Assembly (NCBI RefSeq): GCF_002894645.1 | Contig: NZ_NCQY01000004.1 | Span: 62,001-126,000 of the forward strand | Reading direction: 5' to 3' | DNA length: 64,000 nt | Origin: Salinibacter altiplanensis | GTDB lineage: Bacteria; Bacteroidota; Rhodothermia; Rhodothermales; Salinibacteraceae | Part shown: piece by piece, positions 1 through 64,000 of the stretch | Layout: each line of letters begins with the position of its first letter | Position numbering within the stretch: the first letter of the stretch is position 1 | The notes under the pieces: model-generated | Seen by the model: only the letters and a program-made list of their open reading frames with translations | Told to the model about the DNA's origin: nothing | The model's database searches: none | Program-made: the position numbers and the translations under genes

Positions 1-1056
1 GTTGTGCGGGACGAGGACGGCACCGTGACCGAGCTCCGCGGCACCATCGACCCCGACACGCGGGATAGCACCGCTCCGGACGGGCGCTCGCCGGACGGAA
101 CACTGCACTGGGTGTCCGCCGCCCACGGCATTCCGTTCGAGGCGCGGCTCTACGATCGCCTCTTCGGGGTGCCCGACCCCGATGCCCGCGAGGACCACTT
201 TACCGAATTTCTGAATCCGGACTCGCTCAACGTCCGACAAGGGGTTCTGGAGCCTGCCGTGCGCGACCTGGACACCGACCAGCGGGTGCAGTTCGAGCGA
301 CAGGGCTACTTCTGGGCGGACCCGGACACGTCTCGTCCCGACGCGCTGGTGTACAACCAGATCGTGCCTCTCCGGGACACATGGAGCGGGGGCGAGGAGG
401 GCCTTACCCAGGAAGAGTTGGCCCAACAACGACGAGAAAAAGAGCAGCGCAAAGAAGAACAGAGACGGCGCTCGCTCGAGGGCAAGACCGACCCCGCCGA
501 GCATCTGGACGATGCCCAGCGGGACCGGTTCACCCACTTCCACAACGAGTTGGGCATCGACCGGGAGGATGCGGCCACCATGGCCGGGGACGACGCGCTG
601 GCGGACTTCTTCGAGCAGGCGCTGGAGCACTACGACGCCCCGGAGCCGCTCGCCAACTGGACCGTCAACGAGCTTCTCGGCCGGCTGAACGACCGGACGG
701 TGGCGGCACTTCCCCTCGGCCCGGACGAATTTGCGGACCTGGTGCGGCTCGTGGACGCAGAGGTCATCTCCACCCGCGGGGCCGACGAGGTCTTCCACGA
801 GCTCGTAGAGAACGGGGGCGATCCCGAGGCGATCGTAGACGCGCGCGACCTACGACAGGTCGACGACACCGAGGCCCTCCGCCCCACCATTCAGGCCGTT
901 CTCGGCGACCATCCCGACGAGGTGGCCCGCTATCGGGACGGGAAAAAGGGCCTCATCGGCTTCTTCATGGGACAGGTGATGCAGGCCACCGACGGCGCCG
1001 CCAACCCCGAGTTGGCCCGCACACTCCTGCAGGAGGAGCTTGAGCCCGCCGCTTGA
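1..1056 (+). CDS. glnS: Glutaminyl-tRNA synthetase, C-terminal part, fused to a YqeY/GatB-type tRNA-binding domain (5' end outside window)
   Basis: The reading frame is open from base 1, so this is the 3' part of a longer gene. The first ~128 visible residues match the anticodon-binding beta-barrels of GlnRS: HWVSAAHGIPFEARLYDRLF, FLNPDSL, VQFERQGYFWADPD and LRDTWS are family signatures. A charged linker (visible residues ~130-160, rich in E, Q, K, R) follows, then a ~190-residue helical region resembling the YqeY/GatB C-terminal domain. Such an extension is known from Deinococcus GlnRS, where it helps bind tRNA-Gln. The enzyme charges tRNA-Gln directly. It converges on gltX with ~50 bases between stops. 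The upstream catalytic core cannot be seen here. The family call is firm; the YqeY assignment is by pattern. Confidence 0.93.
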   Translation, partial: VVRDEDGTVTELRGTIDPDTRDSTAPDGRSPDGTLHWVSAAHGIPFEARLYDRLFGVPDPDAREDHFTEFLNPDSLNVRQGVLEPAVRDLDTDQRVQFERQGYFWADPDTSRPDALVYNQIVPLRDTWSGGEEGLTQEELAQQRREKEQRKEEQRRRSLEGKTDPAEHLDDAQRDRFTHFHNELGIDREDAATMAGDDALADFFEQALEHYDAPEPLANWTVNELLGRLNDRTVAALPLGPDEFADLVRLVDAEVISTRGADEVFHELVENGGDPEAIVDARDLRQVDDTEALRPTIQAVLGDHPDEVARYRDGKKGLIGFFMGQVMQATDGAANPELARTLLQEELEPAA

Positions 1057-1107
1057 CCGGTCGGCAGCCGGGGCGGCCTCGCACGCGCCCCTTCCAGTGC
1101 CATCCGA

Positions 1108-2574
1108 CTATCCCAGCGTCTCAACCGCCCGGCGCATGCGACGGAGGCAGGCCTCTTTCCCAACGGCGGCCAGCAGCCCAAACACGCCGGGGCCGTACGA
1201 ACGACCGCTCACGGCGAGCCGGGACGGATGGATGATCGCCCCCGCGCCCACATCCTTCTCGTCGGCCAGATCGCGGAGTTCGGTTTCTACCGTCTCCGTG
1301 TCGAAGGAGTCGACCGCCTCTAGCCGGTCGGCGTAGGCGAGCAGAAGATCGGCGGACTCGTCTGTCCACCGCTTCTGTACACCCTCCTCCTCGTATTCCT
1401 CCGGATCCTCGAAGAAGTAGCGGTTGTCCGTCACCACCTCGGGCACCACCTGGATGCGATCCTGCACCAGCCCACAGATCGTTCGGAGGCGCTCGTCGCC
1501 CACCTCGTCGCCCACCGCGTCCACGTGAGGACGCGCCCTCTCCGCGAGCGCGTCGACCGACAGGTCGCGGACGGAATGCTCGTTGACCCAGCGCAGCTTG
1601 TCGAGGTCGAACTGCACACCACTGGCGCCCACGCGGTCGAGACTGAAGGCGTCGATCATGTCGTCGAGCCCGAACAGTTCCTCCTCGGTGCCGGGGCTCC
1701 AGCCCAGAAGCGCCAGGAAGTTGAGGAGCGCGTCCGGCTCGTACCCGGCCTCTCGATAGTCCGTGACGTAGACGGGAATGCCCAACTCGTTGGCGTCCCG
1801 CTTCGAGAGCTTTCCGCCGTTGGGACTCAGGATCAGCGGCAGGTGCGCAAAGGCGGGCGGCTCCCACCCCAACGCGTCGTACATGAGCACGTGCTTCGGG
1901 GTCGACGAGAGCCACTCCTCCCCCCGGATGACGTGCGAGATGTCCATGAGATGGTCGTCAACGATGTTGGCCAGGTGATAGGTGGGCATCCCGTCAGACT
2001 TCATCAGCACCTGGTCGTCAATCTCCGAGGTGTCGAACGACACCGTGCCCCGGATTTCGTCTTCGACCTGCACCGACTCTTGTCGAGGGACCTTCAGCCG
2101 GATGACGTAGTCGTCACTCTCGTCGATGAGGCGCTCAACTTCCTCGTCGGACAGGGTCAGCGAGTTGCGCATCTGACGGCGCGTCGATCCGTCGTAGGCG
2201 CCGTGTGTCTCCCGCAGGTCGTCGAGCTCTTCTTCTGTATCAAACGCATAGTATGCCCGCCCGGCCTCGACGAGCTTCTGAGCGTACTCGTGGTAGTGCC
2301 CCGAGCGCTCGGACTGTCGGTACGGGGCGTAGTCGCCGCCCTGCTCGGGTCCTTCGTCGTGCTCGAGCCCCGTCCAGGCGAGGGCTTCCCGAATGTCCTC
2401 CTCCGCCCCCGGTTCGTAGCGGGCCTGGTCGGTGTCTTCGATCCGCAGCACAAAGTCACCGTCGTGCTTGCGGGCGAAGAGATAGTTGTACAGGGCCGTT
2501 CGCAGCCCGCCGATGTGCAGGCGGCCCGTGGGGCTTGGCGCGAAACGGACACGAACAGGAGTGTCGGAAGCCAT
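1108..2574 (-). CDS. gltX: Glutamyl-tRNA synthetase
   Basis: Class I synthetase that attaches glutamate to tRNA-Glu. The N-terminus [16 protein letters not shown] carries the HIGH-type motif (HIGG, residues 20-23). The second ATP motif is KLSKR (residues 255-259), and the length of 488 residues is normal for bacterial GltX. The open frame extends 15 codons further upstream, but the ATG at 2574 starts the protein immediately before the conserved catalytic core, so I use that start. The gene is divergent from the foldase cluster. A GlnRS gene lies next to it, so this GltX has no obvious need to mischarge tRNA-Gln; whether GatCAB is also present cannot be seen. Confidence 0.97.
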
Positions 2575-2937
2575 TGTGGCGGGGACGTTGCGTGTGGGAG
2601 AAGAACTGAGGCAAAACACTCAGGCATCACCCGTCCCATCGCGGAGAGTGCACGGGACAAATGGGCTGGACCTGAAGAGCGCTTTGTTGTAAAACACGCA
2701 TGTCCCCCAGTTCCGGAGCGAAACGGAATTGTCGGGGGATTTGCGAACTATGGTGCCCGAATTCTGCGGTCTACAACCAACGCCGTTACGACCGAGAACC
2801 CACCGCACCGTGACTGCGCATCAATCCCCAATGCAAACCGTATCTTCCGGTTGCAATCTGCGGGCCCAGTTCGCTAGCATGTGAGCCTCTCCTCTTCTTT
2901 CTGGGACCACCGCCACTCGGTTCGCCCCCCCATGGCC
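2575..2937. other. Divergent intergenic region, gltX / foldase cluster
   Basis: About 360 bases separate the gltX start from the likely ATG of the first foldase gene. It must contain the promoters for both directions. I see no convincing small gene, RNA or operator here; the short overlapping frames are Arg/Ser/Pro-rich, unlike the acidic proteins of this genome. Confidence 0.5.
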
Positions 2938-4938
2938 ATGGCTCGCCTCAGACGCACACTCGGCCTTCTTTTCCTTGCCGCCTTCGGGATTGCCTGCGGG
3001 GTCGGCTCGGAAGCGACCGAGGAGACCTCCGGCGCTCCATCGCCCGAGGATGCACCTGTGGCCCGCTACGCCGACACGGTCATCACGCTCGCCGAACTGG
3101 ATTCGGCGTTCATCGACGCGGCGGGTGGCCCCGAGGCCGCGGCCGACAGCTCCCTCCACACCTACCGGAACTTCCTCGATCAATACCTCCATTTTCGCCT
3201 GAAAGTACGCGCCGCCCGCGACGCCGGCCTCGACACCCTCCCGCGCGTCCAGCGGAACGTCCACGACTATCGGCAACAACAGGCCCGCCCCCAGCTTCTG
3301 CGCGAAGAGGTGTACGGGCCCCTTGCGCGCACTCTGCACGAGCGCCGGACCCAGGCCGTGGACGTGAGCCACATCCTGATCCGCCCCGCCTCGTCCCGCG
3401 ACACGCTCGGGGCCTACCGCACGGCCCACGCCATTGCCGACTCGATTGGGCAGGGCATCCCGTTTGGCGACCTGGCCGTCCGAAACTCCGACGCCCCCGC
3501 GGCCCAAGAGAAAGGCCGTCGGGGCTACCGGGGCCGGCTCGGCTACCTCCAGGCCGGAGAGATCGTAAAGCCGTTCGAGGACCGCATGTACGCCCTGGCG
3601 CCGGGCGAGACGAGCAACGTGTTCCGGACCAAGTTTGGCTACCACATTCTTAAGGTCCACGACCGGCGCCCCGCGGGGCAGCCCATTGAACTGTCCCACC
3701 TCCTGCGCCGTCCGCAGGACGACACCGCCGCCGCCCACCGCCTACTCGACTCCCTTCGGACGGAGATTTTGGAGGGGGCGTTGTCGTTTGCCGAGGCGGC
3801 CCGGGCGTACTCTCAGGATCGACAATCGGCCTCGGAGGGCGGGGCCCTCGGCGAGGTCGCCCCTCGGGCACTTCCCCCCGCCCTCCGCACTACCGTGGCG
3901 GCGCTAGATTCGGTCGGCGCGGTTTCGGGGATCGTCCAGAGCCGCTTCGGGTCCCACCTCTTGAAGCTCACCGGCCGACAGGAGCGACAGTCCTTCGACG
4001 AAGCGTACGACGAGCTACAGGACCGCCTCACTGGCCGGCCGCGGACCAGGCAGCGCAAGGCGGACGTCGCCCGAGCAATCCGTGCGGACGTCGGGGCCAC
4101 GGTGGACACCGCTCGTCTTCGTGCGGCCGCCCGGGTCGCCTCGGTGGACTCCCTCGCCCGTCCCCTTCTGACGTACACCGACACCCTGTCCGGCGCCGCT
4201 CCTTCAGCGGCTACCCTGGGCGACTCAACCTACACCGTTGTCCAGGTGGCCCGCCACCTGATGCAGATGGACGGGGGGGCACAGACGACGGTGGCGGGCC
4301 TGATTGCGTCTTTTCTGAATGAAAAGGCCCTCCAATACGCCGCCACGCGCCGGGCCCAGAGCGATCCGACCCTTCGTCGGAGGGTGGCGGCGTACCGCGA
4401 CGGGACACTTCTCTTTCGCTACATGCGGGACTCAGTCTGGACCGCCGCGGCCCAGGACACCGCGGGCCTGCGGAACACATATCGGCAGAACCGCAACGAG
4501 TATCAGGTTTCCGAGCGCACACGCGTCCTTGCCCTCCGTGCTCCCGCAGATTCGGTACTGCGTCCCTACGCCACGCTTTACGAGCACAGTTCTTCGATCC
4601 CGGCCGTTCTGGACGCTGCCGTGGCTGATTCCCTCGTCTCCACCGACACTGTGTACGTCACCGCCCGCTCCGCGGACGTCTACCGGTCGGTCCGTACGGC
4701 GGGCGACGGGGATGCGGTGGGCCCATTGGCCCAGGACGACGAGTCGCTGTTCCTGATTCGGGATACGCGTCTCCCGCCTCGTCCCATGCGGTTCGAGGAG
4801 GCCCGAAGCCGCGTCGTACAGGATCACCAGGACCGCCTCGAGCAGCGGGTCCTGCGTCGACTGCGGGCGCGATACGACGTGGAGACGTTCCCGGAACGCC
4901 TCCGCCCGCCAGTCAGTGACGCCCCCACAGCCCCCTGA
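2938..4938 (+). CDS. Peptidyl-prolyl cis-trans isomerase lipoprotein with two parvulin domains (PpiC/PpiD/SurA type)
   Basis: Predicted envelope foldase of ~666 residues. The start at 2938 (or 2932, two ATGs apart) gives a signal sequence ending in FGIACG, a slightly imperfect lipobox that would anchor the protein by a lipidated Cys. After an N-terminal SurA-like helical region come two parvulin modules: one with VDVSHILIRP and FGYHILKVHDR (about residues 140-245), one with ELSHLLRRP and FGSHLLKLTGR (about 250-350). A long C-terminal region has no recognisable domain. It is the first of three consecutive foldase genes on this strand; the next starts about 20 bases downstream. An upstream in-frame GTG at 2881 would place 19 residues before the signal peptide and is less likely. 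Confidence 0.9.
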   Translation: MARLRRTLGLLFLAAFGIACGVGSEATEETSGAPSPEDAPVARYADTVITLAELDSAFIDAAGGPEAAADSSLHTYRNFLDQYLHFRLKVRAARDAGLDTLPRVQRNVHDYRQQQARPQLLREEVYGPLARTLHERRTQAVDVSHILIRPASSRDTLGAYRTAHAIADSIGQGIPFGDLAVRNSDAPAAQEKGRRGYRGRLGYLQAGEIVKPFEDRMYALAPGETSNVFRTKFGYHILKVHDRRPAGQPIELSHLLRRPQDDTAAAHRLLDSLRTEILEGALSFAEAARAYSQDRQSASEGGALGEVAPRALPPALRTTVAALDSVGAVSGIVQSRFGSHLLKLTGRQERQSFDEAYDELQDRLTGRPRTRQRKADVARAIRADVGATVDTARLRAAARVASVDSLARPLLTYTDTLSGAAPSAATLGDSTYTVVQVARHLMQMDGGAQTTVAGLIASFLNEKALQYAATRRAQSDPTLRRRVAAYRDGTLLFRYMRDSVWTAAAQDTAGLRNTYRQNRNEYQVSERTRVLALRAPADSVLRPYATLYEHSSSIPAVLDAAVADSLVSTDTVYVTARSADVYRSVRTAGDGDAVGPLAQDDESLFLIRDTRLPPRPMRFEEARSRVVQDHQDRLEQRVLRRLRARYDVETFPERLRPPVSDAPTAP

Positions 4939-4960
4939 TCGCACGGCCTCCGTTCCTTCC

Positions 4961-5836
4961 ATGTCCTCCATGCCCATCTGCGCCACGTGCCCCCGCGTCC
5001 TCTTGGTCCTCGTGCTTCTGGGCACAGGGATTGTCGGGTGCCAGACCGAGACGCCCCCCGACTCCTACGTTGCTCGCGTGGGGACGAACTACCTGACCGA
5101 GGCCGACCTGACCCGGATGCTCACCAGCATGGGACCGGTTCGCGACTCCAGCGGGGCCCGGCAGCAGGCGATTGATCAGTGGGTTACCCGCACGCTCCTG
5201 TACCGGGAAGCCGAGCGCCTGAACCTTGGCTCCAACGAGGCGGTCCAGCGGCGACTGCGGCGCCAGCGACGCTCCGTGCTGGTGTCGGCCCTGCGGACCC
5301 GGTTCGAAGAGGAAACCGACACGCGTCCCACCGCCGGGGAGGTACGCACGTATTTTGAGCGCCACAAGGAGAAACTGCGCCTCCAGGAGCCGTACGTGCG
5401 TGTCCAGTGCCTGACCCTCTCAGACCGTACAACAGCCCGAACTGTCCGGCGGGAGCTGCGCAGGCCTCCCGCACCGCCCGACACCGCCTGGGCCCGGCTC
5501 GTCGCAGAGTACGCCACGTACACAACCCAGGCCCGCCGACTGTCTCAACAGTTTCTTCCCCGAAGTCAACTCGGGCAGCAACTTCCCCCCGCCCTCACAA
5601 GCCGCGTCGAGGACTTGCAGGAGGGGGAAACCACACCGGTCGTTCAGGCCAACGGACGCTATCACGTGCTCCGCCTCGACCGCCGAATGCCAGAGGGCAC
5701 GCCACCGGAGCTCAACTGGATTGAGCCCAAAATTCGTCGCCGCCTCCGAATCCGCGCCCGGAAACAGATCCAGGCAACCGAGGTTCAACGCCTGCGCAAC
5801 AGAGCCCAGGCCGACGGGGTGCTCGAATTGCCGTAG
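4961..5836 (+). CDS. SurA-like peptidyl-prolyl isomerase lipoprotein
   Basis: Predicted periplasmic lipoprotein of ~291 residues. The chosen start (ATG 4961; ATG 4970 is also possible) gives a signal peptide with a clear lipobox, GIVGC, around residue 26. The mature part has a SurA-type N-terminal helical domain (YVARVGTNYLTEADLTRML, VTRTLLYREAERL) and a C-terminal half with degenerate parvulin character (NGRYHVLRLDRR), lacking the canonical HIL signature. It may therefore work mainly as a chaperone. An in-frame GTG at 4916 would overlap the preceding gene and push the signal peptide inward. It sits between a double-parvulin lipoprotein and surA, probably in the same transcript. Confidence 0.85.
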   Translation: MSSMPICATCPRVLLVLVLLGTGIVGCQTETPPDSYVARVGTNYLTEADLTRMLTSMGPVRDSSGARQQAIDQWVTRTLLYREAERLNLGSNEAVQRRLRRQRRSVLVSALRTRFEEETDTRPTAGEVRTYFERHKEKLRLQEPYVRVQCLTLSDRTTARTVRRELRRPPAPPDTAWARLVAEYATYTTQARRLSQQFLPRSQLGQQLPPALTSRVEDLQEGETTPVVQANGRYHVLRLDRRMPEGTPPELNWIEPKIRRRLRIRARKQIQATEVQRLRNRAQADGVLELP

Positions 5837-5891
5837 CCTCTCTCCACTGTGCCCCGTCGTTCATCCCTCTTCGAATACGAGTCGTACTTGC

Positions 5892-7286
5892 ATGCATCAC
5901 GTGTGTCGCACCTTCGCATCTTCCTTTCGATACGGTGGCGGCCCACTGCTTGGGGCCGTCCTGCTTCTTGCGAGCATGGCGCCCGGCGCCGCCCACGGGC
6001 AAGACACGCAGGTGATAGACCGCATCGCCGCCGTCGTGGGGGATGAGATTGTCCTTAAGTCTGAGGTCGACCAGCTCGTCCGCCGCCAAACCCGACAGCA
6101 AAGCGTTTCTTATTCCAACCGCCTCTGGATGGAGGCCCTGCGACAACTCGTCGACCAGCGGCTTCTGGCGGAGGAGGCGCGTCGCGACACGACCATCACG
6201 GTCTCCGATCAGCAACTGAGCGATCAGCTCGACCGCCGGATCGAACAGTACGTCCAGCGCGCAGGGAGCGAGGAGCGCCTGGAGCAGGCGTACGGCAAGA
6301 GCATCCTCGAAATCAAGGAGCAGTTTCGGGAGGACCTCCGGGGCCAGATTTTGTCTCAGCAGCTGCGGCGGCGGCGCATGCAGAACATCGACATCACGCC
6401 CAGCGAGGTTCGGCAATGGTTCGAAGAGATCCCCCAGGATTCACTGCCTCAGCTTCCCAAGACCGTTCGCCTTTCCCACATCGTGCGGTACCCAAAGCCC
6501 ACGGAGGAGTCCCGTCAGCAGGCGAAGGCCCTGATTGCTTCCGTGCGGGATTCCGTCGTGGACGGCGGAGCCTCCCTCGAGGCCATGGCCCGTCAGTTCT
6601 CCGCTCCGGATGCCGCCGGCACCTCCTCTGGGGGCCTCACCAACGTAGACCTCGACGACCTCGTCCCGGAGTTTGCCGCGGTCGCGTCCCGCACCCCTGT
6701 GGGCACAGTGTCTCAGCCCTTCTACAACAAGAGCCAGAATGGCTTTCACATCCTCCGAATCGATGCCAAGGATGGAAGCACCGTGGACCTCCACCACGTG
6801 CTCATCAAGCCCGACGCCCCCAGTGGGGAGCGTGCCAAGGAGTACCTGAGTGCCGTGCGCGACACCCTTCTCAGTGACAGCGACATTCCCTTCGAGCGCA
6901 TGGCCCGGCGCCACTCCGAGGAGGACCGGACGGCCCAAAATGGCGGTCGCGTGACTGATCCAGAATCCGACACGCGGGACCTGGTCCTGGACGCTCTCGG
7001 CCCCTCTTGGACCCAGACGATCCGGAGCCTAGAGCCCGGGGACATCAGCGAACCCTCGCGCGTGGAGTTGCTAAACGGCGATGAGGCCTACCACATCGTC
7101 CGCCTTGAGCGGCGCGTGCCGGCCCACCGCGCCAGCCTCGAGACCGATTACGACCGCATCCGCCAGCTTGCCCTTCGGGACAAGCGCAGCCGAAAGATGC
7201 AGGAGTGGACCGACCAGCTTCGAGAAAGCATCTACGTTGACATTCGCATTACCGAGTCGGAGCTGACGGCCATGCGCCGCCGCTAG
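5892..7286 (+). CDS. surA: SurA-type periplasmic chaperone / peptidyl-prolyl isomerase
   Basis: Outer-membrane-protein chaperone of ~464 residues. The ATG at 5892 gives a classic Sec signal peptide (hydrophobic LLGAVLLLASMAPGAAHG) cleaved before QDTQVIDRIAAVVGDEIVLK, the hallmark start of mature SurA. The open frame continues ~57 codons upstream, overlapping the previous gene, but that part has no signal-like features. Two parvulin modules follow: VRLSHIVRYPKP to GFHILRIDAK, and VDLHHVLIKPDA to AYHIVRLERR. It is third in the foldase cluster. SurA normally escorts beta-barrel proteins to the BAM complex. Confidence 0.93.
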   Translation: MHHVCRTFASSFRYGGGPLLGAVLLLASMAPGAAHGQDTQVIDRIAAVVGDEIVLKSEVDQLVRRQTRQQSVSYSNRLWMEALRQLVDQRLLAEEARRDTTITVSDQQLSDQLDRRIEQYVQRAGSEERLEQAYGKSILEIKEQFREDLRGQILSQQLRRRRMQNIDITPSEVRQWFEEIPQDSLPQLPKTVRLSHIVRYPKPTEESRQQAKALIASVRDSVVDGGASLEAMARQFSAPDAAGTSSGGLTNVDLDDLVPEFAAVASRTPVGTVSQPFYNKSQNGFHILRIDAKDGSTVDLHHVLIKPDAPSGERAKEYLSAVRDTLLSDSDIPFERMARRHSEEDRTAQNGGRVTDPESDTRDLVLDALGPSWTQTIRSLEPGDISEPSRVELLNGDEAYHIVRLERRVPAHRASLETDYDRIRQLALRDKRSRKMQEWTDQLRESIYVDIRITESELTAMRRR

Positions 7287-7287
7287 T

Positions 7288-7319
7288 CCCCACACTCGGG
7301 TGCCAATTTTCGTGTGGGG
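7288..7319 (+). terminator. Hairpin after surA, possible weak terminator
   Basis: A perfect 8-bp inverted repeat (CCCCACAC at 7288-7295, GTGTGGGG at 7312-7319) with a 16-base loop starts two bases after the surA stop codon. No T-run follows, so intrinsic termination is doubtful; it may act as an attenuating or mRNA-stabilising hairpin between surA and the MoxR gene. Confidence 0.35.
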
Positions 7320-7361
7320 TCCCGCCGAAGGACCTCGTTCTGCTCCTGAGTCAATGTCTCC

Positions 7362-8360
7362 ATGCCTCCGTCCCCGTCGTCCTCTCCCCCGCAGGACCCC
7401 GAAACGCTCGACGACCTCAGCACCGCCTACGACCGCCTCCGTCGGGAGATTGGCAAGGTGATCGTCGGGCAGGAGGACATCATCGAAATGGTGGTGGTCT
7501 GCCTCATGGCCCGTGGGCATACCCTTTTGATCGGGGTCCCGGGCCTCGCCAAGACCCTTCTGGTACGCACCCTCGCCGGGGCGCTCAACTTGGACTTTAG
7601 CCGGATCCAGTTCACCCCCGATCTCATGCCCAGTGACATTACCGGGACGGAGATCATCCAGGACACCCACGACGGGCGTCACTTCGAGTTCGCAGCCGGG
7701 CCCATTTTCGCAAACGTCATCCTCGCAGACGAAATTAACCGCACCCCCCCCAAAACGCAGGCGGCCCTCTTGGAGGCCATGCAGGAGCAGCATGTCACCG
7801 CCGCGGGCGAGACCCACGCACTGGACGATCCCTTCTTCGTTCTCGCCACGCAAAATCCCATTGAGCAGGAGGGCACCTACCCCCTGCCTGAGGCCCAGCT
7901 GGACCGCTTCATGCTGAACCTCTGGCTCGATTACCCCTCGTTCGACGAGGAAACTGAGGTGGTCCGCAGCACGACCACCGGCTCCGAATCGGAGGTCTCC
8001 CCCGTCATGAGTGCCAACGAACTGCAGACGTACCAAGAGTTTGTTCGGCAAATCCCGGTCGCCGACAATGTCATCGAGCATGCCGTCCAGCTGGTCACCC
8101 GAACCCGCCCTGAGTCCGAGGATGCCCCAGAGTTCATCCAGGACTACCTGAGCTACGGCGCCGGCCCCCGGGCCTCCCAATACCTGGTGCTGGGCGCAAA
8201 GGCCCTCTCTGCCCTGGACGGGCGCATGACCCCCGTGGAGGCCGACATTCGCCGGATGGCCATCCCGGTCCTGCGGCACCGCATCGTTCCGAGCTTCAAC
8301 GCGGAGGCGGACGACGTGTCGTCGGTCGACCTGATCGACCAACTCCTTGACGAGATGTAA
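7362..8360 (+). CDS. MoxR-family AAA+ ATPase
   Basis: 332-residue AAA+ ATPase. Walker A reads GVPGLAKT, Walker B is ILADEINR, and sensor-type ATQNPIEQEGTYPLPEAQLDRF follows in conserved spacing. MoxR ATPases act as chaperones, usually with VWA-domain partners. They commonly sit in a moxR-DUF58-VWA cluster, but here the next gene encodes a ferredoxin-NADP reductase, so the usual partners are absent locally. The gene is 75 bases downstream of surA and could be read from the foldase promoter. The family is certain; the client is unknown. Confidence 0.93.
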   Translation: MPPSPSSSPPQDPETLDDLSTAYDRLRREIGKVIVGQEDIIEMVVVCLMARGHTLLIGVPGLAKTLLVRTLAGALNLDFSRIQFTPDLMPSDITGTEIIQDTHDGRHFEFAAGPIFANVILADEINRTPPKTQAALLEAMQEQHVTAAGETHALDDPFFVLATQNPIEQEGTYPLPEAQLDRFMLNLWLDYPSFDEETEVVRSTTTGSESEVSPVMSANELQTYQEFVRQIPVADNVIEHAVQLVTRTRPESEDAPEFIQDYLSYGAGPRASQYLVLGAKALSALDGRMTPVEADIRRMAIPVLRHRIVPSFNAEADDVSSVDLIDQLLDEM

Positions 8361-8541
8361 CGGCATTTTGGAGACGCCCGTTGGGCGGACGAAAACTCGC
8401 CCCCCCACCACCGGTAGCATGACATCGGACGGCCCGGCCCTGAGTGGGCCTCCCGAGGATTCTTTCCCGAAGCGCCGATCGGCCGCCGCGCCGCGCGGGT
8501 GAGGCCTGTGCTAGTTTCCTCATGAAGCTGCCGAACGTAGA

Positions 8542-9312
8542 ATGGATGCCTCGCAGTATAGCCGGTTGACCTTTGTGGAACGGGTGGACGTTTCCGACGA
8601 GCTGGCGATCTTTCGCCTTCGGGCCGACACCCCCGTCGACTTTACACCGGGGCAGTACGCCACCATTGGGCTCAGGAACGGCGACCAGGACCGCCCGCTT
8701 CTTCGTCCGTACTCGGTGGTCTCGGCCCCCGGCTGCACGGAGCTTGAGTTCTTTATCGAACGGGTTGACGACGGCGCCCTTACGCCGAGGCTCTGGAACC
8801 TGGACGAGGGAGCCAACCTGTGGATGCGGGACAAGATCGTGGGCCGGTTCACGCTGGATCCGAACCGTTCCCATCACCTCATGGCCGCAACGGTCACCGG
8901 CGTGGGGCCGTACGTCAGCATCGTCCGCGATCAGCTGCGAGAATGCCGGGCCGGGCGCCTGGACGCACCGGACTCCATGCTGGTTCTGCACGGGGCAAGC
9001 CGGTCCTGGGAGTTGGGCACATATCTCGACGAACTCCAGTCGCTGGCCGCCCGGATGGACTGGTTCGAGTATGTGCCGACTGTGAGTCGTCCCTGGGAAG
9101 ACCCCGACTGGGACGGCGAGTGCGGACGGGTGGAGGACGTGCTGCGGAAGCACTTGGATGCCGCCTCATTCGCCCCGTCCGACAGCGCCGCCTACACCTG
9201 TGGCCACCCAAAAATGATCGACAAGGCCCAGGGCATTCTCCAGCGTGCTGGGTTTGAGGAGGGGGCAATTCACGAAGAGAAATACTTTGTCGAGCGTAGC
9301 GGGGGCGGGTAG
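8542..9312 (+). CDS. fpr: Ferredoxin-NADP(+) reductase (Fpr type)
   Basis: 256-residue flavoenzyme of the FNR superfamily, expected to exchange electrons between NADPH and ferredoxin or flavodoxin in the cytoplasm. The FAD-binding signature RPYSVVSAP and the upstream FTPGQYATIGL are present (residues ~33-60). The NADP-binding half has GVGPYVSIVRDQL and AYTCGHPKMID. The C-terminus HEEKYFVERSGGG has an aromatic residue near the end, as expected for the bacterial Fpr subclass. It is preceded by ~180 bases without a gene and followed by fxsA. Confidence 0.9.
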   Translation: MDASQYSRLTFVERVDVSDELAIFRLRADTPVDFTPGQYATIGLRNGDQDRPLLRPYSVVSAPGCTELEFFIERVDDGALTPRLWNLDEGANLWMRDKIVGRFTLDPNRSHHLMAATVTGVGPYVSIVRDQLRECRAGRLDAPDSMLVLHGASRSWELGTYLDELQSLAARMDWFEYVPTVSRPWEDPDWDGECGRVEDVLRKHLDAASFAPSDSAAYTCGHPKMIDKAQGILQRAGFEEGAIHEEKYFVERSGGG

Positions 9313-9440
9313 TCTCCACGACCGGAACCGAACGCCCCCCACAGGGAACCGTACACCGGTCGGTAGATTTCCTTTTGCGCCCTCTAAGACGGAGGAAGGC
9401 TCTCCATCTGTCCGCCACCAGCCCCGTCCGGGATTGTCCC

Positions 9441-10007
9441 ATGCTTGGTCGCCTGATTCTACTCTTCTTGCTCACGCCCGCTGCGGAGCTGGCGCTTCTC
9501 ATTCAGGTGGATCAGCTCATCGGGTTCTGGGCCACGATCGCGCTGATTGTCGTGACGGGTGTCGTGGGGAGTCACCTGGCCCGTCGGGAGGGACTTTCGA
9601 CCTGGCGCCGCCTCAACCGCCGCCTACAGGCCGGAGACCTGCCCGGAAACGAGCTCGCCGACGGTGTGATCATCTTGATGGCGGGGGCCCTGCTCATCAC
9701 TCCCGGCATTCTGACCGACGTGGTCGGGTTCTCGGGCCTGATCCCGTTCACGCGTGCCCGCCTCCGCAGCGCGCTGATGCGGTGGTTTCAGCGCAAGGTC
9801 GACCAGGGCAGCATGCAGATGCAGTTCGGTGTATTTGGGGGAACGTCCTCCTCCAATTCCGGAGGGCCGAACGTCCCGCCTCGTTCGCCTGGGGGCCCTC
9901 ACCGGTCCGCCCCAGACGATGCGTGGGAGGGTCGTCCTCAGAACAGACCCACCCACACGGATGAGCCCCGGGGAGACGGAGATGGGACTGCCCCGTCCTC
10001 CTCCTAA
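9441..10007 (+). CDS. fxsA: FxsA family membrane protein
   Basis: 188-residue inner-membrane protein of the FxsA family (named for a gene affecting phage exclusion in E. coli). The ATG at 9441 starts directly at the conserved hydrophobic N-terminus MLGRLILLFLLTPAAELALL; the frame upstream is not conserved-looking. Further family features are VVTGVVGSHLARREG and ILMAGALLITPGILTDVVGF, giving about four membrane segments in the first ~110 residues. The C-terminal ~70 residues are disordered, rich in Gly, Ser, Pro, Asp and Arg, a common FxsA tail. Physiological function is uncertain. Confidence 0.9.
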   Translation: MLGRLILLFLLTPAAELALLIQVDQLIGFWATIALIVVTGVVGSHLARREGLSTWRRLNRRLQAGDLPGNELADGVIILMAGALLITPGILTDVVGFSGLIPFTRARLRSALMRWFQRKVDQGSMQMQFGVFGGTSSSNSGGPNVPPRSPGGPHRSAPDDAWEGRPQNRPTHTDEPRGDGDGTAPSSS

Positions 10008-10043
10008 CTCGCCCCCGTACCGCCCCCGACCGGACTGGCGCCC

Positions 10044-10847
10044 TCACCCGCCATGTCCGTTCATGCGTACGTTGACGTCCCAGGCCTGGGCCAACGACGA
10101 GATGAGGTCCCGTTCGGCCCGAGTGAGGTGCCCGTCGGCCCGAGCCACGGTGTGGAGGTCGTCCAGAACCGTCAGGCGATGCGTGCTCGACAGAGCCTCT
10201 TTCAGCGCCTCTACCGAATCGTAGATGAGCCCTTCCTTGGGCTGCTCCGCGTACACCTGTAGGGCCCGGCGCACGACGTCCCGCAGCTCCTTCGCCGATT
10301 GCTCCGGCTGCCACTCCTGGAGTCGCTCCACCATCACGTCCACCGTGCGTGCCGACAGGTCCTCGCCGGCAGCGTGTCCCACGAGGATGTAGAGGAAGGC
10401 CAGCTCGTGGATGAGCCCCCAGTCTTCTCCTCGTCGCTGCACGACCGCAGACGTGTTCTCGAGAAGGTCTTCGCTGAGGGCCTTGAGCGACCACGCCTCC
10501 GCCAGCATGTGAATGAGCCCTTGCTCCCGCTCCAGGAGCACACCGTCGGCCTCCGCAATGCGGATCAGATCTCGTATCGTGTCGCGTCGCTCCGCGGCGG
10601 AGAGGGCCGACGCGAGCGCCTCCACCGCCCGCCGAAACTCAGCTTGGGCCTCTCGCTCGGTGAAAATCGTGGCGGCCTCTACGATTAGATCGTGGACAGC
10701 GGGCTTGTCCATCGACTCCCGCGCCTGGAGGGCGTTTTTGAGAACCCTGAGTTCCTCGTCACTAAGCTCATGGTCCGTGCCGTATGCAAGAGCAATGTAC
10801 ACGACCGCCAAGTCGTGGGTCGTCGTCCAGTCGTCGGGGGCGTTCAT
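10044..10847 (-). CDS. Tandem TerB-like domain protein
   Basis: 267-residue, highly acidic, all-helical cytoplasmic protein. It looks like two consecutive TerB-type (tellurite resistance B / DjlA-like) four-helix modules. The first has HDLAVVYIALAYGTDHELSDEE and later IRDLIRIAEADGVLLEREQGLI. The second has HELAFLYILVGHAAGEDLSART and LDDLHTVARADGHLTRAERDLI. The repeated A-x-ADG-x-L-x-x-E motif is the family's metal-binding-like signature. I start at ATG 10847; the longer open frame upstream encodes non-acidic sequence. It is convergent with fxsA and isolated from other ter genes, so a role in tellurite resistance should not be assumed. Confidence 0.78.
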   Translation of the reverse strand: MNAPDDWTTTHDLAVVYIALAYGTDHELSDEELRVLKNALQARESMDKPAVHDLIVEAATIFTEREAQAEFRRAVEALASALSAAERRDTIRDLIRIAEADGVLLEREQGLIHMLAEAWSLKALSEDLLENTSAVVQRRGEDWGLIHELAFLYILVGHAAGEDLSARTVDVMVERLQEWQPEQSAKELRDVVRRALQVYAEQPKEGLIYDSVEALKEALSSTHRLTVLDDLHTVARADGHLTRAERDLISSLAQAWDVNVRMNGHGG

Positions 10848-11176
10848 GGGGGCGAGCACTGAATTTACGAGACACCGCGCTGCCAGTATACAGAACGACG
10901 GCCCCGAAACGCAACGGGAGGCACGGTGATGACGACCGAGAAGCCCATCTCTCCGGCCACTGCCCGGTCTTTGGGAACAGGGCTCACTGCCCACACCCCA
11001 CAATTTGGAGAACATTTTACAGGGGCCCTTCCCGCCGAGGGTTCAGCACTCCCGCAGTTTCCCTGTGAAACCAGCCGTGGTTCCTTCCCATCAGGGTTGC
11101 ATTCGTCCAGATTCGCTGCCGATGTTGCGTGCACCATTACATCCAGTCCCTGTCCCCTTTCCCCTTCTGTCTCATC
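10848..11176. other. Divergent intergenic region, TerB-like / small membrane protein
   Basis: About 330 bases with no credible gene. It includes a relatively AT-rich patch around 11000-11025 that may hold a promoter. No strong hairpin or known RNA was recognised. Confidence 0.4.
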
Positions 11177-11605
11177 ATGCCCGCCATCGACCCCGACGCC
11201 CTTGAGTCTCAGGTCGCCCAGCGGCTCGACCCGCACGGAAGCGCCGGCGTTCGGGCAGGTCTCTCCGGCGTCGTGGACCTGGACGCCCTGAAGGAAGGCC
11301 GCTACGGAGAGGTGCTCAACGCCATTGACCGGCGCCTGACCCAGGACCGGTACTCGCTGCTGTCGATGGTCGTGGCTGGCATTTACTTTGGGCTGCTGAT
11401 GGGCCTGTGGCTGGTTGACAGCTCCACCTGGGGCCGCATTGCCCTGTGGATCGCCCCTACGCTTTTGGTCGCGGTGTACGGACTGTACACGACCCACCAA
11501 ACCGTACGCCAGATTCGTGACTTGTCGGAGACCCGCGCCCTGATACGGGTTTTGATAGACGCCTCTTCCATCGACAAGCCACCGAACGCCCAGACGGAGC
11601 GCTGA
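11177..11605 (+). CDS. Small two-helix membrane protein, unknown function
   Basis: 142-residue protein with an acidic soluble N-terminus of ~60 residues. Two adjacent transmembrane segments follow (SLLSMVVAGIYFGLLMGLWL and RIALWIAPTLLVAVYGLYT), then a charged C-terminal helix. I chose the ATG at 11177 because the sequence becomes acidic and gene-like there; an in-frame ATG at 11129 is possible. I do not recognise the family. It is 76 bases upstream of the aminopeptidase gene on the same strand. Confidence 0.65.
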   Translation: MPAIDPDALESQVAQRLDPHGSAGVRAGLSGVVDLDALKEGRYGEVLNAIDRRLTQDRYSLLSMVVAGIYFGLLMGLWLVDSSTWGRIALWIAPTLLVAVYGLYTTHQTVRQIRDLSETRALIRVLIDASSIDKPPNAQTER

Positions 11606-11681
11606 CCGACAGCCCCCTCCCCCGTAAACAACCGCTCAGGGCCACGCATCCGAAGCCTTTCTCGCGCATTCCGTTTAGCCG

Positions 11682-13088
11682 ATGTTCGCCCCCACCACGT
11701 ACCGTTCCCGTCGTCGCACACTCGTTGCACAGGAGCGCCCGGAGTCCGGCCTCGTGTTGCTGCTCGGGAACCAGCACACCCCCCGTAACTACGTCGACAA
11801 CCCCTACCCTTTTCAGCAGGACGGAACGTTTCTCTACTATTTCGGCCTCGACCGCCCCAACCTGTACGGGCTCATTGACCTCGACATGGGCACTTCCACC
11901 CTGTACGGCGAAGAGGCGACCCTCGACGATGTCGTTTGGGCAGGAGAGCCTCCCGCCCTCCAGGAGGAGGCCGCTGCGGTCGGGGTCGACACGGTTAATC
12001 CGCCGCCGACCCTCGGCTCTCGACTCACACAGGCCCGTCAGCAGGACCGCACGGTCCACATTCTTCCCCCGTACCGGGATGAACATCGGCTCCGATTGGG
12101 GGAGCTGCTCAATGTCCCCCATGCCCAACTCGACGACGCTGTCTCGGAGCCTCTGATTCAGGCTGTGGTACAGCAACGGTCGGTCAAGTCTTCGGAGGAG
12201 GTGGCGGAAATCGAAACGGCCCTCGAACGAACCGCCCAGGTCCACGCCTGTGCCCAAGCCCATGCGGTCCCGGGTGCGTCCGAACAAGAAATTGTGGGGG
12301 CCATGACCGGCCGTCTGACCGCCGAAGGGAGTGCCTTCTCATTTACGCCGACGTGTTCGGTCCGGGGCGAGGTGCTGCACAACCACTCGTACCCGAACAC
12401 CCTCACGGAAGGAGATCTCCTTCTGGTGGACGCCGGGGCTGTGTCGCCACGCCACTACGCAGGCGACGTTACCCGAGTGACGCCGGTCGCAGGGACGTTT
12501 GCGTCCCGGCAGGAAGCCATTTACAGGGCCGTGCTGTCTGCCCAAGCCGCCGCCATCGAGGCGCTCGCCCCCGATGTGCCCTTTGTCGAGATTCACAAGC
12601 ACGCCGCTCGCACCCTTACGGAACACCTGATCGACCTGGGGCTCATGCAGGGTCCGGCCGAAGAGGCCGTTGCCGCGGGGGCTCATGCGCTCTTCTTTCC
12701 ACATGGCCTCGGGCATATGATGGGCCTCGACGTCCACGACATGGAAAGCCTCGGGGAGGAGTTTGTGGGGTACACCAACGATCAGACGCGTCCGGAGCAG
12801 TTCGGACTGCATGCCCTGCGCCTGGGACGCCCCCTTCACCCCGGATTTGTGGTCACCGTGGAGCCAGGGTGTTACTTCATTCCCCCGCTCATCAAGCACT
12901 GGCGGGCGGAGCAGCGGCACGAACAATTTATCAACTACGAGCGCGTAGAGGACTTCCTTGGGTTTGGCGGCATCCGCATTGAAGACGACTTCTTGGTCAC
13001 CGCAGACGGCGCTCGCGCCTTGGGGGCCGATATCCCGAAGGCCCCGGAAAAGGTGGCCGCCCGGGCCGGCTCTTCTCCCCTCAGTTAG
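11682..13088 (+). CDS. pepP: Xaa-Pro aminopeptidase (M24 metallopeptidase with AMP-N domain)
   Basis: 468-residue metallopeptidase that would remove N-terminal residues preceding proline. The N-terminal ~150 residues match the AMP-N domain (TYRSRRRTL, GNQHTPRNYVDNPYPFQQD). The pita-bread catalytic domain carries the expected metal ligands: VDAGA Asp, DVTR Asp, HGLGHMMGLDVHD His, VEPGCYF Glu and GGIRIEDD Glu. Length and order fit PepP. It has its own apparent promoter space upstream and converges on addA. Confidence 0.94.
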   Translation: MFAPTTYRSRRRTLVAQERPESGLVLLLGNQHTPRNYVDNPYPFQQDGTFLYYFGLDRPNLYGLIDLDMGTSTLYGEEATLDDVVWAGEPPALQEEAAAVGVDTVNPPPTLGSRLTQARQQDRTVHILPPYRDEHRLRLGELLNVPHAQLDDAVSEPLIQAVVQQRSVKSSEEVAEIETALERTAQVHACAQAHAVPGASEQEIVGAMTGRLTAEGSAFSFTPTCSVRGEVLHNHSYPNTLTEGDLLLVDAGAVSPRHYAGDVTRVTPVAGTFASRQEAIYRAVLSAQAAAIEALAPDVPFVEIHKHAARTLTEHLIDLGLMQGPAEEAVAAGAHALFFPHGLGHMMGLDVHDMESLGEEFVGYTNDQTRPEQFGLHALRLGRPLHPGFVVTVEPGCYFIPPLIKHWRAEQRHEQFINYERVEDFLGFGGIRIEDDFLVTADGARALGADIPKAPEKVAARAGSSPLS

Positions 13089-13292
13089 CGTCTTTCTCCA
13101 GCCCCGAGCCGCACGATCTTGCCCCCGGCATGGGCCCCACTTGGGGGAGATCGCCCCGGAAGTGTGCAGCATGAAGCGCGTATTTTGCGGACCGTTCCTC
13201 CCCCAGGCCCCCGCTTCCTGAATCCTGAGAGGCGGGTATGTTGATGTCCAGGGCCCCGGCTGGGAACAGCACACGCTAGCGAGTGGGGCCCC

Positions 13293-16200
13293 CTACTCCA
13301 CCGAGCGACGCGTTGGGGAGAAGGGGGAACCCCGCTCCAGAGGATCGCCGAACAGCCCCACTCCCGCATCTGCAAGCCAGAGCCCTCCTCTCGCGACCGG
13401 CTCGTCAACCACGGCGGCCCAGGCCTCCGCGTATGCTCGAAGCTGCTGCGCGTAGGGATGATCGGGCGGCAGCGCCTCCGGCGGCGCGCCCTGAACCCGA
13501 TCGGTCTTGTAGTCGACGAGCGTCCATTGGCCGTCTCGGCGCCAGGCCAGGTCAATCACGCCCCGTCGCACAACGGGCGTCTCTTCCTGCACGGCGTGGG
13601 CAATCGGGTACTCGCAGTAAAACCGGTTGGCCTCCTGCAGTCGCGCCCAGATGCGGCCGTCCAGAAACCGCTGGACCATCGTCGTGGCCCGCTGGATCAC
13701 ATCGGGCGTCGTCGCCGCTCCCGCCCGTTCGAGGACCGTCGCTACGACGGCCCGATCGGTCCACGGGGCTGGGCGGCCCGTGCGGACGCACTGCTCCAGA
13801 AGCTGGTGGAGTGCGGCGCCGAACGCTTCCCCGTAGCCGTCTTCTCCTGTGGGCCGCATGGCCGGACCGTGCTCGCCTTCGGTGACGGACTCCGTCCGGT
13901 ACGCGGGGCGTGATTGCTCCTCGATTCGGGACTCTCGTTCGGCTCGTCGGGCCTCCAGAGCAGGGGCGGGCGCGTCCGACCGATCGCTGGGGGGCTCCCC
14001 CTCCGGCATCTCTAATTCGGGGACCTCGGCCGCGTCCAGGTGCTCGTAGAGGGGGGCCCAGGGGCCCTCCTTCAGCTTTTCCGGATAGGTCGACACGACG
14101 AGGAGGTTTCGCGCCCGGGTGGCCGCCACGTACAGGAGGCGTCGTCCCTCGGCCGCCTCGTGGCGCTCCTCGCTTTCACGAAAGCTCTCCGCTTGCCCGT
14201 TTGCGGCCGTCTCCCATCCCAGCGGCGGATGTGTCACCCGTTCGCGGTAGCCACTCCCCTGCACAATCGGGGCCACGAGTTCCCCGGCCCCCCGACGAAG
14301 GTGACGACGCACCGACGGGCCACTGCCCCGGCTGTATGGATCGGCCAGGAAGACCACCGGCGCCTCCAGCCCCTTGGCCTGGTGCACGTTCATCACGCGC
14401 ACGGCGTCGCCCCCGCCCGTCTCCAGCGTCATGCCGTCCACGTCTTCGTCCCCATCGACCACTCGCTGCAGCTCCTCCAGCACCTCGGCCCAGCCGAGCC
14501 CTCGGGCGGCAAGATCCTGGACGTAGGTGATCGTACGAAGCACACGCCCGGCCCGGAGCGATCCCTCAGACGGATCCGGGGGATGCGCGGCGCCGGCGAG
14601 CAGGCCCAGGTCGTCGATGATTTGTTCGACGGCGACGCCGGGACGATGCCCACGAACTAGGCGACGCGCCTCGCGCAGACGATCGAAGGCCTCCTCAAAC
14701 CGCCGTGCCGTCGTGGACGGAAGCGCCTCCCCCACAGCCCTCGGCACCGGCTCGTGCATGCAATCGAACCGACCGCCAGCCTGCGAAAACCGGTACAGGT
14801 CGTCGTCGCTCGCCCCCACGAGCGGGCCTTTCAGGTACGCCACGCACGCCACCTCGTCGTCCGGGCGGAGGGCGCAGGTGAGAAGGTCCACAAGGGCCTT
14901 CAGCTCAGCCGCCTCGCCCAGGTCTTCGCTCCCGGTCACAGTGTACGGAATGCTGCGCTCGGCCAGGGCCTCGGCATAGACGGAGAGGCGCGATTTGGTC
15001 CGCGTCAGGACGAGAAAGTCGGAGTAGTCCGCCGTGTCCCCCTCGAGGAAACGTGCGTCAAGGGCTCCACTCCCGTCTCGGGCTCCCCGAATGAAGCGGG
15101 CGATGCGTTCGGCATCCTGCCGGGCGATGTCGGTGCCCCAGTTCCCCCGCACCTTTTCGAGGCTGATCCGACGCACCCCCTCCACGTCTCGACCCGTCGT
15201 CCGCTGGGGGTCGAATGGCGTGTACGTGGCCTGGAGGTCCGTCAGGCCTGGATCGTCGAAGATGCGTTCGAAGGCCTCGTCGCACCAGTCACAGATGACG
15301 TCGAGTGAACGGAAGTTTTTGGTCAGCGTCACGGCCTCGCCGCCGGTCTCTTCAATGCGCTCCCCAACGGCCTCGAACACCTCCATGTCCGCCCGCCGGA
15401 AGCGGTAGATCGACTGCTTGTCGTCTCCCACGATGAAGAGGCTGCCCGGACGCGGGCGGCAGTCGGTCCAGGTCGTCTCGGTCGGGGTGCGGCTGGTGAG
15501 GTAGAAGAGGAGCTCTGCCTGCAGCGGGTCGGTGTCCTGAAACTCGTCGACCAGCAGGCGAGGATGACGCTTCTGAATGGTCGTCCGGAGGCGCGGATGG
15601 TCGCGCAGAAGATCCCGGGTACAGGCGAGCAGGTCATGAAAGGTGAGACGGCCCTCCCTGCGCCGAAGGGAGGCGAACCGGTCCACGGCCGGACGGACGA
15701 ACTCTACGACCTCCTTGTGCACGCAGGCCCGCCACCGGCGCAGGGCCGGCTGCACCACGTCGCGCACCAGCACGGGCAGCTGCTCGTCCCGCAGCGTCCG
15801 CGCCCAGTCGTAGGCGTCCGTCTCGGGGCCGCGCCAGCACTTCAGCGTCACGTCCGCCGACTCCTCGTCGGACACGTCGGCCATCAGCTCGAGCAGCTCT
15901 GCGCGCTGCGCCGGGGTCTCCAGGTTCGTCTGTGCGATCAGCTTCTCCGCCGTGTCCAGCGCCTGCATTGCGTCGTCGCGCCCCTCCGGCAACGTGTCCG
16001 GGCGGTGGGCCTGCCACTCTCGGAGCCGGGCCTGCACCGTCGCAGCCGCCTGCTCCAGCGAAGGGACGGTGTCCGGAGCGTTGATGTACGGCTTCAGCTC
16101 CGGGTGCTCACAGAGCCGTTCGAAGTAGGCGTCCAAGTCCTCCGGCTCCACCCCCAGCCCCGTAAGCACCTCCCTGCGGGCCGGGCGATCGGCCCGCACG

Positions 16201-16703
16201 GCCTGCAGGTAGTCTTGCCAGGCCCGGTCGCGGAGCTCCCGTTCCTCGCGGTCGTCCAGGCCCGCGACGAAGCCAGGGGGCAGATTTGCGGCGATCGGTC
16301 GTTCGCGGAGGAGGCGGGCACAGAACGAATGGATGGTTCCGATGAATGCCTGCTGTGCGTCCTGGAGGGCGGCGGTCACCCGTCGTCGCTGAGCACTCTC
16401 CGCCGGCAGCGCCGCCTGGGCACGCCGCAGCTCCTCGTAAAACCGTTGGCTCATCTCCCCCGCCGCCTTTCGCGTGAAGGTGATGGCCGTCAGGTCCTCC
16501 ACCGACACCCCCGAGCGCACGAGCGCCACCATGCGGGCCACGAGGGCCGTCGTCTTGCCCGAGCCGGCCGCGGCCCGAACAAAGAAGTTCGTGTCCGGCT
16601 CGAAGGCAGAAAGGGACGGTACGTCGTCGTCTCGCCACGGGCCGATCCGTCGGCGAACGGCGGCGTCATCGTATGTTGAGGACACCGAAGAGGGGGCAGA
16701 CAT
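13293..16703 (-). CDS. addA: AddA-type ATP-dependent helicase/nuclease subunit
   Basis: 1136-residue UvrD-like superfamily 1 helicase with a C-terminal PD-(D/E)XK nuclease. Walker A (RAAAGSGKTTALVARM) lies near the N-terminus and DEXQ-type Walker B is LLVDEFQDTDPLQ. The motif GDDKQSIYRFRRAD is present, and the C-terminal nuclease core reads GVIDLAWRRDGQWTLVDYKT. With AddB it would process double-strand DNA ends for homologous recombination. I start at ATG 16703; the upstream frame overlaps addB. addB ends 47 bases before, so the two are co-transcribed. Confidence 0.94.
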   Translation of the reverse strand: MSAPSSVSSTYDDAAVRRRIGPWRDDDVPSLSAFEPDTNFFVRAAAGSGKTTALVARMVALVRSGVSVEDLTAITFTRKAAGEMSQRFYEELRRAQAALPAESAQRRRVTAALQDAQQAFIGTIHSFCARLLRERPIAANLPPGFVAGLDDREERELRDRAWQDYLQAVRADRPARREVLTGLGVEPEDLDAYFERLCEHPELKPYINAPDTVPSLEQAAATVQARLREWQAHRPDTLPEGRDDAMQALDTAEKLIAQTNLETPAQRAELLELMADVSDEESADVTLKCWRGPETDAYDWARTLRDEQLPVLVRDVVQPALRRWRACVHKEVVEFVRPAVDRFASLRRREGRLTFHDLLACTRDLLRDHPRLRTTIQKRHPRLLVDEFQDTDPLQAELLFYLTSRTPTETTWTDCRPRPGSLFIVGDDKQSIYRFRRADMEVFEAVGERIEETGGEAVTLTKNFRSLDVICDWCDEAFERIFDDPGLTDLQATYTPFDPQRTTGRDVEGVRRISLEKVRGNWGTDIARQDAERIARFIRGARDGSGALDARFLEGDTADYSDFLVLTRTKSRLSVYAEALAERSIPYTVTGSEDLGEAAELKALVDLLTCALRPDDEVACVAYLKGPLVGASDDDLYRFSQAGGRFDCMHEPVPRAVGEALPSTTARRFEEAFDRLREARRLVRGHRPGVAVEQIIDDLGLLAGAAHPPDPSEGSLRAGRVLRTITYVQDLAARGLGWAEVLEELQRVVDGDEDVDGMTLETGGGDAVRVMNVHQAKGLEAPVVFLADPYSRGSGPSVRRHLRRGAGELVAPIVQGSGYRERVTHPPLGWETAANGQAESFRESEERHEAAEGRRLLYVAATRARNLLVVSTYPEKLKEGPWAPLYEHLDAAEVPELEMPEGEPPSDRSDAPAPALEARRAERESRIEEQSRPAYRTESVTEGEHGPAMRPTGEDGYGEAFGAALHQLLEQCVRTGRPAPWTDRAVVATVLERAGAATTPDVIQRATTMVQRFLDGRIWARLQEANRFYCEYPIAHAVQEETPVVRRGVIDLAWRRDGQWTLVDYKTDRVQGAPPEALPPDHPYAQQLRAYAEAWAAVVDEPVARGGLWLADAGVGLFGDPLERGSPFSPTRRSVE

Positions 16704-16750
16704 AGCACGGTTCAGGGGTAGGGAAATGCGGCGCGTGGGGGAACCAACGA

Positions 16751-19700
16751 CTACTCGAAGGACGGCGGGGACGGACGCGCCTCGGGATACGTCTTCTCCT
16801 GGAGGGCGGTGCTCCGGGCGGCTAGATCGCGGAAGAGACGGCCGTAGCCCCGGTACCGCCACGCATTGAGGTACCGCGCACGGGGGTGCATGGGAAAGCT
16901 TCCCGTGGCGGACAGGGTACTCAGCCGATCCAGAAGCCGCTCAATCTCCGTCCGGAACCGATCCGGGGCAAAGGCGAGCCGCGTGCCCCGTTCTCGGGTC
17001 GTCGGGAAGTAGTAGCCGGACGTGCCGACCGTCTCGTCCATCAGTGTAGTGAGCGCGTAGGCGTAAAGGGCCCACTGCAATTGGGTCCCGTCCGCGGTGG
17101 GATCGCCCTCTTCGAAGGAGGAGGCCCTGCCGGTCTTGTAGTCCCAAACCGCCAGGTCGCCCTCCGGCCCGCGGTCCACCCGGTCAATCCGTCCTCGGAG
17201 CGACATTCCGCGTCCCTTCACCGGAATCGTAACGGCTCCGAAGTCATCCTCCTGACGCCGGTACGGCCCGTAGCCGAACCCGACTTCGTGGTGCAGCGGG
17301 GCGTGGGTGCGGCAGTGCTCCGTTTCGGCCCGCAAGAACACGAGCACGTCCTCCCACAGCCGACGGAATGCCGCCGCCTCCACGACCTCGCTCGGGGGCG
17401 CGACCTTCTCGGTTTCCCGCTCGAATGCGTCTTCGAGAACGGCTTCGAGGAGCGACTCGTGCTCGGGCCCGGGCCGCTCATCACGCTTCTCAAGGGCCGT
17501 CATGAAGGCCTCGAAGGTGGCGTGGAGAATGCTTCCACGGCGAAGGGCATTGAGCCAGGGCTCGTCGTCCAGCGCCGGTTCATCGAGGGGCTCGACCCCC
17601 AGGACGTATTTCAGAAAATACAGGTAGGGAGTCTCGGCGAAGGTCTCCAGTCGGCCCGCCGACATGGGCTCCCCGTTCTCCCGGTCCCGGAGAAAATCCA
17701 GTTCCGGGTACGTTCCCGCCTCCAGCAGCCCGTCGTGCACCGTGTAGCTGTCGCTCTGGCGGGCTTGTCGGGCAGCCTCGCCACGCCGCCCCCACGGGTA
17801 GCAGTCCTGAAGCGCGTCCCGGGCGGTGCCCGATCTTGCATCTCCCCTGTTTCGCCCCCGACGACACGTCAGCCACGATTCCATGTCGGTCAGGCACATG
17901 CGTTCGCCGGACGGCACAATCCCTTCAACGCGTTCGGACTCGACCAGGCGGGTCTCCTCCAGTCGCAGAAAAAGCGGGGCGGGATGTCGCTCCTCCCCGC
18001 TGTCGAGGTCGAAGATGCGGGTGTAAAGCGCTAGGGATCCGTCGTGCCGCGCGAGCGCCTGTTCGCGGTGCCATTGTGCCTCCTCCGAAGCCGAGCGACG
18101 CTCGGGCAATTCGCCTTCGAGGGACGCGTTGAGCGCACGGCGGTCCGGATCACGGAGCATGGCGTCTTCCACCGCCGCCGTCGACAGCGTGTCGCTGTCC
18201 ATGCCCACGATGTAGAGGTGCGACCGGTCGCCGTACCCGGCACTTTCGAGCGGCACGACGTGCGCAGTGCCGGGGCGCGGGTGCTCGGCCCGCACGTGCT
18301 GTCCCTCCAGCCAGCGCCGGAGGAGTGCGGCGAGTTGTGGGCCGGACGCCTCGTAGTCCACCGGACCATGGGCGAGGCGGTCGAGGCGCTGCCAGAGAAC
18401 AGTGCGGGCCGCCTCGTCGAGGGTCCGCTCCGTCTCCGGCGTGTCTTCGGGAGGCGGGTCGACGGGCCCAAACCGCTCCACGAACTGCTGGGCCCTCGTC
18501 GCCATCTCTTGCACGGAGCCCTCTCGCGGAACGAGATCCAGCAGGGCCTCCACGAGTCGGTGTACAAACTGGAGCGCCCGCCGCTGCTCCCGATCCTGCT
18601 CCGGATCAAGACCACGCTCTTCTAGCTTCTCGATGCGGTCGTCGATTTCTCCAACCGCCGCCCCGAGTGCCTTCGCGTATCCTTCGCGCCCCGGCTCGTA
18701 CCGTCGCCCGGCGAGCAGCGTGGCGACGTCGTGGGCTTTGAGGGGGACGGCCCCGATCGTGCTCTCAATCTTGGCGCGGACCCGATCGATGCGGAGGTGC
18801 CCGCTCCGCAGCATCCGAATCAGGAGCACCGGGTCGAAGCCTTCGGTCCCCCACTCCAAAAACCCAAGCAGCGCCGTGCCGGTGCGCGTCTGCTCCGCAG
18901 GGACCCCCGTCGCGAGGGACACCGGCAGGCCCACCCGCGCGGCCCGATCGGCAATCAGGGAAACGTAGGGCTGCTCCCTCGCGACGGCAATCTCGACCTC
19001 GCCGAACGGCACTTCCGCGTCGAGCAGGTCGCGAACCAGCGCGTTGACCTCGTTCCCACTCCCAACCGCCCGGCGCACGTGGACCTCTTGAATCGTCTCG
19101 TTCGCGGTTCGCCCGGTCGACGGCGGTGCAACGTCCGCCATGCGCGCGGCCGCCGTCTGCGGAGGGGGCGCCTCCGGCCGCGGGTGCCCAATCCGATAAA
19201 AAGCCCCGGCCGCCGACCGCACTGCACACAGAAACTGATGGGCCTCCTCCGGAAGTTTTACCGCGTCGCAGACCGCCACCACCGCGGACTCCAGGGCCGG
19301 AGACGCTCCTTCCCGCACGTGCTCAGCGGCCCACCGGAAGACCTGCGCGTCGTCGTACAGGTCCTTTGTGTCGAGCACCGTCAGGTACCGCTCGTAGCAG
19401 GCCGCCACGACCCGAAACGTTGCCGACGCGTCCTCGGTCTCGGCTCGCTCCTGCACGTCGGCCAGCGGGACCCCGTTCCGGCGGAGCGTCTCGATGGCTT
19501 CGGCAACCGTATCGGCCAACTGCTGAGGCCCGGGCAGCCCGTCGAGCCGTCCTCGGCGCTGCAGCTGCTTCAGGAGGCGTGCCGCCAAAAACGGCCGTCC
19601 CCCGACCGGCAGCTCGCTCCGTCCCGACGCAAGAATGCGGGGCTGCGCCACCTGTTCAGCGTGGTGGCGCACGATGCGGGTTGCGACCCCAGCCCATCCA

Positions 19701-19846
19701 TCTGCGTTCCGTGCAAGTGCATCCTCGAGGGCACGCCCAATCTGCGCCCGAGGCACGAGAACGATTTTCGGCGCGTGGGGATGGGCACGGCAGAGGGCCC
19801 TGAGCTGGGGACCCGGGACGGCGGAAGACGCGGACACGGCGGACAT
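16751..19846 (-). CDS. addB: AddB-like PD-(D/E)XK nuclease subunit
   Basis: 1031-residue protein in the position and size expected of AddB. The middle is an inactivated helicase-like region. The C-terminal ~250 residues hold a RecB-family nuclease domain: ILHATFEAFM, then GRIDRVDRGPEGDLAVWDYKTG with the Asp and Lys catalytic residues, and QLQWALYAYAL. I could not identify a complete four-cysteine iron-sulfur cluster set of the Bacillus type, so it may be the Bacteroidota variant. The ATG at 19846 is chosen; 29 further open codons upstream are not acidic and look non-coding. It directly precedes addA. Confidence 0.88.
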   Translation of the reverse strand: MSAVSASSAVPGPQLRALCRAHPHAPKIVLVPRAQIGRALEDALARNADGWAGVATRIVRHHAEQVAQPRILASGRSELPVGGRPFLAARLLKQLQRRGRLDGLPGPQQLADTVAEAIETLRRNGVPLADVQERAETEDASATFRVVAACYERYLTVLDTKDLYDDAQVFRWAAEHVREGASPALESAVVAVCDAVKLPEEAHQFLCAVRSAAGAFYRIGHPRPEAPPPQTAAARMADVAPPSTGRTANETIQEVHVRRAVGSGNEVNALVRDLLDAEVPFGEVEIAVAREQPYVSLIADRAARVGLPVSLATGVPAEQTRTGTALLGFLEWGTEGFDPVLLIRMLRSGHLRIDRVRAKIESTIGAVPLKAHDVATLLAGRRYEPGREGYAKALGAAVGEIDDRIEKLEERGLDPEQDREQRRALQFVHRLVEALLDLVPREGSVQEMATRAQQFVERFGPVDPPPEDTPETERTLDEAARTVLWQRLDRLAHGPVDYEASGPQLAALLRRWLEGQHVRAEHPRPGTAHVVPLESAGYGDRSHLYIVGMDSDTLSTAAVEDAMLRDPDRRALNASLEGELPERRSASEEAQWHREQALARHDGSLALYTRIFDLDSGEERHPAPLFLRLEETRLVESERVEGIVPSGERMCLTDMESWLTCRRGRNRGDARSGTARDALQDCYPWGRRGEAARQARQSDSYTVHDGLLEAGTYPELDFLRDRENGEPMSAGRLETFAETPYLYFLKYVLGVEPLDEPALDDEPWLNALRRGSILHATFEAFMTALEKRDERPGPEHESLLEAVLEDAFERETEKVAPPSEVVEAAAFRRLWEDVLVFLRAETEHCRTHAPLHHEVGFGYGPYRRQEDDFGAVTIPVKGRGMSLRGRIDRVDRGPEGDLAVWDYKTGRASSFEEGDPTADGTQLQWALYAYALTTLMDETVGTSGYYFPTTRERGTRLAFAPDRFRTEIERLLDRLSTLSATGSFPMHPRARYLNAWRYRGYGRLFRDLAARSTALQEKTYPEARPSPPSFE

Positions 19847-19978
19847 AGACAATGCATTGGGCGCGATGAATCGCAGAGGCGGTTGGCGGTTGTCGAACTG
19901 TCTACAACCTGCTGGTTGAACGGCACAAAGCAAAGCGGAGAAGGGGCTGGTCGTGGCCTCGTCCCCTCTCGTCGGGAG

Positions 19979-20494
19979 CTACGGGGCCTCTTCCCCCCGC
20001 CAGGCCCACGGTGGCACCGGATCGGGCCGTGCCCAGAGGCCCCGCTCTGCCGCGCGGGCCCGCTGCTCCAGCCGGCGATACCGATCGTCGTGGGCGGCCT
20101 GCTGGCGGTCCCACCATGCGAGTCCCGTTCGGAGCAGGTGCTCGTTGAGCACGCGGCCGGCCCCCCGTACCACGAATAGAGGGCGGCCGTCGGAATCACG
20201 TGCCTCCACGCGTGCCTGCACCTTCGTCCGAAACACGGCGTCCCGTACGGCCCGGGCGGCCGCGTCGGCGAGGGGCTGTCCCGGCTCGGGTGCATCGACG
20301 CCGTAGAGCTCAATTCGCACGATCTGCCCGGTCCTACGGAGGAGGTGGACCGTGTTTCCATCCAGCACTCGATGCCCCCTGCCCACATACGACTGTCCAT
20401 GGGCGAGGCAGGGGCCTCCCAGAAGCAGCACGAGCGCTCCGAGCACGCTTTGCCACCCCCACGCAGACGAACCCGGTCCGTCTTCAAGATCCAT
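19979..20494 (-). CDS. Secreted thermonuclease-like (SNase) protein
   Basis: 171-residue staphylococcal-nuclease-fold protein. From ATG 20494 it has a Sec-type signal peptide (hydrophobic VLGALVLLLGGPCLAHG) and a compact SNase domain. The domain carries GHRVLDGNTVHL, RIELYGVDAPEPGQP (first catalytic Arg and the Glu of APE), GRPLF (second Arg region) and LLRTGLAWWDRQ. It is predicted to be secreted or periplasmic and to cleave DNA or RNA with Ca2+. It lies 132 bases upstream of addB and 46 downstream of a membrane gene, all on one strand. Confidence 0.88.
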   Translation of the reverse strand: MDLEDGPGSSAWGWQSVLGALVLLLGGPCLAHGQSYVGRGHRVLDGNTVHLLRRTGQIVRIELYGVDAPEPGQPLADAAARAVRDAVFRTKVQARVEARDSDGRPLFVVRGAGRVLNEHLLRTGLAWWDRQQAAHDDRYRRLEQRARAAERGLWARPDPVPPWAWRGEEAP

Positions 20495-20540
20495 GACAAC
20501 CGAACCCCCGGGGCACACGGACATCCGTCTACCGATGGAA

Positions 20541-20840
20541 TCAAAACACAAGGCCGACCAACCCGCCCAGCGCCGCCACGGCCCACACCGCGAGGCCCAG
20601 CCGCCGGAGCGTTTCCTCGCCCGGTTGCCCTCGACGTGTCAGCCATCCCCCCGCGGCCCGAAGCGCCATGCCCATCCCCACTCCCACGAGGATCCAGGTC
20701 TCAGACTCCCGGAACGGATCGGTCCACCGGGACGAAAGCGCGATCTCCAGCGCGAGTGCCCCCAGCAAAAGAACGAAAATCACACTGAGCACCCGCCACG
20801 ACGCCAGGTCCGGAGAGGGCCTACGATTGGACGCGTCCAT
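20541..20840 (-). CDS. Small hydrophobic membrane protein, unknown function
   Basis: 99-residue protein with about three membrane segments: VLSVIFVLLLGALALEIAL, ILVGVGMGMALRAAG and LGLAVWAVAALGGLVGLVF. The pattern and the RRGQPGEETLRR loop look like a real small membrane protein rather than a shadow frame, but I do not recognise a family. It probably heads the transcript containing the SNase and addBA. Confidence 0.6.
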   Translation of the reverse strand: MDASNRRPSPDLASWRVLSVIFVLLLGALALEIALSSRWTDPFRESETWILVGVGMGMALRAAGGWLTRRGQPGEETLRRLGLAVWAVAALGGLVGLVF

Positions 20841-20986
20841 GCCAGATCGGGGCTCATCGAGAAGACATTGGGGACGGAGCCCTGAGAAGCCGGGCCCTCA
20901 CACCGGAGCAACGTTATGATCGCATTTACTAGGTGTCTGACACACAGTGGCCGTCGAACGATCCCCGTGTCTACCGATCCTGCGTC

Positions 20987-22378
20987 ATGCCGACGCTCGA
21001 CCCTTTCTCCGTCGACGCCCCTGCTCTGCACGAACCCGCCCCAGACGTCGCGACAGTGCCGGAAGCACTCGTCCAGGACCTCTGGGGCCGGCAGCACTTC
21101 GAAACCGACGACCTTGCCACGACCGATGGAGAGACCATTCGCATTCTCGATCCAGGGCAGCTCAACTCCGACGCCGGGCCGGACTTCCAAAACGCTCACG
21201 TTCGCATCGGCAACATGGACTGGCGTGGACAGGTTGAGGTGCACACGACCTCCGGCGGGTGGTTCCGTCACGACCACCATACCGATCCGCGCTTCAACAG
21301 CGTGGTGCTCCACGTAACCCTTCACGCGGACATGTGGACCGGCGGGCTCTTGCGGGCCGACGAGTCGCCACTCCCCGAACTCGTGCTCCATCCGCGCCTC
21401 GACACGTCTCTCCGCGAGTTGCTTTACTCGTTCAGGACCCGGGCCGACGACGATACGCTGCCCTGCGCGTCCCGCTGGGACGAGGTGCCGACTGCCCGGC
21501 GCTGGTCCTGGATCCGGAAACTCGCCCAGGCCCGACTTGTCCGAAAACGGGATCGATTGTCTGCGTCTCCGGACCTCCCCCTGGACGAAGTGCTCCACGA
21601 GCGCCTGTTCGCCGGGCTCGGCTACGCGAAGAACGATGCCCCCATGACGACACTCGCCCGACGCTCGCCGCCGGACACGCTTCGTTCCCTCGATGCCCCC
21701 CAGGAGCGAGAAGCCCTCCTTCTCGGAACGGCCGGACTTCTTCCCGACCCCGGCGACCTGCTGGAGGCCGACCGTGCAACGGCCGACTACGCCATGGCCC
21801 TCCGGGACCGATTCCGCCGGCTCCACGTCCGTCTCGATGTCCGGCCGATGGCCCCGACGACCTGGACTTTCTTCCGACTCCGCCCCAACAACTTCCCGCC
21901 CCTCCGCATCGCACAGGCCGCAGCGTGGTACGCCGAGGGCGGCCTGCTGCGCGACACGCCCATCGCCACGCTCCGTACGGCGCTGGGCCACGACGCGCCC
22001 ATGGCGGCGTTCCGGGAAGCGCTCACCGCCTCCCCCCCAACATTCTGGCGAACGCACTATCACCTCACCAAGCAGGCCGCCGAGCACGCCCCCAGCCTCG
22101 GCACGTCCCGCCGCGACACGCTGCTCGTCAACGCCGTGGTGCCGGTGCTCCTACGCGATGCCGATCAACGCGGGGATCCCGCGCAGGCCGATGCAGCCCT
22201 GGGCATGCTCCACAGGCTTCCCCCCTCTCAAGACCATGTGGTCCGGCGCTTTGAGGACCTCGGCACCGAGCCTGGATCGGCGCATGATGCCCAGGGTCTC
22301 CACGAGCTCTATAAGAACTACTGCTCCGCGGGCGGATGCCTGGACTGCCGGATTGGCCAGTACCTCCTCAGCGACTGA
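20987..22378 (+). CDS. DUF2851 family protein
   Basis: ~463-residue cytoplasmic protein of the DUF2851 family, common in Bacteroidota. Supporting sequence: LVQDLWGRQHF and LNSDAGPDFQNAHVRIG near the N-terminus, GQVEVHTTSGGWFRHDHHTD, VVLHVTLH, and a C-terminal Cys-containing NYCSAGGCLDCRIGQYLLS, typical of the family. The His/Asp-rich centre suggests metal-dependent chemistry, but function is unknown. The ATG at 20987 is preferred over an in-frame GTG at 20933. It is divergent from the SNase/addBA transcript. Confidence 0.88.
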   Translation: MPTLDPFSVDAPALHEPAPDVATVPEALVQDLWGRQHFETDDLATTDGETIRILDPGQLNSDAGPDFQNAHVRIGNMDWRGQVEVHTTSGGWFRHDHHTDPRFNSVVLHVTLHADMWTGGLLRADESPLPELVLHPRLDTSLRELLYSFRTRADDDTLPCASRWDEVPTARRWSWIRKLAQARLVRKRDRLSASPDLPLDEVLHERLFAGLGYAKNDAPMTTLARRSPPDTLRSLDAPQEREALLLGTAGLLPDPGDLLEADRATADYAMALRDRFRRLHVRLDVRPMAPTTWTFFRLRPNNFPPLRIAQAAAWYAEGGLLRDTPIATLRTALGHDAPMAAFREALTASPPTFWRTHYHLTKQAAEHAPSLGTSRRDTLLVNAVVPVLLRDADQRGDPAQADAALGMLHRLPPSQDHVVRRFEDLGTEPGSAHDAQGLHELYKNYCSAGGCLDCRIGQYLLSD

Positions 22379-22451
22379 GCCTCTTCTCAACCCACGAGGC
22401 CATCATCCATAGAAGGCAGCGCATGTCTTTCCGCAATGCCTCCAGTCACCC

Positions 22452-22793
22452 GTGCTCGTTCGCATCGTCCGGATGACGTTCGCCTCCGACAAGGTCGATC
22501 GGTTTCTCGCCCACTTTGACAAGGCCGCCCCACACATTCGATCGTTTCCGGGCTGTCATCACCTCGAACTCTGGCGGGACATAGACAGCCCCACGGCGTG
22601 CACGACGTACAGCCAGTGGGAAAGCCCGGAGGCACTCGACGAATACAGGGACAGTGACCTGTTCCGCCGGACTTGGTCGACGGTGAAGCCTCTGTTCGCC
22701 GACCGTCCTCGTGCCCAAAGCTATGCGGTGGCCCGACCGGCACGCACGATCGATGACGCTGCCCGACAGGCGTCGGGCTCGGGAAACACCTGA
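22452..22793 (+). CDS. Antibiotic biosynthesis monooxygenase (ABM) fold protein
   Basis: 113-residue alpha/beta-barrel dimeric protein of the ABM/YgiN type: VRIVRMTFASDKVDRFLAHF, IRSFPGCHHLELWRD, YSQWESPEALDEYRDSDLF. Such proteins range from quinol monooxygenases to heme-degrading enzymes, and substrate cannot be read from the sequence. The start is a GTG at 22452, the only one that keeps the first beta-strand. The C-terminal ~20 residues after SYAVARPA are probably disordered. Confidence 0.75.
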   Translation: MLVRIVRMTFASDKVDRFLAHFDKAAPHIRSFPGCHHLELWRDIDSPTACTTYSQWESPEALDEYRDSDLFRRTWSTVKPLFADRPRAQSYAVARPARTIDDAARQASGSGNT

Positions 22794-22841
22794 GTCTCTT
22801 CAGCAGCGGGCCTCCCAGTCGCAGGTCAACAGGCAAAGCCC

Positions 22842-23369
22842 TCAACGACCGGCGAGGGCCTGCTCCATGCTCAGCTGTCCCCCGTCCCGAAGCGATGGGA
22901 AGTTCATGGGGCGGATGGTGTACCGTCGTTCTGTGTCCGGGGACGAAGGCCCCGCCCGCTCCCCCTGAACGGTGGCGTGGACGGACCGGACCAGGCGTCG
23001 GTACTTCCGCATCACCATCCGCTTCTCTTTGACGGTGGCCCCGTACCCGCGGTGAAGCGATCTATGGGCGCTGCTGGCCGAGAGCCGCTCAACCCGGCTT
23101 CGTTGCGTCTCCAACAGGGACTCGTGTTCGTCCAGCAAGCCCTGATAGGCATCCGTCAGTGACTGAAGGGAATCAGACGCCTCCGCGGCATCCTTGAGCG
23201 TCTGAAAATCAGCCTCGGCCCGATCGAGCTCGTCGGCGAAGGCCTCCACCGACCGCTGCATCGCCTGATAGGTCTTCGGCTTTGAGTCGTACCCGCTGTA
23301 GGTCCGGCAGCCACTCGCCAGAAGCCCCACAAGGACGAGGATGAGCAGGAAACGGTCCGTGCGTAGCAT
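22842..23369 (-). CDS. Lipoprotein with helical coiled-coil domain, unknown function
   Basis: 175-residue predicted lipoprotein. From ATG 23369 the signal peptide runs LLILVLVGLLASGC with a good lipobox (LASGC), then a tyrosine/glycine stretch. A long acidic helix region follows (AMQRSVEAFADELDRAEADF, LLDEHESLLETQRSRVERL) that probably forms a coiled coil. The C-terminus is basic and short. No family recognised. It is divergent from the DUF4175 gene and convergent with the ABM-fold gene. Confidence 0.75.
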   Translation of the reverse strand: MLRTDRFLLILVLVGLLASGCRTYSGYDSKPKTYQAMQRSVEAFADELDRAEADFQTLKDAAEASDSLQSLTDAYQGLLDEHESLLETQRSRVERLSASSAHRSLHRGYGATVKEKRMVMRKYRRLVRSVHATVQGERAGPSSPDTERRYTIRPMNFPSLRDGGQLSMEQALAGR

Positions 23370-23738
23370 GGCGGGCGTGGAGAAATGAGGTGATGTGCAA
23401 GGCCATTTACTACATGAAAATGCCAACGTGTCCGTCGAGAATGCTCCTCTCGCCCCGTGGACGCTAATTTGCGCCCATTTTCACGTTGGTGCCCCACGGG
23501 CGTACACAAGACCTGTCCAGTGTGACGGGGCGTGCCTTCAAGATGAACACTCGGAGAAACACCCAACGACAGGGGAAGGTACCGTGACATGGTTCAGGGG
23601 CCCGAAAGCTGCTCGGCAGCTGCTTTCTCGGTCACTGCAGATGTGCCTTCGTAGGGTCGGTTCCCTGAGCGCTCAAGGCCCCTGAGCCGTGTCTCCCGGT
23701 CCCCTGAACGCAGGCTTTCCGATCAGCTTTTCCCGCCC
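23370..23738. other. Divergent intergenic region, lipoprotein / DUF4175 gene
   Basis: About 370 bases without a convincing gene. It contains a 5'-CCAACGTG-3' (about 23427) and a 5'-CACGTTGG-3' (about 23486) in inverted orientation ~50 bases apart, which may be an operator pair or coincidence. A 96-codon open frame here encodes an unusual composition and lacks domain features. Confidence 0.4.
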
Positions 23739-26700
23739 ATGAGCGAACAGACGGCCCGACTCGTCGAGCGCCTCCGCACCCGTCTTCGTCGGGCGACCCG
23801 GCGCATGTCGTGGGCTCAACTCGCCTTTGGGGGAGCCCTTGCGGGAGGCACCGCAGCGGCGCTCTGGGTTCTCGCCGCCACGGTAGAGGCCACGCTCTGG
23901 CTTCAGCCCAGCCTGCGCACCGGACTGCTCGTCTCTGCCGGCGCCGTTCTGGGGGGGATTGCGGCGACGTTCATTGCCCGCCCCCTGGGCCGCCTCCTCG
24001 GAGTCCTCAGCGGCCCGTCTGAGAAAGACGTCGCCCGGACGGTCGGCGAACAGCATCCCGCGGTGGCCGACCGCCTGGTGAACCTGCTGCAGCTGGCCGA
24101 GGGCCAACGGTCGAGCGCTCCTGCCCCGTACGTGGATCGGGCCGTCCAGCACCTCGCTGACCAGATCGAGGGAGACCGGTTCGAGGCGGTGGCCGACTTT
24201 CAGCCGGCACGGCGGGCCGCGCGGTGGGCCCTGTTCCCGGCCTTCGCTGCCATAGCCTTTCTCTTCGCCGCCCCCTCCACGTTCCTCGAGGCCTCCGAAC
24301 GCCTCCTGGCCCCCCGAACCGAATTCGAACGTCCGGCCCCGTTCCAGTTCGACGTGCGCCCGGGGAACGTTCAGCTCATCCGGGGCGACTCTCTTCGCGT
24401 GACCGTCCAGGCCACCGGCGATGTTCCCGAGACGGCCGCTCTCCTCCTCCGCCCCACCGACACCGAGTCGGCGCGGCGCATCGCCATCGAGCCCGACTCG
24501 ATGGGCACCTTCCAACACACAGTTCCCAACGTTCGACGCGCTCTCCGCTACCGCGTGGCGGCCTCGCCGGTGCGCACGGAATGGTACACGGTAGAAGTGG
24601 CCCGACGCCCGGTCGTGCGCCGGCTGCGCGTCCGCGTGACGCCCCCCGACTACACCGATCGCCCCAGTCGTCAGCTAGAGGCCAACGTGGGGTCCGTGAC
24701 GGCCCTTCCCGGCACGGAGGTGACGGTGTCGGCGGCCCTCGGTGGGGCTTCGGCCACGAGCGCGAGGCTTGATTTTGAAAATGGCGCGTCCCAATCGCTG
24801 ACCGTTTCCGGCGACTCGGCGACCGGCCGCTTCACGCTGCGCCGCGCGGACACCTACGCACTTCGCCTGGAAAGCGAGACGGGCATCCCCAACCGCGCCC
24901 CCATTCGCTACGAGCTCGACCTGCAGACCGACGCCCGCCCGTCGGTGTCGCTCCTTAGTCCCGACGACCCGGCCGAGTTGACCCCGGACCTGACGCAGCC
25001 CCTTCGACTCCGGATCAGCGACGACTACGGCGTTCGGCGGGCGACGCTGTTCTACCGACGCCTCGACGGCGGAAGCGCGGACTCGTCGTTCGCCTCCCTC
25101 GCGCTCTCTCTCCCCGATGCTGGTACGACGGACCAGGTCCTCTCCCACACGTGGCTCCTCGCGCAGGAGAGCGGCCTCGACCTGGAGCGTGGCGACGAGG
25201 TCGCGTACTACGTGAAGGCCTGGGACAACGACACCGTGAACGGCCCGAAGAGCGGCCGCACTGCCACCCAGCGGCTCCGCTTCCCCTCCCTCTCAGAGCA
25301 GTACGAGGAGCTCGACACCCTGCAGCAGGCGACCAGCGAGCAGATGCAGGCGCTCGACCGGCAGTCCAAGGACATCCAGCAGCAGTTCCAGGATCTTCGC
25401 CGGGAGGTCCGTCGCACTCGCGAGTCAGACTGGGAAGAGCAACGCCAGCTCAAGCAACTGCAGCAAAAGCAAGAGGCACTGTCTCAGAGCAAGTCGAGCC
25501 TCTCGCGCCAGGTCGACTCCCTAAACCGTGAGATGCAGCGCAACGACCTGTCGAGCCCAGAGACCAGCCAGAAATTTCAGGAGTTGAAGCGAACCATCGA
25601 CGAGATGGAGTCGGAGGATCTGCAGCAGGCACTCGAAAGCATGCGCCAGTCGATGCAGGACCAGAGCTTCCGCCAGATGCAGTCGGCGATGGAGCAGGCC
25701 CAGTCCCAGCTTCAACAGCAAGAGCAGCAGCTGGAGCGCACACTCAACCTGTTCAAGCAGCTCAAGGCACGGCAAAAGATGGAGGAGCTGAGCCGGCGGG
25801 CCGAAAACATCCGGAAGCGGGAGGACCTGGTGGCGCAGGAAACCTCCGAGCGCATGGACACGTCCTCCGACGCCGACTCGTCGTCCACGTCGGACGCGCC
25901 GTCGTCCGACTCCACCACGGCCTCCCCCGACTCGTCCCGGGCCGACGGGGCCTCCCCACCTGCTTCAGACTCGACAGCGACCGCACGGTCCGACTCGCGC
26001 GCCTCACAACCGTCCCCGAGCGCCGACTCGGCGGCCCACGAGGACCTGGCCCGCGCACAGGAGGAGCTGGCAGAGGAGATGGAAAGGCTCACGGACGAGA
26101 TGGAGAACGCCGTGCAGGACATGAAAGATGTCCCGTCCGCCCCGAAGAAGGACCTTCAGCGGATGCGGAAGCAGACGCAGGAGCGGGACATATCGGGACA
26201 GATGCGGCAAAACAGCCAACAGCTCCGGAAAAATCAGCTCCAGAACGCCCGCCAGCAGCAGCAATGGCTGCAGAAACGCCTGCAGAGCATGCAGTCCCGG
26301 ATGTCCCAGATGCAGAAGCAGATGGAGGGCCAGCAACGCACGGTGAACATGACGGGCCTCCGCAGCGCTCTCGAAAACACGCTTCGCCTGTCCAAGGACC
26401 AGGAAGACGTGCGCACGACCCTAGAGGGGCTGGAAGGCGACGATTCCCCCGTTCGTCGCTTCGCTGCGCAGCAGAAGGACCTGCAGGACGGACTCAATCA
26501 TGTCGCCGACTCCCTGCAGTCCATTGCAAACCGGCTTCCGCGAATGTCGAAGGCCGTGCAGGAGAAGACCGGCAACGCGCTGCGGGCAATGGAGGACGCG
26601 ACCACCGCCCTAGACGCCCGGGAGGGGACCGAGGCCATCGGCTACCAAAAAACGTCCATGATGCACCTGAACGAGCTGGCCCGCCTCCTCTCTGATCTGC

Positions 26701-27302
26701 TCAACCAGATGAAGCAGCAGAGCAGCGGCGGAAGCGGCAAGATGTCGATGCAGCAAGCCATGCAGCAGCTGCAGCAGGCCTCCGGCCAACAGCAGAAGCT
26801 CAATCAACAGATCCAAAATTTCCTCAACGAGGCCCAGGGCGAGCGTCTCTCGCAAGACCTGCAGGCCCGACGGAGGCAGCTCGCCGAGCAACAGCGACAG
26901 ATCAAGAAACAGCTCGACGAGATGGACCTGGCAGAAGAGACCAAGCAGAAGCTGATGGGGGACCTGCAGAAGATTGCCGAAGAGATGAAGCAGTCTGCCA
27001 ACGATCTGCAGGACGGTCGTCACAGCCGGGATCTTATCAACCGCCAGCAGCAGATTCTCAGTCGGCTTCTAAACGCCCAGCAGTCGCTTCGCACCCAGGG
27101 GAAGAAACAGCAGCGGCGGGGGCGCCAGGCAGGCGACGACTTCGACCAAGAACGTCCCGGCGATCGTCCCGACTCGGAGGCCACCGACACGCTTCGGCGC
27201 GACCTCATCCGCGCCCTGGAGATGGGATACGACTCGGACTACGAGGCTCTCATCAAGAAGTATTTTCAACTGCTTGAGCAAGCTGAGGGGACGCGGGAGT
27301 AG
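23739..27302 (+). CDS. DUF4175 family giant membrane/coiled-coil protein
   Basis: 1187-residue protein matching the DUF4175 family of Bacteroidota. Two N-terminal membrane helices (residues ~25-85) are followed by EQHPAVADRLVNLLQLAE. A third membrane segment at ~165-185 leads into beta-rich extracytoplasmic repeats (~200-500). The remaining ~680 residues are strongly charged and Gln-rich, with many amphipathic heptads (QQFQDLRREVRRTRESDWEE, LRSALENTLRLSKDQED). A Ser/Asp/Thr-rich spacer lies near residues 705-765. It could be a large envelope scaffold. Function is unknown. It stands alone, with the tRNA cluster next. Confidence 0.85.
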   Translation: MSEQTARLVERLRTRLRRATRRMSWAQLAFGGALAGGTAAALWVLAATVEATLWLQPSLRTGLLVSAGAVLGGIAATFIARPLGRLLGVLSGPSEKDVARTVGEQHPAVADRLVNLLQLAEGQRSSAPAPYVDRAVQHLADQIEGDRFEAVADFQPARRAARWALFPAFAAIAFLFAAPSTFLEASERLLAPRTEFERPAPFQFDVRPGNVQLIRGDSLRVTVQATGDVPETAALLLRPTDTESARRIAIEPDSMGTFQHTVPNVRRALRYRVAASPVRTEWYTVEVARRPVVRRLRVRVTPPDYTDRPSRQLEANVGSVTALPGTEVTVSAALGGASATSARLDFENGASQSLTVSGDSATGRFTLRRADTYALRLESETGIPNRAPIRYELDLQTDARPSVSLLSPDDPAELTPDLTQPLRLRISDDYGVRRATLFYRRLDGGSADSSFASLALSLPDAGTTDQVLSHTWLLAQESGLDLERGDEVAYYVKAWDNDTVNGPKSGRTATQRLRFPSLSEQYEELDTLQQATSEQMQALDRQSKDIQQQFQDLRREVRRTRESDWEEQRQLKQLQQKQEALSQSKSSLSRQVDSLNREMQRNDLSSPETSQKFQELKRTIDEMESEDLQQALESMRQSMQDQSFRQMQSAMEQAQSQLQQQEQQLERTLNLFKQLKARQKMEELSRRAENIRKREDLVAQETSERMDTSSDADSSSTSDAPSSDSTTASPDSSRADGASPPASDSTATARSDSRASQPSPSADSAAHEDLARAQEELAEEMERLTDEMENAVQDMKDVPSAPKKDLQRMRKQTQERDISGQMRQNSQQLRKNQLQNARQQQQWLQKRLQSMQSRMSQMQKQMEGQQRTVNMTGLRSALENTLRLSKDQEDVRTTLEGLEGDDSPVRRFAAQQKDLQDGLNHVADSLQSIANRLPRMSKAVQEKTGNALRAMEDATTALDAREGTEAIGYQKTSMMHLNELARLLSDLLNQMKQQSSGGSGKMSMQQAMQQLQQASGQQQKLNQQIQNFLNEAQGERLSQDLQARRRQLAEQQRQIKKQLDEMDLAEETKQKLMGDLQKIAEEMKQSANDLQDGRHSRDLINRQQQILSRLLNAQQSLRTQGKKQQRRGRQAGDDFDQERPGDRPDSEATDTLRRDLIRALEMGYDSDYEALIKKYFQLLEQAEGTRE

Positions 27303-27369
27303 GTGCTACTCCTTGCTACACGACAAAAATTCAAAGGGCCCGTTGCCTGCGTCAATCCCAAGCAAGAGG

Positions 27370-27518
27370 GGTCATTCTGACGGAGCCTGCGACGGAAGAA
27401 TCTCCTTGAAGAGCGCGGAATCTGCAGAAAAAGGCACGTCGTCCCGGGCCTTGTCTCCGCTGACGCCAAAGAGATCCTTCGACGTCGCCCCGCCGACGTC
27501 GCTCCGCTCAGGATGACC
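27370..27518. repeat. Intergenic palindromic repeat, copy 1
   Basis: A ~149-base element bounded by imperfect inverted termini: GGTCATTCTGACGGAGC (27370-27386) and GCTCCGCTCAGGATGACC (27501-27518). A second nested pair is GGAAGAATCTC (about 27394-27404) and GAGATCCTTCG (about 27471-27481). No coding sequence fits it. A second element with the same layout lies at 45863-46019. Similar GTCATTCTGAGCG...GAATCTC palindromes occur between genes in other bacteria. Confidence 0.75.
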
Positions 27519-27549
27519 TCTGCTCAGCCAACGAGGGAAAGGCCCGTCA

Positions 27550-27586
27550 AATACAAAAACGGCTCCGTCGGTTGACGGAGCCGTTT
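27550..27586 (-). terminator. Rho-independent terminator of the tRNA cluster
   Basis: A perfect 13-bp stem (27557-27569 with 27574-27586) closed by a four-base loop. Read on the minus strand it is followed by TTTTTGTATTT. It lies 20 bases beyond the 3' end of tRNA-fMet and would end a minus-strand transcript carrying all four tRNAs. Confidence 0.9.
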
Positions 27587-27605
27587 GGGACAAGTGCTGA
27601 GTCAG

Positions 27606-27677
27606 TAGCGGGGGCGGGATTTGAACCCGCGACCTTCAGGATATGAGCCTGATGAGCTACCACTGCTCCACCCCGCG
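27606..27677 (-). tRNA. tRNA-fMet (CAT), initiator
   Basis: Folds as a complete cloverleaf with anticodon CAT in loop CTCATAT. The acceptor begins CGCGGGG and its 3' strand ends CGCT plus discriminator A, leaving C1 unpaired with U72, the hallmark of initiator tRNA. The D stem has A11-U24, also initiator-like. The anticodon stem is UCAGG/CCUGA, so the usual three consecutive G-C pairs are reduced to two (A29-U41). No CCA is encoded. Last tRNA before the terminator. Confidence 0.92.
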
Positions 27678-27796
27678 GTGTAAAGCACGATCTGGTATCT
27701 GCCGAGCCCCCTTCGAGTTCCGCCGTTTCTCAGTTTCACGGCAATCTAAAATCAACTCGATGTCTTTTTGAGACTCGGGTGCTACCAGGTGCCCGG

Positions 27797-27868
27797 AGCC
27801 GCCTCCCGGACTCGAACCGGGGACTTCATCCTTACCATGGATGTGCTCTACCACTGAGCTAAGGCGGC
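27797..27868 (-). tRNA. tRNA-Thr (GGT)
   Basis: Cloverleaf with acceptor GCCGCCT paired to AGGCGGC, D arm AGCTCAGTGGTAGAGC, anticodon stem CATCC/GGATG with GGT in the loop, and T arm CCCGG TTCGAGT CCGGG. No encoded CCA. It is ~18 bases downstream of tRNA-Gly on the same strand. Confidence 0.93.
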
Positions 27869-27886
27869 CGCTACAATCTGTGGGTG

Positions 27887-27958
27887 AGCGGGAGACGGGA
27901 TTTGAACCCGCGACGTTCACCTTGGAAGGGTGATGCTCTACCCCTGAGCTACTCCCGC
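27887..27958 (-). tRNA. tRNA-Gly (TCC)
   Basis: Cloverleaf with acceptor GCGGGAG paired to CTCCCGC, anticodon stem TCACC/GGTGA with loop CTTCCAA (anticodon TCC), and T arm GCGGG TTCAAAT CCCGT. The 3' CCA is not encoded. Second in the four-tRNA minus-strand cluster. Confidence 0.93.
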
Positions 27959-28038
27959 ACAACACTCTCGGCTGAAGGGCCCCAAGCATTTGTCATCTGG
28001 GCCCTACCATCCAATATTCTTACCATCCAACACTAGGG

Positions 28039-28121
28039 TGGGCCGGGGAGGATTCGAACCTCCGAAGGCATAAGCCGGCAGATTTACAGTCTGCTGCGTT
28101 TGGCCACTTCGCTACCGACCC
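28039..28121 (-). tRNA. tRNA-Tyr (GTA)
   Basis: 83-nucleotide class II tRNA with a long variable arm, as expected for bacterial tRNA-Tyr. Acceptor GGGTCGG pairs with CCGGCCC (one G-U). The anticodon loop is CTGTAAA (GTA), and the T arm is GGAGG TTCGAAT CCTCC. It is the first gene of the minus-strand tRNA cluster. GTA-anticodon tRNAs are queuosine targets, relevant to the queuosine glycosyltransferase homologue at 62-63 kb. Confidence 0.95.
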
Positions 28122-28365
28122 GGGCACGCTGTTCGGCGTCGTTTCAGCCAGTTGGTCAGCCCGGCGTTGCGATTTCTCTTCTAGGTTCTGGCGGCGGAAA
28201 AGTTGCCCGGGAGGGGGGCGAATTTCAAATGAAGAGACCCGATCCCCCTCTCAAGGCTCGTCTGGCCCCTTCGTCCCCATTCGCGCTCCGACGAACTCCG
28301 CCTCCGGCAAATGGTTGGAGCTGCCAACTCTCCACACCGCCGTTCCGGATTGATCCCCCTTGCGC

Positions 28366-29418
28366 ATGAGCCTCATCGCGCTGATCCTGGCCTACGCGGG
28401 CCTCGCGATTGTGTCGACCGTTCTCGTTTGGAAGGGTAGCGAACTGCTCGAGTCATCCACCGAGAAGCTGTCGGGGTACTACCAGCTTCCCCCGCTGGTG
28501 CAGGGATCTGTTGTGTTGGCGGTCGGGTCGAGCTTCCCCGAGCTTTCCACGGCCGTGTTGTCCCCGGCCCTGCACGGCGATTTTGAGCTTGGGGTTGCGG
28601 CCGTCGTGGGCTCTGCCCTCTTCAACATCTTGATGATTCCGGCCCTGGCGGGCCTGTGGGCGGAGGAGCGGCTGGAGTCGACCCGCGACCTCGTCTACAA
28701 GGAGACCCAGTTTTACCTCATTTCGATTGTCGTCCTCCTGCTGGTGTTCTCCTTCGCCGTGATCTACAATCCCCTTCCGGGAGAGCCAGGGGCCCAGACG
28801 GGAGGCATGACGCGAGGTTTGGCCCTGCTTCCCCTTGCGCTCTACGCCGTGTATGTGTATTTGCAATACCAGGACGCGAGGGACTATGACCCCGAGGCGC
28901 CCCCAATGGACATTCACCTTCCAAAACAGGCCGCACGGCTCGTGGGGTCGCTGTTGATCATTCTCCTCGGCGTGGAGGGACTTATTCGCTCGGCCGTGGC
29001 ATTCGGCGAGCTCGGTGGCACCCCAAGCTTCCTGTGGGGCATCACGGTCGTCGCGGCCGGCACCTCGGTGCCGGATGCCTTCGTCAGCATCCGGGCGTCC
29101 CGGGCTGGCAATCCCGTCACGAGCGTGGCGAATGTGCTGGGCAGCAACATCTTCGACCTTCTCGTCTGCATCCCCGCCGGGGCCCTCGTCGCCGGCACAG
29201 TCGCCATCAACTATTCTGTGGGAATGCCGATGATGGGGGTGCTTTCGCTCGCCACCCTCATCGTTCTTCTCACGATGCGGTCCCAAATGGTTTTGACCGC
29301 ACCGGAGGCCTGGGGACTTATCACCCTGTACGTCGCGTTCGTCGTGTGGATGGGGGCCGAGACGGTTGGGGCTATCGACCTCATTCCGAACCTTCCACCG
29401 CCCACAGGCGCCTCATAG
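28366..29418 (+). CDS. CaCA-family calcium/sodium antiporter (YrbG-like)
   Basis: 350-residue inner-membrane cation exchanger with about ten membrane helices. Both alpha-repeats of the CaCA family are present: VGSSFPELSTAVLS to GSALFNILMIPAL (residues ~55-95) and AAGTSVPDAFVSIRASR to LGSNIFDLLVCIP (~228-268), each with the acidic ion-binding residue and the GS-N-F/I motif. It would exchange Ca2+ for Na+ or H+, plausible for a halophile. The ATG at 28366 is preferred over TTG at 28360. It converges on msrB. Confidence 0.92.
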   Translation: MSLIALILAYAGLAIVSTVLVWKGSELLESSTEKLSGYYQLPPLVQGSVVLAVGSSFPELSTAVLSPALHGDFELGVAAVVGSALFNILMIPALAGLWAEERLESTRDLVYKETQFYLISIVVLLLVFSFAVIYNPLPGEPGAQTGGMTRGLALLPLALYAVYVYLQYQDARDYDPEAPPMDIHLPKQAARLVGSLLIILLGVEGLIRSAVAFGELGGTPSFLWGITVVAAGTSVPDAFVSIRASRAGNPVTSVANVLGSNIFDLLVCIPAGALVAGTVAINYSVGMPMMGVLSLATLIVLLTMRSQMVLTAPEAWGLITLYVAFVVWMGAETVGAIDLIPNLPPPTGAS

Positions 29419-29462
29419 GCCCCACAGTTTTTCGCAGGGGTGCGTCCGAATGCGGATGCATG

Positions 29463-29864
29463 CTACTTTCCACTGAAGTCAAGGGCCGCGGAATTGATGC
29501 AGTACCGCTGTCCCGTGGGCTCCGGGCCGTCCTCGAAGACGTGCCCGAGGTGAGCCCCGCACTCATCACACACAGCCTCGGTCCGGCGCATCCCAAGGCT
29601 GTGATCAGTCGTCAGCTCGACATTGCCCTCCTCAACTACGTCATAGAAGCTGGGCCAGCCGCTGCCGGACTCAAACTTGGTGTCGGAGTCGAAGAGGGGT
29701 GTATCACAGACCACGCAGCGGTACAGGCCATCGCCCTTGTGGTCCCAGTATTTTCCGCTGAAGGGCTTCTCTGTGCCCGCCTCCTGGGTCACGTGGTATT
29801 GCTCCTCGGTCAGCTCGTCGCGGAGCGTGTCGTTCGACGGGCGGGATGGGTCGATTTCGGCCAT
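29463..29864 (-). CDS. msrB: Peptide-methionine (R)-S-oxide reductase MsrB
   Basis: 133-residue enzyme that reduces the R-epimer of methionine sulfoxide. The zinc-binding pairs are CVVC and CDEC, the substrate motif SGSGWPSFY is intact, and the catalytic cysteine lies in RYCINSAAL. Length and organisation are standard. It starts 54 bases downstream of ftsH on the same strand, so the two may share a transcript. The S-epimer enzyme MsrA is encoded separately at 60.4 kb. Confidence 0.96.
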
Positions 29865-29918
29865 GGTGGAGCTTCTCTTTTGACAATTGCTCTGGAGAGG
29901 CCGCTGTAGGCCTCGGCT

Positions 29919-31964
29919 TCAAGAGGCGTCGCTCGGGCCCGAGGCCCGACTTTCCTCCGCCGACTCGTCTTCTTCGGTCACCTCGGTCTCGTCGGGCGTG
30001 TGCTCGTCCGCCGACCCGTTCTCCTCGGCCGCAACCTCTCCATTGGTCGTCGGCATGTGACCGATCTCGTCGGCATCTCCGTTCATGAGCTTAAGCACAT
30101 CTTTTCCGGGCACCTCTTCCCGCTGGATGAGCATCTCAGCCAACTGATCGAAGGCCTCGTGGTGCTCGTTCAGGGTGTCGACGGCACGCTGAAAGGCATC
30201 TTCGGAGATGCGACGGATCTCCTCATCCACCTCACGGGCCGTCACCTCACTGTATTCGCGCCCTTTGGCAATCTCATCCCCGAGAAACACGTTTCCTTGG
30301 TCTTCGCCCAGGGAGATGTGCTTAAACTGGTCGCCCATGCCCCAGTCAAGAACCATCTTTCGTGCCATCTTGCGGACCTGCTTCAGGTCATTTTCGGCCC
30401 CGCTGGTCGCGGTGTCGAAGATCAGTTCCTCCGCGGCACGCCCCCCCATGATCACGGCCAGGCGGTCCAGGATGTAGTCGAGCCGGTAGAGATACTTGTC
30501 CTTCTCCGGCAACTGCTGGGTGACGCCCATGGCCTTGCCCCGAGGAACAATGGTCACCTTGTGCACCGGGTCCGCGTTGGGAAGGGCCGCCCCGACGATG
30601 GCGTGCCCGGCCTCATGGTAGGCCAGTAGCCGCTTCTCCTCGTCGTCCAGCACAAGGCCATCGCGCTTGAGGCCCATCATGACCTTGTCTCGCGCTTGCT
30701 CGATGTCGCTGTACCGAATGGCGTCGTGTCCGTGGCGACCGGCCAGAAGCGCCGCCTCGTTGAGAAGATTTTCGAGGTCGGCCCCACTGAACCCGGGCGT
30801 GCTCCGGGCAATCTCGTCCAGGTCCACGTCGTCACTCATCGGCTTGTCCCGCGCGTGGATTTTCAGGATCTCGTGGCGGGACTGCTTCGTGGGCAGGTCG
30901 ACGGTGATCTGTCGGTCGAAGCGGCCGGGCCGCGTGAGGGCCGAGTCGAGGATGTCGGGCCGGTTTGTGGCCGCCATCACGATCACCCCTTCATTCTCCT
31001 CGAAGCCGTCTAGCTCCGACAACAGCTGGTTGAGGGTCTGCTCCCGCTCGTCGTTGCCCCCGCCAAGGCCCGCCCCTCGCTTGCGCCCGATGGAGTCCAG
31101 CTCGTCGATGAAAATGATGGCCGGGGATGTTTCTTTCGCCTCGCTGAACATGTCGCGGACACGGGAGGCCCCGACGCCCACAAACATTTCCATGAAGTCG
31201 GACCCCGACACGCTAAAGAACGGGGCATTCGCCTCCCCGGCCACTGCACGAGCGAGGAGCGTCTTGCCGGTTCCCGGCGGGCCCACCAGAAGGACGCCCT
31301 TCGGCACCTTGCCCCCGAGCCCCTCAAAGCGCTTCGGATTCTTCAGGAACTTGATGATCTCGCGGAGCTCCTCCTTTGCACTGTCGGCACCGGCCACGTC
31401 GTCGAACGTGGTGTCTTCCTCGTCCTTGTCGTACAGCTCCGCCTTGCTCTGCCGGACCGAGAAGAGGCCCTGGCCCTGCGACTGCATGCGGCGGAGGAAA
31501 ATATACCCCACGCCGAACAAGAGGAGGACGGGCAAAAGCCCCATGATGACCAACCCCCACGGAAAGGTGCTCTCGGGCTTCGTCATCACGTTCACCCCCT
31601 GCGTCTCGAGCAGGTCCATGAGCTGCTCATCACCGAAGGAGGGCAGGTAGGTCACGAAGTTCTCATACTCCACCGAATTCCCCTGTTCGGTCCGGGTGGC
31701 CTGAGACTTCAGTGTGCCGTTGATGGTGTTGCCCTCCACCTCCACGCGCTCCACGTTCTCTTGGCTCAGTTGCGTGCGGAACTCGCTGTAGCTAATGCGC
31801 TCGCCCCCGGACGGCCCCATGCCCCAGTAGCTGTAGGCCCATAGGGCCAGCAGCGTCCCGGCAATGACCCAAATGATGAGACGCCCTCGGCCCGTTCCCG
31901 AGGATCCCCCACCGGGCAATCCGGATCCGTTCTGGTTGTCATTCTGAGAAGTTTGGTCAGCCAC
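29919..31964 (-). CDS. ftsH: ATP-dependent zinc metalloprotease FtsH
   Basis: 681-residue membrane-anchored AAA+ protease for quality control of membrane and unstable cytoplasmic proteins. It has an N-terminal TM (residues ~28-47), a ~90-residue periplasmic domain and a second TM (~136-157). The AAA module carries Walker A GPPGTGKT (228-235), Walker [10 protein letters not shown] and SRH motifs near [17 protein letters not shown]. The zinc site is HEAGH (450-454). The N-terminal ~27 residues and C-terminal ~60 residues are disordered and acidic or polar. It is divergent from the acetyl-CoA synthetase-like gene. Confidence 0.97.
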
Positions 31965-32256
31965 GTCGACTCAGTCAATTAGGAATGGTCATCGAGGGCA
32001 CTCCGGCCCGAGGACGTTGCCCGAAACGCGGAGGGAAACCCGAAACATCAAGCAGGCCCTCATACACCCGTCAACACGAATTGTGTCCCACCACGAGCCC
32101 GAAGCGAATGTTCTTTCATACAAAGAATGTACGTTACACAGACGTTTCGGGGTTGGATCCGAGCGTGTCGGTTGCTTCTGTTCCGTGGTCTGGATTATTG
32201 TGTAAGCCCTTTCACCTCCAACGCTCTTTTCTTCACTCCCTCCCTCTTTCCTCCTC

Positions 32257-34236
32257 ATGCCCACCGACATGTCGCCCTCCCCCGACTCTTTCCCGTTCGG
32301 CCAGGACGTGGTGTGGACCCCCGACCCAGACGTCGTCGCCGATGCCAACCTGCGGCAGTTCATGGATCGGCATGACCTGGCGGACCTCCCGGCCCTCCGA
32401 ACGCGGGCCGCCGCGGACGCGGCCTGGTTCTGGGAGGCCGTGCTCGACGACCTGGGCATTGAGTTCTACGACCCCTACGACCAGATTGTCGACCTCTCGG
32501 AGGGCATCGAGCGCCCCACCTGGTGCGTGAACGGGAAAATGAACATTGTTCACAACCTGCTCGACAAGTGGCAGGGCACCCCTGTGGAGAGCCGCACGGC
32601 CCTCCGCTGGGAGGGCGAGGACGGAACGACCGAGCATTTGACGTACGGCGAGCTTCACCAGCGGGTTTGTCGCTGTGCGAACGCGCTGCGGGCCCTGGGG
32701 CTCGGGACGGGCGACCGGATTGGGCTGTACATGCCCATGACCCCCAAAATTGTCGTTGCGTTCCTGGCAATCACGAAAATCGGCGGGGTACTGCTTCCTC
32801 TGTTTAGCGGATACGGGGTCGGCGCCCTGGTGACCCGCCTCCAAGGGGCCGAGGCGAAAGCCCTCTTCACCGCCGACGGCTTCGCGCGCCGGGGCCGCCC
32901 CATCGACATGAAAGGAACCGCGGACGAGGCAGTCCAGCAGTGCCCCTCCGTCGAACACGTCATCGTCCACCGGCACCTCGGGCGCGACACTCCGCCCATG
33001 ACGACCGGACGTGACCATTTCTGGGGCGATTTCGTAGCGGGGCACAGCCCGGAGGCCCGTACGGCCCGCACCGACGCCGAGGACCCGGTCATGGTCATCT
33101 ATACCAGCGGCACCACCGGACCGCCGAAGGGGACGGTGCACACCCACTGCGGCTTTCCCATCAAGGGTGCGCAAGACATGTATCACCCGATGGACCTGAA
33201 GCCGGGCGAGACGATGTACTGGATGAGCGACATGGGATGGATGATGGGGCCGTGGCTCGTCTTCGGCACGCTGACGGTGGGGGCCACCATGGTGCTTTAC
33301 GACGGGGCCCCCGACCACCCCGACCCCGGACGCCTCTGGCGAATGGTGGACGACCACGAGGTCACCCATCTCGGCGTCTCGCCCACCCTCATTCGCGCCC
33401 TCAAGACCCACGGCGACGCGCCCGTGGAGGCGGCCGACCGGTCGAGCCTGCGCGCCATCGGCTCTACCGGCAGTCCCTGGGACCCCGAGTCCTGGTCGTG
33501 GTGCTTTGAGACCGTGCTCGACGGCGAGAAGCCAATCCTCAACTACTCCGGCGGCACCGAGATCTCCGGCGGGATCCTCTGCGGCAACTTCTTAGAGCCC
33601 CTTAAGCCGGCCGCGTTTTCCGGCCCCGTCCCCGGCATGGACGCCGACGTGGTGGACGAGGCCGGCACACCGGTCCGGGAAGCGGTTGGGGAGCTCGTCC
33701 TGCAAGAACCCTGGATCGGCATGACGCGCGGCTTCTGGGGCGACGACGACCGCTACCACGACGCCTACTGGGACCGGTTCGACGACACGTGGGTGCACGG
33801 CGACTTTGCGGCCGTCGACGAAGATGGGCTCTGGTACATCCTGGGGCGCTCGGACGACACGATCAACGTGGCCGGCAAGCGCCTGGGCCCGGCCGAGATT
33901 GAATCGCTTCTGAATGCCCACGAGGCCGTCGCCGAGAGCGCCGCGATCGGCGTGCCGCACGACGTGAAGGGCTCCGAGATCGTCGCGTTCGTGGTGCTGA
34001 AGACGGGGCCCGACGAAACCGATGCCCTCCGCAAGGAACTGATGCAGGTCGTCGTGGACGAGATGGGCAAGCCCCTGAAGCCGCGTGAGATTCTCTTTGC
34101 CGACGCCCTGCCCAAGACGCGCAACGCTAAGGTCATGCGGCGCATAATTCAGACGGCGTACCTGGGCGAAGAGCTCGGCGATACGTCAAGCCTGGAAGAC
34201 CCGACCACCATCGACGCCATCCAGGACGCGCGGTAG
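32257..34236 (+). CDS. Acetyl-CoA synthetase-like AMP-forming acyl-CoA ligase
   Basis: 659-residue adenylating enzyme, closest in layout to acetyl/propionyl-CoA synthetases. The AMP-binding P-loop is YTSGTTGPPKGTVHTH, followed by LNYSGGTEISGG. The hinge and A8 region is WYILGRSDDTINVAGKRLGP, and the C-terminal catalytic lysine lies in PKTRNAKVMRR. An N-terminal ACAS-type extension (WFWEAVLDDLGIEFYDPYDQ) is present. It would activate a short-chain acid with ATP and CoA. Exact substrate is not determined: the NCWD-type acetate pocket is not obvious, so propionate or another acid is possible. Divergent from ftsH. Confidence 0.9.
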   Translation: MPTDMSPSPDSFPFGQDVVWTPDPDVVADANLRQFMDRHDLADLPALRTRAAADAAWFWEAVLDDLGIEFYDPYDQIVDLSEGIERPTWCVNGKMNIVHNLLDKWQGTPVESRTALRWEGEDGTTEHLTYGELHQRVCRCANALRALGLGTGDRIGLYMPMTPKIVVAFLAITKIGGVLLPLFSGYGVGALVTRLQGAEAKALFTADGFARRGRPIDMKGTADEAVQQCPSVEHVIVHRHLGRDTPPMTTGRDHFWGDFVAGHSPEARTARTDAEDPVMVIYTSGTTGPPKGTVHTHCGFPIKGAQDMYHPMDLKPGETMYWMSDMGWMMGPWLVFGTLTVGATMVLYDGAPDHPDPGRLWRMVDDHEVTHLGVSPTLIRALKTHGDAPVEAADRSSLRAIGSTGSPWDPESWSWCFETVLDGEKPILNYSGGTEISGGILCGNFLEPLKPAAFSGPVPGMDADVVDEAGTPVREAVGELVLQEPWIGMTRGFWGDDDRYHDAYWDRFDDTWVHGDFAAVDEDGLWYILGRSDDTINVAGKRLGPAEIESLLNAHEAVAESAAIGVPHDVKGSEIVAFVVLKTGPDETDALRKELMQVVVDEMGKPLKPREILFADALPKTRNAKVMRRIIQTAYLGEELGDTSSLEDPTTIDAIQDAR

Positions 34237-34342
34237 AAAGCCCTCTCTTGTCCTTTTCTCCATTTTTCTCACAAACAAACATTCGTCCTTCTCCACCATA
34301 CATTTGACTGGCCATGTGAAGGAACGAGACTCCCAGTACACC

Positions 34343-35088
34343 ATGTGGGCACGTCTCGCTGCGGTTCTATTCGTCTTGGTGTATGTGCCTGGTGCCGCGC
34401 CAGGGCCGTCCACCGGCATCATTGAAGGAAACGTGCTCGAGGCCGGCTCGAACGTGCCCCTGCCCCGCACTCACGTCTTCGTGGTGGAGTCGATGCAGGG
34501 ACCGTGACCGATTCGACCGGACGCTTCCGGCTAGAGGGCGTCCGTCCGGGCCCGAAGCGGCTGTACGTATCGCGGGTGGGACACGAGCAGCGCTCCCTCT
34601 CCCTCCATCCGTCTCTCAATCCCCTCTCGGTGGTGACCGTGCGCCTCCGCACCGAGGTGCTTTCCTCTCCCCCGGTCACGGTCTCCGCAGAACGGGACGA
34701 GGAGTGGTACGAGCACCTGGGTCATTTCAGGCGTCTCTTTATCGGGGGCTCGGATCAGGCGGAACAGTGCACGCTCGTGAACCCCGAGGTCCTGCGATTC
34801 GACGACAAGTGATGGGGCCGGTTCGAAGCGTGGGCCCAAAAGCCAGTCATCATCGAAAACCGGGCCTTGGGCTACCGTGTTACCTACTTCCTGAAAGAGT
34901 TCGAGGAGCGAGGGTCCGTGGTGCGGTGGGACGGCGAGCCGCTCTTCAATCCTCTCACGCCGCGGGACTCCACGGAAGCCGCCCGGTGGCAACGAAACCG
35001 CCTGGAAGCCTGTCGGGACTCGCTCCGCCACTTCCTCCGCGCCCTCATGGCCGAGCGCCTGCCCCGCGAGTACGAGCCGCCGAGGTAG
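34343..35088 (+). pseudogene. Disrupted secreted protein with carboxypeptidase-like regulatory domain
   Basis: Three collinear open pieces form one gene. ATG 34343 starts a signal peptide (LAAVLFVLVYVPGAAPG) and the first half of a carboxypeptidase-regulatory beta-sandwich (IIEGNVLEAGSNVPLPRTHV). At the GGG run 34498-34500 the frame shifts: one extra G would join VVESMQ to GTVTDSTGRFRLEGV. The second piece continues to a TGA at 34810-34812, after which the same frame stays open (WGRFEAWAQKPVIIENRALG) to 35088. Two independent lesions make a pseudogene more likely than a single sequencing error. Related intact proteins are usually small exported Bacteroidota proteins of unknown role. Convergent with the YraN gene. 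Confidence 0.85.
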
Positions 35089-35101
35089 CCCGACCGGCCG
35101 T

Positions 35102-35470
35102 TCATCCGCCCCAAAAGGCGTTTTCGTAGTGGTGGACCTCCGGCGCCCCGTTGGTCAGCATGACCGTCACGACGTCGAATCGGGCCGGGGCCCCTTCTGA
35201 CTCGTGCTCGTGAAGGTATCCCCGCGCCACGTGTTGGAGGGCCTCTCGTTTCTTCTCGGTGATCGACGCTTCCGGCGCCCCAAATCCCGTCCCGCTCCGG
35301 GTCTTCACCTCCACAAAAACGTACTCCTCCGCGCCGGTCTGTCGACACACCAGGTCCACCTCGTTGCGTTCGTGCCGGTAGTTGCGCTCCAAAATCTCAT
35401 AGCCTGCCTCGTCGAGCCGAATGGCGGCGATGTCTTCCCCGCGGTTCCCGATGTCGTTGGTCGTTGCCAT
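35102..35470 (-). CDS. YraN / UPF0102 family endonuclease-like protein
   Basis: 122-residue protein with the UPF0102 restriction-endonuclease-like fold. It begins [20 protein letters not shown] and has the conserved nuclease-type residues in NEVDLVCRQ and FVEVKTRSG (D-E-x-K arrangement). The C-terminal part with RFDVVTV is normal. Its cellular role is not established, although the family often neighbours rnhB or comM. Here it follows the GbsR/MarR regulator by 21 bases, so the two are likely co-transcribed. Confidence 0.92.
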
Positions 35471-35491
35471 GGCGGGCAGGGGAGAGTTCCG

Positions 35492-36130
35492 TCAGGATGG
35501 GTCGGAAGAGTCGACAGAGGAGGCAGTGCTCTCGGACTCGCCCAGCCGGCGCGCCACGGTGAGCAGCTGCTCGATCTGTTCGGTGTCCCTGTTGCGGACG
35601 AGCGGCAGGAGGGCCTCGGAGACGCCTTCGAGCACGTTCAGGAGGCCGATGAGGTTGGTGAAGCGTTGGTGGAGCGCCCGCTCGGTGTCCGGATGGTCCT
35701 CGATGGATTCGCCGGCCTCGACTAGCAGATCAGCGCACTCTTGAAGGCGCGACCGGACGGGATGCACCTCTCGATGCTGACGTTCTTCGATGATACGGGC
35801 GGTAATCTGCCACACGTCGGTCTCCGCCCGGTAGTAGTCTTTGCGCGAGCCGGAACGGTGCGTTTTGTCCACGAGGTTCCAGTCGACGAGCGATCGCAGG
35901 TTCATGTTCGCGTTGCCCCGGCTCACACCCAGACACTCCATCACCTCGTCGGTGCTGAGGGGCCGCCCTGCGAAGTAGAGCAGCGCGTGGATCTTCGCCA
36001 TGGTGCGGCTGATCCCCCACGCAGATGCCATCTCCTCCCACAGGGCGACGAACCGGTCAAGAGCGTCCCCAGCCCTAGAGTTGTGGTCAAGGCTCAGCGG
36101 ATCCGGGCCAGCGGACTCAGGGGACGACAT
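35492..36130 (-). CDS. GbsR/MarR-family transcriptional regulator
   Basis: 212-residue winged-helix regulator. The DNA-binding part lies at residues ~25-95: WGISRTMAKIHALLYFAGRP, LSTDEVMECLGVSRGNANMN and LRSLVDWNLV. Then comes a KDYYRAETDVWQIT wing region and a C-terminal helical domain for dimerisation or ligand binding. Relatives (GbsR) control choline/glycine-betaine uptake, fitting a halophile, but no such transport gene is adjacent. I start at ATG 36130. The open frame continues far upstream but encodes basic, non-gene-like sequence. Confidence 0.88.
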   Translation of the reverse strand: MSSPESAGPDPLSLDHNSRAGDALDRFVALWEEMASAWGISRTMAKIHALLYFAGRPLSTDEVMECLGVSRGNANMNLRSLVDWNLVDKTHRSGSRKDYYRAETDVWQITARIIEERQHREVHPVRSRLQECADLLVEAGESIEDHPDTERALHQRFTNLIGLLNVLEGVSEALLPLVRNRDTEQIEQLLTVARRLGESESTASSVDSSDPS

Positions 36131-36177
36131 GGACGGAGGTGTGTTGTTGACTGCCGGCTTTTCGAAGAAAATGAACC

Positions 36178-36196
36178 GGAGTGAGGTACCAACTCC
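36178..36196. promoter_or_regulatory. Candidate autoregulatory operator
   Basis: An interrupted palindrome: GGAGT at 36178-36182 pairs with ACTCC at 36192-36196, around a central GGTACC. It lies ~48 bases upstream of the GbsR/MarR start and between that gene and the divergent SAM hydrolase gene, a typical place for a MarR-type operator. No second copy was seen. Confidence 0.3.
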
Positions 36197-36334
36197 TAAA
36201 TCCCTCCGAATTGTTTCTCTTCCGCGGGACAGGCCTACACATCGCGCCCCACGGTTCGTACACTCCTGCACGGTACGGATGTACCGCCCCGGCTGCCTCG
36301 TTGACGGAACACTTTCCCACGCCGCTCTAGGTCT

Positions 36335-37189
36335 ATGTCCGCCCCCACCCGGCCCTCCCCTCCCATTGTCACCCTCACGACGGATTTTGGCACGGAGGAT
36401 GCGTACGTGCCAGCGATGAAGGGAACGATGCTCTCCATCTGCTCGGACGTGCGGCTCGTGGACGTGACCCACGAGATCAGCCCACAGGACGTGATGGAGG
36501 CAGCCTTCGTGCTGCAGTCGGCCCGCCCCTACTTTCCGGACGGAACCGTGCACCTAGTGGTGGTGGACCCGGGGGTCGGCACTGAGCGACGCGCCGTGGC
36601 CCTTCGTGCCGAGGGACAGTGGTTCGTCGGCCCCGACAACGGAGTCTTCCCGCTCGTCCTGGATCAAGCGTCGCCGGAGGCCCTCGTGGAGCTTGACGAT
36701 CCTGCCTTCTGGCGGGAGACGTCGCCAAGCACGACGTTTCACGGCCGCGACATCTTCGCGCCCGCCGCAGCACACCTCGCCGACGGACGGTCCGTGGGCG
36801 CCCTCGGAACGTCCGTCGATGAGCTTGAGCCGCTCCGGTGGGCCCGGCCGTCCACCGGCCCCCAGACGGTGCAGGGCTGGGTGGTGCACGTGGATCACTT
36901 CGGCAACTGCATCACGAACATCCGGCGCTCCACCCTGGCCCAGGCCGCCGGTCTGGGGAATCCGGAGCCGCCGCTCGACGCCTTCCCGCCCCTCAAGACC
37001 TACGCGGGCAACACCACCCTACAGGCGCTCCATCCCACGTACGGGGCGGTCCCGGAGGGCGACCCGCTTCTGCTTTTTGGAAGCACTGGCTGCCTGGAAA
37101 TCGCCGCCAATGGGGGGAACGGCGCCGAGCTACTGGACATACGAAAGGGCGATTCCGTAAAAATTGTTCTTGAAGAACCATCCGAGTAG
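36335..37189 (+). CDS. SAM hydrolase (SAM hydroxide adenosyltransferase, DUF62)
   Basis: 284-residue member of the family containing SAM-dependent chlorinases, fluorinases and SAM hydrolases. N-terminal ITLTTDFG-like motif (VTLTTDFGTEDAYV), the Asp and Arg of VVVDPGVGTERRAVAL, FVGPDNGVF, and the His of FHGRDIFAPAAAHLA match the hydrolase triad described for archaeal and bacterial members. The fluorinase-specific insertion is absent as far as I can judge. It would split S-adenosylmethionine to adenosine and methionine; the physiological purpose is unclear. Divergent from the GbsR-type regulator. Confidence 0.92.
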   Translation: MSAPTRPSPPIVTLTTDFGTEDAYVPAMKGTMLSICSDVRLVDVTHEISPQDVMEAAFVLQSARPYFPDGTVHLVVVDPGVGTERRAVALRAEGQWFVGPDNGVFPLVLDQASPEALVELDDPAFWRETSPSTTFHGRDIFAPAAAHLADGRSVGALGTSVDELEPLRWARPSTGPQTVQGWVVHVDHFGNCITNIRRSTLAQAAGLGNPEPPLDAFPPLKTYAGNTTLQALHPTYGAVPEGDPLLLFGSTGCLEIAANGGNGAELLDIRKGDSVKIVLEEPSE

Positions 37190-37233
37190 TCCTGGTCTCG
37201 GGTGTGTTCTCTGCGCTTTCCCTCAGGCATCCC

Positions 37234-38535
37234 ATGGCTCTCGCGTCCACGTCGCCCGACCGGCCGTCTCCACTGGAGGCCCTGAACCTTCTCTACCCAC
37301 TCGCCTGCACACTGGTGGGGAAGAAGGCCGCCCCCTCCCTCCTCGTCCGGGTCTACGAACAGGGGGCGGACGCGCGTCCAGAGGAGGGCCCCGACACGCC
37401 AGAGGACTGGCTCGCTCTGCTCCTGCGGGAGGCCCCAGAGAGGAGCCGCGAGCAGGGAGCCGCGCGCACGCCCGGGGCCACTTCTTCCTCAAACACAGAC
37501 TCGCTCCGGCGCGACACAGCAGAGCGCCTCGCCCGCAGCACCCTGCCCATTGCGCTGGCTACCTGTTCGGCGGCGGAGCAGTTCGTCCTTGTTCTCAGTG
37601 CCTCTCAGTTGTCCCAGGCGACCGGCCCCAACCAGTCCAGCACCCTCTTTGAGGAGCCACTCCCGACCGACCCGTCTGCCTTACTGCGGGAACGGCTGCG
37701 GGCGATACTGTCCGCCCCCGAGGCGGACCTCATCGACGAGACGCTCGCCGACCCGGACCTGCAGGCGGTACTGCGCGACGTGCTCCACGATCACTTTGCC
37801 CCGATTCCCAGCTCACTCCGTGCTCGTCTGCGGGCCACCCTGCGATCGTCGTCCTCGTCCTCGTCGGCCGGGGCCCAGGAAGCGGAGGAGGAGGAGGAGG
37901 AGGAGGAGGACGCCGGGCCAAGCGCTTCCCCGTCTACGCCAAACGACGCGTCGGACCGTCTGGTCGACCGGCTTCCCTCACGTCCCGGGCCCCGAGCCCT
38001 AGGGGTTGTCCTGCTACTGGGCATGCTCGTCCTGGGCGGCGGGCTCGGGGTGTCGTACCTCACGAACTCCGCGTCTCCCTCTTCCGCTCCCCCGCCGTCC
38101 CTAACGGCCTTTTCCGCGGAGCAGGTCGGGGCCGTGACGCCCGAACGCACGACCACGCAGCCGGCCGCCGCGGAGGCCTATCTGGACTCGACCTGGGGCC
38201 GTCGGGTGCGCCTTCCCTCCATCGAGGACACACAGGTACAAGGGGTCGGGCGGCTCCGAGCGACCGACAACGCCGAGATTCCCGTTGTGCTGTACACCGG
38301 TGGGAAGGGCGCCCAGATTGCCGCGTTCGTGTACAGCTATGCCCTCCTCGACCGGCTCGACGGCACCGCGCGGCTGGACGCCCAGCTCCGCGGTCAACTG
38401 ACTCAGCGCAACCGGCTCGTCGCGGACGAGCAGCCCTCCGGCAATGGCCTTCTATGGCGCGACCGGGCCACCGTCTTCGTGGTCGTCTCGCCCACTCTGG
38501 CCCCCGACACACTCCGGGCACGCGTACAGCCGTAG
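37234..38535 (+). CDS. Single-pass membrane protein, possible sigma-like/anti-sigma-like regulator
   Basis: 433-residue protein with no firm family. Residues ~12-70 (LEALNLLYPLACTLVGKK, then PEDWLALLLREA) resemble a degenerate ECF sigma region 2. A second helical block (~145-205) follows, then a Ser/Glu-rich linker with about eight consecutive GAG codons (~37885-37908). One membrane helix (~254-276) leads to an extracytoplasmic domain (~318-433) with IPVVLYTGGKGAQIAAFVYS and GLLWRDRATVFVVVS, reminiscent of anti-sigma C-terminal domains. This reading is inference from patterns only. ATG 37234 is used; an in-frame start 30 bases earlier is possible. It ends three bases from the convergent histidine kinase gene. 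Confidence 0.7.
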   Translation: MALASTSPDRPSPLEALNLLYPLACTLVGKKAAPSLLVRVYEQGADARPEEGPDTPEDWLALLLREAPERSREQGAARTPGATSSSNTDSLRRDTAERLARSTLPIALATCSAAEQFVLVLSASQLSQATGPNQSSTLFEEPLPTDPSALLRERLRAILSAPEADLIDETLADPDLQAVLRDVLHDHFAPIPSSLRARLRATLRSSSSSSSAGAQEAEEEEEEEEDAGPSASPSTPNDASDRLVDRLPSRPGPRALGVVLLLGMLVLGGGLGVSYLTNSASPSSAPPPSLTAFSAEQVGAVTPERTTTQPAAAEAYLDSTWGRRVRLPSIEDTQVQGVGRLRATDNAEIPVVLYTGGKGAQIAAFVYSYALLDRLDGTARLDAQLRGQLTQRNRLVADEQPSGNGLLWRDRATVFVVVSPTLAPDTLRARVQP

Positions 38536-38538
38536 CCC

Positions 38539-39942
38539 CTACGCCGCGTCCGCGGCGGGAATCTCGATGCGGAAGGTCGACCCTTGTCCGACCGTCGACG
38601 ATGCGAGCTCAAGGCGTCCGCCGTGGTAGCTCTCGATCACGCGACGGGCGAGGCTCAGGCCCAGGCCCCACCCACGCTTCTTGGTGCTGTAGCCGGGCCG
38701 GAAAATGTTATTCCACTGCTGCCCCTCAATGCCCTGCCCCGTATCCTGCACCTCGATGAAGACCTGGGCCTCTTTCTCCCAGGCCGTCACCGTGATGCGT
38801 CCCTCCTCGTCCTCAATCGCGTCGAGGGCGTTCTTCAGAAGATTCTCGAGCACCCACGCGAAGAGCTCCTCGTTCGCCTCAGCCGGAAGGCGGTCGGGCA
38901 GATCCACAGTCAGTGCGATGGACTGGCCCTGCTGAGGGATGCGCCGGCGGAGGTAGCGGGCCGTCTGCTCGATGATCGGCCCCAGGTCACAGCGCTCAAG
39001 CTTCGGCTGCGAGCCGATGTCCGAGAACCGATCCGCGACGCGCTGAAGCCGCTCCACATCGTTCTCAATCTCCGTCAGCGCCCGCTCGCGCTGGTCCGTC
39101 GGCAGATCGGGGGTGCGCAGCATCTGGATCCATCCCATGAGGCTGGACAGGGGCGTTCCGAGCTGGTGGGCCGCCTCTCGCGCCATTCCCATCCAGAGGC
39201 TGCTCTGCTCGCTGCGTCGGATGTAGGAGAAGCCAAGGTACCCCACCATTACGAACAGCCCAACGAACACCAGCTGCACCCACGGGAAGATGCGCAGCTC
39301 CGTGATGAGGGCCGACTCGTCGTAGAACACGTACTGCGTGAGCTGCCCCGCAGAAGTTCCGGCCTCTCGTCCGGGGGCGTCGGACACGTCGATCCGAACG
39401 GGGATGGGCTTGAAGGCCGACCGCATGTCCTCCAGCTCGTCCCGGAGCTGTGCCTGAACCTCCACGGAGTCGGCCGCCGGAAGGGGTGTGGCGGCGGTGT
39501 CCGGCACCCCCACGTTCTGCCAGGAGAGCGGCCGGCGGCCCGTCGAGTCGGTGATGATGGCCGGGACGTCGAACTGGTCCGGCTGCAGGATCTCATTCAG
39601 GATGAAGTTGAACTCCCGCGTGGGAGGCATGGCGCGCGCCCAATCGACCGACTCACGCAGATCGGAAAGCCGCTTTGTGGAGAGGGGGGCCGCGACAGGA
39701 CGACCTTCCAGGGACTGCAGAAGCGAGTCGAGCCGACGAAATTCCTTCCGGTACGGATTCGCTGCCTGCTGGGTCTGCACCACCTGCTCCAGGGCATCGG
39801 CCCAGAGCTGGATGACCGCCTGCTCACGTTCCTGCAACCGGTCGACGAGCCGCTGGGTGTACCAGAGCGACGCCACCGCGATGCCGACGGCAAACACAAT
39901 GAGCCCAAGCTTGAGCTGGACCGACCATCGGTAGGCATTCAT
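38539..39942 (-). CDS. Membrane sensor histidine kinase
   Basis: 467-residue two-component sensor. TM1 (residues ~10-28) and TM2 (~219-241) flank a ~190-residue extracytoplasmic sensor domain of no known type. There is no HAMP domain. The phosphoacceptor region reads MAREAAHQLGTPLSSLMGW. The HATPase domain has ENLLKNALDAIEDEEGRI (N box), VQDTGQGIEG (G1) and RGWGLGLSLARRVIESYHGG (G2). No response regulator gene is adjacent. It follows purA by ~100 bases in the same direction. Confidence 0.93.
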   Translation of the reverse strand: MNAYRWSVQLKLGLIVFAVGIAVASLWYTQRLVDRLQEREQAVIQLWADALEQVVQTQQAANPYRKEFRRLDSLLQSLEGRPVAAPLSTKRLSDLRESVDWARAMPPTREFNFILNEILQPDQFDVPAIITDSTGRRPLSWQNVGVPDTAATPLPAADSVEVQAQLRDELEDMRSAFKPIPVRIDVSDAPGREAGTSAGQLTQYVFYDESALITELRIFPWVQLVFVGLFVMVGYLGFSYIRRSEQSSLWMGMAREAAHQLGTPLSSLMGWIQMLRTPDLPTDQRERALTEIENDVERLQRVADRFSDIGSQPKLERCDLGPIIEQTARYLRRRIPQQGQSIALTVDLPDRLPAEANEELFAWVLENLLKNALDAIEDEEGRITVTAWEKEAQVFIEVQDTGQGIEGQQWNNIFRPGYSTKKRGWGLGLSLARRVIESYHGGRLELASSTVGQGSTFRIEIPAADAA

Positions 39943-40038
39943 GACACCGCCGGGTTGTGCGCGTGTGGGGCCATCCCGAGAAGTGGACGCACGGGCCCAA
40001 TCTTCCCCACGACCAGCTGTGCCCGTCTGTCTCGGGCG

Positions 40039-41358
40039 CTAGGCCGCGGCCATCGGCTGCACGTCCGTGATGATCTGGCTGCGGCGCGGCCCGTTCGAGA
40101 CCAGCCCGATCTCCACATCGAGGTAGTTCTCGACGAAAGCGAGGTAGTCCCGGGCCTCCCGCGGCAGGTCCTCGACGTGACGCACACCAGAAATGTCGGC
40201 CTCCCACCCCGGTAGGGTCTCGTACTGGGGCTCCACCCGTGTCAGGTTCTGTGGCTCACTCGGAAAGCGCCGGGTGACCTTGTCGTCGTACCGGTACTGC
40301 GTGCACACCTTCAGCTCATCGGTCCCCGAGAGGACGTCGAGCTTGGTCAGGGCCAGCTCGCTGAAGCCGTTGACCATGCAGGTGTACCGAAGGGCCACGA
40401 GATCGAGCCAGCCGCACCGTCGGGGACGGCCTGTCGTCGCCCCAAATTCGTCGCCCTTTTCCCGCAGATCCTCGCCAACCTCCCCGTCGAGTTCTGTGGG
40501 GAAGGGCCCGTTGCCCACGCGCGTGCAATACGCCTTCGCGATGCCCAGCACACGGTCGATCTCGGTGGGCGAGACGCCGAGTCCGGTGCAGCACCCGCCG
40601 GCCGTGGGGTGGCTGGAGGTGACGTACGGGTAGCTGCCAAAATCGACATCGAGGAGCGATCCCTGAGCCCCCTCGGCCAGCACGCGGGCCCCGTCGTCGA
40701 GGGCGCGAGACAGGTACGCCGAGGTGTCGGTGACGTAGTCGTCAATTTTGTGATCGAACTCGACGTACTCCTCCACAATGCGGTCGACGTCCAGTGCCTC
40801 GGCATCGTAGACGTCCCGAAGGATGGCGTTCTTCTCTTCGATCGAACGGCGGAGCTTTCGGCGCAGCACATCCTCGTCGAGCAGGTCCACGACCCGAATG
40901 CCGGTGCGGGCAAACTTGTCGGTGTACGCGGGCCCAATTCCGCGGCCGGTCGTTCCAATCTCATCGTCATCGTCGGCCGAGGCCCGTTCCTCTTCCTGCG
41001 CCGCCTCAATCGCCTTGTGGTACGGCATGATGAGGTGGGCATTGTGGGAGATCTTCAGCCGCCCCTCCACGTCGACGCCCAAAGACTTAATCTTCTCGAT
41101 CTCCTCCAGGATGGCCTTCGGGTCCAGCACCACGCCGTTCCCAATTACGCAGGTGACCCCTTCGTGAAAGATGCCGCTCGGCACGAGGTGAAGAACAAAT
41201 TCTTCGGTCTCTCCCTCCTCGTCCCAGACGATGGTGTGCCCCGCGTTGGCACCGCCTTGATAACGAGCAACAATGTCCACATCCGGGCTCAGAAGATCAA
41301 CAATCTTCCCCTTTCCCTCATCCCCCCATTGGCTTCCAATTACGATAGATACTGGCAT
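40039..41358 (-). CDS. purA: Adenylosuccinate synthetase
   Basis: 439-residue enzyme of AMP synthesis that joins IMP and aspartate using GTP. The N-terminal GTP-binding/catalytic signature is VIGSQWGDEGKGKIVDLL, with the catalytic Asp and the P-loop-like GDEGKGK. Further signatures are GANAGHTIV, TGRGIGPAYTDKFAR and AEGAQGSLLDVDFGSYPYVT. Full length. It lies between secF (~60 bases upstream on the same strand) and the histidine kinase. Confidence 0.97.
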   Translation of the reverse strand: MPVSIVIGSQWGDEGKGKIVDLLSPDVDIVARYQGGANAGHTIVWDEEGETEEFVLHLVPSGIFHEGVTCVIGNGVVLDPKAILEEIEKIKSLGVDVEGRLKISHNAHLIMPYHKAIEAAQEEERASADDDDEIGTTGRGIGPAYTDKFARTGIRVVDLLDEDVLRRKLRRSIEEKNAILRDVYDAEALDVDRIVEEYVEFDHKIDDYVTDTSAYLSRALDDGARVLAEGAQGSLLDVDFGSYPYVTSSHPTAGGCCTGLGVSPTEIDRVLGIAKAYCTRVGNGPFPTELDGEVGEDLREKGDEFGATTGRPRRCGWLDLVALRYTCMVNGFSELALTKLDVLSGTDELKVCTQYRYDDKVTRRFPSEPQNLTRVEPQYETLPGWEADISGVRHVEDLPREARDYLAFVENYLDVEIGLVSNGPRRSQIITDVQPMAAA

Positions 41359-41415
41359 GGTACACGGTGTCGGTTGAGCAAGTAGGTCAGTGTCGTTTTC
41401 CGCGCTCCATCCGCA

Positions 41416-42327
41416 CTACGCCGCACTCTTTTCGAGACGGCGATTGAGCTCCACAATCGTGGGGGACGCGACGAAGATCGACGAGTAGGTCCCAATAATC
41501 ACCCCAATGATGAGGGCAAACGAGAAGCCCCGTAGGACCTCTCCCCCAAAGACGAAGAGAATCGTAACCACGATGAGAGTGGTCACCGACGTGACAACGG
41601 TCCGACTCAGCGTTGCATTGATCGACCGGTTCACGATGACATCGAAGGTCTCTGTCTTGAACAGATTCACGTACTCCCGCACCCGGTCGAAGACCACGAC
41701 CGTATCGTTCAGCGAGTACCCCACGATCGTGAGAAACGCAGCGATGAGGGACTGATCGACCTGGACGGAGAATGGCGCGATGCCGGCCAGCACCGAGAAA
41801 ATCCCAAGTGTGATTATCACGTCGTGCACCAGGGCCGCTACGGCCCCAAGACTGTAGCGCCATTCAAAGCGCACCATGATGTAGAGGAACACCACGAGAA
41901 GGGCCCCCAACACGGCGTAGATGGCCCCCCGTTTCAGGTCCTCCGCAAAGCGCGGCCCCACCACGTTGGTGCTTTCAATCGCAATGTCGCGGCCCGAGAA
42001 CTGCCCATTGAGGGCCGTCAGTAGTTGGTTCTCCATCATCGTAATGTCCCCGTCCCCGGAAACCCGAATCAGGTGCCCGGTGTCTCCGAACCGTTTCACC
42101 TCCGGCTCCTCCTCAAACGACTCCATCAGGGCGGAGCGGACGTCGACAGTGTTCAGGTCCGTCGTATTGCCCACGACAAACTCCATCCCACCGCGGAAGT
42201 CGATGCCCAGGGCCAGCCCCTTCGTGAGGAGTGAGAGAATGCTAATGGTCAGCAGCGTTCCCGAGATAATATAACCGATGCGGCGGTTCGGGATGAGGCT
42301 GTAGTCGGCGTTCTCAAAAAGACGCAT
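41416..42327 (-). CDS. secF: Protein translocase subunit SecF
   Basis: 303-residue inner-membrane partner of SecD that uses the proton (or sodium) gradient to pull exported proteins out of the Sec channel. Topology is one N-terminal TM, a periplasmic domain and five C-terminal TMs. Signatures: LGIDFRGGMEF, then GFSLNDTVVVFDRVRE-like GYSLNDTVVVFDRVRE and INATLSRTVVTSVTTL. It follows secD by 60 bases. Confidence 0.96.
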   Translation of the reverse strand: MRLFENADYSLIPNRRIGYIISGTLLTISILSLLTKGLALGIDFRGGMEFVVGNTTDLNTVDVRSALMESFEEEPEVKRFGDTGHLIRVSGDGDITMMENQLLTALNGQFSGRDIAIESTNVVGPRFAEDLKRGAIYAVLGALLVVFLYIMVRFEWRYSLGAVAALVHDVIITLGIFSVLAGIAPFSVQVDQSLIAAFLTIVGYSLNDTVVVFDRVREYVNLFKTETFDVIVNRSINATLSRTVVTSVTTLIVVTILFVFGGEVLRGFSFALIIGVIIGTYSSIFVASPTIVELNRRLEKSAA

Positions 42328-42387
42328 GATGATCCGTCGTTGAGGAAAAATCCCGTCGTGATGGCAGCCCAGTGCAGAGACAGGGGC

Positions 42388-44361
42388 CTATCCGTAGCTC
42401 ACCTGCATCCGGCGCTCCTCCACCAGGTAGTCGAAGAGGATGCGGGTCACGATGATTGCCGTAAAGAGGGAGGCGAGAATCCCGGCCATGAGCGTGACAG
42501 CGAAGCCTTTGATCGGGCCGACGCCGAAGGAGTACAGAATGACGCCCACGAAGAAGGTCGTGATGTTGGCATCAAGGATGGCGCTCAGGGACTGCTCGTA
42601 GCCAGCGCTGATGGCGGCACGGAGGGTCTTCCCAGTGGCCTGTTCCTCCCGCACTCGGTCGTAGATGAGCACGTTCGCGTCCACGGCCATCCCGATTGTG
42701 AGAACGATGCCGGCGATCCCGGGAAGCGTGAGCGTGGCCCCGAAGCCGGCCAGAATGCCCAGGATCAAAATCACGTTCAGGAGCAGTGCAACGTCGGCCA
42801 CGACCCCCGCCGTGCGGTAGTACATGATCATGAACAGAACGACCAGCAGAAATCCGGCCACGACGGAAATGAATCCGGCGCGCGTGGACTCCTCTCCGAG
42901 GCTGGGCCCCACTGTCCGTTCCGAAATGATGTTCAGGTCTGTCTGGAGCCGCCCGGACTGTAGCACCGTCACGATGTCTTGCGCCTCCCGTCGCGACTCC
43001 AGACCAGTGATTTCTGTGCGCCCCCCCGAAATTCGGCTCTGGATGTTCGGACTCGAGTACACGATGTCGTCCAGGACGATCGATACCCGGTTTCCGATGT
43101 TTGCCGCGGTAATCCGGTCCCACCGCCGGGCCCCATCCGAATTCATCGTGATGGAGACCTTCGGTTCGTTGGTCTGACGGTCGAACTGGACAGAGGCCTC
43201 CGTCACCACCTCCCCGGTCAGCTCCGGCTCCGCCCGAACGGCCAAGAGGTGAAACGCCTCGCGCCCGTCCTCGGTCGTCAATACGGGACTGGCCGTCCAC
43301 ATGGGCTCGATGCCCGGGGGAAACATCTTCTGGACCGACGGGTCCCCGAGAAGCTCATTGACCCGCGACGTGTCGGACGCAAAGGCCCGTCCGATGATCG
43401 GCTGGTCTTGGCCCGGCATGGGCTGCATCACGGCTAGAATCGAGTTCTGGGGGCCCGTCTGGGCGCCCTCTCCGGGTTCCGTGAGGGCCGTTCCCTGCTG
43501 ACTGCCGGACGACGCCTCTTGCCCCGAGGCCGCCGCCAGCTCGGTGCCCTCCGTCACTTCGGACGTATCCGAAGAGGTGTCCGCTGCGGCCGTGTCGGCG
43601 GCCCGGGCCTCCGCGATGCGGGCGGAGTCCTCCGCGGTCGGCTCGTAGTGCTCAATGATGCGCTGCACCGATTCTCCCAGCCGCTGGGGCTCCGACATGA
43701 GGTGGAAGGTGAGCTGCGATGCGCTTTCCAACAGGTCTCGAACCCGTTCTCGGTTGCTCACCCCCGGGAGCTCCACCACAATCCGCTCGTCGCCCTGCCG
43801 CTGAATGGACGGCTCCGTTACCCCGTACTGGTTAACGCGGTTGCGAACCACTTGAATTCCGTTCTGAACGGCGGCATCCGCCTGAGCCTGGAGATACTCC
43901 TGTACCTCGTCGTTCGACGAGCGTCGTGTGATGTCCTCCCCCTGGTTGCGGAAGTAGCGGGAAAGGCGACCGTCCGGATTTTCGGCCTCGAAGGCCTCGA
44001 CGAAGGCCTCCACGACCGACACATTCTCTTCTCCTGCCCGCTGCTCTGCCGCCCGGAGGGCTCCCTGGAATGCCTCGTCTTTGTTGACCGCCAGCTGATC
44101 GAGGAGATTTCCAATCTCCACCTCCAGTGTCACGTGCATGCCGCCTTGAAGGTCGAGCCCCAAGTTGAGGGAGCTTTCGTCGACCTGGTCGAGCCACTGA
44201 CGGTTTTCGGCCTCGTACTCCACCCGTTCCTCCTCGGCCATGTTGTTCATCTTGTAGCCGACGTACAGGTTCTGCACCGAGGGAAAGAGATAAAACCCGC
44301 ACAGCCCGACGAAGAAGATTGTGAGTCCAACTCGAAAACCGTTCCCCTGCATGGAAGACAC
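42388..44361 (-). CDS. secD: Protein translocase subunit SecD
   Basis: 657-residue SecD with an N-terminal TM (residues ~10-30), LGLDLQGGMHVTLEV, a large periplasmic region and a C-terminal six-helix bundle holding GMAVDANVLIYDRVREE. The periplasmic part has an unusual insertion at residues ~240-308, rich in Ala, Ser, Thr, Glu, Gly and Gln (43438-43644), between the P1 base and head. It forms an operon with secF. Start ATG 44361 is immediately before the first helix. Confidence 0.96.
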   Translation of the reverse strand: MSSMQGNGFRVGLTIFFVGLCGFYLFPSVQNLYVGYKMNNMAEEERVEYEAENRQWLDQVDESSLNLGLDLQGGMHVTLEVEIGNLLDQLAVNKDEAFQGALRAAEQRAGEENVSVVEAFVEAFEAENPDGRLSRYFRNQGEDITRRSSNDEVQEYLQAQADAAVQNGIQVVRNRVNQYGVTEPSIQRQGDERIVVELPGVSNRERVRDLLESASQLTFHLMSEPQRLGESVQRIIEHYEPTAEDSARIAEARAADTAAADTSSDTSEVTEGTELAAASGQEASSGSQQGTALTEPGEGAQTGPQNSILAVMQPMPGQDQPIIGRAFASDTSRVNELLGDPSVQKMFPPGIEPMWTASPVLTTEDGREAFHLLAVRAEPELTGEVVTEASVQFDRQTNEPKVSITMNSDGARRWDRITAANIGNRVSIVLDDIVYSSPNIQSRISGGRTEITGLESRREAQDIVTVLQSGRLQTDLNIISERTVGPSLGEESTRAGFISVVAGFLLVVLFMIMYYRTAGVVADVALLLNVILILGILAGFGATLTLPGIAGIVLTIGMAVDANVLIYDRVREEQATGKTLRAAISAGYEQSLSAILDANITTFFVGVILYSFGVGPIKGFAVTLMAGILASLFTAIIVTRILFDYLVEERRMQVSYG

Positions 44362-45000
44362 TCGCTCAATTCAAATAGAACCAAAGTGGGAGACGGGCCC
44401 GTTCGCGATGCCGCCACAGCGGTCCACGAGGAGATCCCGTACGAATTCTTTCTGCACGGCCCTCCTCTTCACCAGCGCTCTGTTCGGGGCGGGCCTTCGG
44501 GACGAAAGCGGAGGAGCACTCCTACGGGCCCAACGGGCGAGATGCGACCAGCACACGGGCCAGCCGCCGAGCCTGAAGGGGAAGCAAAACGGCCCGTTCT
44601 GCCGGCGTATCTTTGAGGATCCGGGACTGAGGGCGAAGGGATTCCCAAATGGGCCGCTGCTCTTGTCGTGCACGCCGGCCTTTAGACACCGCCCATTGTG
44701 AGAACTGCTGGACGAGTCGGGCAAGCCTCCGGAGCGGCGACGCAAGGAACGCCGGGCAGGTCCAGAGCAAAAGAAGGAGACGCATGAAAGGGGCTTGCCG
44801 TCTACAGCGAACTTAACGGTTACCAGAAATAACAGGGTCACCGCAATTGTTTCCCCGACGGAGATCGTTTCTTCTTCTCCGTCTCAAATTGTTGGGGGTT
44901 TCACCCACCCAGCGGTGTGCTTTCTCTCGGTCTTCCTCCTGCATCTGACGTTCCCCAGGACGCGTCTGTACGTTTCCGTTCTCCTCATTCCTCCGTCCCG
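44362..45000. other. Intergenic region, secD / monoacylglycerol lipase-like gene
   Basis: About 640 bases. Open frames on both strands here are Arg/Ser/Pro-rich with few acidic residues, unlike this genome's proteins, so I call no gene. The longest plausible one (87 codons, 44522-44785, minus) has a hydrophobic start but no recognisable family. A perfect 7-bp hairpin GACGGAG/CTCCGTC (44857-44863 with 44877-44883) sits in an AT-richer stretch ~120 bases upstream of the lipase start. Confidence 0.4.
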
Positions 45001-45834
45001 ATGCCTTCCGCCGATACATTCCGTACGTACGACGGCCTCTCACTCACGACGCGACGATGGACGCCGGGCCCACCCCCGAAAGCCCACGTGCTCCTGGTGC
45101 ATGGCTATGCCGAGCACTGCGGCCGGTACGACCACGTCGCAGAGGCCCTCGTGGCCCAGGACGCCGCCGTCCACGCCTACGACCAGCGGGGCCACGGGCG
45201 CTCCGAGGGAAAGCGCGCCTACGTGGAGCACTTCGGCCAGTACCTCGCGGACCTCGACGCGTTTCGCCTCCACGTCGCGCCCCCGGACGACGTGCCGGTG
45301 TTTCTCTTCGGTCATAGCATGGGCGGACTTGTCGCGCTGCTGTATGTCTTGAACCGTGATCCCGACATCCGTGGCCTCGTGCTCAGCGCTCCGGCCATCG
45401 AGATCAACCCCGACCTGGCTCCGCTCCTGCGCCGTGTGGCTCAGGGCCTGGGCCGCCTCGCCCCCACCCTTCCGACCGTGCGCTCCCCTCAGGGGGCCAT
45501 TTCTCGAGACCCAGCGGTCGTCGAAGACGCGCGGAACGACCCGCTCAACTACCACGGCCGGACCCTCGCCCGTACCGGGGCCGAGCTCCTTCGGGCCGGG
45601 GCCGAGGCCCAGCGCCGTCTCCACACGTTGAGCACCCCGTTTCTCGTGTTTCACGGCACGGCAGATTCTCTTGCCTCTCCGGGCGGGAGCCGCCGGCTTT
45701 ACGAGCGGGCCTCCGCCTCGGACAAGACCCTCCGCCTGTACGACGGCCTCTACCACGAGGCCTTCAACGAGCCCGAGCAAGAAGAGGTGCTCCAGGACCT
45801 TGGTGGCTGGCTGAAGGCCCGTCTTTCCTCCTGA
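45001..45834 (+). CDS. Monoacylglycerol lipase-like alpha/beta hydrolase
   Basis: 277-residue serine hydrolase of the MGL/lysophospholipase type. The nucleophile elbow is FGHSMGGL (Ser in GHSMGG), the acid is in HGTADSLAS, and the His is in GLYHEAFNE. The early motif HGYAEHCGRYDHVAEAL with YDQRGHGRSEGKRAYV is characteristic of monoglyceride lipases. It probably releases fatty acids from monoacylglycerols or lysophospholipids in the cytoplasm. ATG 45001 is chosen; the frame opens 28 codons earlier without conserved features. Confidence 0.9.
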   Translation: MPSADTFRTYDGLSLTTRRWTPGPPPKAHVLLVHGYAEHCGRYDHVAEALVAQDAAVHAYDQRGHGRSEGKRAYVEHFGQYLADLDAFRLHVAPPDDVPVFLFGHSMGGLVALLYVLNRDPDIRGLVLSAPAIEINPDLAPLLRRVAQGLGRLAPTLPTVRSPQGAISRDPAVVEDARNDPLNYHGRTLARTGAELLRAGAEAQRRLHTLSTPFLVFHGTADSLASPGGSRRLYERASASDKTLRLYDGLYHEAFNEPEQEEVLQDLGGWLKARLSS

Positions 45835-45862
45835 GTAGGTCGGCCAAACAACGTTGAAAATC

Positions 45863-46019
45863 GTCATTCCGAGCGGAGCGCTGGGAGCGCAGTGACCGAG
45901 TGCTCCTGGAGGGAATCTCTCGGAAGAAGGGCGGGACGACCCCTATGAGCAGCCTCCGCTTGATGCAAAAAGATTCTTCAACGCCCTCCTCTCACTGTTC
46001 GTCGATCGCTCAGAATGAC
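45863..46019. repeat. Intergenic palindromic repeat, copy 2
   Basis: A ~157-base element of the same type as 27370-27518. Outer arms are GTCATTCCGAGCG (45863-45875) and CGCTCAGAATGAC (46007-46019), 12 of 13 complementary. Inner arms include GGGAATCTC (about 45911-45919) and AGATTCTTC (about 45971-45979). It starts ~30 bases after the lipase stop and precedes the broken DUF779 gene. Confidence 0.72.
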
Positions 46020-46173
46020 TCTTGCGTAGCCGTATGTCTTCGGATCTACTTAGTGCCCGTGTGGGTGCGTCCCGTACCCGCCTTGGGGCTTGTCGTCCTT
46101 GATTTCGTCCCGGCGCCCGGCCCCCAACGGACCTCGCTCCTCCCTTCTCTTTCCGATTTCGTCCTTCTCGGCC

Positions 46174-46567
46174 ATGCCTTCTCTCGCTCGCCCCCGCTCG
46201 CGTTCGCGTGCCCGAGGACGCCAAAGCGGTGATCGATCACCTCCGCGAGCGGTACGGCCCGCTTCTGTTTCACCAGAGCGGGGGTTGCTGCGACGGCTCC
46301 GCCCCCCCCCTCTGCTACGAAGAAGGCGGCTTTCGGGTTGGGACGAGCGATGCGCAGCTCGGCGAGCTCCACGGCTGCCCGTGCTAGATGGCTCGCGACC
46401 AGTTCGAATACTGGGAGCACATGCAGTTGACCATCAATGTGGAAGAGGGCCGCGGGGCCAGCTTTTCCCTGGAGATCCCACTCGGGGTGCGCTTTGCAAT
46501 CCGCTCTCGCCTCTTCAGCGACGACGAGTACGCCCGTCTGACGCCGGTGGCGCAGGCCTCCTCCTGA
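46174..46567 (+). pseudogene. Disrupted DUF779 family gene
   Basis: The DUF779 signature is unmistakable: RYGPLLFHQSGGCCDGSAP, LCYEEGGFRVGTSDAQLGEL, then MARDQFEYWEHMQLTI and FSLEIPLGVRFAIRSRLFSDDEY. It is interrupted by an in-frame TAG at 46385-46387, where relatives have Phe-Tyr before Met (GCPFYM). A C9 run at 46302-46310 appears to add one extra proline. The likely ATG (46174) is out of frame with the conserved part unless one C is removed from the CCCCC near 46191-46195; a GTG at 46208 is the only in-frame alternative. DUF779 proteins often accompany aldehyde dehydrogenases; none is nearby. Confidence 0.85.
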
Positions 46568-46577
46568 CCGGCCCGGC

Positions 46578-47309
46578 TCAGTCGGTCCGGAGCTGAAACA
46601 CCACCTGCACCCGGGCCGAGACTTCGATCTCTCCGGCGGCGTACGCCTCCGGCTCCGCCTGGGCGGCGTCGCTGGCCTTCGTCATCTCCATCCGGGCCAC
46701 CCGCGGCTGTGGGCGCACGCGATCAACGTTCTGCTCGTTGATGGCCTGCACAGGCCCGAGCTGGGCATCGAGCGTCTCGGCCAGCAGCCGGCCCTTCTCC
46801 TCCGCCGCGAGGGCGGCCTTCCGCAACGCGTCGTTGCGCACCTGCGACCGGTCGCGGAGCTGGTAGTCAATACCGTCGAGCTGGTTCGCGCCCCCCTCCA
46901 CGACACCGGCCACGAGGGGAGGCAACACCTTGAGTCGGTCAAGCTCAGCGACCACCTGGCGGGTTGCCTTGTAGCCCATGAGCTCACGCCGGTTCTTCTC
47001 GTCGTTGTACTCGTACTGCGGCTGGAGGCGCAGGCTCTCCATGCGCATCTTTTCCTCGGGGACGTCCAGGTCGCGCACCGCATTCATCGCGGTCTGGGCC
47101 GCCGTCGCGTTCTGCGTCCGGGCCTCCTCGGCGGACTCGGCCCGCGTGACCACCCCGAACCGGACGACGGCCCGGTCGGGCTGGGCGGTGACGCTGCCCT
47201 TCCCGCTGACGGTGATGGCAGCGGAGTCATCATCCTGGGCCGCCGCGGGGCCTACGGCCATGCCCACAGCGAGGAAAACAAGCGAGACGAATCGGAGGCG
47301 AAGGGCCAT
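46578..47309 (-). CDS. SIMPL-domain (DUF541) periplasmic protein
   Basis: 243-residue exported protein. ATG 47309 gives a Sec signal peptide (FVSLVFLAVGMAVGPAAAQ), followed directly by the SIMPL domain: ITVSGKGSVTAQPDRAVVRF, LQPQYEYNDEKNRRELMGY, and C-terminal YAAGEIEVSARVQVVFQL. Family members are envelope proteins (E. coli YggE is linked to oxidative stress), with no agreed biochemical activity. It is downstream of asnS on the same strand (gap ~125 bases). Confidence 0.9.
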   Translation of the reverse strand: MALRLRFVSLVFLAVGMAVGPAAAQDDDSAAITVSGKGSVTAQPDRAVVRFGVVTRAESAEEARTQNATAAQTAMNAVRDLDVPEEKMRMESLRLQPQYEYNDEKNRRELMGYKATRQVVAELDRLKVLPPLVAGVVEGGANQLDGIDYQLRDRSQVRNDALRKAALAAEEKGRLLAETLDAQLGPVQAINEQNVDRVRPQPRVARMEMTKASDAAQAEPEAYAAGEIEVSARVQVVFQLRTD

Positions 47310-47435
47310 GGCGACAGAGGGCTGGGACAAGATTTGATTAAATCCGGGCCGCAAAAACGGAGTGGGGGACGGAATTCGTACCGTCGCGGCACCCATTCGG
47401 GCCCCTGGGCTACCGGGACGCCGGATGTTTTTTTC

Positions 47436-48998
47436 TCACGGATGGAGGCGCGCAATCGTGCGCGGGAAGGGGATCGTTTCGCGGACGTGATCGCGCCCGG
47501 TGATCCAGGAGACCGTACGTTCCAGCCCCAGCCCGAAGCCGCTGTGGGGCACGGCCCCAAACGTGCGGAGGTCGAGGTACCAGTCGAAGACCTCTTCCGG
47601 CAGGTCGTGCGCATCGATCTGCTCCTTCAGAAAGTCGAGGTCGGTCGCCCGCTCCCCACCGCCGATGATCTCACCGTAGCCCTCCGGCGCAAGCACGTCG
47701 ATTCCCATCGCGAGGCGGTCGTCGTCTGGGTCGCGTTTCATGTAGAAGGCCTTGATCTTGGCGGGAAACCGGTGGACGATGACGGGGCGGTCGAAGTGCC
47801 AGGTAAGCACCGTCTCGTCGTTGCCGCCGAAGTCTTCGCCCCACTCGAAGGTCTGGGCCGACTCCTTCCAGTCCGGCAGGTTGCGGAGGGCCTCTTCAAT
47901 CTCGTCGACCCGCTTGTTGATCTCGATCTCTCGGGCGTCGATTTTGCGCTTCACGTGTTTCTTCGCCTGCCCGCGGCGCGTCTGGTTCTCCTCTTTTTCC
48001 TCCAGGAGCTCCGCCTTCTCTTCCTTGAACGCCTCGATGCGTGCGTCAATCATCTCGGCCGTCTCGTCGCTGCGGAGCAGCCCCACCGCCTCGTCGTAGC
48101 TGATACGGGGAAATGGCGTCTCTACTTGTTCGAGGGCGGTTGTATCCCGGCCCAGCGCCTCCAGCTCCTGCTCACAGTCGTCAAGGACCGCCTGCACGAT
48201 GTGGGCCACGAAGTCCTCGGCAAGCTGGGCATTCATCTCCAGGTCGTAGAACGCCATCTCCGGCTCGATCATCCAGAACTCGGTAAGGTGGCGCCGGGTG
48301 GCCGACTTCTCCGCGCGGAAGGTGGGGCCGAACGTGTAAATCTTGCCGTACGCCATCGCCATGGCCTCCCCGTGCAGCTGCCCGCTCTGGGTGAGGTAGG
48401 CGCTCTCATCGTCGAAGTAATCGAGCTCAAAGAGCGTGGAGGTCCCCTCCACCGCGTTCCCCGTCAGGATGGGGGCGTCGGTCTGAAGGAAGCCGCGCTC
48501 CTGGAAAAACGCATGGATGGCCGTCTCGACGCAGTTTCGGATGCGCATGACCGCCCACTGGCTCTCGCTCCGCAGCCACAGGTGACGGTGCTCCATCAGA
48601 AAGTCGATCCCATGCTCCTTCGGGGTAACGGGATAATCCCCCGACTCCCCAATCCGCTCGATGGCGTCGACCTGAAGCTCGTACCCGCCCGGCGCCCGCT
48701 CGTCCGCACTCACGGTGCCGGTGATTTCGAGGGCGGCCTCCTGCCGCACGTCATCGGCCACGGCCCAGCTGTCGGTGTCCACCGCGTCCTGCGGCACCAC
48801 GCACTGGACGAAGCCGGAGCCGTCGCGCAGGATCAAGAACTTGATGCCCCCGGAGCCGCGCTGGTTGTGGAGCCAGCCCTTCAGGGTAACCGTCTCGTCG
48901 ACGTGATCGGCAAGGGCCTCGATGCGGGTGAAGTCCTCGATGGTCCCGCCCTCGCGGTCGGGACTGAGCGTCGGGGCGGAGGAGTCGGCGTCGGACAT
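47436..48998 (-). CDS. asnS: Asparaginyl-tRNA synthetase with coiled-coil insertion
   Basis: 520-residue class IIb synthetase charging tRNA-Asn. The N-terminal OB-fold (VTLKGWLHNQRGSGGIKFLI) is followed by the catalytic domain: motif 2 FGPTFRAEKSATRRHLTEFW and motif 3 GFGLGLERTVSWITG. Residues ~309-382 form an extra, strongly charged helical segment (EAFKEEKAELLEEKEENQ, KRKIDAREIEINKRVDEIEE) between EAVGLL and FEWGEDFGG, absent from standard ~430-460-residue AsnRS. It converges on nothing; the UbiA-like gene lies upstream on the same strand. Confidence 0.95.
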   Translation of the reverse strand: MSDADSSAPTLSPDREGGTIEDFTRIEALADHVDETVTLKGWLHNQRGSGGIKFLILRDGSGFVQCVVPQDAVDTDSWAVADDVRQEAALEITGTVSADERAPGGYELQVDAIERIGESGDYPVTPKEHGIDFLMEHRHLWLRSESQWAVMRIRNCVETAIHAFFQERGFLQTDAPILTGNAVEGTSTLFELDYFDDESAYLTQSGQLHGEAMAMAYGKIYTFGPTFRAEKSATRRHLTEFWMIEPEMAFYDLEMNAQLAEDFVAHIVQAVLDDCEQELEALGRDTTALEQVETPFPRISYDEAVGLLRSDETAEMIDARIEAFKEEKAELLEEKEENQTRRGQAKKHVKRKIDAREIEINKRVDEIEEALRNLPDWKESAQTFEWGEDFGGNDETVLTWHFDRPVIVHRFPAKIKAFYMKRDPDDDRLAMGIDVLAPEGYGEIIGGGERATDLDFLKEQIDAHDLPEEVFDWYLDLRTFGAVPHSGFGLGLERTVSWITGRDHVRETIPFPRTIARLHP

Positions 48999-49118
48999 GC
49001 GTCGTGGAGGTGTGGGTGAGAACAGGTGATGGGCGAAGAGGAATGGCGTGCGGGGGAGGACACACCGTCCACGTGATACACCGGCGCGGGCTGAGGTTCC
49101 TCTCTGCGGCAGCCTTTG

Positions 49119-49982
49119 TCAGACGATCATCCACGCGGCAAGCGCGGGGATCAGGGGCCACGCCACTATCAGGTCAGCGAGGAAGGCATTGCGGGGCCGC
49201 GACAGATTCCACCCCCAGACCATGGCCCCCATAAGCAGGAGACCCAAGGCATCAATCCCGACGAGCACCGGCGTCGCCGCGACAGCGGCCCAGCCCATGG
49301 CCCCGAGGGCGGCCACGACGAGCCCCCCTGTCGCGCCCCACCGGACCCCCGGCAACGTCCATCGCGTCGCCCACGGCGCAAGCCCGGCCTCACTATCGCC
49401 CCCCCGGTCCTCCCAGTCCGCAAGCAACAGATTCGGCAAGATGAACAGCGTACGGTACCCGACGAAAAACAGTGTTTCTGCACCAATCGGGGCCCCAGCC
49501 TCCACGAAGGGAAGCAGCGCCCCGCCCGCGGCCCAGGTCGCGGCAATGGCCCCCGGCTTTGCGAGCCCGATGAGCACAGGTCGGGAGCCGTCCCACGGCC
49601 AAACGTGCAGGGCCGCCACACTTCCCAGCCCAGCCGTGCACAAAAGGGTTTCCCACTCCAAGTACGGCAGCAGTGCTCCGCCCAGCGCAAGAAGCCCCCC
49701 CGTCTCGATGGTGAGCCAGTCGCGGTGCGATTGGCTCCACGCTACACGTTCGGGCCGGTTGATCCGATCTTCGGGAGCGGTGCCCCACCCCCGGTCGGCC
49801 GCGTAGACCAGAGAGGCGCCGCAAAAGCCCACGGCCAACAACGGAAGGTCGACGGGCAGGCCGAAGAGGCCATGGGTTCCCATCAACAGCGCCACGGCCA
49901 CGCCCCCCACCGAGGACGGGTCGTAGTACAGAGCCGCCACCAGCCCAAACCTCGATGGCCCGACGGGACGTGGGGATGACAT
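49119..49982 (-). CDS. UbiA-like prenyltransferase-fold membrane protein
   Basis: 287-residue polytopic membrane protein with ~8-9 helices. Two Asp-rich loops in the expected spacing suggest the UbiA fold: YAADRGWGTAPEDRIN (residues ~60-75, variant first motif) and ADWEDRGGDSEAG (~190-202, good second motif). UbiA enzymes transfer prenyl groups to aromatic or other acceptors. The first motif departs from NDxxDxxxD, so substrate and activity are uncertain. Start ATG 49982 faces the divergent pckA promoter region. Confidence 0.6.
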   Translation of the reverse strand: MSSPRPVGPSRFGLVAALYYDPSSVGGVAVALLMGTHGLFGLPVDLPLLAVGFCGASLVYAADRGWGTAPEDRINRPERVAWSQSHRDWLTIETGGLLALGGALLPYLEWETLLCTAGLGSVAALHVWPWDGSRPVLIGLAKPGAIAATWAAGGALLPFVEAGAPIGAETLFFVGYRTLFILPNLLLADWEDRGGDSEAGLAPWATRWTLPGVRWGATGGLVVAALGAMGWAAVAATPVLVGIDALGLLLMGAMVWGWNLSRPRNAFLADLIVAWPLIPALAAWMIV

Positions 49983-50095
49983 ATGGGAAAAAGTGCGTCG
50001 TGGATGCCGCCCTATCCCAGCGCGTAGTTTTCAACAATAGCGTAAAGTCATACCGCACTCTCCCCGTGCCCTTCCATCCCGGAGGGACCCCAACG

Positions 50096-50162
50096 AATTG
50101 TTCATGGCAATTCTCCCACGAAACAATTAGAATACGTATTGAGGAAACCGGAAGCGCTTCCG
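50096..50162. promoter_or_regulatory. Cluster of palindromes upstream of pckA
   Basis: Three inverted repeats lie in 67 bases: AATTGTT/AACAATT (50096-50102 with 50122-50128), the perfect 10-mer AATACGTATT (50131-50140), and the perfect 14-mer CGGAAGCGCTTCCG (50149-50162). The last has the central CG and symmetry of LacI/GalR-family operators and ends ~68 bases before the pckA start. The first two fall in an AT-rich patch likely to include a promoter for pckA or the divergent UbiA-like gene. Confidence 0.5.
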
Positions 50163-50229
50163 AAAGCCACTTTGTCTCCCGCATCCCACGCGGGAGGTGC
50201 CCCTCACACGGATTTTGCGGACCAACTCG

Positions 50230-51846
50230 ATGCCACCGATGTCCATTCCTAGCCGCGTAACGTCTCACCTCCACTCTCTGCAGCTCGCCCCCGCGACGAT
50301 ACACTACGACCTGAGGCGGCCCCGTCTCTACGAGGAGGCCCTCGACCGCAACGAGGGACAGCTTGCCGCAAACGGACCCCTCGTGACCCGTACGGCTCCC
50401 TACACCGGCCGTAGTCCCAAAGACCGCTTCATCGTCCGGGACGCATCGGTGGCCGACCAGATCAACTGGGGGGACGTGAACCAGCCCACGGACCGCTCCA
50501 CCTTCAACCACCTTCACGAGCGGATGGCCGAGCACGCCGAAGGCCGCGACCTCTTCGTGCAGGACCTCTACGCTGGCTGGGACGAATCGTATCGCCTCCC
50601 CGTCCGCATCATCACCGAAAAGGCATGGCACAGCCTGTTTGCCCGAAACATGTTCGTACGGCCCGACGGCCCTGTGCCCGACTCGTTTGAGCCCGGCTTC
50701 ACCGTGGTCGACCTCTGCGAGTTTGAGGCCGACCCGGAGCGAGACGGGACGAATTCTGAGGCCGCGGTCTTTGTCGATATGGGTCAGAATCTGATCCTGA
50801 TTGGCGGCACCCACTACGGCGGCGAGATTAAGAAGTCGATCTTCTCGGTTCTCAACTACCTCCTCCCGGACGAGGGCGTACTGCCCATGCACTGCTCCGC
50901 AAATGAGGGCGAGGACGGCGGCACGGCGGTCTTCTTTGGGCTCAGCGGCACCGGCAAGACCACCCTCTCGGCCGACGCGAGCCGCTCGCTCATCGGCGAC
51001 GACGAGCATGGCTGGAGCGACCGGGGCGTCTATAACTTCGAGGGCGGCTGCTACGCAAAAATGATCGACATTACCCCCGAGAGCGAGCCCGAAATTTACG
51101 GCACGACGGAGGAGTTCGGGACGATTTTGGAGAACGTGATTGTGGATCCCGACACGCGCGAGCCGGACTTTTCGGACGATACGATTACCCAGAACACACG
51201 GGGGTCCTATCCCCTCTCGACCCTCTCCCACACCGCCGAGGACGGGCAGGGGGATCACCCGGACCACATCCTCTTCCTGACGTACGACGCGTTCGGCGTA
51301 CTGCCCCCGGTCTCCGAGCTTACCCCTGCGCAGGCGAGGTATCACTTCTTGAGCGGCTATACGGCCAAGGTCGCCGGCACCGAGGCGGGGGTGAGCGAGC
51401 CGAGGGCCACCTTCAGCACCTGCTTCGGCGAGCCGTTCATGGTGCGCGATCCGTCGGTCTACGCCGAGCTCCTCGGCGAAAAAATTCGGCGACACGACGT
51501 CGACTGCTGGCTCGTGAACACAGGCATGACGGGCGGCCCCTACGGCGTCGGCCACCGGGTTGAGCTCGACCACACACGGGCTATGGTCAATGCCATCCTG
51601 GACGGCACCCTGGCGGACGTGTCCTGCACCCCCGATCCCATGTTCGGCCTTTCCATTCCAGAACGGGTGCCCGGCGTTCCCGATTCGGTCCTTACGCCGC
51701 GGCAGACATGGGACGACCCACAGGCCTACGACCGGCGTGCCCGCGAACTGGCAGAGGCGTTTGCGGACAACTTTGAAACGTACGCCGGGCGGGTGAGCGA
51801 GGCGGTTCGTACCGCCGGCCCATCGCTCGAAACGGTGCATGGCTGA
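50230..51846 (+). CDS. pckA: Phosphoenolpyruvate carboxykinase (ATP)
   Basis: ~538-residue gluconeogenic enzyme converting oxaloacetate and ATP to phosphoenolpyruvate. Signatures: LVTRTAPYTGRSPKDRFIV near the N-terminus, GGTHYGGEIKKSIFSVLNY, MHCSANEG, the kinase P-loop FFGLSGTGKTTLSAD, GDDEHGW and NFEGGCYAK. ATG 50230 (or 50239) is preferred; an in-frame upstream GTG would add ~11 unrelated residues. Divergent from the UbiA-like gene, with a palindrome cluster between. Confidence 0.97.
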   Translation: MPPMSIPSRVTSHLHSLQLAPATIHYDLRRPRLYEEALDRNEGQLAANGPLVTRTAPYTGRSPKDRFIVRDASVADQINWGDVNQPTDRSTFNHLHERMAEHAEGRDLFVQDLYAGWDESYRLPVRIITEKAWHSLFARNMFVRPDGPVPDSFEPGFTVVDLCEFEADPERDGTNSEAAVFVDMGQNLILIGGTHYGGEIKKSIFSVLNYLLPDEGVLPMHCSANEGEDGGTAVFFGLSGTGKTTLSADASRSLIGDDEHGWSDRGVYNFEGGCYAKMIDITPESEPEIYGTTEEFGTILENVIVDPDTREPDFSDDTITQNTRGSYPLSTLSHTAEDGQGDHPDHILFLTYDAFGVLPPVSELTPAQARYHFLSGYTAKVAGTEAGVSEPRATFSTCFGEPFMVRDPSVYAELLGEKIRRHDVDCWLVNTGMTGGPYGVGHRVELDHTRAMVNAILDGTLADVSCTPDPMFGLSIPERVPGVPDSVLTPRQTWDDPQAYDRRARELAEAFADNFETYAGRVSEAVRTAGPSLETVHG

Positions 51847-51983
51847 CGCTGCACGGCTGATGGTCGGGAGCATTTGCGGATCCCGACGGTACCGCAACGT
51901 GTCTTTAGTGACAGAGAGCCACGACCACGCTCTCTCGGCGAATCGGTCCTTCCAAACTGCACCCCACGATTCCAGTCCGCTCC

Positions 51984-52133
51984 ATGAGTGGATGCCCCGT
52001 TCATTCCAGCGACGACGCGGCAACCGACCGACCCAGCGGTGCGTCTGCTAGCATCCGATGGGACCTTGTCTTCTTGATATTGGCGGTGGGGATGCTCACG
52101 CTAGTCCTCGCGGTCGGCCTGCAGTCGCCTTAG
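51984..52133 (+). CDS. Small 49-residue membrane peptide
   Basis: An ATG at 51984 opens 49 codons ending TAG at 52131-52133. The product has an acidic, Ser/Thr-rich N-terminus (~25 residues with DD), then RWDLVFLILAVGMLTLVLAVG, a clean single membrane helix with a positive residue on its N-side, and a short QSP tail. Composition fits this genome better than the overlapping frames. It lies ~137 bases downstream of pckA. No family recognised; such peptides often act as subunits or regulators of membrane complexes. Confidence 0.5.
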   Translation: MSGCPVHSSDDAATDRPSGASASIRWDLVFLILAVGMLTLVLAVGLQSP

Positions 52134-52280
52134 GCATCCCGGTGGGGTGAATCGGTCTCTTCTATGGTCGCCCTGTGCAGTACATGCGACGTGTTTCGGA
52201 TGTGGGTTTGGCAGCAGGGCAGTTCATCGACCGGCTACCGACCAGCCAGAGTCGGTCCCACTCAGAAGGAAGCCGCAGCC

Positions 52281-53672
52281 TCACCGCGACTTTCCCGAGG
52301 CTCGACCGGCCTCTTCAAACGCGGCCTTCGCACGGTGATAGGCGTCGTTCCGATCCACAATTGGTGCCGGGTAGCCCGGAGCAGCCCCCGAAAAGTCCAC
52401 CTGATTGCCGGAGGTCAGACGCCCAACCTCAACGTCCCGCAGCTCCGGCACCCAGCGCTTGATGTACTCGGCGTCCGGGTCGTGCTTTTCGGCCTGGGAG
52501 TAAGGGTTGTATATGCGGAGTCGGTAGTCGGTGCCCACCGAGGCGGCCCACTGCCAATTGCCAGCGTTCACGGCGGGGTCGTAGTCGGTAAGTGTCCGCG
52601 CGAAATGTTGTGCGCCCCAGCGCCAGTCGACGAGCAGGTCCTTCGTGAGAAAGCTGGCCACGACCATTCGGGCCCGGTTGTGCATGTAGCCGGTGTCGCG
52701 AAGCTCGCGCATGCCAGCATCGACAAAGGGCACGCCCGTCGTGCCCTCGTGCCACCGGTCGAACTCGCCCCGCTCGTTGCGCCACGGCATGTACCGGCCG
52801 ATTGGGCGAAGCGAGGTGGTGAGCTGCTCGGGACGGTGGAACAGGAGGTGCGTGTAAAAATCCCGCCAGTAGAACTGGCTGATCAACTTGTGATAGTCTT
52901 CGAATGCCTTCTTCACAACGTAGAGGGACTCCCGGACCGAAATGGTGCCGAACTTGTGATGCGCCGACAGGGCCGTGAGCGACTTCTGCGCCGGCTGGTG
53001 ACGAGCGTCTTGGTAGGAGCCGAGCGCCTCGATTTCTTCAAGAAACGCGATCCCCTCCGTCCGTCCCCCCTTCGCTCGGAGGGAGTCTGTGGAATGGCGG
53101 TCGTACTCCTCCAGACGAATCGTCTCAACCGGAAGGGAGCCGTCACAGAACGGCCCGTCTATCGTGCCTCTTGGCCTCGGGGAAGAGACAGACTGCGCGT
53201 GTCTTCGGAACGGCGTGAAGGTGTGATACGCCCCGCCCCCATCGGCCTGAACCTCTTCGGGCTCAGTGAGAAGCAGCGCATTCGACGACCGAAACTGTGC
53301 GCCTTCTGTCCGGCACATCGAGCGCAGCGTGTCGTCCCGGCGCCGCGAGAACGGCGTGTAGTCTCTGTTCACATGGACCGCCGAAATGACTCCCTCAGAG
53401 ACGAGCCCGGAAAGAACCTCGCTGGGGGCGCCCTCAAAAACAAAAAGCCGTCCCCCTCGCTTCCGCAAACGCCGCCGAAGCTCTTTCAACGAGCGGATCA
53501 TGAACGCAAACGCGTGCTCGCTGAAGAAGGAGTTTTGTTCGGGGTCGCACTGTCGCGGGTCAAAGATGAAGGCCGGAACGACTTCGTCCGATTGACGACA
53601 CGCCCGAGCCAGCCCGGCGTTGTCGGCCAGTCGGAGGTCACGACGAAACAGGAAGAGACTGCGGTCTGGCAC
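52281..53672 (-). CDS. phr: Deoxyribodipyrimidine photolyase
   Basis: ~463-residue flavoprotein that repairs UV-induced pyrimidine dimers using light. The antenna domain begins SLFLFRRDLRLADNAGL. FAD-binding and catalytic signatures follow: FYWRDFYTHLLFHRP, TTGVPFVDAGMRELRDTGYMHNRARM, ASFLTKDLLVDWRWGAQHFA, and NWQWAASVGTDYRLRIYNP. No ATG is well placed; a GTG at 53672 precedes PDRSLFLF directly and gives normal length, so I infer it. The open frame upstream (~90 codons) is Arg/Pro-rich and overlaps nothing conserved. Confidence 0.93.
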   Translation of the reverse strand: MPDRSLFLFRRDLRLADNAGLARACRQSDEVVPAFIFDPRQCDPEQNSFFSEHAFAFMIRSLKELRRRLRKRGGRLFVFEGAPSEVLSGLVSEGVISAVHVNRDYTPFSRRRDDTLRSMCRTEGAQFRSSNALLLTEPEEVQADGGGAYHTFTPFRRHAQSVSSPRPRGTIDGPFCDGSLPVETIRLEEYDRHSTDSLRAKGGRTEGIAFLEEIEALGSYQDARHQPAQKSLTALSAHHKFGTISVRESLYVVKKAFEDYHKLISQFYWRDFYTHLLFHRPEQLTTSLRPIGRYMPWRNERGEFDRWHEGTTGVPFVDAGMRELRDTGYMHNRARMVVASFLTKDLLVDWRWGAQHFARTLTDYDPAVNAGNWQWAASVGTDYRLRIYNPYSQAEKHDPDAEYIKRWVPELRDVEVGRLTSGNQVDFSGAAPGYPAPIVDRNDAYHRAKAAFEEAGRASGKSR

Positions 53673-53883
53673 TGTGTAACAACAAGCGTCTGTGTAAGAA
53701 CGAGCCTCCGGAAAGAGCCCCCCATCGGCCCGGCGGGCGCAACCGTCTTGGGGGGGCCTCCGAAGACATTCTTCGGTTCCGAGCCGGGCCCGTTCCCCCA
53801 AAGTGCGCGACAGGAGGCAACCTTGGACTCGTACAGGCGCCGAGAGATGACTGGACGTCCCTGCAAAGACGCGTTCAGGCAAC

Positions 53884-53937
53884 AAAAAAGGTGTCCCAGA
53901 GCCGCGGGGCGGGGGGAGGGTCACGGCTCGGGACACC
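53884..53937 (-). terminator. Rho-independent terminator of tRNA-Ala
   Basis: Long stem: 53890-53904 (GGTGTCCCAGAGCCG) pairs with 53924-53937 (CGGCTCGGGACACC), with one bulged A and a GC-rich loop. On the minus strand it is followed by TTTTTTG (53884-53889). It lies 6 bases beyond the tRNA-Ala 3' end. Confidence 0.9.
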
Positions 53938-53943
53938 CAAAAG

Positions 53944-54016
<73 letters not shown>

Positions 54017-54221
54017 AGGTGGGCCTTCTTTATTTGCGATTGCACTGTACTGCAGCTCTTTTCTCACGTTCCGGGACGACGGAGCTTGGAAGTCGTTTCA
54101 TCGAATTTGTCCGGGCCCGCCACGGGAGCGTCACGGGGAGAAGGCGGGGTAACAAGAAGGCGTGCCGGCACGTACGGGCGCCTGGAGACTCTCACGCATC
54201 CGTTCATCATTCAGTCCCTCC

Positions 54222-54962
54222 ATGAAGCTCGCGCTCGTTGGCACCGGACAGATGGGACAAGCCGTCGCAAGAGAGGCCGAGGCCGAATCCCATGAGGTCG
54301 TCGCCCGCTTTCATTCTGATCGGCCCTTCCTGGACGCCTCCCGCTCCGACATCGAGGACGCCGACATCGCCGTCGATTTTTCGCTCCCTGAGCTGGCCGT
54401 TCCGCATCTCCGGCGCTGCTGCACGTGGCAGGTGCCGGTGGTGATGGGTACGACCGGGTGGTACGACGCGCTTGATGAGGTAGAGGCCCTCGTCCGCCAG
54501 CATACCGCCAGCGTGCTGTACGCCCCGAACTTTTCGATCGGCGTCGCGGTGCTGTCCCGGACGCTCGACCACGTGACGGGGCTCATGGATGAACTCGACG
54601 AGTACGATGCGTTTGTTCAAGAGATGCACCACACGAAGAAGGCGGACAGCCCCAGCGGGACGGCCCAGATGCTCGCCGAACAGATCGTGGACGGGCTCGC
54701 CCGCAAGGACCAGGTCGAGCCGGAGGCCCAGCACCAGCGGATCGATCCGTCGGCCGTGCACGTCACCTCCACCCGCGCCGGCACTGCGTTCGGCGAACAC
54801 ACGATTGGGTTCGACAGCCCCTTCGACCGCGTTGCCCTCCACCACCGAGCAAAGAATCGCCGCGGATTCGCCGTCGGCGTCCTGCGGTCCGCAGAATGGC
54901 TCAGCGGGCGCACCGGGCTCTTCACGCTGGACGACGTGCTGGACGACTGGCTCAACGGCTGA
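54222..54962 (+). CDS. dapB: 4-hydroxy-tetrahydrodipicolinate reductase
   Basis: 246-residue DapB, second step of the diaminopimelate/lysine branch. N-terminal Rossmann motif MKLALVGTGQMGQAVA confirms ATG 54222. The family's catalytic block is EMHHTKKADSPSGTA (paired His, Lys). Residues SIGVAVLSR and GHRAxxR-like ALHHRAKNRRGFAVGVL follow. It is somewhat shorter than the E. coli enzyme, as in many Bacteroidota. dapA starts 58 bases downstream; the two form an operon feeding peptidoglycan. Confidence 0.94.
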   Translation: MKLALVGTGQMGQAVAREAEAESHEVVARFHSDRPFLDASRSDIEDADIAVDFSLPELAVPHLRRCCTWQVPVVMGTTGWYDALDEVEALVRQHTASVLYAPNFSIGVAVLSRTLDHVTGLMDELDEYDAFVQEMHHTKKADSPSGTAQMLAEQIVDGLARKDQVEPEAQHQRIDPSAVHVTSTRAGTAFGEHTIGFDSPFDRVALHHRAKNRRGFAVGVLRSAEWLSGRTGLFTLDDVLDDWLNG

Positions 54963-55019
54963 CCGACCCCTCCCGTTGACCCTTTTCGCTTTCCACACAC
55001 CCCCCTATCCTCTTCCTCC

Positions 55020-55925
55020 ATGGCACACGACATGCTCTTCCGCGGCGCCGCCCCCGCTCTCGTCACTCCTTTTACGCCCGACGATGCGGTCGACGAAGCC
55101 GCCTTCCGCCGCCTGATCGATGCACAAATTGAGGGCGGCGTCTCCGCCCTCGTCGTACTGGGCACCACCGGTGAGAACCCCACGATTACGGAGGACGAAC
55201 GCCGCCGGATCGTAGATGCCGCCCTGAAGGCGGCGGACGGACGGGTGCCCGTCGTCGTTGGCACCGGCACGAACAACACCGACGAAAGTGTCGCCTTCTC
55301 GAACGCAGCGGTGGACGCCGGGGCCGATGGCCTGCTGGTGGTGGGGCCCTACTACAACAAGCCCTCCCAGGCGGGCTTCGCGGCCCACGTTCAGACCATC
55401 GCGGCGGCCGCCGAGGCGCCGATTATTCTCTACAACGTGCCCGGTCGCACGAGCTTCAACATCGCTCCCGAAACCGCGCTGCACCTGGCCGAGGAAGTGC
55501 CCCAGGTGGCCGGGATCAAGGAGGCCTCCGGCGAGATCGAACAGATCGACGACCTTCTGGCCCACCGACCGGACGGCTTTGGCGTCTACTCGGGCGACGA
55601 TGAGATGACACTGCCCCTTCTTGCCATGGGGGGCGATGGGGCGGTCTCTGTCATTAGCAACGCCCTTCCGGAGCACTTCTGTGAGCTCGTGGAGGCGGGG
55701 CTCAACGACGACCTGGCAACGGCCCGCGAACGACATGCCGAACTGCTTCCGGCCATGCGGGCCTGCTTCCTGGAGACGAACCCGGTGCCCATCAAAGATG
55801 TCTGCGCCGCGCTTGGCTGGATGGAGCCGCACGTGCGCTTGCCCCTCACGCCGATGGACGAGCGGTCTGCGGTTCGCCAGCACGTGCTGTCGGCGTTCGA
55901 CGACCTGATTGACGTCGCCGCCTGA
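55020..55925 (+). CDS. dapA: 4-hydroxy-tetrahydrodipicolinate synthase
   Basis: 301-residue Schiff-base aldolase condensing pyruvate with aspartate semialdehyde. Signatures: FRGAAPALVTPF-like RGAAPALVTPFTP, VVLGTTGENPTI, the Tyr of ILYNVPGRTSFN, and the catalytic Lys in VAGIKEASG. C-terminal EPHVRLPLTPM is typical. Downstream partner of dapB; convergent with mreD. Confidence 0.96.
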   Translation: MAHDMLFRGAAPALVTPFTPDDAVDEAAFRRLIDAQIEGGVSALVVLGTTGENPTITEDERRRIVDAALKAADGRVPVVVGTGTNNTDESVAFSNAAVDAGADGLLVVGPYYNKPSQAGFAAHVQTIAAAAEAPIILYNVPGRTSFNIAPETALHLAEEVPQVAGIKEASGEIEQIDDLLAHRPDGFGVYSGDDEMTLPLLAMGGDGAVSVISNALPEHFCELVEAGLNDDLATARERHAELLPAMRACFLETNPVPIKDVCAALGWMEPHVRLPLTPMDERSAVRQHVLSAFDDLIDVAA

Positions 55926-55971
55926 TGCGGCCCCGCTCCGTCTCTTTGTCTCGTACCGGCACGAGGGCTCC

Positions 55972-56439
55972 TCACCGCGCAAACAGCGCACCCATTCCGC
56001 CCACGACGGCCGTGTAGCAGGCCGAGCCGAGCCACAGGCCGTACAGCAAAAAGCCCGTTGTGGCCTGGGTCTGCAGTGCAATGAGCGCAACAAAGAGTCC
56101 GTTGTGCAACAGGGCCACCACGAGACTTCCCAGCAGGGCCTGCTGCGGCCGGATGATGAGGGGCGTATGCTCTTCTACCGCAAACCGGCCCACCAAAAAC
56201 CCAATCAGGGCCTTGGCGAACATGTGGATGCCCCATGTGCCGTAGGCCACGTCCAGGGCAAGCCCCAGTCCCGCCCCCGTCAGCGTGCCGCGCCGTCGCC
56301 CCTCCCGCAGCGCGTACCATCCGAGGAAAAGGAGCACGGCGTCGGGGTACGCTCCGTAGATCCGCAGGCGACCCACAATGAGCCATTGCAGCCCAAAGAC
56401 CCCAATCGCAGCGAGAAGTCGACGGGCAGAACGCGACAT
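55972..56439 (-). CDS. mreD: Rod shape-determining protein MreD
   Basis: 155-residue hydrophobic protein with about five membrane segments. The pattern VGRLRIYGAYPDAVLLFLGW, REGRRRGTLTGAGLGLALDV and GTWGIHMFAKALIGFLVGRF fits MreD, which anchors the elongation complex with MreB and MreC. No mreB or mreC gene is in the window, so this mreD is detached from the usual mreBCD operon or its partners lie elsewhere. It follows dacB by ~48 bases. Confidence 0.8.
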   Translation of the reverse strand: MSRSARRLLAAIGVFGLQWLIVGRLRIYGAYPDAVLLFLGWYALREGRRRGTLTGAGLGLALDVAYGTWGIHMFAKALIGFLVGRFAVEEHTPLIIRPQQALLGSLVVALLHNGLFVALIALQTQATTGFLLYGLWLGSACYTAVVGGMGALFAR

Positions 56440-56487
56440 ACAACCAAAGAAACAACCGACGCGACGTGTGGGGAGCCTGCGGGGCCG

Positions 56488-57930
56488 TCAGGACGGGGGG
56501 GCCGTCAACAGCCGAACGATGTCGTCCATTGTGTGGGTAATCTGGTAGGACGGGCCGGTGTAGTTGTTGGCGAACAGGACAAACGCCACACTTCCCCCGT
56601 CCGGACGCTCGGCGTATCCGCTCAGCCCTCGGATGAAGGCCAGGGACCCGGTTTTGGCCTGTACGGGCGTTTGGCCCAGACGCCTGCTGAGCGTGGTGTT
56701 GCGTTCTCCCCCCCGCGCAATCGACGCCCGAAAGGCCTCCCCCGCCGCATGGGCATCCATGCGGGCAAGGAGCCCCCGGAGGGATCGGGGCGTGACGAGG
56801 TTTTTGCGGGACAGTCCGGACCCATCGTTGAGGGAGAGTGCCCGCGTGTCGATGCCGGCCCGCCGCAGAAACGACTCCGTGCGCTGGATGCCTCCCCGTA
56901 TGGATCCGCCCCATCCGTATGTACGAAGGATTTGCTCCGCGTAAAAGTTGTTGCTGCGCTTATTGGTCTCGGTGACGATCTCGGCCAGTGGAGGCGACAC
57001 GTATACAAACAAGGGGGATCCCTCCTCGCGACCCCCATCGAGTGCATCGGCGTCGACGAGTTCCAGGTCCGTCTCGATGCCGGCAGCCCGAAGACGCTTC
57101 CGAAAGATGCGGAGCGTGAAGGCCGTCGGATCACTCACCGGCACGTTGCGCACCCCTCCGTAGGACCGTGCGACCGAGCCGGTCAGCACAATCTTGTTCG
57201 TGGAAAAGGTGCGATTGATTAACAACGTGCTTCCCCGCCACCGCTCGCTCGTCACGGCTTCGTTCTGCACCGACAGCACGCCCTCGGGCTGGATGCGCAC
57301 CTCGGGCGGGGCCCCTGGCTTCGTGGCTCGGACCGTGACGGGCACCGTGTTGTCCCGATAGCTCAGCCCCCCGGCACGGACGCCGATCTGTTGGCCCTTT
57401 TGCCGGGTCAAGTACCCGACGCTCCAGCCGTCCGGGTAAAAGCCATCCAGAAACTCTTGGTCGTCTCCGATGAGACGCCCTTCAATCCGACGGACCCCCA
57501 TCTCGGCCAGCCGATTCGCCCACTCGCGAAGGGGATCCGTGCGCTTCAGGGCCGTGCTCCCAAACGTCGGATCTCCAGATCCAACGAGGCGCAAATCTCC
57601 CCGCATCACCGAGTCCTGGGTCGTTCCGTTGAAGGAAAGCGTCGTCTCGTACCGGTGCTCGGGCCCCAGCAAATCGAGCGCCGCCGCCGTCGTGAAGAGT
57701 TTCTGGTTGGATGCCGGCAGAAATCCTTTGTTCTCGTTTCGTTCGTACAACAGGCTGTCTGCCTCGAGGTCGTAGACGCTAATCCCCCAGAACGCGTGGG
57801 CAGCACGGGGCTCTTGCAGCAGCGAATCGATTCGGGCCGGAAGGGGCTGGGCAACGGCTCGTTTCGGCAGAGCCCCCGCCACGAGCAAAATCCCGACTAC
57901 AAGAACGCATCGGTGATGCATATACGGCAA
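56488..57930 (-). CDS. dacB: D-alanyl-D-alanine carboxypeptidase/endopeptidase (PBP4, S13)
   Basis: 480-residue penicillin-binding protein. After a Sec signal peptide (CVLVVGILLVAGALPKRAVA), the three active-site motifs are present: SxxK in PASNQKLFTTAAAL, SxN in KRSNNFYAEQIL, KTG in QAKTGSLAFIRG. The long insertion domain after SxxK is typical of class C PBPs. It trims peptide stems or cleaves cross-links in peptidoglycan. Start is ATG 57930, with ATG 57921 possible. It precedes mreD on the same strand. Confidence 0.95.
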   Translation of the reverse strand: MPYMHHRCVLVVGILLVAGALPKRAVAQPLPARIDSLLQEPRAAHAFWGISVYDLEADSLLYERNENKGFLPASNQKLFTTAAALDLLGPEHRYETTLSFNGTTQDSVMRGDLRLVGSGDPTFGSTALKRTDPLREWANRLAEMGVRRIEGRLIGDDQEFLDGFYPDGWSVGYLTRQKGQQIGVRAGGLSYRDNTVPVTVRATKPGAPPEVRIQPEGVLSVQNEAVTSERWRGSTLLINRTFSTNKIVLTGSVARSYGGVRNVPVSDPTAFTLRIFRKRLRAAGIETDLELVDADALDGGREEGSPLFVYVSPPLAEIVTETNKRSNNFYAEQILRTYGWGGSIRGGIQRTESFLRRAGIDTRALSLNDGSGLSRKNLVTPRSLRGLLARMDAHAAGEAFRASIARGGERNTTLSRRLGQTPVQAKTGSLAFIRGLSGYAERPDGGSVAFVLFANNYTGPSYQITHTMDDIVRLLTAPPS

Positions 57931-58084
57931 GCAGTTGAGGTCGCAAACGCGGACGGCGGCTGGAACCTTCCTTTATGATCCATGGTTTCTTGCTTCTGGA
58001 AGAGCGGTGCCTTTCGGCTTCTGAAACGCACTGCCTTCGTCCCTGCCTCGGCGTGTCGCCCTGTACTTAGGCCCCCTCTGCTCC

Positions 58085-58330
58085 ATGCCCAATCCTTCTC
58101 GGCGCCAGGATCAATCCGGGACGCTTGTCTTCGGAAACTGGAACTACGTGCTCTTGCTGATCGGTGTGGCACTTATCGTGGTGGGCTTCACCGCCATGTA
58201 CCTTGAGGGGGCGTACCAGGGCTTTGTTTCTCTGTACGTCGCCCCACTTCTCATCGTGGGCGGGTACGCCGAAATCATCTATGCTCTTCTGTGGGCGCCC
58301 GACGAGCCCTCCACGGCGGAGAATCAGTAG
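58085..58330 (+). CDS. DUF3098 family small membrane protein
   Basis: 81-residue protein with two membrane helices: NYVLLLIGVALIVVGFTAM and LYVAPLLIVGGYAEIIYALL. The motif FGNWNYVLLLIG near the start and the spacing match DUF3098, a small membrane family common in Bacteroidota and often near cell-division or envelope genes. Function unknown. Its stop codon abuts the end of the convergent NamZ gene with no gap. Confidence 0.82.
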   Translation: MPNPSRRQDQSGTLVFGNWNYVLLLIGVALIVVGFTAMYLEGAYQGFVSLYVAPLLIVGGYAEIIYALLWAPDEPSTAENQ

Positions 58331-59647
58331 CTAGCGGCGTGCGCTCTCCACTCCGTAGAGCAGAGCGGGAGTTCGTCGGTCGCGGAAGGCCGACACCGCC
58401 TCCGTCCACGATGCAATGATTGCCTCCGGGGACGCACCGCCCCGGAGCTGCGTCAACAACCGATCGGTTCCCGCCAGTCGCGTAAGATGATCGGGCCGGC
58501 TCACGAACGCGGTGTCGCCTCGCGCCTGTGCGCGCTGATGGAGGGCATGGAGGGCATGCAGGCCAACCTTCACCGGCTCTACGGCGCGCCGGTCCGTTAC
58601 GCGCACCTCAAAACCGTGCAGCCGTTCTCCCTCGAACCGAGGCGCCGGGGCTCCGGGGACGGATCGGGGCGTGAAGGCGGTCGTGTCCACCGCCACCCCG
58701 GCCAGATTGCGAGCGCGGAGCGTATCGACCACCTGCTGTGCCGCCGCCGGCGACCACGGCACGCCAATCTGGCGAAATGGAGCGTCCGTCCCCCGTCCCT
58801 CACTCACACGCACACCCTCAAAGAAGCACATTCCTGGGTACAGCAGCGCAGTCTCCCAGGTCGGCAGATTGGGGCTTGGGGGCCTCCAGTCCCGCCCCGT
58901 GTCTGGCCATTGCATGTCGCGCGACCAGCCTTTCATTTCTACCACCGACAAGTCGAGTGCCCCGACGCCCGGGAGCAGCTGTTCGGCCTGGATGTAGCGG
59001 GCCAGTTCCCCAATCGTCAGGCCGTATGTGATCGGGATTGGATAGCGCCCCACGAACGAGGAATAAGCGGGCTCCAGAACAAAGCCGTCCGCGTGCGCCC
59101 CTCCCAGTGGGTTTGGGCGGTCGAGCACCACGAACGACAGTTCAGCCTCGGCGGCCGCCTGCATCGACAGGCCCATCGTGGTGATGTACGTGTAGAACCG
59201 GGCGCCCACGCCCTGCACATCAAACACGAGAGCGTCGAGGCCCGCGAGCATTTCCGGCGTCGGCCGACGCGTGTCGCCATAGAGGCTATAGACCGGGGTC
59301 CCCGTCCGGGAGTCACGGTCGTCCTCCACGGCCTTTCCGGCCCCCACCGTTCCCCGAAACCCGTGCTCCGGCGCAAAGATGGCCTCGAGCTCCACCGTGG
59401 GGGCCGCCGCAAGCCGATCCGCCAGGTGCGCGGTGTCGACCCGCGTCGTGTGATTGGCAATCAGCCCCACTCGCTGGCCGGACAGGGACGCAAAGTCATT
59501 CTGGGCCAGCACTTCGGCCCCCACCCGGACCGGTGCCGTCTTCTCTTTCGGGGCACACCCGACCAGCATCGCAGCCATCATCCCCAAGAGCAACAGCCCG
59601 CGCCGCCCCCAATCCCACACGCGAAGAAGATCCAGCAAGACACTCAT
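58331..59647 (-). CDS. DUF1343 lipoprotein, NamZ-type exo-beta-N-acetylmuramidase homologue
   Basis: 438-residue exported lipoprotein (lipobox MLVGCAP). The DUF1343 core is intact: VGLIANHTTRVD, IFAPEHGFRG, YSLYGDTRRPTPEML, VFDVQGVGARFYTYITTM, VLDRPNPLGG, NLPTWETALLYPGMCFFEG and SEGRGTDAPFRQIG. The family includes NamZ, which releases MurNAc from the non-reducing ends of muropeptides. It would recycle or digest peptidoglycan outside the cytoplasm. Its ATG overlaps the ndk stop by four bases (ATGA), implying translational coupling. Confidence 0.9.
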   Translation of the reverse strand: MSVLLDLLRVWDWGRRGLLLLGMMAAMLVGCAPKEKTAPVRVGAEVLAQNDFASLSGQRVGLIANHTTRVDTAHLADRLAAAPTVELEAIFAPEHGFRGTVGAGKAVEDDRDSRTGTPVYSLYGDTRRPTPEMLAGLDALVFDVQGVGARFYTYITTMGLSMQAAAEAELSFVVLDRPNPLGGAHADGFVLEPAYSSFVGRYPIPITYGLTIGELARYIQAEQLLPGVGALDLSVVEMKGWSRDMQWPDTGRDWRPPSPNLPTWETALLYPGMCFFEGVRVSEGRGTDAPFRQIGVPWSPAAAQQVVDTLRARNLAGVAVDTTAFTPRSVPGAPAPRFEGERLHGFEVRVTDRRAVEPVKVGLHALHALHQRAQARGDTAFVSRPDHLTRLAGTDRLLTQLRGGASPEAIIASWTEAVSAFRDRRTPALLYGVESARR

Positions 59648-60081
59648 GTATTGGCTGTATTGGCGACGATCTCGTGTTCGGGAAAGAAGTAGCCGGTCTC
59701 TTTCTGCCCGTTCGACGGGGAATCGGACCCGTGGACGATGTTTTCCTGGATGGATCCGGCAAAGTCACTCCGGATGGTTCCCTCCGCGGCCTCGTCCGGA
59801 TCGGTGGCCCCGATCAGTGCACGAAAGTCCGCGATGGCATCTTCCTTTTCGAGGACGACGGGCACGCACGGCCCGCCCGACATGAAGTCGGTCAGGTCGT
59901 CGAAGAACGGCTTGTCCTCATGCACCGCGTAGAAGCCTTCGGCCTCCGCCTTCGACATGGTGATCATCTTCATCGCGCGGATCTGAAACCCAGCGTCCTG
60001 AATGCGACGAAGAACCTCGCCAACCTTTTCCTTGCGGATGCAGTCGGGCTTGAGAATGGCTAGTGTGCGCTCAAGGGCCAT
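59644..60081 (-). CDS. ndk: Nucleoside diphosphate kinase
   Basis: 145-residue NDK equilibrating NTP pools. ATG 60081 starts MALERTLAILKPDCIRK; the phospho-histidine lies in NIVHGSDSPSNGQKE, and RxLIGATDP-like FRALIGATDPDEA is present. The longer open frame upstream lacks family sequence. Its TGA overlaps the ATG of the NamZ-like gene. An upstream promoter candidate is at 60145-60173. Confidence 0.97.
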   Translation of the reverse strand: MALERTLAILKPDCIRKEKVGEVLRRIQDAGFQIRAMKMITMSKAEAEGFYAVHEDKPFFDDLTDFMSGGPCVPVVLEKEDAIADFRALIGATDPDEAAEGTIRSDFAGSIQENIVHGSDSPSNGQKETGYFFPEHEIVANTANT

Positions 60082-60144
60082 AGCTATGAGAGTGTTGGAG
60101 TGTGAGAAATGGTGAAACGGCGTTGGTCGTAGAGTTGCAGCTTC

Positions 60145-60173
60145 AATACAACTTTTCACCTGCAAGCTGACAA
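60145..60173 (-). promoter_or_regulatory. Possible promoter of ndk
   Basis: On the minus strand, TTGTCA (60168-60173) and TGTATT (60145-60150) are separated by 17 bases, about 65 bases upstream of the ndk ATG. The first hexamer fits a -35 box well, the second matches only four of six -10 positions. Rhodothermota promoter rules are not well known to me, so this is tentative. Confidence 0.3.
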
Positions 60174-60352
60174 ACGTAAAGTACGGGATACAGGCCTCTT
60201 TGCCTTCCCGCTGGTGTTAGTCATCCGTGAATCCCCAGGGCCCGCTCGTAACGAGTATGCCATCCACATTTCTTCCTCTGCCTCCCTGGCAACAGGACTC
60301 CCCCGCATGCATTGGAGACGCCCTGTTCTTCTCATAAGTCCTTTCTGAACCC

Positions 60353-60913
60353 GTGTCAAGTTCCAATCACGCAACCATCGGGGGCGGCTGCTTCTGGTGC
60401 TTAGAAGCGGTCTACGAAGAGGTGAGCGGCGTCACAGACATTGTCTCCGGCTACGCCGGGGGCCACGTCCAGAGCCCCTCGTACCGGCAGGTCTGCAGCG
60501 GCACCACCGGCCACGCCGAGGTGGTACAGCTCACCTACGACCCGTCGGGGATCGAGTACCAGGACCTCTTGGAGGTTTTCTTTACCACTCACAACCCGAC
60601 CACCAAGGATCGGGAGGGGGCCGACGTGGGCCCGCAGTACCGCTCCATCATTCTCTACCACGACGACGAGCAGCGCGAGACTGCCGAGAGCCTCATCGAA
60701 AATTTGGAGGCCGACGGGGTCTTCGGCGATCCAATCGTGACTGAGGTGGAGCCCCTCGACACCTTTTACCGGGCCGAGGACAAGCACCAGGACTACTACG
60801 AGCGGAACTCGTCGCAGCCCTATTGCCAGACCGTCATCTCGCCGAAGGTAGCCAAGCTCCGGAAAAAGCACGCCGACAAGCTACAGGGACAGGCCACAAG
60901 TCCCTCGTCCTAA
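60353..60913 (+). CDS. msrA: Peptide-methionine (S)-S-oxide reductase MsrA
   Basis: 186-residue enzyme reducing the S-epimer of methionine sulfoxide. The catalytic motif is GGCFWCLEAVYEEV near residue 12. YAGGHVQSPSYRQVCSGTTGHAE, FFTTHNPTT and KHQDYYERNSSQPYCQTVISPK complete the family, the last holding a resolving Cys. The start is a GTG at 60353, the only start upstream of the catalytic Cys. Stand-alone gene, separate from msrB. Confidence 0.96.
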   Translation: MSSSNHATIGGGCFWCLEAVYEEVSGVTDIVSGYAGGHVQSPSYRQVCSGTTGHAEVVQLTYDPSGIEYQDLLEVFFTTHNPTTKDREGADVGPQYRSIILYHDDEQRETAESLIENLEADGVFGDPIVTEVEPLDTFYRAEDKHQDYYERNSSQPYCQTVISPKVAKLRKKHADKLQGQATSPSS

Positions 60914-60968
60914 CCTCAGAAGAGATGGGCAGGAGACCCGTGGACATCCGTCTGGTGGGAGCGCAGCG

Positions 60969-61745
60969 TCACTGCCGGGCGAGTCCGAGCGTCATGAGGT
61001 AGAGGGCCTCGGCCCCAGCCTCAGCCAGCGTTTCCCCGGCGGCCACGGCCGTAGAGCCGGTCGTGAGCACATCGTCGACCAGCAGCCAGTGTCCGTGGGC
61101 CGCCGCCGGGTCGGCCGCAAAAGCGTCACGGACATTGCGCCAGCGCGCCTCTCGGTCGAGGCCGGTCTGCGAACGAGTGGGGTGCGGTCGGGTCAAAAGA
61201 TCAGGACGGTCGGAACAGCCCAGTGCCTCGCCCGCCCCTTCTGCAAGTGTGGCACTCTGGTTATACCCCCGCTCCAATCGGCGCGTCCTGTGAAGTGGCA
61301 CCGGCACCACGCCCTCCGGGATGGGATGCCGCTCCGCAAAAGCCTCCCCCATGAGTCGCCCCAGCGGAACCCCGTAGTGCGGGCGGTTTTGGTACTTGAG
61401 CGCGTGCTGGACGGCCTGTAGGGCTCCCCCTTTGTCAAAGATCCACAGGGCGAACGCCCCCTCAAACACTCCCTTCCCGGCCGGCAGCCGATCGAGCCGG
61501 GCGGCCACCTCCATCTCGGGCGCCCGCTCCAGCGACCGCAGGCATGTTGGGCAGAGCGGAAGCCGCGGCGACTCCGCCCGCCCCCCACACCCGAGGCACC
61601 GCGGCGGATAGAGGACGTCAAGAAGGCCCCGCGCACAATCACGCAAAACCGGAGGAACCCGCAAGAAACCAGACGGTCGCTCGAACATCTCGGGCGTCTC
61701 CCCTCTGATCGGCGCTTCCACCAACCCAAAGGGGGCTATTTTCAA
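60969..61745 (-). CDS. ComF-family phosphoribosyltransferase
   Basis: 258-residue ComF-type protein. A zinc-ribbon-like N-terminus (CLGCGG, CPTC) is followed by GVFEGAFALWIFDKGGALQAVQ and a PRT domain with PRPP loop LLVDDVLTTGSTAV. PVPLHRTRRLERGYNQS and SQTGLDREARWRNVRDAF are classic ComF signatures. ComF acts in DNA uptake in competent species; elsewhere its role is unclear. ATG 61745 or 61688 (MFERPSG) could be used. Confidence 0.92.
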   Translation of the reverse strand: MKIAPFGLVEAPIRGETPEMFERPSGFLRVPPVLRDCARGLLDVLYPPRCLGCGGRAESPRLPLCPTCLRSLERAPEMEVAARLDRLPAGKGVFEGAFALWIFDKGGALQAVQHALKYQNRPHYGVPLGRLMGEAFAERHPIPEGVVPVPLHRTRRLERGYNQSATLAEGAGEALGCSDRPDLLTRPHPTRSQTGLDREARWRNVRDAFAADPAAAHGHWLLVDDVLTTGSTAVAAGETLAEAGAEALYLMTLGLARQ

Positions 61746-62094
61746 AAAATACTGTTGACAGGACGCTTCTCTTCTCCTTTGGCAGTGTATAGGTTCTTGT
61801 GTATGGAGTCAACATGAAGAGATGTTCGGGGCCGTCAGCGTAGTCAAAACCGGATCCAGTTCAACGAAGCCTGTTTGTCAAGGGGAGCGGATCCGAGGCC
61901 GTAAAGGAACCCGTCCTTGTTCGGCCGGCCTTGAATCGAGGTCGGAGCGGCGAAGGGATGTGTTCTCGCCCCAACGTCTCTTCCGAGGGCTCTGCACACA
62001 TCGTGCACTCCGGCACACGCCGTGCTGAGTGAGCGTTTCGACGATTAGTAGCCGTCCACCTCCGTTCCTCGCCCTCCGATTGTCGATTCTCTCG
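61746..62094. other. Divergent intergenic region, ComF / QTMAN-like gene
   Basis: About 350 bases. The first ~70 bases beyond the ComF start are AT-rich and include a TTGACA-like hexamer at 61753-61758, but no well-spaced -10. Open frames across 61820-62030 are basic and lack family features. No RNA recognised. Confidence 0.4.
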
Positions 62095-63243
62095 ATGAAC
62101 GTTCTTGCCCTCGAACCCTGGTACAGCGGGTCTCGCCGCCACTTTTTGAATGGGCTTGCCGAGCACAGCACTCATGATGTCCGACGGGTGACCATGCCGG
62201 GGCGGTTTTGGCAGTGGCGAATGGAAGGCGGGGGCGTGACCTTGGCCCAGAAGGTGCGTTCGGTCGTAGACGAGGGCTTCCGGCCCGACCTGCTTTTTGT
62301 GACGGACATGGTCAACCTGCCCGCCGTGTTGTCGCTGGCCCGCCCCTGCCTCGACGACGTGCCGACCCTCGCCTACTTCCACGAAAACCAACTCACCTAT
62401 CCGGTGCCCCCCAGTGAAGAGGGGAAGCGGGCCTACGCCGTCACGAATTACCTCTCGGCCCTGGCCGCCGACCGGGTCGTGTTCAACACACAGTCGCACT
62501 TCGACGAGTTTATCGAGGCGCTTCCGCAACTCCTCCGCGACTTCCCGGACTTTACGAACATGCACACCGTGCGCGACATCCGCGACAAGAGCACGGTGCT
62601 TCATCCCGGGATCGACCTTGCGGCCCACGACGAGTACAGGGACACGGGCCGCACCTCTCCCGGCACGGCCCCGCCCGTCGTGCTCTGGACCCAGCGGTGG
62701 GAGCACAACAAGAACCCATCGGGCTTTTTTCGGATGATGAATCGGCTCAACGACGCCGGGGTGCCGTTTCGGCTCATCCTAGCCGGCGAGCACTTTCGCG
62801 AACAGCCGGAAGAGTTTGAGCGGGCCTTCGAACGCTACGCCGGTCGCATTCTCCACTACGGCTACGCCGAGGACTTCGATGCGTACAGCCGTCTGCTGCA
62901 CCGGGCCGACGTGGTCGTCTCCACGGCCCGCCACGAGTTCTTTGGAAAGGCCATTCAGGAGGCTATCTACTGCGGCTGCCACCCGGTCCTGCCCAATCGC
63001 CTCAGCTACCCGGAGCTGATCCCCGAGACGCACCACCGCCCTCTTCTCCACGCCCCCATCCTCTACGAGGACGAAGACCATCTTTTCGGGGTGCTGCGAT
63101 CGATTCTGGAACGCGAGGAGCGGCCCCTCCCCCCCGACACGCTTCACCAGATGCCCGAGCCGCTCGACTGGCGCACCCACGCCGAAGGCTACGACGAGCT
63201 GTTCGAGGCGACGGCGTCGGAGCCCGCTGCGGTGGCGGCGTGA
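62095..63243 (+). CDS. tRNA-queuosine alpha-mannosyltransferase homologue (QTMAN/GTDC1, DUF3524)
   Basis: 382-residue glycosyltransferase with the DUF3524 N-terminal domain of the eukaryotic QTMAN enzyme. Matching landmarks in order: LEPWYSGSRRHFLNGL, LFVTDMVNLPAVLSL, LAYFHENQLTYPVP, ALAADRVVFNTQSHFDEF, VVLWTQRWEHNKNPSGFF, ILHYGYAEDFDAYSRLL, ADVVVSTARHEFFGKAIQEA and IYCGCHPVLPNRLSYPELIP. In animals the enzyme adds mannose to queuosine-34 of tRNA-Asp. ATG 62095 begins exactly at MNVLALEP. Whether the bacterial protein modifies queuosine, and with which sugar, is inference. Confidence 0.88.
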   Translation: MNVLALEPWYSGSRRHFLNGLAEHSTHDVRRVTMPGRFWQWRMEGGGVTLAQKVRSVVDEGFRPDLLFVTDMVNLPAVLSLARPCLDDVPTLAYFHENQLTYPVPPSEEGKRAYAVTNYLSALAADRVVFNTQSHFDEFIEALPQLLRDFPDFTNMHTVRDIRDKSTVLHPGIDLAAHDEYRDTGRTSPGTAPPVVLWTQRWEHNKNPSGFFRMMNRLNDAGVPFRLILAGEHFREQPEEFERAFERYAGRILHYGYAEDFDAYSRLLHRADVVVSTARHEFFGKAIQEAIYCGCHPVLPNRLSYPELIPETHHRPLLHAPILYEDEDHLFGVLRSILEREERPLPPDTLHQMPEPLDWRTHAEGYDELFEATASEPAAVAA

Positions 63244-63245
63244 GT

Positions 63246-63267
63246 CTCTCCCTTGTTAGAGGGAGAG
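63246..63267 (+). terminator. Hairpin at the end of the QTMAN-like gene
   Basis: CTCTCCCT (63246-63253) and AGGGAGAG (63260-63267) form a perfect 8-bp stem with a six-base loop, two bases after the stop codon. It overlaps the 3' end of the convergent gene and has no T-run, so it is only a weak terminator candidate. Confidence 0.35.
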
Positions 63268-63822
63268 CGATAACTGAAAGAGGGACGGCTGGGATGGCGC
63301 GTGTGACGGAAGAGGTGGGGGCGGCGGAGTCGGGGGACGCCCCCCATCCAAAATGGTCAAATCGGCTCCTCGAAGGATGCGAATGCCCTGCACAATTGCC
63401 CACACGCCGTAGGCCCCGGCAACGACGGCGAGCGCACCAAGAGCTGCCCCAAGGGGGAGGAAGAGCTCCTCATCACTCGAAAACAGGTGATACGTACCAA
63501 TGCCACCGATAACAGCCATGGTCACGCCTCCGGTTCCGATGGCGAGCAGGCCGCCGCCGATTATGATTCGATCTGTCTTCTGTGAGGTATCAGCGCTCGT
63601 GCACGGGAGGCCTGAAATGGTGGAAACCGATCTGCAAGAACGGGTCAGCGGAAGAAAATTGGACCGGTTTCTCACAAGAGCGCGAGTCGGAGCCGGACCC
63701 TGTGGAGCGAACGTGGCCTTCCCCACACGATCTGCGGGACCCGGGTTGGGGCGGAGCTGTGCGTTGCAGGGGACAGTCGCAAACAACAGAAACAGACAGG
63801 CACTACCAACGAGGATGCGCAT
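63256..63822 (-). CDS. Secreted/membrane hypothetical protein
   Basis: 188-residue protein. From ATG 63822 it has a signal peptide (ILVGSACLFLLFATVPCNA) ending before QLRPN. About 70 residues later come two adjacent hydrophobic segments (IIIGGGLLAIGTGGVTMAVIG and LGAALGALAVVAGAYGVWAI). The tail is very Pro/Ser-rich. No family recognised; the layout recalls small Bacteroidota exported proteins. Convergent with the QTMAN-like gene. Confidence 0.65.
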   Translation of the reverse strand: MRILVGSACLFLLFATVPCNAQLRPNPGPADRVGKATFAPQGPAPTRALVRNRSNFLPLTRSCRSVSTISGLPCTSADTSQKTDRIIIGGGLLAIGTGGVTMAVIGGIGTYHLFSSDEELFLPLGAALGALAVVAGAYGVWAIVQGIRILRGADLTILDGGRPPTPPPPPLPSHAPSQPSLFQLSLSL

Positions 63823-63896
63823 GGGACCCTGTCGTCTGTGGGAGAAGCAGGGGCAGTTGCCTACGCGCCGCATCGGACTGATCGTTCCAGCGGCTC

Positions 63897-64000
63897 CTAC
63901 GGCCGGGTGACACCGTAAATTTTCCTGCTGCCGACGTTTACCATGTGGTTCTCGCCTACGCCGAGCGGGGAGAGATAGGTAAACCGGTCGTCCTCCGAAA
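63897..64000 (-). CDS. C-terminal end of a gene continuing past the window
   Basis: On the minus strand one frame is open from the window edge to TAG at 63897-63899, encoding ~34 residues. They include EDDRFTYLSPLGVGENHMVN and IYGVTRP, acidic and protein-like, unlike the other two frames, of which one is stopped. Too short to assign. Confidence 0.45.
   Translation of the reverse strand, partial: SEDDRFTYLSPLGVGENHMVNVGSRKIYGVTRP

Follow-up and report, generated by a model that had tools for sequence, protein, structure and literature searches.

The QTMAN-like gene of Salinibacter altiplanensis raises the question of whether a bacterial homologue of the animal queuosine-tRNA mannosyltransferase (QTMAN, GTDC1) serves queuosine (Q) in its host and, if not, what has kept it in the genome. 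The gene is part of a 64,000-nucleotide stretch of DNA, which is referred to here as the window (Table 1). A sequence-only reading of the window, made from its letters and open reading frames, had recognized the homologue and deduced from it that this bacterium produces a glycosyl-queuosine.

Table 1. The QTMAN-family gene, its domains and motifs, and two tRNA-related features of the window (positions in nucleotides of the window).
Feature	Position	Strand	Evidence or remark
tRNA-Tyr(GTA)	28037..28121	-	Named in the sequence-only reading
Class II (D/K/N) aminoacyl-tRNA synthetase	47436..48998	-	PF00152, E=2e-64
QTMAN-family GT4 glycosyltransferase CDS, 382 aa	62095..63243	+	ATG matches the starts of homologues
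PF12038 QTMAN_N domain (formerly DUF3524), residues 2-173	62098..62613	+	Pfam, E=8.7e-58
G12-S13-R14, start of the first N-domain helix; GGSH-loop H14 replaced by R	62128..62136	+	Alignment, model
HENQLTYP motif, residues 96-103, with invariant H96 and E97	62380..62403	+	Alignment
Glycos_transf_1 domain, residues 192-313	62668..63033	+	Pfam, E=2e-11
T199-Q-R201-W-E-H-N205-K206	62689..62712	+	GT4 R-x4-K pair retained; N199T and D205N atypical of the family
E281-x7-E289 motif, intact	62935..62961	+	Alignment

The reading frame is open from a GTG at position 62029, and homologues begin at the downstream ATG. The protein scores 195 bits over the complete QTMAN_N model (model positions 1-168), the cut-off being 25, and the AlphaFold2 model is a full-length GT-B fold with a mean pLDDT of 90.5 and a pTM of 0.90. 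Taken together, sequence and predicted fold give good support to its membership in the QTMAN family, as had been proposed from the sequence. The genome contains a single PF12038 gene, and such a gene is present in 93 of 100 relatives; Bacteroidetes MAGs aside, the closest named relatives of the protein come from Salinivenus iranica and S. lutea. Pfam already names PF12038 the tRNA-queuosine mannosyltransferase family, and its coverage includes the bacterial proteins discussed here. NCBIfam returned no specific family, all matches being far below cut-off, and a sequence search for a close solved homologue found none.

Among the structural matches listed, the fold relatives are general GT4 enzymes only, among them PimB' (3oka; Z 26.4, rmsd 3.4, 334 residues aligned), PimA (2gej; Z 25.7, rmsd 3.7, 318 residues aligned), MshA, BshA, and a tetrahydrobiopterin glucosyltransferase. 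PimA and PimB', which use GDP-mannose, resemble the window protein in fold and in the GT4 donor-site residues, but they share only 15-16% identity with it, act on a lipid acceptor, and do not belong to the QTMAN_N family. With animal QTMAN, the window protein shares the full QTMAN_N domain, the GT1-type C-domain, the GT-B fold, and H96, R201, K206, and E289, the likeness being judged solely through the Pfam family model. The claim that nearly all landmarks of the animal enzyme occur in order was accurate for QTMAN_N and the core GT4 residues, but three positions depart from it, namely H14R, N199T, and D205N.

The invariant residues among 44 members from several phyla, which include R42, H96, E97, R201, K206, G284, and E289, are all kept, as are both donor-site elements of GT4 enzymes, R-x4-K and E-x7-E, the latter being a motif of the retaining members. 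Residue 14 belongs to the GGSH loop and is histidine in nearly all members of the family, but arginine in the window species and its sisters without TGT; in the AlphaFold2 model strand 1 is followed by the first helix, and residue 14 stands where that helix begins. This is the usual place of the glycine-rich loop of the GT-B N-domain. When 45 columns conserved at 97% or more among 96 background sequences were compared, control members of the family broke none or one of them, the TGT-less Salinibacter proteins one to five, and the window protein the three already named. The S. iranica and S. lutea proteins are altered at a largely different set of residues (S13, Q99, Y102, P103, and D205). The QTMANs of TGT-bearing Rhodothermota such as G009 and G016 are 71-79% identical to the window protein, but unlike it they are unchanged at the conserved columns and come from genomes that keep TGT, QueA, and QueG. 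G009 also shares the gene order ndk-msrA-comF-QTMAN with the window genome.

The sequence-only reading had asked for tgt, queA, and queG in the genome, and of these only queA is present, with altered conserved motifs. In the genome of the window species (G000), which is 99.75% complete, no TGT was detected by a search that was positive in 14 of 14 control genomes; the enzyme that would provide Q34-tRNA as a substrate is thus absent from this host. The deduction of a glycosyl-queuosine is not well supported for this bacterium: the absence of tgt, one half of what had been named as speaking against it, was observed, and the other half, absence of queA, was not. Furthermore, QueC and QueF, which mark de novo synthesis, are both absent, as are QueG and QueH; the sole QueC match of the window genome has 25.6 bits, covers model positions 3-48, and falls within a frame of 598 aa. 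Compared with the setting of animal QTMAN, therefore, the window host differs in having neither TGT nor QueG. The tRNA-Tyr and the synthetase that had been put forward as a hint of Q substrates are uninformative on this point because every bacterium has both. The tRNA was found in the window, and the predicted synthetase is compatible with asnS, although its assignment goes as far as the class II D/K/N group and does not extend to N-specificity within it.

The same pattern extends through much of the genus. TGT was not detected in nine other Salinibacter genomes (G001-G006, G008, G010, and G011), and the TGT-less set includes genomes of two and three contigs at 99% completeness, whereas two sister species, G007 and G009, have a normal TGT. 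QueG is likewise absent from the other TGT-less genomes, and QueH gave no match in any of the 37 genomes searched. QueF is absent from the TGT-less genomes, with only subthreshold matches in G006 and G011, and QueC appears in them as short weak matches inside larger frames, G012 excepted. This last genome, which we take to be that of Salinivenus iranica, carries two weak and divergent TGT-like matches (E=5e-10 and 7e-6) together with two QueC-like genes on a single contig (C90:8000-66000; L184, L185), perhaps an island for 7-deazaguanine DNA modification of the Dpd-like type. TGT, QueG, QueC, and QueF were also not detected in G018, a genome of the same family that is 87% complete and whose QueA and QTMAN motifs are normal, with T186 of QueA kept; this may reflect a recent loss of TGT, possibly a third one, or a gap.

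What the TGT-less genomes retain, in addition to QTMAN, is QueA and the precursor transporter YhhQ/QPTR (COG1738). In the window genome, QueA passes its equivalog cut-off (E=7.8e-116), and YhhQ is a TIGR00697 equivalog (E=9.7e-54). Both genes are kept in the TGT-less genomes except G008, which is 83% complete and lacks YhhQ, QueA, and QTMAN together; QueA is intact in ten of them, and the YhhQ proteins of G000 and G003, the latter presumably Salinibacter ruber, share about 92% identity. The retained genes do not form a cluster, QueA being adjacent to ispD and ispF, and QTMAN to ndk, msrA, and comF. A search around yhhQ and queA gave no preQ1 riboswitch. Relatives of YhhQ may carry other purines (PMC5372724).

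An assembly artifact as the cause of the TGT gap was rejected, because the near-closed genomes G003 and G010 also lack the gene and because its old site is present without it. The gene next to tgt in G009, along with a small conserved stretch, was found in G000, G003, G004, G010, G001, and G012, with about 70% identity of the neighboring gene at the syntenic site, and none of these six sites contains a remnant of tgt; G016, in which TGT is present, served as the positive control of the comparison. In a five-gene tree, the TGT-bearing G007 and G009 are placed beside the TGT-less G001 and G012 and not at the base of the TGT-less species as a whole, which makes two or more losses likely; the bootstrap value of this grouping is 50%, and that of the S. 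ruber clade is 100%. The steps represented by QueC, QueF, TGT, and QueG have thus probably been lost at least twice in Salinibacter and the former Salinivenus.

QTMAN and QueA of the TGT-less species are under purifying selection as strong as that acting on housekeeping genes. With the GY codon model, omega in the TGT-less S. ruber clade is 0.044 for QTMAN and 0.030 for QueA, to be compared with 0.036 and 0.020 in TGT-bearing genomes, and with 0.026 (ndk), 0.034 (msrA), 0.057 (comF), 0.063 (ispD), and 0.058 (ispF) for neighboring housekeeping genes of the same TGT-less genomes. QueA has also changed at conserved residues, and more strongly than QTMAN. Its motif APTAGLHFT, which is found in all three solved structures (1VKY, 1YY3, and 1WDI, from T. 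maritima, B. subtilis, and T. thermophilus), is altered in 10 of the 10 TGT-less Salinibacter sequences examined, and position 186 is K, P, or A in these ten and T or S in all the TGT-bearing ones examined. Purifying selection combined with changes at conserved residues is more in line with a new substrate than with decay or an unchanged function.

QTMAN is nonetheless dispensable, as the gene has become a pseudogene in the closest relative of G003, G010, and a search of the relatives detected no copy in G006 or G008. The G010 copy (contig C1:3244000-3254000, L144, around 3248600-3249430) is interrupted by an in-frame TGA (codon 253) and has lost one nucleotide in the poly-G stretch of EFFG. 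Decay of all QTMAN copies to pseudogenes, which is true of G010 only, was rejected on account of the low omega values. In a milder form, QTMAN and QueA would be functionless relics that have decayed slowly since TGT was lost, and the losses just described, as well as the conserved residues changed in both proteins, are in keeping with such a course. Against it stand omega values at the housekeeping level over a long divergence, the intact QueA genes, and the similarity of YhhQ between G000 and G003, and we consider slow decay improbable.

Since TGT has been lost and QTMAN is well preserved, there must be either a new target or an unrecognized route to queuosine. According to the latter, the clade would still make queuosine or epoxyqueuosine in tRNA, with YhhQ importing preQ1, a nonhomologous enzyme substituting for TGT, QueA adding the side chain, and QTMAN mannosylating it, so that the gene would act as the sequence-only reading had suggested. 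Setting aside TGT and the final reductase, a precursor salvager would need exactly the three genes that are kept, and members of the same order that have TGT without QueC or QueF suggest that salvage is common here. However, no TGT-superfamily protein was found, even though the model detects proteins as divergent as the TGT-like ones of G012; the lack of QueG and QueH and the changes at otherwise conserved residues of QueA and QTMAN argue in the same direction, so that this route appears distinctly improbable. A separate recruitment of the two enzymes, with QTMAN acting on an unrelated small molecule, lipid, or polysaccharide, and QueA having a noncatalytic or unrelated role, would agree with the variety of GT4 acceptors, with the diversity of the structural neighbors (MshA, BshA, PimB', and the tetrahydrobiopterin glucosyltransferase), and with the fact that QueA stays in G006 and G010 where QTMAN has been lost. 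It accounts poorly for the loss of TGT, QueG, and QueF with retention of YhhQ, QueA, and QTMAN in probably at least two lineages, and elsewhere the family sits in TGT-bearing genomes, a weak argument as TGT is so common; of the explanations considered, this is the most doubtful.

The explanation that we favor, tentatively and at somewhat less than an even chance, is that the window gene encodes an enzyme that once glycosylated Q-tRNA and has been retained as the final step of a residual YhhQ-QueA-QTMAN set, which works on another acceptor. Its ancestor would have been a bacterial queuosine-tRNA glycosyltransferase, and the present product would be a working GT-B/GT4 enzyme. In the lineage of Salinibacter and the former Salinivenus, the synthesis, insertion, and completion of Q (QueC, QueF, TGT, and QueG) have been lost, while selection still maintains YhhQ, QueA, and QTMAN. 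QueA would then place the SAM-derived cyclopentanediol on the aminomethyl group of an acceptor other than the preQ1-tRNA made by TGT, and QTMAN would use a nucleotide sugar as donor to attach a hexose to the resulting diol. As the genes are not clustered, we can only infer the cooperation of YhhQ, QueA, and QTMAN, and do so because the set has been kept in probably two lineages and is missing as a whole from G008; we likewise infer that QueA and QTMAN belong to one pathway, and what its acceptor and donor sugar are. A stronger proposal is that a queuosine-free remnant of the Q pathway persists, with QueA building a cyclopentanediol side chain on some other base or molecule and QTMAN glycosylating it. 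This is somewhat unlikely, but if true it would represent an undescribed glycosylated modification produced by retargeted Q enzymes.

In the wider family, 23 QTMAN-bearing genomes from other phyla were searched and 21 of them gave a TGT match above the cut-off, and most Rhodothermota carry both genes. This co-occurrence is compatible with Q glycosylation being the usual role of the family in bacteria but is weak evidence for it, because TGT is nearly universal; a bacterial glycosyl-Q is plausible but unproven in the relatives with TGT and QueA and in the TGT-bearing QTMAN genomes of other phyla. Five Rhodothermota (G020, G030, G036, G039, and G040) have TGT, QueA, QueG, and QTMAN without a full QueC or QueF and are predicted to be queuosine-precursor salvagers. 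Two isolated cases were also observed. A Thorarchaeota MAG contains a QTMAN homologue (L123:9995-11086, forward strand) that appears very similar to copies found in MAGs of Deltaproteobacteria and of Aminicenantes (L120, L128), which looks like a recent transfer or contamination, and the TGT match of a QTMAN-carrying deltaproteobacterial MAG (G115, contig C150:27984-29093) has an in-frame TGA.

A search of the open-licence literature yielded no paper that treats bacterial QTMAN or queuosine in Salinibacter biology, none that names DUF3524, and none that describes TGT loss with retention of QueA and QTMAN. TGT is commonly treated as the signature of queuosine. Given that the family already has its name in Pfam, the unusual part is the upkeep of QTMAN without TGT. 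A TGT-less genus in which YhhQ, QueA, and QTMAN remain under selection points to a novel TGT or to a novel substrate of QueA and QTMAN, either of which would be new. Salinibacter has cultured species in which this reading can be tested, and its TGT-bearing relatives within the genus are natural controls and good places to look for a bacterial mannosyl-queuosine.
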